Virus record (IMG/VR): IMGVR_UViG_3300043429_000487
Span: 1 to 23,108 of that record
Reading direction: 5' to 3' (one strand)
From: a virus
Length of the DNA: 23,108 bases
Position 1 is the stretch's first letter. Each line of letters starts with the position of its first letter. Shown in pieces: positions 1-23,108 of this stretch. The position numbers and the translations under genes are program-made. The notes under the pieces are model-generated. The model ran no database searches. It had not been told where the DNA came from and saw nothing but the letters and a program-made list of their open reading frames with translations.

Positions 1-2991
1 CTAAATAACGAAACAAATAAAGTTAGGGTTGATTCTATATTAGAATCATTCTTTGCCGGATGTAGAAAATATGATTTATATGAATTGGCGAAGAAATATT
101 ATATGATTAATCCTAATGATTTATATCAGTTACAACAAGCGATTACATCAAAAGAATTGACAAGTGAACAAATTCAGTTTGCTAAAAATACAATTCAAAC
201 AGGATATCAATCACCGACAGGTGCTGATGAAACTATTGTAGTTCCATTTGATACAAAATATTTTGACAAATATTTAAATTTTGGACTTTATTTTGGAAAT
301 GATTTTCCAACTGTCAATGGTCAAAATTACACTGTGGAATATACTAGATATACATCTGAATATAATAGAAATGTTTATAACACTAACTCAAAAAATAAAA
401 ATCCTGAACAAACAAATAACTTCTTTGATTCTGTTGTAATACCTAACTATTCGGTAATGACTGCATTTACTGATGATATAGCATATCAGTTAACACAGAA
501 TAAAGAAGGGAATCTTACAATAGTATTTGACGCGAGTTGTTCTGCACCTGCAAGTAAAGGATATAATTTGGAGTTATCGAAAAGAAGAATTGAATCAACA
601 ATTTTATTTTTTACCGAAAATCCTAAATTAAAACCGTTTATTGATAGTGGAAGATTAATTGTTAATTCAGTTAACAATCGTGCATTAGGGGAAACAACCA
701 CGTCTAACCCCAAAGTTTATAAAATGGGAAATACTACTGCGTCAACTATTGATGTGAACGCATTTTCGGCAGGACAAACTATTAATTGCACAGACAATGA
801 TGTAAAAGCGGTTGGTGGAGATACAACAGTTGGTAGTAATGATGTTTTCACATACAATGCGATGGCGTGTAGAAGAACATATATTAATTCAATTGTTAGC
901 ACGTTATCAACAACACAACCCAAACCTCAAGAATTAGTTCCACAATATGCTGATGTGTTGGTTGGTAATGTTGTGACTCAAACAAAACAAGTTCCTGTTG
1001 TTGAGGAGAATTATGTTTTGAAAAATAATATAACAAAAAGAGTATTAAGAGCCTTATTATCTGAATGTGATTATTTTGAAACCATTAAAGAGGAAACCCC
1101 TATGGTTTTCGATAATTTGAAAGATAAGTTGAAATTTTTTCACCCATCTTTTCACTCTACAACACCTGAAGGTTTAAATAGTAGGTTGACATTTTTACAA
1201 CAATGTATGAGACCCGGTGATACTATTCCGACAATTAAAGATATTAATGGTAAATCTGAATTACAATATAATAATGCAATTAACACTGCGTTTGGAACTC
1301 CACCTGTATTAGTGTTGAGGGTTGGAGATTTCTATAATACTAAAATTATCCCAACATCGTTAAACATAACGTATGAAGAATTGGATTTAAACCCTGAAGG
1401 TATAGGAGTTCAACCTATGATTGCCAATATTACAATGGGATTTAATTTCGTTGGGGGTAGTGGTTTAAAAAGTTCAATAGATAGGTTACAAAATGCGTTA
1501 ACATTTAATTTCTATGCGAACACTGAAATGTGGGATGATAGAGCAGATGTTACTGATGATAGTTACAAAGTGCTTGACACAGAGTTTCTTAATGCGATTG
1601 GAAACCCACCACCACCTACAATTAACCAAACGACCCCAAATCCGGGACAGACAAACAACACCACAATTGGAACAGTTCTTACTACCACTATAAATGAGTA
1701 TGAGACAGGAACAATATCATATTCGGATTATATGACAAGATTTAAAACTGATACTCAAACTTATTTCCAAACTGTGGTTAATAAGTTAAGAGAAAGTGTG
1801 AATCAATATAATAATGCGGTTCGTCAAGAATGGATTATTAATAGAAATTATACAAGGGGTAACTTTAATGCCAATGGTGCTGAAGTTGTGTTATTTGGTA
1901 AACCTGAAAATATTGGGACAAGATTTGATGCGATAACATCTGAGTATGTTAAAAATATTAAAGATGGTAATGACCAGTTCATTAGTTTTATGTCAGGAAC
2001 AAGTAAGGCATTCAGCACTAAAGTTATTAGACAATTGACAGATAATCTTATTAATTATGTTAATAACAAAAAAGGTAGTTTCCAAAATGGATTGACAACG
2101 ATTACACAAAGTTTGGTGAATAACGAACAATTATATTTACAGACTATTGGTAGAATTAATACAATAACATACGACAGTAAGGTTAATGTTGGAACCGATG
2201 GATTCCAAGAACCAAACGGTAATGTAAAAATATTGATAACTAGTGGAACAACAGAAGTTGATGCAAGTTCACAAAATGTTGCAGACACACTTTCAGAGTT
2301 GATTGAGGATGTAAAGAAAGTAATTGTAGATATTAACACCTTCCAAACTTTGACACAAACAGAAACTAGTTTCGTATATAGTGTTGATAAACAAAATTAC
2401 TCTGGTAAATTAGTTTATGAAGTTGCTGCTGTAGGTGGTAAAACAACCGAATTGACAGTTGAAGAAGTATTCAAACCATTCAGTCGAAAAACTAAAAATT
2501 TAGGGGTTGGGTTAAATATTTCATTACAAGATAGTAGAGTATTTAGAAGAGCATATATGTTATTATCAGATGACATAATGGATGACAAAAAATATCAATC
2601 TTTTAAAAACGCATTGATAGGTAATATTATAAATAATCCATCATTGTTGGGTAATGGGTCAACGGATGTTGAAAAAGTATTCGACGCTTATTGGTTGGAA
2701 CATGCAAAACCAATATTCAATGATGAGACAAATATAACGAAAGAATTTATTGATTACATGGAAAAAAATGTGTTGAAAAACTATATAAATTATACACCAT
2801 ATACAACCAAGAAAAGAGTATTTACATATACAACAGAAAACACTGCGGTTCCTGAAAAGATAGAATCACAAAAATTATTAATAAAAGGATTGGGTGCAAC
2901 CCAAAATCAAAATACTGATTCAAATAAATGGAATGATACTCCTAGTGGTGGGGGAACGGGAGTATATGTATCTAAAGCAAAATTAAATTAA
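1..2991 (+). CDS. Large virion-block protein with OmpA-like domain (5' end outside window)
   Basis: The reading frame is open from the first base of the window (LNNETNKVRVDSILESFF and on), so the TTG at 85 is not the start and the N-terminus lies upstream; about 996 residues are visible. Nucleotides about 511-700 encode an OmpA C-terminal-like segment: a strand ending FDAS, then YNLELSKRRIESTILFF, matching the family pattern N-x-x-L-S-x-x-R, then a GRLIVNSVNNRALGET strand. A later RRTYINSIV near 870 resembles the closing strand of that fold. OmpA-like domains bind peptidoglycan in cellular proteins. The remaining two thirds are not recognised; Asn, Thr and Gln are abundant and no membrane segment or signal peptide is visible. 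The stop overlaps the next start by one base (TAATG), so it is co-translated with the gp53-like and hub-like genes. A tail or baseplate role is inferred from these neighbours; the OmpA-like call rests on motif reading alone. Confidence 0.75.
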   Translation, partial: LNNETNKVRVDSILESFFAGCRKYDLYELAKKYYMINPNDLYQLQQAITSKELTSEQIQFAKNTIQTGYQSPTGADETIVVPFDTKYFDKYLNFGLYFGNDFPTVNGQNYTVEYTRYTSEYNRNVYNTNSKNKNPEQTNNFFDSVVIPNYSVMTAFTDDIAYQLTQNKEGNLTIVFDASCSAPASKGYNLELSKRRIESTILFFTENPKLKPFIDSGRLIVNSVNNRALGETTTSNPKVYKMGNTTASTIDVNAFSAGQTINCTDNDVKAVGGDTTVGSNDVFTYNAMACRRTYINSIVSTLSTTQPKPQELVPQYADVLVGNVVTQTKQVPVVEENYVLKNNITKRVLRALLSECDYFETIKEETPMVFDNLKDKLKFFHPSFHSTTPEGLNSRLTFLQQCMRPGDTIPTIKDINGKSELQYNNAINTAFGTPPVLVLRVGDFYNTKIIPTSLNITYEELDLNPEGIGVQPMIANITMGFNFVGGSGLKSSIDRLQNALTFNFYANTEMWDDRADVTDDSYKVLDTEFLNAIGNPPPPTINQTTPNPGQTNNTTIGTVLTTTINEYETGTISYSDYMTRFKTDTQTYFQTVVNKLRESVNQYNNAVRQEWIINRNYTRGNFNANGAEVVLFGKPENIGTRFDAITSEYVKNIKDGNDQFISFMSGTSKAFSTKVIRQLTDNLINYVNNKKGSFQNGLTTITQSLVNNEQLYLQTIGRINTITYDSKVNVGTDGFQEPNGNVKILITSGTTEVDASSQNVADTLSELIEDVKKVIVDINTFQTLTQTETSFVYSVDKQNYSGKLVYEVAAVGGKTTELTVEEVFKPFSRKTKNLGVGLNISLQDSRVFRRAYMLLSDDIMDDKKYQSFKNALIGNIINNPSLLGNGSTDVEKVFDAYWLEHAKPIFNDETNITKEFIDYMEKNVLKNYINYTPYTTKKRVFTYTTENTAVPEKIESQKLLIKGLGATQNQNTDSNKWNDTPSGGGTGVYVSKAKLN

Positions 2992-3314
2992 TGGCGTTTC
3001 CATATTATAATCGATATAGTGAATTCTTAATAAATGGTGAGCAAACAGTAGTTCCATTTGTTCAGATACCTCAAAAGGTTACTGATAAAACATACATTTA
3101 TAAAGTTGGTAAAAGTAGATTGGATAGAGTCTCCCAAGAATTTTATAATTCACCTGTATTTAACTGGTTGATATTGCAAGCAAATCCACAATTTGGTGGG
3201 TTAGAAAATAATATTTATGATGGTGCTATATTGATTATTCCTTTTCCTTTAATACCATCCTTACAAGATTATAAAGCAGCATTAGAAAACCATTTCTATT
3301 ATTATGGCAGGTAA
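2991..3314 (+). CDS. gp53-like baseplate wedge protein (LysM-like)
   Basis: A 107-aa protein of the T4 gp53 / LysM-like baseplate type. It opens with an aromatic segment (FPYYNRYSEFLINGE). It then shows the diagnostic stretch YKVGKSRLDRVSQEFYNS followed by FNWLILQANPQ and IYDGAILIIPFP, which is the pattern 'G-x-x-R-L-D-x-(I/V)-(A/S)-x-x-(F/Y)-Y-x-x-P-x-x-x-W-x-(I/L)-x-x-A-N' ending in a 'G-x-x-L-x-I-P' strand. In T4, gp53 joins neighbouring baseplate wedges. The protein is shorter than T4 gp53 (about 196 aa) and keeps mainly the LysM-like core. Its ATG overlaps the upstream stop by one base, and its own end overlaps the next gene by 11 bases, indicating translational coupling in a baseplate operon. 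Confidence 0.8.
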   Translation: MAFPYYNRYSEFLINGEQTVVPFVQIPQKVTDKTYIYKVGKSRLDRVSQEFYNSPVFNWLILQANPQFGGLENNIYDGAILIIPFPLIPSLQDYKAALENHFYYYGR

Positions 3315-6300
3315 CATTCAAGGGGACACAAGTGGAAATATATTGGTTGAGTTTGATTACAACAATTTAATTGTTGTTGACCCAAACAAAACTATTGATA
3401 ACTTCGGTAATATCAAGGAAAGACTTGTTGACCACGAGAATATGGTAATGTTTGCAAACTTGGAAGCGGAAATGTTACCAAGAACAAAACTTGCCGTTGG
3501 AGGAACATCTCAAGATAGAATTAGAACAATATCTGTTGCCAAGATTAATTTTTTGAAACCAACAGAAAAAAATTACTTCACAAGTGGATATTATGATGAA
3601 CTGACAGGTAATGATACTGTCAACATGAGGGGGCAAAATCAACCCGCTGAAAAAACATATAGTGATAGTGAGGGTAATCCTTATATAAGAAACACCGTCC
3701 AAGATGAAAATGGTGTTGTTGAAAATGGACTTTTGGGTATAACACAGATTAATATATCAACAAACAGTTCTTTTGTCCCATCAGTTAAAATTGAATTGGA
3801 AGATGTTCAGGGTAAAGCCTTATTCCAATTAGGTAACAATTCACCATATGCCGCGTTTTTTAACTTACCATACCCACAATTTTATTTAACATTAAAAGGT
3901 TATTATGGACAGGCGATAAGATACCAGTTAAATCTTGAAAAATTTAACGCAAGATTCAACGGACAAACAGGAAATTACCAAATAAGTTTAGAATTTAGAG
4001 GATATAAGTTCAATATACTCACTGAAGTTTCTATGGGACATTTGTTGGCAACTCCACACATGTATTCCCAAATCTTTACTGTTAATAGTAACCCACAACA
4101 GTTACAAACTACAAATACAACAACACAACAACAATCAGCGACAGAGGCTAAAATAGCTGGTGAAGCAGCAAATAGTCCAAACAGTTTGGTTACACAGATA
4201 ACATCAGAAAGAGGTTATCAAAAAATTAGAGAAGTTTATAGTGATTATAAATCAAAAGGTTTGGTTCCAGCTGACCTTCCAGAACTAACTTTAGTTCAGT
4301 TGATGAATAAACTTGAAAATTTTGAAAACTTTATCATCAACTCATACCCAAAGGCCAATTTGGAACCTTTAACAAATATTAGAGACTATAAGAATGCTTT
4401 AAGTCAGTATTATGAAAGAGTAAGAGGAGGAGCCACTTCTTGGTTTAACGAGTTTTTGGATACCAAACCATTAGTATTAAAAGATAAAACTTTAGTTTTT
4501 GGTTTCAAAAAAAATTTGGACCAAACTGGAATTGATAATGCTAAAACCAAATTAGATACATTAGTAACAGAATACAATAATATATTAGCAAAAAACAAAA
4601 CTTTAGGTAAGAATAGTCCGAATGAAATAAAAAATAGTATTACAGTCAAAACGATTCAGATAGACGTTCCTGAATCAGATATAGATTGGGTAGCAACTAC
4701 GAGACAACAAACAGGAATACAACAACCAACACAAGGTGATGTGGATATTATAAAAAGAAATTATAATACACTTTATCTACCGGTAATAGAAACAACACAA
4801 AACCAATTAGTTAAACTGATATTACCAAGTTTTTATGTGTTTGAAGGAGATGGTCGGTTCAATAAAGAGATAACCTCAATGGAGGCTCAAGCAAACAAGA
4901 AGTTATCAGAATACGAAACGGCAATATCGGCTGATTTGGCAGATAGATTACAAAGTTCATCTTTAGGTTTAGGATTTAAACCGACAGTTAGAAACATAAT
5001 TGGTGTTATTATGGCATCGGCAGAAGCATTCATAAGGTTATTGGATGAGGTTCATACCAATGCTTGGGATGTTCGGGATGACCCAGTAAGAAAATCAGCG
5101 ATTTTAAATAACCCATCATCGGCACCTGGTTCAGATACAATCGACTTTTTGACTTTATCAGGAACACCTGTTTATCCTTGGCCGCAATTTTTTGTTGAGA
5201 CACCGGAAGATAAGAAAGGTAGATTCCAATTAAAATATATTGCGGATCCCTCAGTTGTGAATTTAACTCAAGGTTATCTGTATGATAAGTGGCCTGAAGT
5301 TGAATTTGTTGAGGAGTTTATGAAAGGTCTCACCCAAAAATTTAATCCACCAGTTGCACCCCCACCGTTGGAATCCACACAGGATACAAATATAATTAAC
5401 ATCAATGCTATTGAATATCCCCAACTTGGATTGGCATATTTGAATAAGTCTGAAATTAAGTTTCTATATGAAATTTGGGAGAGACAATTTTTAACTTCAC
5501 ACTACAATGGACTTATACGTGCAAACTTGAGTCAAACGACACAACTAATCAATTTAATAACCGAGGCGGAAGTTAACAACATTGTTAAAAGTTTGGGAAT
5601 AAGTTCTCCGTATTTAACATTCAAGTTAAAAAACTTTAATATAACGGCACAAAATTACCAAGATGTTCTTTTTAGTTCATCAAATGATGGAACGGGTAGG
5701 TCGTATCAGGATTTCATTCGTGATTTTTTTGTTACTCCATATATAAAAACAATAACAGAAAACTCATTTAGTATTCTCCCTACAACTGATTTGGGAAGAG
5801 TTCCTTTATATTCACCACAATCTCAAGCGTTACAAAGTTTGGTTAATTCACCAAACAATGAACCTATTTTATGTGATACATATCCGTTCACTAATTATAG
5901 TTGGGTTTCGAGTAATATGGCTGATTCAAAACAGAGTCAGTTATCCCAAGTTTACAATACGAATAGAACACTAAAAGTTTTTTCACCAAAGAACCTTATT
6001 GCCAATTTTACTGACGTATATAACTTTACTGAAAATAGACCAGTTACCAACTTCTCATACCTTAATGTTGGTCAGAACCCAACACAAGATGGTATTATAG
6101 ATTTTGATACGTTCTATATAAATAGAATCAGTAATTACAATAACTTCATACCTACTGAAGGATTGATGACAAATTATTCCCCATCGAAAAAACTATTTTA
6201 TGATAGTTCTGTTTCGATGTTGAACACTCCTTATTTTATAAACGCAATTCAAAATGGGGTATATAATCAAAGAAAGAAAGATTTATATCCTTATGTTCAG

Positions 6301-9300
6301 GCGGCATATTTGTTTATTAATTCATTACCGTTAGCGTCTCTTAAAGAAAAATATAAAACGTATAATGACGGAGCAACATCAAATTTAGATTATATTGCAT
6401 CCGTATTTAAAAAATACGGAGCCATTCACAAAATGCCATATGCGTGGATTTTGAAGATGGGTTCCGTTTGGCATAGATACAAAAAATATAAAGAAACAGG
6501 TGTTGACATAATCGACAGTGCTTGGAAAAACTTCGACTTTTTAGAGAACTATAGTCCTGTTCAGAGTTCAACAACTCAAACATATAGTTTCGATTACTCT
6601 CAAAAACCTGTCAACATAACATTACAAAATGAAACAACAGATTCAATAACTTTAAATGTTGGATTTTATCCTAAAGTTATTAATGACTTTAATTACTTCT
6701 ATAACGGATTTGATTTTTATAGTGGTTACACAAACGAAGAAATCCAAAGGAGTGTTAACTTGGGTCTAAAAGTATATAGTTACGGAACTTCAAACATATT
6801 TGGAGTTAACTATAATAATAAAACATTTGGAGAATCAACTTACTCGATATTAACTCCGAAACTATCAATTGTTTTGGAGGACCCAACGTGTAATCCGATA
6901 GATAACACAAAGAGCGGGGAATATTATATTGTCCCATCATTTGGAAGTAATGTGAATCAGTTAAATAGTGATGCGATTCAATCGGGAACTTTAGTTATTG
7001 ACCCAATCAATAACTCGAACATTTATAACGGAACAATTAGGAGTTTATGGGCGGCACCAAATTATGGATACTTTGATAGTAATTCATTGGTCAAACCAAC
7101 TCCTGAAGAATATATGAATAGTTTCTTTACTGGGTCAACAGAACAAACACCATTCAGATTATTAAACGAGGACAAATACTCAAAGATTGAAGAAATATTT
7201 TCAGTATTTGAAAAGAAAATTTTGGACCAGTTCGAAATAGAATTTTTGAATTTTACAAGAGCGGAAACCAATATCTACACTGGAGTTCAAATTGCAAGAT
7301 TAAACCAATCTTTGGTTGATATAAATTCATCGTATAAAAATTTCCAAGCATTATTCAAAAGTTTGATGGTTGTAAATTCACAACCACAGAACAATCAATC
7401 AACAGAAAGTGAGTATTTCAAACAAATTTTTAATAACCAACTTTCTAACTTTGCAAATACAATAAAGAACTTTTTGCAATATGATGTCATATTGAGATAT
7501 GGTAACCCCTCAAATTATAGAAGAAGAATTTTTGATTCATATCGGTCATATAATTCACAAACACAATATGTCACAAATCCAATACCATTTGAACCATATG
7601 TTCAAAATTCTCTACCATCATCAAATGGGACGACAACCTTGGCACAATCCAAATCAGCATATCCTGAGGCTTGGTTGACGTTAGAAACTGAAGTTGGATT
7701 CTCTACAATACCCGGATTTGAATATTCAAATACAGGTTCATATATAACTGACTTTTTTATAGATAACAACATCGAATTTTCAGAAGAAAATGTTGTGATT
7801 CTCGCTCCAATAATAAAAATGTATGCGACCCAAAAATCGCAGTATCAAAACTTTGGAGCCAGTCAGTTTAAAACACAACTAAATTCTTATTTGGAAGGTT
7901 CACAAAACCTACAAAACTATTTCCTAAACTCTGTATTATCAGGAGTGAAAGGTAAATTACCTGACCAACAACAATTACCTGAAAAGGCAATCGCGTCAGT
8001 AATCGATGGTCAACAAAGTAAGGTTGAAAACTATGAAGTTTTCAAAGCAATTAATGATAAGTGGATAGCAGGAAATAATTTTAACGAAAGAACTTTATTC
8101 GAAGATATTTTATTCTTGGATAGGGCTTCCCGAAATATAGGTGATACGATATTGATAGATATCTTTGATTTGAAGAATATGTTTTCTGAAAAATCTTTGA
8201 ACCAAGCAATGAGTGTTTATACATTCATTTCAGGAATATTAATCAAAAATAATTTCACCGTGATGAATCTTCCTGCATATGTCAATTTCTATAATGTCCA
8301 AGATGCAGATGGAACAACAATTCCACAACCAGAAGGTTCATTAGATTTTGCAAATAATATGTGGGGAACATTCCTAAATGTTGACTACAGAAATAGTAGT
8401 CCGAAAATGGTATGTTTTTATGTTGGTAAACCTTCACAATATCTGGCCTTACCAAAGGGTAACTTTAGATTTAGAGATGATGCGTTTGAGATGAGGAGGG
8501 CATCTGAAAATCCTTTAATTGAGAATCAAGAAAATAAAAAAGATTGGGCGTTATCTAATAAATGTGTTGGATTTAACGTGGATATTGGTATAAGGAACCA
8601 AAACATTTTCCATACATTTTCAGTATCACAGGATTCGGGTAAGGCAACATCTGAGTCTATCAACACCCAATTAAATATGGTTGACCAAGCAAATGGAAGA
8701 AATACTGCAACACAGAATGTTGGTCTATATAACTTATATAAGAATAGGTCATATCAATGCACAGTATCATCATTAGGTAATGCGTTACTTCAACCTACAA
8801 TGTATTTTAACTTACGACACGTTCCGATGTTTAACGGACCATATATGATATTACAGGTTGACCATGCAATCACACCTGGTAACTTTCAAACTACTTTTAC
8901 AGGGATTAGACAAGGAATATTTGATTTACCGTCGATAGATAATTTCTTACAGCAGATTAATCAAAACTTACTTACACGATTACAAGAATTAATTAAAGTA
9001 AGAAAGGATGACCCGGCAATTTCGGCAACTACCGACAATCAAAAAAGTGCGGATATTACAAATCAAGATGTTAATACAAAAGCGGAACAAAATAGTTGCA
9101 CCGCTAAACTTAATCCTTATTATGCAAGTCAACAATATGATAGGGCTTATGTTGCTAAAGATGCCACCCTCACAACTATAACACCAAAACAACTTTCGGA
9201 TGTATTACTTGCTAAAATACCTAACAATGAAAATTTAAGGTCCATAATTTATACTTTATGTTATCTCAAAACATTTGAAAAGGATAAATTTAACGCATTC

Positions 9301-10008
9301 GATAATAACTTTGTAACTTTAACGTTAACTGAAAATTTAAGTCCAAGTGATTCATTATTCTTGAGAACATATTCTTGTGTTAATACAAGTGAAAATAAAT
9401 CTGAACCAATTGCTAATTTCGAGTCATTAGATAAGTTCGTTGACTTTATGATTTCAAGATTAACACCGAATGTTAATTTAATTCTACAAGTTGGATTATT
9501 ACAATATTATGTTTGTAGTTGGCCTAAGACTAACGTTAGTTCAGATTATTTCTTATCGAATATTAGTCAATACGACAAAATAAAGGAGAAACTATATGAA
9601 GGTGTTAAATCCGCAGTTTCGGTTGGAGTAATTACTGAGTTAGAGGGTAAAACAATAGGATTAACAATCCAACTTTCAGAAAAAAAGGCACCAAATAAAC
9701 CGGGAGTAACACCAACGCCAAGTCCAAATCCGGTTGATATTTGTCCGCCACCATTGATAAGTTCTATTAGTCCACTAACAGGAATTACAGGAATAATTGT
9801 TCAAATTAACGGTAGAAATCTATTATCGACATCAGGAATCACATATAACAATATAGAAGTGGAGTTTAAAACTATTACAGTTTACAATGATGAAACAGTA
9901 AGATTCTCGATACCTGCTACGGTTCAACCATTACCACAAACTGGTAAAGTAAAAGTTAGGACAAAGTTTGGTAATGCAACCTCCACCCAAGATTTCACGC
10001 AATATTAA
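3304..10008 (+). CDS. Giant baseplate hub-like structural protein with C-terminal IPT/TIG-like domain
   Basis: A 2234-aa protein, by far the largest in the window. Residues about 140-260 (from LLGITQINISTNSSFVPSV, through NNSPYAAFFNLPYPQFYLTL and KGYYGQAIRYQLNL) read like the N-terminal part of tail or baseplate hub proteins of large myoviruses. Residues about 1815-1870 (YQCTVSSLGNALLQPTMYF, then FNGPYMILQVDHAITPGN and FQTTFTGI) resemble the C-terminal strand region of gp27 / late control D hub proteins. The last 85 or so residues (LISSISPLTGITG, VQINGRNLL, then alternating strands) look like an IPT/TIG immunoglobulin-like domain, common as an adhesive or spacing module on phage tails. The middle roughly 1500 residues are not assigned. 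It overlaps the gp53-like gene by 11 bases. The frame is clean throughout, with no sign of frameshift. The hub role is inferred from motifs plus context; the structural role is the safer statement. Confidence 0.7.
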   Translation: MAGNIQGDTSGNILVEFDYNNLIVVDPNKTIDNFGNIKERLVDHENMVMFANLEAEMLPRTKLAVGGTSQDRIRTISVAKINFLKPTEKNYFTSGYYDELTGNDTVNMRGQNQPAEKTYSDSEGNPYIRNTVQDENGVVENGLLGITQINISTNSSFVPSVKIELEDVQGKALFQLGNNSPYAAFFNLPYPQFYLTLKGYYGQAIRYQLNLEKFNARFNGQTGNYQISLEFRGYKFNILTEVSMGHLLATPHMYSQIFTVNSNPQQLQTTNTTTQQQSATEAKIAGEAANSPNSLVTQITSERGYQKIREVYSDYKSKGLVPADLPELTLVQLMNKLENFENFIINSYPKANLEPLTNIRDYKNALSQYYERVRGGATSWFNEFLDTKPLVLKDKTLVFGFKKNLDQTGIDNAKTKLDTLVTEYNNILAKNKTLGKNSPNEIKNSITVKTIQIDVPESDIDWVATTRQQTGIQQPTQGDVDIIKRNYNTLYLPVIETTQNQLVKLILPSFYVFEGDGRFNKEITSMEAQANKKLSEYETAISADLADRLQSSSLGLGFKPTVRNIIGVIMASAEAFIRLLDEVHTNAWDVRDDPVRKSAILNNPSSAPGSDTIDFLTLSGTPVYPWPQFFVETPEDKKGRFQLKYIADPSVVNLTQGYLYDKWPEVEFVEEFMKGLTQKFNPPVAPPPLESTQDTNIININAIEYPQLGLAYLNKSEIKFLYEIWERQFLTSHYNGLIRANLSQTTQLINLITEAEVNNIVKSLGISSPYLTFKLKNFNITAQNYQDVLFSSSNDGTGRSYQDFIRDFFVTPYIKTITENSFSILPTTDLGRVPLYSPQSQALQSLVNSPNNEPILCDTYPFTNYSWVSSNMADSKQSQLSQVYNTNRTLKVFSPKNLIANFTDVYNFTENRPVTNFSYLNVGQNPTQDGIIDFDTFYINRISNYNNFIPTEGLMTNYSPSKKLFYDSSVSMLNTPYFINAIQNGVYNQRKKDLYPYVQAAYLFINSLPLASLKEKYKTYNDGATSNLDYIASVFKKYGAIHKMPYAWILKMGSVWHRYKKYKETGVDIIDSAWKNFDFLENYSPVQSSTTQTYSFDYSQKPVNITLQNETTDSITLNVGFYPKVINDFNYFYNGFDFYSGYTNEEIQRSVNLGLKVYSYGTSNIFGVNYNNKTFGESTYSILTPKLSIVLEDPTCNPIDNTKSGEYYIVPSFGSNVNQLNSDAIQSGTLVIDPINNSNIYNGTIRSLWAAPNYGYFDSNSLVKPTPEEYMNSFFTGSTEQTPFRLLNEDKYSKIEEIFSVFEKKILDQFEIEFLNFTRAETNIYTGVQIARLNQSLVDINSSYKNFQALFKSLMVVNSQPQNNQSTESEYFKQIFNNQLSNFANTIKNFLQYDVILRYGNPSNYRRRIFDSYRSYNSQTQYVTNPIPFEPYVQNSLPSSNGTTTLAQSKSAYPEAWLTLETEVGFSTIPGFEYSNTGSYITDFFIDNNIEFSEENVVILAPIIKMYATQKSQYQNFGASQFKTQLNSYLEGSQNLQNYFLNSVLSGVKGKLPDQQQLPEKAIASVIDGQQSKVENYEVFKAINDKWIAGNNFNERTLFEDILFLDRASRNIGDTILIDIFDLKNMFSEKSLNQAMSVYTFISGILIKNNFTVMNLPAYVNFYNVQDADGTTIPQPEGSLDFANNMWGTFLNVDYRNSSPKMVCFYVGKPSQYLALPKGNFRFRDDAFEMRRASENPLIENQENKKDWALSNKCVGFNVDIGIRNQNIFHTFSVSQDSGKATSESINTQLNMVDQANGRNTATQNVGLYNLYKNRSYQCTVSSLGNALLQPTMYFNLRHVPMFNGPYMILQVDHAITPGNFQTTFTGIRQGIFDLPSIDNFLQQINQNLLTRLQELIKVRKDDPAISATTDNQKSADITNQDVNTKAEQNSCTAKLNPYYASQQYDRAYVAKDATLTTITPKQLSDVLLAKIPNNENLRSIIYTLCYLKTFEKDKFNAFDNNFVTLTLTENLSPSDSLFLRTYSCVNTSENKSEPIANFESLDKFVDFMISRLTPNVNLILQVGLLQYYVCSWPKTNVSSDYFLSNISQYDKIKEKLYEGVKSAVSVGVITELEGKTIGLTIQLSEKKAPNKPGVTPTPSPNPVDICPPPLISSISPLTGITGIIVQINGRNLLSTSGITYNNIEVEFKTITVYNDETVRFSIPATVQPLPQTGKVKVRTKFGNATSTQDFTQY

Positions 10009-10029
10009 TGAATTTAACAATAAATCGTA

Positions 10030-10037
10030 TATTTATA
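10030..10037 (+). promoter_or_regulatory. Candidate late promoter TATTTATA
   Basis: The octamer TATTTATA lies exactly 14 nt before the ATG at 10052. The same octamer with the same 14-nt spacing precedes the gp25-like gene (20660) and the last gene of the window (23071), and I found no other copy on the + strand. Its reverse complement is TATAAATA, the T4 late promoter octamer, but here the orientation relative to the gene is inverted. The promoter role is inferred. Confidence 0.55.
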
Positions 10038-10051
10038 ATAAAAGAATAATT

Positions 10052-10276
10052 ATGGATTTAAAATCTAATTTAGACAGTTATCTCGGAAAGAGAGGAAGAT
10101 ATTCCACTGAAGATAACGGAGATGGAACAAAACAAGTTTGTGATTTAGATACAGGTGATTGTTACACTATTAGAGAAAGAGACGGGTTAATCGAAAGAGC
10201 AGGACACCAAGTTACTTTGAATAGAAAAGTTAGAGTCGAAACCTCAAAAGGTATAAAACAATTATTAAACGGATAA
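10052..10276 (+). CDS. Small conserved-looking protein, function unknown
   Basis: A 74-aa protein beginning MDLKSNLDSYLGKRGRYS. I chose the ATG at 10052 over an in-frame ATG at 9968, because the longer form would overlap the giant gene by about 40 bases and the TATTTATA motif sits at its fixed 14-nt distance from 10052. The sequence has a CDLDTGDC pair of cysteines in what looks like a small beta-rich core (KQVCDLDTGDCYTIRERDG), followed by a basic C-terminal half. No family is recognised. It sits between the hub-like gene and the acidic coiled-coil gene, with 2 bases to the next ATG, so it probably belongs to the late block. Confidence 0.65.
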   Translation: MDLKSNLDSYLGKRGRYSTEDNGDGTKQVCDLDTGDCYTIRERDGLIERAGHQVTLNRKVRVETSKGIKQLLNG

Positions 10277-10278
10277 AA

Positions 10279-10929
10279 ATGGCTTTAGATAAGAAAATAA
10301 TTCAAGAAATAAAAAGATATCATAATATCAATAATTACATTTTAGAACAAGCGGAAGAACTACCGGCAGACCTTCCCGCTGATTTGGGAGCAGTTGCACC
10401 TCCAGAAGGTGGAACAACACCCCCACCACCAGCGGCACCTGCACCTCCAGCCGCTCCAGCAGGACCTGAAGTCATTGATGTTGAAACTGATGATGAAGTT
10501 GAAAAAATCGATGACAAAGGAGATTCTGAAGAAAAAGGTGGAGAAACGGAAGAATTGGAAATAACTGATTTGGTAGATTCTCAAAAAACTATTGAAACAA
10601 AACAAGAAGAATATTTTGACAACCTATTCGCCCAACTTTCAAATCTTGAATCCAAATTACAAGATATGGATTTAGTTGTTCAAAAACTTAATTCACTTGA
10701 AGCAAAAATTGAAAAATACAGAGAAAAAACTCCTCAAGAAAAACTTGAGTTAAGGACTTACGATTCTTATCCATTTAATCAAAAGTTAACTGATTTTTTT
10801 GAAGATAAAAAAGATGAGATGGAAAAGACAGGAAAACATGATTACGTTTTAACATCAGATGACGTTAAGGATATTAATGTAAACGATATCAAAGGTTCAT
10901 TTTTCCCTGGTTTAGATAAGAAATTTTAA
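10279..10929 (+). CDS. Pro/Ala-rich, acidic, coiled-coil protein, function unknown
   Basis: A 216-aa protein with a clear modular build. Residues 1-28 form a basic then acidic helix (MALDKKIIQEIKRYHNINN). Residues 37-65 are a low-complexity Pro/Ala linker (TTPPPPAAPAPPAAPAGP). Residues 66-100 are strongly acidic. Residues about 108-150 form a heptad-like predicted coiled coil (FAQLSNLESKLQDMDLVV, then QKLNSLEAKIEKY). The C-terminal 50 residues are charged and end in FFPGLDKKF. The linker is a G+C-rich island in A+T-rich DNA. I do not recognise the family. The domain order would suit a virion or scaffold protein, and its place as last gene before a terminator in the structural block fits that, but this is inference. 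Confidence 0.7.
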   Translation: MALDKKIIQEIKRYHNINNYILEQAEELPADLPADLGAVAPPEGGTTPPPPAAPAPPAAPAGPEVIDVETDDEVEKIDDKGDSEEKGGETEELEITDLVDSQKTIETKQEEYFDNLFAQLSNLESKLQDMDLVVQKLNSLEAKIEKYREKTPQEKLELRTYDSYPFNQKLTDFFEDKKDEMEKTGKHDYVLTSDDVKDINVNDIKGSFFPGLDKKF

Positions 10930-10953
10930 AATAATCAATCAATCTATACTTTT

Positions 10954-10991
10954 AAAACTTGGGGTCTCAAATTGAAACCTCAAGTTTTTTT
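10954..10991 (+). terminator. Rho-independent terminator after the first virion block
   Basis: Arm 10954-10965 (AAAACTTGGGGT) pairs with 10977-10988 (ACCTCAAGTTTT): 12 bp with one G-U pair and an 11-nt loop. A run of seven T (10985-10991) ends the structure, its first four bases being part of the stem. It lies 25 nt after the stop of the preceding gene and just before the promoter of the gene 32-like unit. Confidence 0.85.
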
Positions 10992-10992
10992 A

Positions 10993-11024
10993 TTTGACAT
11001 AATCAGAAATGAATGTTATCTTTG
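10993..11024 (+). promoter_or_regulatory. Bacteroidota-type promoter (TTTG - 20 nt - TATCTTTG)
   Basis: TTTG at 10993-10996 and TATCTTTG at 11017-11024 match the -33 TTTG and -7 TAnnTTTG elements of the primary sigma factor of Bacteroidota, with a 20-nt spacer inside the usual 19-21 range. Transcription would start around 11030, giving a leader of about 25 nt before the ATG at 11056. The position, between a terminator and the gene 32-like start, supports it. It is the only exact match I found at a gene boundary in this window, and the best indication of the host phylum. Confidence 0.8.
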
Positions 11025-11055
11025 AAACATTATAAAACCTTTAAATTATTAATTA

Positions 11056-11895
11056 ATGAACGCTTTAGAAGCCGTATTGGCACAGTATGAAAAAAATCAG
11101 TTAGGGGGTTCCCAATCGAAAATGTCGCAAGACGAAAGAATGAAAAAGTATTTTGCTCTAATCCTGAGTGATAAAGAAAAATCAGGACAAAGAAGAATTA
11201 GAATTTTACCTACACTTGACGGGTCTTCTCCATTTAAAGAGGCTTGGTATCACGAAATCCAAGTTGGTGGACAATGGCAGAAATTCTACGACCCAGGAAA
11301 AAATGACAATGAACGGTCACCGTTGAATGAAGTTTATGAAGAACTTATGGCAACAGGTAAAGAATCAGATAAAGAACTTGCAAAGCAATATAAGGCGAGA
11401 AAGTTTTATATTGTTAAAGTTATAGATAGAGACAATCCTGAGGATGGACCAAAGTTTTGGAGGTTCAAGCATAACTACAAGAATGAAGGTATCCTCGACA
11501 AGATTATTCCAATCTGGAGGAACAAAGGAGACATCACCGACCCTGAGACTGGCCGAGACCTTTTAATCGACCTGGCGAAGTCTAAGACCCCTAAGGGTAA
11601 AGAATATACAACAGTTGCGGCCATAATGTATGATGACCCGACACCTGTTCACACAGACCCAGCACAAGCCAAAGAATGGATTAACGATTCTATGAGTTGG
11701 ACTGATGTTTATTCCAAGAAGCCAGTTGAATATTTGGAAGCAATTGCAAGAGGTGAAACACCAAGATGGGATAGTGAGAAAGGTGGTTATGTTTATGGTG
11801 ACGCTACAACTTCCGAAGAAACATTCGGTGGAGCCAAATCATCTTATTCTGACCCACAGGCAGACCTTGAACCTGACAACGACTTACCTTTTTAA
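11056..11895 (+). CDS. 32: gp32-like single-stranded DNA-binding protein
   Basis: A 279-aa protein with the layout of T4 gp32 (301 aa). The N-terminal segment is short and partly basic (MNALEAVLAQYEKNQ). The OB-fold core runs over residues about 45-195, with RRIRILPTLDG, HEIQVGGQWQKFYDPG, ARKFYIVKVIDRDNPE, FWRFKHNYKNEGILDKI and GRDLLIDLAKSK, which match the gp32 order. The tail is Ser/Gly-rich and acidic, ending EPDNDLPF. gp32 coats ssDNA cooperatively at the fork and its acidic tail docks replication and recombination proteins. Two oddities: there is no cysteine anywhere, so the zinc site of T4 gp32 (one His, three Cys) cannot exist, and the C-terminus resembles the DDDIPF tip of bacterial SSB. 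It has its own host-type promoter and lies two genes before uvsX. The leader has no Shine-Dalgarno sequence. Confidence 0.8.
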   Translation: MNALEAVLAQYEKNQLGGSQSKMSQDERMKKYFALILSDKEKSGQRRIRILPTLDGSSPFKEAWYHEIQVGGQWQKFYDPGKNDNERSPLNEVYEELMATGKESDKELAKQYKARKFYIVKVIDRDNPEDGPKFWRFKHNYKNEGILDKIIPIWRNKGDITDPETGRDLLIDLAKSKTPKGKEYTTVAAIMYDDPTPVHTDPAQAKEWINDSMSWTDVYSKKPVEYLEAIARGETPRWDSEKGGYVYGDATTSEETFGGAKSSYSDPQADLEPDNDLPF

Positions 11896-11919
11896 TCACT
11901 TATAAAACAAATTACAATT

Positions 11920-12420
11920 ATGGCTAATCCTTGTTGGAATGTAATTACATTTACCGCTTCAGAAGAAGCGCTTACTTGGTTGGAAACTGAACTTAAAAGA
12001 CTTGAGGGTCTTTATGATAATGGAGGTGATCCAGCTCACGCTTTGGCAGTTTATGAACTTTTTGCAAATGAAGAAAGATTTGGCTCCGATGGTTTGGGTG
12101 CTAGATATGTAAAAGTTTTCAGATTTGATAACTTCGGAGATTATCTAACTATGGAGTGTGAAAGTGCTTGGCATTGTCCTACAAAGATGATTGAGAATAT
12201 CGTTGAACTTTTACAGGAAAAATCTGGTGATACTACCGTTGTTGCCGATGGTCATTACTATGAAGAGGGAGTTGGATTCGCAGGTATTTTCAGATGTGAT
12301 AAGGAAAACGGATACAGAAACGATGAAACCAACCTTCCTGAATACGATGAGTTTGAAGATGATTTTGATTTTGAAGAGGATGTTCTTCGTCCTACTTTGA
12401 ATGAATTGAGTGTGGATTAA
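11920..12420 (+). CDS. Api92/YubB-like ferredoxin-fold protein, function unknown
   Basis: A 166-aa protein. Its start MANPCWNVITFTASEEALTW and the later segments YLTMECESAWHCPTKMIENI and HYYEEGVGFAGIFRC follow the pattern of the Api92/YubB-type family ('MANWCxNxVxFxG...', a 'ESAWxPP' segment, then 'YxExGxxFxG') found in phages and plasmids. That family has a ferredoxin-like fold and no established biochemical role. The last 40 residues are highly acidic (EYDEFEDDFDFEEDV), which could mimic DNA or recruit a basic partner; that is speculation. It lies 24 nt after the gene 32-like stop and is followed at once by a terminator, so the two are probably co-expressed. Family assignment is by eye. Confidence 0.6.
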   Translation: MANPCWNVITFTASEEALTWLETELKRLEGLYDNGGDPAHALAVYELFANEERFGSDGLGARYVKVFRFDNFGDYLTMECESAWHCPTKMIENIVELLQEKSGDTTVVADGHYYEEGVGFAGIFRCDKENGYRNDETNLPEYDEFEDDFDFEEDVLRPTLNELSVD

Positions 12421-12431
12421 ATAAATTACTT

Positions 12432-12460
12432 GGAGACACCTTTTTGGTGTCTCCTTTTTT
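12432..12460 (+). terminator. Rho-independent terminator with perfect 9-bp stem
   Basis: GGAGACACC (12432-12440) and GGTGTCTCC (12446-12454) pair perfectly around a five-T loop and are followed by TTTTTT. It closes the gene 32-like / Api92-like unit, 14 bases before the uvsX ATG. No promoter for uvsX was found between them, so either read-through or an unrecognised promoter must serve uvsX. Confidence 0.9.
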
Positions 12461-12473
12461 AACATAAAATAAT

Positions 12474-13478
12474 ATGGCAATTAAAAAAAATGATTTTTCG
12501 TCAATAAAGAAGAAGTTTTCTACTTCCGCAAAATATAAACCACAACGATTCTTTGACTTGGGTTCTGAGTTCTTGGATGCTGTTGGATTACCTGGTCCTG
12601 CCATCGGTCACCTAAATATGTTTTTGGGTCACTCAGATACAGGTAAAACAACTGCTGCAATCAAGACAGCCGTGTCTGCTCAAAAGATGGGAATACTTCC
12701 TGTGTTCATAATCACCGAACAGAAATGGAGTTTTGAACATGCCAAATTGATGGGTCTTGAGTGCCAAGAAGTGGTGGATGAAGAAACAGGAGAACTGGAT
12801 TGGGATGGGTTCTATATGTTTAATAATAACTTTAGTTATATTGAACAAATCACCGACTACATAAATGAATTATTGGATGCCCAAGAGAAGGGGGAGATAG
12901 AATATGATTTGTGTTTCATCTGGGATTCGGTTGGATCCATACCTTGTAAAATGACATATGAAGGCAAGGGGGGCAAACAACATAATGCTGCCGCATTGGC
13001 GGATAAAATAGGTATGGGTATAAATCAAAGAATTTCAGGTTCTAGAAAGGCGGATTCTAAATATGAAAATACCTTAATTATTTTGAACCAACCATGGGTT
13101 GAGTTACCTGAGAACCCTTTCTCACAACCCAAGATTAAACCCAAAGGAGGGGAGGCAATTTATCTTAATAGTTCGTTGATATTTTTATTTGGAAACCAAA
13201 AAGGTTCTGGAACTACTAAAATAACTGCAACAAAAGATAAAAGGACTGTTAAATTTGCATCTAGAACTAAAATATCTGTTCTTAAAAATCACATAAATGG
13301 ATTGGGATATGAGGATGGTAAAATAATAGTAACTCCGCACGGATTTCTTTCTGGAAAAGATACTGCAGAAGAAAAGTCGTCCATAGAAAAATACAAAAAA
13401 GAGTATTCTGAATATTGGAAAAATATAATTGGTACCGATAGTGATTTTACTCTTAAAGAAGAAACATCTGAAGAATAA
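12474..13478 (+). CDS. uvsX: UvsX/RecA-type recombinase
   Basis: A 334-aa RecA-fold strand-exchange ATPase. The Walker A motif is GHSDTGKTT (residues 52-60), a glutamate stands in the usual place after the next core strand (IITEQ, E82), and Walker B is LCFIWDS (D151). L1-like residues follow at about 160-180 (EGKGGKQHNAAALA), and KPKGGEA at about 220 corresponds to the RecA L2 end 'TTGGNAL'. The length is a little below T4 UvsX (391 aa), mostly at the C-terminus. In T4, UvsX loads on gp32-coated ssDNA with UvsY and drives recombination-dependent replication and repair; no UvsY candidate is evident here. It starts 14 bases after a terminator. Downstream lies an RHH/HNH insertion that does not interrupt the gene. 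Confidence 0.93.
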   Translation: MAIKKNDFSSIKKKFSTSAKYKPQRFFDLGSEFLDAVGLPGPAIGHLNMFLGHSDTGKTTAAIKTAVSAQKMGILPVFIITEQKWSFEHAKLMGLECQEVVDEETGELDWDGFYMFNNNFSYIEQITDYINELLDAQEKGEIEYDLCFIWDSVGSIPCKMTYEGKGGKQHNAAALADKIGMGINQRISGSRKADSKYENTLIILNQPWVELPENPFSQPKIKPKGGEAIYLNSSLIFLFGNQKGSGTTKITATKDKRTVKFASRTKISVLKNHINGLGYEDGKIIVTPHGFLSGKDTAEEKSSIEKYKKEYSEYWKNIIGTDSDFTLKEETSEE

Positions 13479-13483
13479 AAAAA

Positions 13484-13515
13484 ATACGTATATTCACACT
13501 TTTTTAATATATTAA
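13484..13515. promoter_or_regulatory. Two palindromes upstream of the RHH gene (possible operator)
   Basis: ATACGTAT (13484-13491) and TTAATATATTAA (13504-13515) are perfect palindromes in the 52-nt gap between uvsX and the RHH start at 13531. RHH proteins bind short palindromic or tandem sites and often repress their own genes, so an autoregulatory operator is plausible. The A+T content makes chance palindromes likely, hence the low score. Confidence 0.3.
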
Positions 13516-13530
13516 GATATTTATTTACAT

Positions 13531-13692
13531 ATGGGAAGAATAAAAAAAACAGAAGATGAAAAAAAAACAAAAGTTTCGGTCGCATTAGACAGAGAACTTT
13601 TAGAATATTATAGAAATCTTCATATAAATTTATCTTCCCTAGTAAATAAACTTCTGAATGATTATAGGGAAAATGTGCACAAAAATTTGTAG
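13531..13692 (+). CDS. Small ribbon-helix-helix (Arc/MetJ-type) DNA-binding protein
   Basis: A 53-aa open reading frame starting MGRIKKTEDEKKT and ending at TAG (13690-13692). It has the classic RHH layout: a basic N-terminus, an alternating beta strand KVSVALD (residues 14-20), helix A RELLEYYRNLHI (21-32), then a turn and helix B LSSLVNKLLNDYREN (34-48). Hydrophobic positions of the strand and helices fall in the family's pattern. RHH proteins dimerise through the strands, which enter the DNA major groove. The gene overlaps the HNH endonuclease gene by 20 bases in another frame (+1), suggesting translational coupling. It probably controls the endonuclease, or itself, or helps target DNA; this is inferred from the arrangement. 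Translation checked codon by codon. Confidence 0.75.
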   Translation: MGRIKKTEDEKKTKVSVALDRELLEYYRNLHINLSSLVNKLLNDYRENVHKNL

Positions 13693-14332
13693 TAAGTGTG
13701 GTGTAGAAAAAAATGTTTGTGACTTTGGTAAGTCAAAAACCTCTAAAGATGGATTATTGTATTGTTGTAAGGAGTGTAATAATTTAAGAGGTAAGAAGTA
13801 TAGGGAGGAAAATTATGATAAAGTTTTATCTACTCAAAGGAAATGGAGGAAAGAAAACCCGGAATGGGTTGATAGAAGAAGACGTAAATATTATTTCAAT
13901 AATATTGAATTTTATAAAAATTTTAATAAAGAATGGATAAAACAAAACCCCGAAAAAAGAAAGGAATATAGAGAAAATTACAAACCTAGAAAAATAGAAA
14001 GACATAAAGAGAGAAGAGAAAATGATATTATATTTAATTTAGTTAATAGATTAAGAGGTAGATTATACAAGTATCTTAAAGTAAATCAAATTAGAAAGAC
14101 TAATAAGACATTTGAAATGGTTGGTTGTAGTCCTGAATTTTTGAAAGAACATTTAGAAAAACAATTTGTTGATGGTATGAGTTGGGAGAACAGAAATGAA
14201 TGGCATATTGACCACATAATTCCATTATCTTCAGCAAAAACTGAGGAGGAATTGTTGAAATTATGTCATTACACTAATCTCCAACCTTTATGGGCTGAAG
14301 ATAATATAAAGAAGAGTAACAAAATTTTATAA
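13673..14332 (+). CDS. HNH endonuclease with N-terminal zinc-finger-like motif (probable homing endonuclease)
   Basis: A 219-aa protein from the ATG at 13673, which has the purine-rich AGGGA just upstream; an alternative in-frame ATG at 13658 would add five residues. Residues 6-35 hold two CxxC pairs (CSKC and CKEC) with a GKSKTSKDGL link, a zinc-ribbon-like module common in phage HNH proteins. A long, very basic middle (many Arg/Lys, repeated 'KENPEW / KQNPEK' units) follows, probably contacting DNA. The HNH core is at the C-terminus: HIDHIIPLSSA with the metal-binding His-Asp-His, then TNLQPLWAEDNIKKSNK with the two Asn. Such free-standing genes spread between phages by cutting alleles that lack them. 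It lies between uvsX and the FEN-type nuclease gene, is visibly richer in A+T than both, and overlaps the RHH gene. Confidence 0.88.
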   Translation: MCTKICSKCGVEKNVCDFGKSKTSKDGLLYCCKECNNLRGKKYREENYDKVLSTQRKWRKENPEWVDRRRRKYYFNNIEFYKNFNKEWIKQNPEKRKEYRENYKPRKIERHKERRENDIIFNLVNRLRGRLYKYLKVNQIRKTNKTFEMVGCSPEFLKEHLEKQFVDGMSWENRNEWHIDHIIPLSSAKTEEELLKLCHYTNLQPLWAEDNIKKSNKIL

Positions 14333-14348
14333 CCTATAAAAAACAATA

Positions 14349-15344
14349 ATGACCAAAACTCTTTTGGTTGACGGTGACAATCTTTTTAAGATTGGATTCC
14401 ACGGTGTAAAAGACCTTTTTAGTAATGGAGACCACTTGGGTGGAATCTATTATGTAATCAATACAATTAGAAAATTCTTGGAAGACCACAATCACGATAA
14501 GGTTGTGGTCTTTTGGGATGCTGAATACAACTCATCAATTCGGAAAGGTATTTATCCCCAATATAAGGAGAACCGTCGTGAGACGATGAACGAATACAAG
14601 TATGAGTCGTATTTGACTCAGAAGTCTAGAATTAAACAATATTTAGAGGAGATGTTTGTTCGTCAGGCGGAGATGGTCAATAACGAGGCGGATGATTTGA
14701 TTGCGTATTATTGTAAAATTGCGACTGACGAGGAGATTATCATATTCTCGGCGGATAAGGATTTGACTCAACTTATTTGTGATAGGGTGACCATATATTC
14801 TCCGATTACGAAGGATTATTATAAGAATGGGGATAAGATTAAAATCAATAAAGTTGATATTCCCCATTATAATGTGTTACTTTGCAAAATCTTGGTGGGG
14901 GATAAATCGGATAATATTGATGGAATTATGGGGTTGGGAGAAAAAACTTTGGTCAATTTATTCCCTGATATGCAGGATAAATCATGCACAATAGAAGAAA
15001 TAATGGATAATGCACGAGAAATCAGTCAAAAGAAAAAATCAAAAGTGTTGGAGAATCTTTTGACTGGTAAGACAAAAAGTGGTATTATTGGAGAAGAATT
15101 TTTTATCACAAACAAAAAAATTGTAGATTTGTCTAACCCACTCATTACAGACGATGGAATAGAACTGATTAAACAGATTCATGGAGACTCATTAGACCCA
15201 ACAGACAGGGGTTACAAGAACCTGATGAGAATGATGATGGAAGATGGAATGTTTAACTTTCTGCCGAAGGATGATGATGCGTGGGTTAATTTTATGAAAC
15301 CTTTTACAAAACTTATTAGAAAAGAAAAAAGAAAATTTAATTAA
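14349..15344 (+). CDS. rnh: FEN/T4 RNase H-type 5'-3' nuclease
   Basis: A 331-aa structure-specific 5' nuclease of the FEN-1 / T4 RNase H family (T4: 305 aa), which removes RNA primers and 5' flaps from lagging-strand fragments. Metal-binding acidic motifs appear in order: LLVDGDN (D8), VVFWDAEY (D57), the arch segment YKENRRETM (residues 72-80), NNEADDLIAYY (E113, D115, D116), FSADKDLTQL (D136, D138) and the helix-three-turn-helix GDKSDNIDGIMGLGEKT (D185, D188). All catalytic positions seem intact. It starts 16 nt after the HNH gene and ends 1 nt before the next ATG. Its place beside the helicase and near gene 32 and uvsX fits lagging-strand processing. Confidence 0.9.
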   Translation: MTKTLLVDGDNLFKIGFHGVKDLFSNGDHLGGIYYVINTIRKFLEDHNHDKVVVFWDAEYNSSIRKGIYPQYKENRRETMNEYKYESYLTQKSRIKQYLEEMFVRQAEMVNNEADDLIAYYCKIATDEEIIIFSADKDLTQLICDRVTIYSPITKDYYKNGDKIKINKVDIPHYNVLLCKILVGDKSDNIDGIMGLGEKTLVNLFPDMQDKSCTIEEIMDNAREISQKKKSKVLENLLTGKTKSGIIGEEFFITNKKIVDLSNPLITDDGIELIKQIHGDSLDPTDRGYKNLMRMMMEDGMFNFLPKDDDAWVNFMKPFTKLIRKEKRKFN

Positions 15345-15345
15345 A

Positions 15346-15798
15346 ATGAAAGAACAAGACAGCACGAAGATGGAGTTGCTCCTAACGTTGAATGACAACA
15401 TTGTGGTTCAGAGATTTTTTGGTGTTAGAGGGTATAACCCCAACGCAAAAAATTCGGTCGATTTGTATGAATTTGTCCGAAACTTCAAAGACCAAATGCA
15501 GTATTATCTCAAAATGAAAACCGTTACTTACATGTTGGATAATGCCGATTCGATTATGTATGACCCATCCATCATGGAAACATCTTTTACAGATGGACCT
15601 GAAATCTTCAACATTTATATCAAAGTTGGGGACGAAATTCTAACTCATAGGGCTTTTGACGGCAAAGCATTCCCTCCAAAAGTGAGATACACCGTCGATG
15701 TTAGACCATTCCTCAAAGAGGTGATGAGAGAATTGACAGAAATTTTTTCTTCCAAAAATTTATCTTACCAGTATTTGAACTTTGACCTGAGCAAGTAA
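15346..15798 (+). CDS. Unrecognised protein in replication block
   Basis: A 150-aa soluble protein of mixed charge with no motif I can assign. It begins MKEQDSTKMELLLTLNDNIV; a second ATG ten lines of codon space downstream is not needed, since the first ATG sits 1 nt after the nuclease stop, suggesting coupling. Predicted strands (MELLLTLNDNIVVQRFFGV, then FNIYIKVGDEILTHRAF) alternate with a helical segment (VDLYEFVRNFKDQMQYYLKM) and a C-terminal amphipathic helix (FLKEVMRELTEIF). It has one gene on each side, a 5' nuclease and the replicative helicase, so a replisome accessory role is possible, but nothing in the sequence shows which. It does not read as T4 gp59, gp61 or UvsY. Confidence 0.7.
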   Translation: MKEQDSTKMELLLTLNDNIVVQRFFGVRGYNPNAKNSVDLYEFVRNFKDQMQYYLKMKTVTYMLDNADSIMYDPSIMETSFTDGPEIFNIYIKVGDEILTHRAFDGKAFPPKVRYTVDVRPFLKEVMRELTEIFSSKNLSYQYLNFDLSK

Positions 15799-15829
15799 GT
15801 ATTTACTAATACAATCAACCCCAAATTTA

Positions 15830-17203
15830 ATGAATAAAAATTTTGATTACTTAGGAAATACGTTCCAGATTCAACTATTAAACCAAGTTATAGTTGATAA
15901 GGACTTTGCCCAATCAATTATGGGGGTTATTGAGAGCTCTTATTTTGACAACAAATACTTCAAGATTATCATTCAGATGATTAAGGAGTATTATAAAAAA
16001 TACCAATCCACACCGAACTTTGAGACGCTTGACCAGATTGTGAAATCTGAAATATCTCAGGAGTTAATATCAAAGATTGTGATTGACACTCTTGGACAGA
16101 TAAAGAATGCTCCTGATGAGGGTTCCATGTTTGTTCAGGAGAAAGCCTTGAAATTCTGTAAGCAACAGGAGTTGCAAAAGGCTATGGATAGGGCAAACAA
16201 AATCATATCGGAGGGTGACTTTGAATCGTATGATAAGGTCGAGGGATTGGTTAGGACAGCGTTACAAGTTGGAGAGGTAGATAAGGGAACGACTGATATT
16301 TTTGCGGGTTTGGATACGGTTTTGGAGGAAGATTATCGACATCCAGTTCCTATGGGTATTCCTGGTATTGATAGGTTGCTGAAGGGGGGACTTGCCAAAG
16401 GTGAGATTGGGGTTATTCTTGCTCCGACTGGAGTTGGAAAATCAACGATATTAACCAAGATTGCAAATACCGCTTTTAATATGGGTTATAATGTTTTGCA
16501 GATATTCTTTGAGGACAACCCAAAGATTATTCAAAGGAAACATTTTACAATATGGACTGGTATTGCTCCCGATGACCTTGCCAATCATAAGGATGAAGTT
16601 TTATCCAAAATCACGGAGATTAAGGAGACCATGAAAAACAAACTCATTCTTAAAAAATTGGCTTCAGATTCCGTAACTATGCAACAAATTAAAAATCAGG
16701 TTCGGAAGATGATTGCTGATGGTGATAAGATTGATATGATATTATTGGATTATATTGATTGTGTTTTGCCGGATATTGCTCAGGATGAGTGGAAGGCTGA
16801 AGGTTCGGTGATGAGGGGGTTTGAAGCTATGTGTCACGAACTTGATTTGGTGGGTTGGACGGCAACACAAGGAAATAGAAGTTCAATATCATCTGAAGTT
16901 GTAACGACAGACCAAATGGGAGGTTCAATTAAAAAGGCTCAGGTTGGTCACGTAATTATTACGGTGGCAAAGACATTGCAACAAAAAGAAATGAACTTGG
17001 CAACAATTGCGATTACCAAATCCCGATTGGGAAAAGATGGTGTCGTGTTTGAAAATTGCAAATTCAATAATGAATTTTTGGAAATAGATACAGAAAGTTC
17101 CGTTACGTTCTTAGGTTTTGAAGAACAACAAGAGGAACGAAAACGAGATAGAGTTAAAGAATTATTAGAAAAAAGAAAACAAAGACAAGAAAATCAAATT
17201 TAA
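15830..17203 (+). CDS. 41: gp41/DnaB-type replicative helicase
   Basis: A 457-aa hexameric helicase of the DnaB / T4 gp41 type (gp41: 475 aa). The N-terminal all-helical domain (residues about 1-115, [19 protein letters not shown]) is followed by a linker and a RecA-like motor with [19 protein letters not shown], Walker [10 protein letters not shown] (198-206), a catalytic-glutamate region FFEDN (E228), Walker B MILLDYID (D307), motif H4 TQGNRS (about 346-351) and an arginine-finger strand TKSRLGKDG (R399). The C-terminus is a charged tail rich in Glu, Arg and Gln. It would translocate 5' to 3' on the lagging strand; no primase gene is seen in this window. It starts 31 nt after the unknown gene and 5 nt before nrdB. 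The leader CCCCAAATTTA lacks a Shine-Dalgarno sequence. Confidence 0.93.
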
Positions 17204-17208
17204 TTATT

Positions 17209-18162
17209 ATGACACAAGAAAAAATTTTACAGGACAATCCTGGCCGTTTCGTTATTTTCCCGATTCAGTATGACGATATTTGGGAATTTTATAAGACACA
17301 TCAAGCCGCGTTTTGGACCGCAGAAGAAGTCGATTTGTCTGGTGACATTCGAGATTGGGAAAAATTATCAGATAATGAAAAGTATTTCATTAAGAATGTA
17401 TTATCATTTTTTGCAGCTTCTGACGGTATTGTTAATGAAAACTTGGCTGAGAATTTCGTAAAAGAAGTTCAATATCCTGAAGCAAAGTTCTTTTATGGAT
17501 TCCAACTTATGATGGAGAACATCCATTCACTTATGTATTCTTTGTTGATTGACACTTATGTGTCTGACCCGAAGGAAAAAGATGAATGTTTCCATGCTAT
17601 TGATAGATTGCCTGCAGTTCAGAAGAAGGCAACTTGGGCATTGAATTGGATTAAGAATAGCACGTTTCAGGAGAGACTGGTTGCATTTGCGGCGGTCGAA
17701 GGTATATTCTTCTCAGGTTCATTCTGTTCTATCTTCTGGTTGAAATCAAGAGGTATTATGCAAGGGTTGTGTAACGCGAACTCTTTGATATTCAAGGATG
17801 AGAATCTACATACAGATTTTGCGATTCATTTGTTAAACAATCACATCGAAAATCGACCAAGTGATGATAGAATAAAAGAAATTCTTTTGTCCGCTTTGGA
17901 GATTGAAAAAGAGTTTATTACAGAATCTCTACCAGTTTCTATGATTGGAATGAACTCCAATTTGATGAAACAATATTTGGAATTTATTACTGACCAACTT
18001 TTGGTAAAATTAAATTGTAAGAAAGTATTTAACGTTGAACAACCATTTAAATTTATGGAACAAATTGCGGTTGAAACGAAGGGTAATTTCTTTGAATCAA
18101 GAACAATTGAATACCAAAAGGCTAAATTGGGTGAATCATTAACTTTTACAGAAGATTTTTAA
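17209..18162 (+). CDS. nrdB: Class I ribonucleotide reductase, small (beta) subunit
   Basis: A 317-aa R2 protein that holds the diiron-tyrosyl radical cofactor. All six metal ligands are present: D42 (EEVDLS), E103 and H106 ([10 protein letters not shown]), E164 (AAVEG), E198 and H201 (KDENLH). The radical tyrosine is Y110. The motifs [29 protein letters not shown] and [13 protein letters not shown] are nearly those of eukaryote-type R2, rather than E. coli or T4 NrdB. The C-terminal LTFTEDF is the short peptide that docks in the alpha subunit. With NrdA it makes dNDPs for phage replication. It lies 5 nt after the helicase and 3 nt before nrdA, i.e. in beta-alpha order, the opposite of E. coli nrdAB. 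Complete, with no missing key residue. Confidence 0.96.
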
Positions 18163-18165
18163 TAT

Positions 18166-20586
18166 ATGATGTCCTTAAAGATTAAGAAAAGAGACGGTGA
18201 GGAGGTTTCATTCAACCCTCAAAAGATTTATAACAGAATAAAGAGAGCCTCAAAAGGTTTGAATGTAAATTCGGATGAAATTTTTATTAAGGTAATAACA
18301 TCAGTCCCAACCGAAGGATTTGTTTCCACCAAAGAATTGGATAAATTAATTTCAGAAATATCCGCCTCCTATACTGGTAGTCATCACGACTACTCGAGAC
18401 TTGCCGCAAGTATTGCGGTTACTTCTCACCAAAAAGAAACTAACGAAAGTTTTAGTGAGACGATGATGATGTTGAATGAACAAGGAATCGTCAATGACAA
18501 ACTTATTGAGTTGATTAAAATGTGGGGGGAGAAAGAAATTGATGCTGCGTTAGTTCATGAAAATGATTTCACTTTTGATTATTTTGGATGGAGGTCATTA
18601 TATGAAATGTATTTGCTCAGAGATAATAACGGTGTTGTGGTTGAAAGACCACAACACATGTATATGAGAGTTGCCCTTTGGGTTACAGATTCTTTTGAGG
18701 AAGCATTGGAATATTATAAGTCATTATCAAACCAGTTAATATCAAAGGCTACTCCGATAATGATTAACTCAGGAACAAAGATTCCACAACTTGCATCTTG
18801 TGTTCTACATTATAATGATGAAGATTCAAGAGATGGTTTGTTGAACAGTTTGAGAGATATTTCAACATATTCTGCGGATGCTGCTGGTATTGGACTTTCA
18901 GTTTCAAACATCAGAAGTAAAGAAAGTAGAATTAAAACATCAGGTGGATATGCCGGTGGTGTTTTGAAATATTTGAAAATTGTTAATGAATCTCTCAGAT
19001 TCTTTAATCAACAAGGAAGAAGACCTGGAAGTGCGGCCATTTATATGGAACCTTGGCACAAGGACATTTTTGACTTGTTGGATATTAAGAAGAACACAGG
19101 TGCTGAAGAATTGAGAGCGAGAGATTTATTTACCTCAATTTGGATTCCTGACAACTTTATGAGAGCGGTTAAAAACGATACAGACTGGTATTTGTTCTGT
19201 CCAAATGACATTAAGAATGCTGGATTGAAACCACTTCAAGATTGTTATGGTGAAGAATATGAAGCGGTATATGAGCAAGCGGTTCAATTAGGAATCGGTA
19301 AGAAAGTGAAAGCCCAAACTGTTTGGAATAAGATTGTTGAATCTCAAATTGAGACTGGTGTTCCATACCTTTGTTCAAAGGATAATGCAAATAAGAAAAC
19401 CAACCATCAAAATATTGGTGTGATTAAACAATCAAATCTTTGTAATGAGATTTATCAATATACTGATGAAACAACCACGGCCATTTGCACCCTCTCATCT
19501 ATGGTTTTGAAAAACTACGTTAAGCCGAATGGTAAATTTGATTTTGAATTGTTACATAATGAAACAAGAAAAGTCGTCCGTTCGTTGAACAAAGTGATTG
19601 ACATCAATTCTTACTCAACCCAAAAAGGGAAAAAAGGAGGATTGGAACAACGAGCAATTGCAATCGGAGTTCAAGGTCTTGCAGATGTGTTCTATTTGAT
19701 GGATTATGTTTTTACCTCCGAAGATGCGAGAAAACTCAATAAAAACATCTTTGAAACAATCTATCACGGAGCCATCACAGAAAGTATGGAGTTGTGTAAG
19801 TCAGGGAAATACGAACCTTATAAGTTTTTCAAAGGGTCTCCGATGTCAAAAGGAATATTCCAATTTGATATGTGGGGTGTAAATCAAGATGAACTTATAT
19901 ATGATTGGGAAAGTTTGAAAGAAGATGTGACGAAATATGGTATATGTAATTCATTATTTACGGCACAAATGCCCGTGGCTTCTTCTGCAAAAATCACAGG
20001 TAGTTTTGAAATGACAGAACCAGCACACTCTGCCTTATTTAATAGACGAGTAGTTGGAGGTGAAATTCTAATCGTGAATAAGTATTTGATTTATGATTTG
20101 GAAAAGTTGGGATTGTGGAATGAGGACCTAAAGAATGAAATTATTATGAATGATGGTTCAATTCAAAACATTAACTTCAACAATTATTTGGATTCTGAAG
20201 ATAAGAATTACAATAAAAAAGTTGATAGACTTGAACACATACTTCCAAAATATAGGACGATTTGGGAAATCTCTCAAAGAGATTTGATTGATATGGCGGC
20301 TGATAGGGCACCATTTATAGACCAATCACAATCTATGAATATCTATATGGCGAATCCTACTCTATCCAAAATAACATCTTCACACTTCCACGGCTGGCAA
20401 AAAGGTTTGAAGACATTATGTTATTATGTTAGAACAAGGGCAGTATCAACAGGTGCTAAACATTTGGCTTTGGATATATCACAGGTTAAAAACAAACCAA
20501 ATCAATATATTAATAAAGTTGAACCTTCAGAGACTGTTCAAAAACCGGAAGAATCTCCATTTGAATGTTTTGGGTGTAGTTCTTAA
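18166..20586 (+). CDS. nrdA: Class I ribonucleotide reductase, large (alpha) subunit
   Basis: An 806-aa R1 protein. An N-terminal ATP-cone is visible (KIKKRDGEEVSFNPQKIYNR, residues 4-24), so overall activity is probably controlled by ATP/dATP. Active-site residues are C212 (LASCVLHY), N424-C426-E428 (SNLCNEI) and C441 (ICTLSSM). The radical relay is Y753-Y754 (CYYVRTR). The swinging-arm cysteines C801 and C804 (CFGCSS) form CxxC as in eukaryote-type R1, rather than the CxxxxC of E. coli. The substrate-specificity region (ADAAGIGLSVSNIRS, then GRRPGSAAIYMEPWH) is conserved. It starts 3 nt after nrdB; two adjacent ATG codons (18166, 18169) are possible starts. A strong terminator follows. No intein or intron is seen, although phage nrd genes often carry them. 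Confidence 0.96.
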   Translation: MMSLKIKKRDGEEVSFNPQKIYNRIKRASKGLNVNSDEIFIKVITSVPTEGFVSTKELDKLISEISASYTGSHHDYSRLAASIAVTSHQKETNESFSETMMMLNEQGIVNDKLIELIKMWGEKEIDAALVHENDFTFDYFGWRSLYEMYLLRDNNGVVVERPQHMYMRVALWVTDSFEEALEYYKSLSNQLISKATPIMINSGTKIPQLASCVLHYNDEDSRDGLLNSLRDISTYSADAAGIGLSVSNIRSKESRIKTSGGYAGGVLKYLKIVNESLRFFNQQGRRPGSAAIYMEPWHKDIFDLLDIKKNTGAEELRARDLFTSIWIPDNFMRAVKNDTDWYLFCPNDIKNAGLKPLQDCYGEEYEAVYEQAVQLGIGKKVKAQTVWNKIVESQIETGVPYLCSKDNANKKTNHQNIGVIKQSNLCNEIYQYTDETTTAICTLSSMVLKNYVKPNGKFDFELLHNETRKVVRSLNKVIDINSYSTQKGKKGGLEQRAIAIGVQGLADVFYLMDYVFTSEDARKLNKNIFETIYHGAITESMELCKSGKYEPYKFFKGSPMSKGIFQFDMWGVNQDELIYDWESLKEDVTKYGICNSLFTAQMPVASSAKITGSFEMTEPAHSALFNRRVVGGEILIVNKYLIYDLEKLGLWNEDLKNEIIMNDGSIQNINFNNYLDSEDKNYNKKVDRLEHILPKYRTIWEISQRDLIDMAADRAPFIDQSQSMNIYMANPTLSKITSSHFHGWQKGLKTLCYYVRTRAVSTGAKHLALDISQVKNKPNQYINKVEPSETVQKPEESPFECFGCSS

Positions 20587-20612
20587 TGATAATAAAACTT
20601 AAATTATTCGAT

Positions 20613-20656
20613 AATCACGACAGAATCACGACATTCTGTCGTGATTTTCTTTTTGT
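20613..20656 (+). terminator. Strong terminator after nrdA, with an alternative fold
   Basis: AATCACGACAGAAT (20613-20626) pairs perfectly over 14 bp with ATTCTGTCGTGATT (20633-20646), loop CACGAC, followed by TTCTTTTTG. The segment AATCACGAC occurs twice (20613-20621 and 20624-20632). The second copy can pair with the same right arm (GTCGTGATT, 20638-20646) in a 9-bp hairpin with loop ATTCT, excluding the longer one. It separates the replication block from the late genes. Confidence 0.88.
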
Positions 20657-20659
20657 GTG

Positions 20660-20667
20660 TATTTATA
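20660..20667 (+). promoter_or_regulatory. Candidate late promoter TATTTATA before gp25-like gene
   Basis: TATTTATA lies 14 nt before the ATG at 20682, immediately after the nrdA terminator. Here a new promoter is required, since the terminator cuts off upstream transcription and virion genes follow. Same motif and spacing as at 10030 and 23071. Confidence 0.6.
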
Positions 20668-20681
20668 TTATAAAATAAACT

Positions 20682-21152
20682 ATGGCTGCAGGTAGAACAT
20701 ATGGTATTAATTTCCCATTTAGAGATTCAACTCAAGGGGATTATTTACAACTTACTGAGACTCAAGCGGCGGAAATAAAGGCGGATTTGATTCATTTACT
20801 TTTAACTCGTAAAGGTTCTAGATATTATTTACCTGATTTTGGTACTAGGTTATATGAGTTTTTATTTGAACCATTTGACGGACTAACATTTAGTGCTATT
20901 GAATCGGACATTAGAGATGCGGTTGAGAAATATTTACCAAATTTATTATTAAATAGTATTACGATTTCACCGGCAGATACAACTGTTGAATCAGATAGTC
21001 AAAATAAAGAAAATATTGCAGGACCTAGTGATATAAGTATTTACAGATTTCCGGGAAAAGGAACATCTGAATATACTGCAAAAATAAAAATAGATTATTC
21101 CACTAGCAATAGCACCTTCGCTCAAAGCGATTTTGTGATTATAAATATATAA
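20682..21152 (+). CDS. 25: gp25-like baseplate wedge protein (GPW/gp25 family)
   Basis: A 156-aa protein of the GPW/gp25 family (T4 gp25: 132 aa), a lysozyme-like-fold-free sheath-initiating wedge component at the centre of the baseplate. The signature is at residues about 33-65: a helix (KADLIHLLLTRKG) followed by SRYYLPDFGTRLYEFLFEP, the well known 'L-x-T-x-x-G-x-R-x-x-x-P-x-(F/Y)-G-x-x-L' motif, then the helix SDIRDAVEKYLPNL and C-terminal strands. A Ser/Asn/Asp-rich insert (about residues 98-125) before the last strand makes it longer than usual. It has its own candidate late promoter and is followed 5 nt later by the gp6-like gene, the same order of partners as in many contractile injection systems. 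Confidence 0.9.
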   Translation: MAAGRTYGINFPFRDSTQGDYLQLTETQAAEIKADLIHLLLTRKGSRYYLPDFGTRLYEFLFEPFDGLTFSAIESDIRDAVEKYLPNLLLNSITISPADTTVESDSQNKENIAGPSDISIYRFPGKGTSEYTAKIKIDYSTSNSTFAQSDFVIINI

Positions 21153-21157
21153 AGTTT

Positions 21158-22996
21158 ATGGCAAATAGAAGTATTTCATATACAACGAGAGATTATCAAG
21201 CAATCAGAACTGAGCTTGTAAATTATGTAAGAACCTATTATCCTGAATTGATTCAGGATTTTAATGATGCTTCTGTTTTCTCTGTTTTTTTAGATTTAAA
21301 TGCGGCAGTTGCGGATAACTTACACTATCACATTGATAGAAGTATTCAAGAAACAGTTCTTCAATATGCACAACAAAAATCATCGGTATATAACATAGCA
21401 AGAACATATGGTTTAAAAATACCAGGACAACGACCATCTGTTGCTTTGGTTGATTTTTCTATCACAGTTCCTGCGTTCGGAGATAAAGAAGATGAGAGGT
21501 ATTTGGGTGTTTTGGCAAGAGGTTCACAAGTTGTTGGAGCGGGTATTGTTTTTGAAAATGTAACTGATATCGATTTTGCATCACCTTATAATTCACAAGG
21601 ATTTCCTAATAGATTAAAGATTCCAAACTTTAATGGTAATGGTGTTTTAGTTAATTATACAATTACTAAACGAGAAGTTGTTGTAAATGGTATTACAAAA
21701 GTTTTCAAAAAGGTAATAACACCTAATGATGTTAGACCTTTTTATGAATTATTTTTACCTGAAAAAAATGTTCTTGGTATAACTAGTGTGTTATTGAAAA
21801 GTGGAACTGATTATACCAATATACCTACTGTTGCAGAATTTCTTGGTGCTCAAAACAGATGGTATGAGGTTGATGCACTTGCTGAAGATAGAATATTTGT
21901 GGAGGACCCGACAAAAGTTTCCGACCAACCAGGAATAAAAGTTGGAAGGTATATTCAAACTCAAAATAGATTTATAAGTGAATTTACACCTGAAGGATTT
22001 AAAAAGATGACTTTTGGTGGTGGAACAAATACCGCACAAGATGCGTTAAACCAATTTACAACATTGGGGGTTACTTTAGACCTACAAAGATATTCTAATA
22101 ACTTTTCTTTAGGTTCCACATTAACACCAAACTCTACTTTGTTTGTTCAATATAGAGTTGGAGGAGGATTGGCATCAAATCTTGGAACTAATGTAATTAA
22201 TTCAATCGGAACTATTTCTTTCTTTGTGAACGGACCTTCGGAGTTAACAAACTCTTCAGTGGTAAATTCTTTGAGATGTAATAACGTAACTGCGGCAATT
22301 GGAGGAGCAGGAGTTCCTTCATTGGAAGAAGTTAGAAATTATGTCTCTTTCAATTTTGCAGCACAAAAAAGAGCGGTTACAGTTCAAGATTACGAAGCAT
22401 TATTGAGAACTATGCCGTCAGAATTTGGTGCACCTGCAAAAGTGTCAATAACTGAAAACAATAATAAGATAATCATTCAAATGTTGTCCTATGATACATC
22501 AGGTAGATTGACACCAATAATCTCAAATACTCTAAAACAAAACGTTGCAACATACTTATCTAACTATCGTATGTTGAATGATTATATTTCAATTATTTCA
22601 GCAGATGTGATAGATTTGAGTTTTGAAATTTCAATTGTATTGGATTCGGCACAAAATTCAGGACAAGTAATTGCTAGTGTAATTGATAGGGTTTCAACCT
22701 ATATGGATCCGGCAAATAGACAGTTAGGTCAAAATGTTAATTTATCGGAATTGAAGAGTATTGTTCAAAATCAAAATGGAGTTCTTAGTGTTGCTGGATT
22801 GAACATATATAATAATGTTGGAGGACAATATTCATCCGCAGAAACTTCTATGGAATATTCAAATCCTGAAACAAGACAGATACAACCAGTTGATGATACA
22901 ATATTCGCTCAACCATCACAAGTTTATCAGATTAGATATCCATCTAAAGATATTAAAATATCTGTTAAGAATTTCCAATCAATAACATTTACATAA
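21158..22996 (+). CDS. 6: gp6-like baseplate wedge protein (baseplate J family)
   Basis: A 612-aa homologue of T4 gp6 (660 aa), the backbone of the baseplate wedge, which dimerises into a ring around the hub. The N-terminus (SISYTTRDYQAIRTELVNYV, then FNDASVFSVFLDLNAAVADN and LHYHIDRSIQETVLQYAQQ) is the typical gp6/J start. The region RRYVSFN-like 'LEEVRNYVSFNFAAQKRAVT' with VQDYEALLRTMPSEFG (residues about 388-425) is the conserved baseplate_J core motif, in which tail proteins show 'R-A-V-T-x-x-D-Y'. The C-terminal domain is alpha/beta, with a VNLSELKSIVQNQNGVLSV helix. The stop at 22996 is followed by about 95 nt without a gene. Confidence 0.9.
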   Translation: MANRSISYTTRDYQAIRTELVNYVRTYYPELIQDFNDASVFSVFLDLNAAVADNLHYHIDRSIQETVLQYAQQKSSVYNIARTYGLKIPGQRPSVALVDFSITVPAFGDKEDERYLGVLARGSQVVGAGIVFENVTDIDFASPYNSQGFPNRLKIPNFNGNGVLVNYTITKREVVVNGITKVFKKVITPNDVRPFYELFLPEKNVLGITSVLLKSGTDYTNIPTVAEFLGAQNRWYEVDALAEDRIFVEDPTKVSDQPGIKVGRYIQTQNRFISEFTPEGFKKMTFGGGTNTAQDALNQFTTLGVTLDLQRYSNNFSLGSTLTPNSTLFVQYRVGGGLASNLGTNVINSIGTISFFVNGPSELTNSSVVNSLRCNNVTAAIGGAGVPSLEEVRNYVSFNFAAQKRAVTVQDYEALLRTMPSEFGAPAKVSITENNNKIIIQMLSYDTSGRLTPIISNTLKQNVATYLSNYRMLNDYISIISADVIDLSFEISIVLDSAQNSGQVIASVIDRVSTYMDPANRQLGQNVNLSELKSIVQNQNGVLSVAGLNIYNNVGGQYSSAETSMEYSNPETRQIQPVDDTIFAQPSQVYQIRYPSKDIKISVKNFQSITFT

Positions 22997-23018
22997 TTTC
23001 ATCGTTAAATTCACTTAC

Positions 23019-23075
23019 AAATAGTTTGAATTATTATTACTTGGTGTAACTTGAAAAAGTTTGCCTAAACTATTT
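23019..23075. repeat. Inverted repeat upstream of last gene
   Basis: AAATAGTTT (23019-23027) and AAACTATTT (23067-23075) are exact inverted copies 39 nt apart. The right copy overlaps the first five bases of the TATTTATA motif. It could be an operator-like pair or chance in A+T-rich DNA; there is no T run to suggest a terminator. Confidence 0.35.
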
Positions 23076-23078
23076 ATA
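23071..23078 (+). promoter_or_regulatory. Candidate late promoter TATTTATA before last gene
   Basis: TATTTATA with exactly 14 nt to the ATG at 23093. It is the third instance of this motif at this spacing, here in the 96-nt gap after the gp6-like gene, where an ordinary co-transcribed gene would be expected to follow directly. Confidence 0.55.
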
Positions 23079-23092
23079 AATTAAAGTATATA

Positions 23093-23108
23093 ATGGGTGA
23101 TTCTTATA
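23093..23108 (+). CDS. Start of a further gene (truncated by window end)
   Basis: ATG GGT GAT TCT TAT, five codons (MGDSY) before the window ends. The call depends on the TATTTATA-14 nt-ATGG arrangement shared with two other genes and on the 96-nt gap that otherwise lacks an open frame. T4 would have gene 7 or 8 after gene 6, but five residues say nothing about identity. Confidence 0.5.

Follow-up and report, generated by a model that had tools for sequence, protein, structure and literature searches.

The window, by which is meant the whole 23-kb IMG/VR record analysed here, encodes a true gp32 whose flexible tail closes on a strictly conserved C-terminal tip of the bacterial SSB type (SSB-Ct). 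This tail is best explained as a selected docking peptide with the chemistry of the SSB tip, given that a fixed end is kept on a linker of free length. On the reading that we rate slightly better than even, this gp32 comes from an uncultured group of T4-type phages, probably infecting Bacteroidota, and its 14-residue terminal module docks as an SSB-Ct does, with a phage-encoded main partner and perhaps host proteins as well. The gene and its parts are as follows.

11056-11895, plus strand: gp32-family ssDNA-binding protein gene, ATG start, 279 amino acids, zero cysteines (open reading frame and translation).
11185-11760, plus strand: predicted gp32-type OB-fold core, residues ~44-235 (AlphaFold2 model, Foldseek, alignment to T4).
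11800-11850, plus strand: low-complexity linker of variable length, residues 249-265 (pLDDT, substitution counts).
11851-11892, plus strand: fixed-length C-terminal module with a putative docking role, residues 266-279, DPQADLEPDNDLPF.
11881-11892, plus strand: SSB-like tip DLPF, with invariant Pro and Phe.

The protein is identified as gp32 by its family matches, its predicted fold and its replication-gene neighbours. It matches Pfam PF08804 (gp32) at 42.9 bits against a curated cut-off of 26.8, as well as two PHROG SSB families (1192 and 224), and the minus strand across 11056-11895 has stop codons throughout. Searches of PDB sequences with the protein alone or with an 89-row alignment returned chance matches only, and a fold search was therefore needed. 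The AlphaFold2 model, made from 89 aligned relatives and of moderate confidence (mean pLDDT 65.9), has as its best PDB match in Foldseek the T4 gp32 core (1gpc; E 1.2e-9, probability 1.00, TM 0.49/0.60), with RB69 gp32 also among the best solved structures. The bacterial SSB fold was absent from the confident fold matches of this model, and PF00436 (bacterial SSB) had no match in the window or in an hmmscan of the protein. A preliminary description had called the protein gp32-like and proposed structure prediction against gp32 (1GPC) and SSB as a check, with a distinct fold counting against it; the Pfam score and the fold match uphold that identification. The window protein also has the acidic C-terminal tail on a flexible linker that is a trait of the family, with pLDDT below 50 over residues 250-266 and 277-279. 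No gp32 relatives were found in bacterial genomes, and a distant multi-family gp32 alignment was too divergent to seed a scan.

In T4 gp32, the zinc ligands are His64, Cys77, Cys87 and Cys90. Alignment to T4 places His66 of the window protein at the His64 position and Pro, Ser and Asn at the three cysteine positions, so that the T4-type zinc site of one His and three Cys is absent; the site is not universal in PF08804 and hence does not define the family. Cysteine is lacking altogether in 103/118 distinct relatives, and the other 15 have a single one outside the zinc site (contexts FACIL and DPCP). The zinc cysteines are also missing from two cyanophage gp32s, from that of Microcystis phage Mel-JY01 and from 55/55 distinct proteins of the group of Flavobacterium phage immuto, and are present in the gp32 of Lysinibacillus phage LysYB2. 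Across these alignments, loss of the zinc cysteines is widespread among gp32s and not peculiar to the window protein. The absence of cysteine from all 279 residues had been described correctly; the accompanying claim that the OB fold must be stabilised differently was an over-reading, since the cyanophage, Microcystis-phage and immuto-group proteins also lack the site and its loss needs no special explanation. Cysteine loss was accordingly rejected as a special feature.

The tail was followed in 118 distinct full-length relatives collected without selecting on it. All of them end in [LM]PF (98 LPF, 20 MPF), and DPQ stands exactly 14 residues from the C-terminus in 117/118. The clade consensus of the module is DPQ-x5-[DSE]-x-[DEN]-[LM]-P-F, position -4 being D, E or N in the 76 relatives tabulated, and the linker ahead of it is scrambled in sequence and varies in length. 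The window gp32, whose last residues are EPDNDLPF, and its clade share the conserved acidic-hydrophobic-Pro-Phe ending of an SSB-Ct. Codon changes were counted on a core tree of 76 of the 118 relatives: Pro278 has 20 and Phe279 has 10, none of which alters the amino acid, and Leu277 has seven with one amino-acid change (to Met), against a mean of 9.7 amino-acid changes at each linker site. The SSB-like DNDLPF tip noted in the preliminary description is thus real and under strong selection, and the homologue alignment suggested there for its conservation leaves no exception. In a core-only tree with tails removed, a single branch (support 100/97, with some outgroup branches long) separates all sampled [LM]PF proteins from the rest, which gives the tip a single origin.

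The module is also highly specific to this protein. In a 321-kb relative, gp32 is the sole one of 382 ORFs to end in [ILMVF]PF. A scan of IMG/VR DNA with the pattern DPQ-x7-D-[ILMF]-P-F-stop found at least 80 loci; 79/80 among the matches listed are gp32s, reaching down to about 50% identity, one is a 17-residue frame, and no other phage protein sharing the 14-mer is among them. With these matches the set grows to at least 173 distinct proteins, 147 LPF and 26 MPF among those listed, and because the scan required the tip, only the 118 give an unselected count. As a bare DNA pattern, the 14-residue module is a clean marker for picking the gp32 clade from metagenomes.

Close relatives of the window lie on records of up to 326 kb. 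Among isolated phages, Flavobacterium phage immuto comes closest by UvsX and ranks among the closest by baseplate protein, and it has the same gene order SSB, recombinase, exonuclease, helicase, NrdB, NrdA. A 70% identical NrdB is encoded next to a helicase of phage type on a contig that binning assigned to a Bacteroidota MAG. Bacteroidota is the likely host phylum, given the host of immuto, this NrdB and the type of promoter found upstream of gp32. The surrounding features are listed below.

10993-11024, plus strand: probable own promoter of gp32, TTGACA-17-TATCTT, also readable as Bacteroidota-type TTTG-N-TAnnTTTG.
12474-13478, plus strand: UvsX/RecA-like recombinase, candidate partner of the tip (PHROG 97 UvsX-like, E 8e-17).
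13658-14332: HNH/endonuclease VII-like gene between UvsX and the exonuclease.
14349-15344, plus strand: 5'-3' exonuclease (RNase H-like), a replication neighbour (Pfam 5_3_exonuc_N, E 4e-30).
15830-17203, plus strand: DnaB-like replicative helicase (gp41 type), a replication neighbour (PHROG 19, E 7e-63).
17209-20586: class I RNR (NrdB, NrdA), after the helicase.

The UvsX-like protein is 44% identical to the recombinase adjoining the SSB gene of immuto. Upstream of gp32, the promoter scan scored 10 of 12 matches together with a TG extension, and the full Bacteroidota-type motif occurs in 14/65 relatives compared with 0.2% in shuffles. The 166-aa gene directly after gp32 (11920-12420) has no match in Pfam, PHROG or NCBIfam. 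An HNH homologue is found at the locus in 12 of the 112 relatives with both neighbours, most of the rest having a gap of <150 bases, and the gene looks like a free-standing (homing-type) insertion. Other observations concern the relatives. Many of them (e.g., L051 and L052) have a hairpin, a T run and then TTTGAC with a -7-like box ahead of gp32, which looks like a terminator and promoter unit belonging to gp32 itself. The place after the helicase, held by the class I enzyme in the window, is taken in the 321-kb relative by a class II-like, B12-dependent reductase (L119:4783-6645). Short N-terminal peptides such as MKYIITESQLK..MMEQ or MNLNENISRVKELMG are common to many proteins (321-kb relative, L118-L134; window, 10279-10929), and [LIM]xE[QA] occurs in the first 45 residues of 50/382 ORFs of the 321-kb relative where 15 are expected; these may be leaders of the T4 type, which direct proteins to the capsid and are removed by the prohead protease.

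In the proposed mechanism, the OB core would coat ssDNA while the flexible linker of free length presents the fixed module ending in acidic-[LM]-P-F-COOH. The terminal Phe and acidic residues would enter a basic-rimmed hydrophobic pocket, as in SSB-Ct binding, and docking would bring enzymes to gp32-coated ssDNA. The main partner would be a phage recombination or replication protein, for example the UvsX-like recombinase or its mediator, and the module may also bind host proteins that have a pocket for SSB-Ct; phage-encoded partners are favoured by analogy with phages HK620 and T7, as set out at the end. The 321-kb relative encodes a family-B polymerase, a primase-like protein, a UmuC-like polymerase, an SNF2-type helicase and a gp47-like phosphoesterase, and no bacterial SSB was found in it. 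Family-B polymerase is present in 7/7 large LPF-clade records and family A in 0/5 LPF-clade records tested, and most sister-group records match family A, a comparison that amounts to a single phylogenetic contrast between the tip groups. A simple dependence of tip type on polymerase family is made less likely by some sister-group phages, which have family B as well.

The preliminary description had suggested that a host-type tip could capture host SSB partners such as RecQ, PriA or RecO. In that case the tip would mimic the host SSB-Ct and recruit or titrate SSB-interacting proteins, primase also among them, to phage ssDNA. The resemblance is close: among 70 Bacteroidota SSBs, 62 end in LPF, six in IPF and two lack the tip, DLPF forms the last four residues in 59, and net charge over the last 12 residues (-3 to -6 in the phage clade) is similar. 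On the other hand, DPQ is found nowhere within the final 35 residues of these 70 host SSBs, and not one of them terminates in MPF, the variant of 20/118 relatives. Flavobacterium phage immuto, moreover, ends in KFDDLFN, and since it lacks the PF tip, the tip is not needed for life in Bacteroidota. LPF also ends the SSBs of other phyla, which makes the resemblance to the host tip unspecific. The DPQ element, the MPF variant and tipless immuto, as seen in the alignments, speak against simple host mimicry. The chemistry would nevertheless allow it, because work on E. coli SSB-Ct peptides found the IPF end to be indispensable, with ExoI binding more tightly once Leu replaces Ile and RecO accepting both Leu and norleucine (PMC10143822). 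By these ExoI and RecO results LPF is a competent SSB-Ct ligand and MPF probably one, and the phage tip appears chemically fit for SSB-Ct pockets. In addition, the ORF14 SSB of lactococcal phage bIL67, a non-bacterial-type protein of 123 aa ending in ...DEQLPF, can in part stand in for the defective SSB of E. coli ssb-1 (PMC3208561), so that host partners stay under consideration. On balance, recruitment of host proteins by mimicry is a tentative explanation that we regard as rather unlikely, and we would hold no more firmly that a clade of large T4-type phages has equipped its gp32 with an SSB tip of the host type, which makes host SSB-interacting proteins read gp32-coated ssDNA as SSB-coated. 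If true, a gp32 would be seen here for the first time to mimic the SSB hub.

A second alternative concerns the descent of the tip, and is bound up with the ends of other gp32 groups. Those of the immuto group read KFDDLFN(E) in 79/79 IMG/VR matches, with no PF tip, and the Mel-JY01 group has AFDDLFN and similar (70 distinct proteins); the distinct sister-group proteins, 125 in all, end in F-x-x-L-F-like motifs. Cyanophage gp32s end in ...LAEED or LASED. Each of the other groups having its own conserved end, a short conserved acidic-hydrophobic end is common to gp32s, and by these comparisons what is special to the window clade is the terminal Pro-Phe together with the DPQ element. Unrelated C-termini in related phages, which the preliminary description had taken as evidence against its reading, are thus found outside the clade and not within it. 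DLPF may therefore be a modified form of an older gp32 end, its likeness to SSB-Ct convergent and its pocket a gp32-type phage pocket: the DDLF of immuto (FDDLF) and of the Microcystis-phage group (AFDDLFN) is near DDLPF in letters, and T4 has DLDDLLNDL. However, terminal P-F-COOH and the DPQ element are without counterpart in the sister groups, and the ends are so short that homology is not demonstrable; we treat this descent as possible, with the odds against it. The sister groups themselves (L220-L299, L427-L506) have a conserved end F-[DNK]-x-L-F-[N..], to which the same partner question applies. The tip was rejected as a general trait of Bacteroidota phages on account of the immuto end and of Tenacibaculum phage pT24, whose PHROG-SSB-like protein ends in VEQAMDAQ. 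In Salinibacter phage M8CRM-1 (L509:11091-11501), the annotated phage single-strand binding protein ends in DDELPW, with Trp replacing the terminal Phe.

The acidic tip might instead act in cis, folding onto the OB groove until displaced by ssDNA and so tuning affinity rather than recruiting proteins. Regulation of this kind is reported for three acidic tails, those of E. coli SSB, T7 gp2.5 and T4 gp32 (see the discussions in PMC11551737, PMC5686142, PMC5928155). A role of charge alone, however, would not hold Pro and Phe constant while their codons changed silently 30 times, nor would it fix the spacing of 14 residues, and we consider cis regulation improbable. Chance likeness of a short peptide, conceivable where only four residues are compared and LPF is a short string, is contradicted by the 118/118 conservation, single origin, purely silent codon changes and 1/382 ORFs, and can be practically discounted.

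An SSB-Ct-like tip on a gp32 was not described in the largely open-access literature searched; SSB-like tips on other phage SSBs are already known. As the textbook hub on phage ssDNA, gp32 is generally regarded as working for phage partners, by means of a tail of its own type. An exceptionless SSB-Ct-like tip in a large clade of environmental phages allows a direct and inexpensive test of whether the bacterial SSB hub and a T4-type replisome have docking pockets in common, be it through capture of host enzymes or through phage enzymes with an SSB-Ct-type pocket. The uncultured phages that carry the tip may thus plug into docking pockets of the bacterial type.

Compared with T4-type gp32 (PF08804; structures 1GPC, 2A1K and 8GME), the window protein has the same OB core, an acidic C-terminal tail behind a flexible linker, and UvsX, helicase, nuclease and RNR neighbours. 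The T4 tail ends in DLDDLLNDL whereas that of the window ends in the fixed DPQ...DLPF module, and the zinc cysteines of T4 are missing. The immuto gp32-like protein and its IMG/VR relatives are likewise Cys-free, with the same gene order and a Bacteroidota host (likely for the window), but the immuto protein is ~22% identical to the window gp32 and differs at its end. With the bacterial SSB-Ct (DDDIPF/DDLPF) the clade shares an acidic-hydrophobic-Pro-Phe-COOH ending on a disordered linker; the protein family is different, and the DPQ element and MPF variants belong to the phage clade alone in the comparison with 70 Bacteroidota SSBs. bIL67 ORF14 is similar in being a phage SSB of non-bacterial type with an LPF end, yet is of an unrelated OB family and has no DPQ module. 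T7 gp2.5 has an acidic tail whose terminal Phe is essential, the tail working for the polymerase and helicase that T7 itself encodes; it belongs to a different OB family and has no Pro before the Phe. The HK620 SSB is not a gp32 and is described as forming tetramers, but it too is a phage SSB with an SSB-Ct-like tip, NDYPPF, which is needed for the phage RecA-like protein Sak4 to bind SSB-coated ssDNA (PMC5928155).
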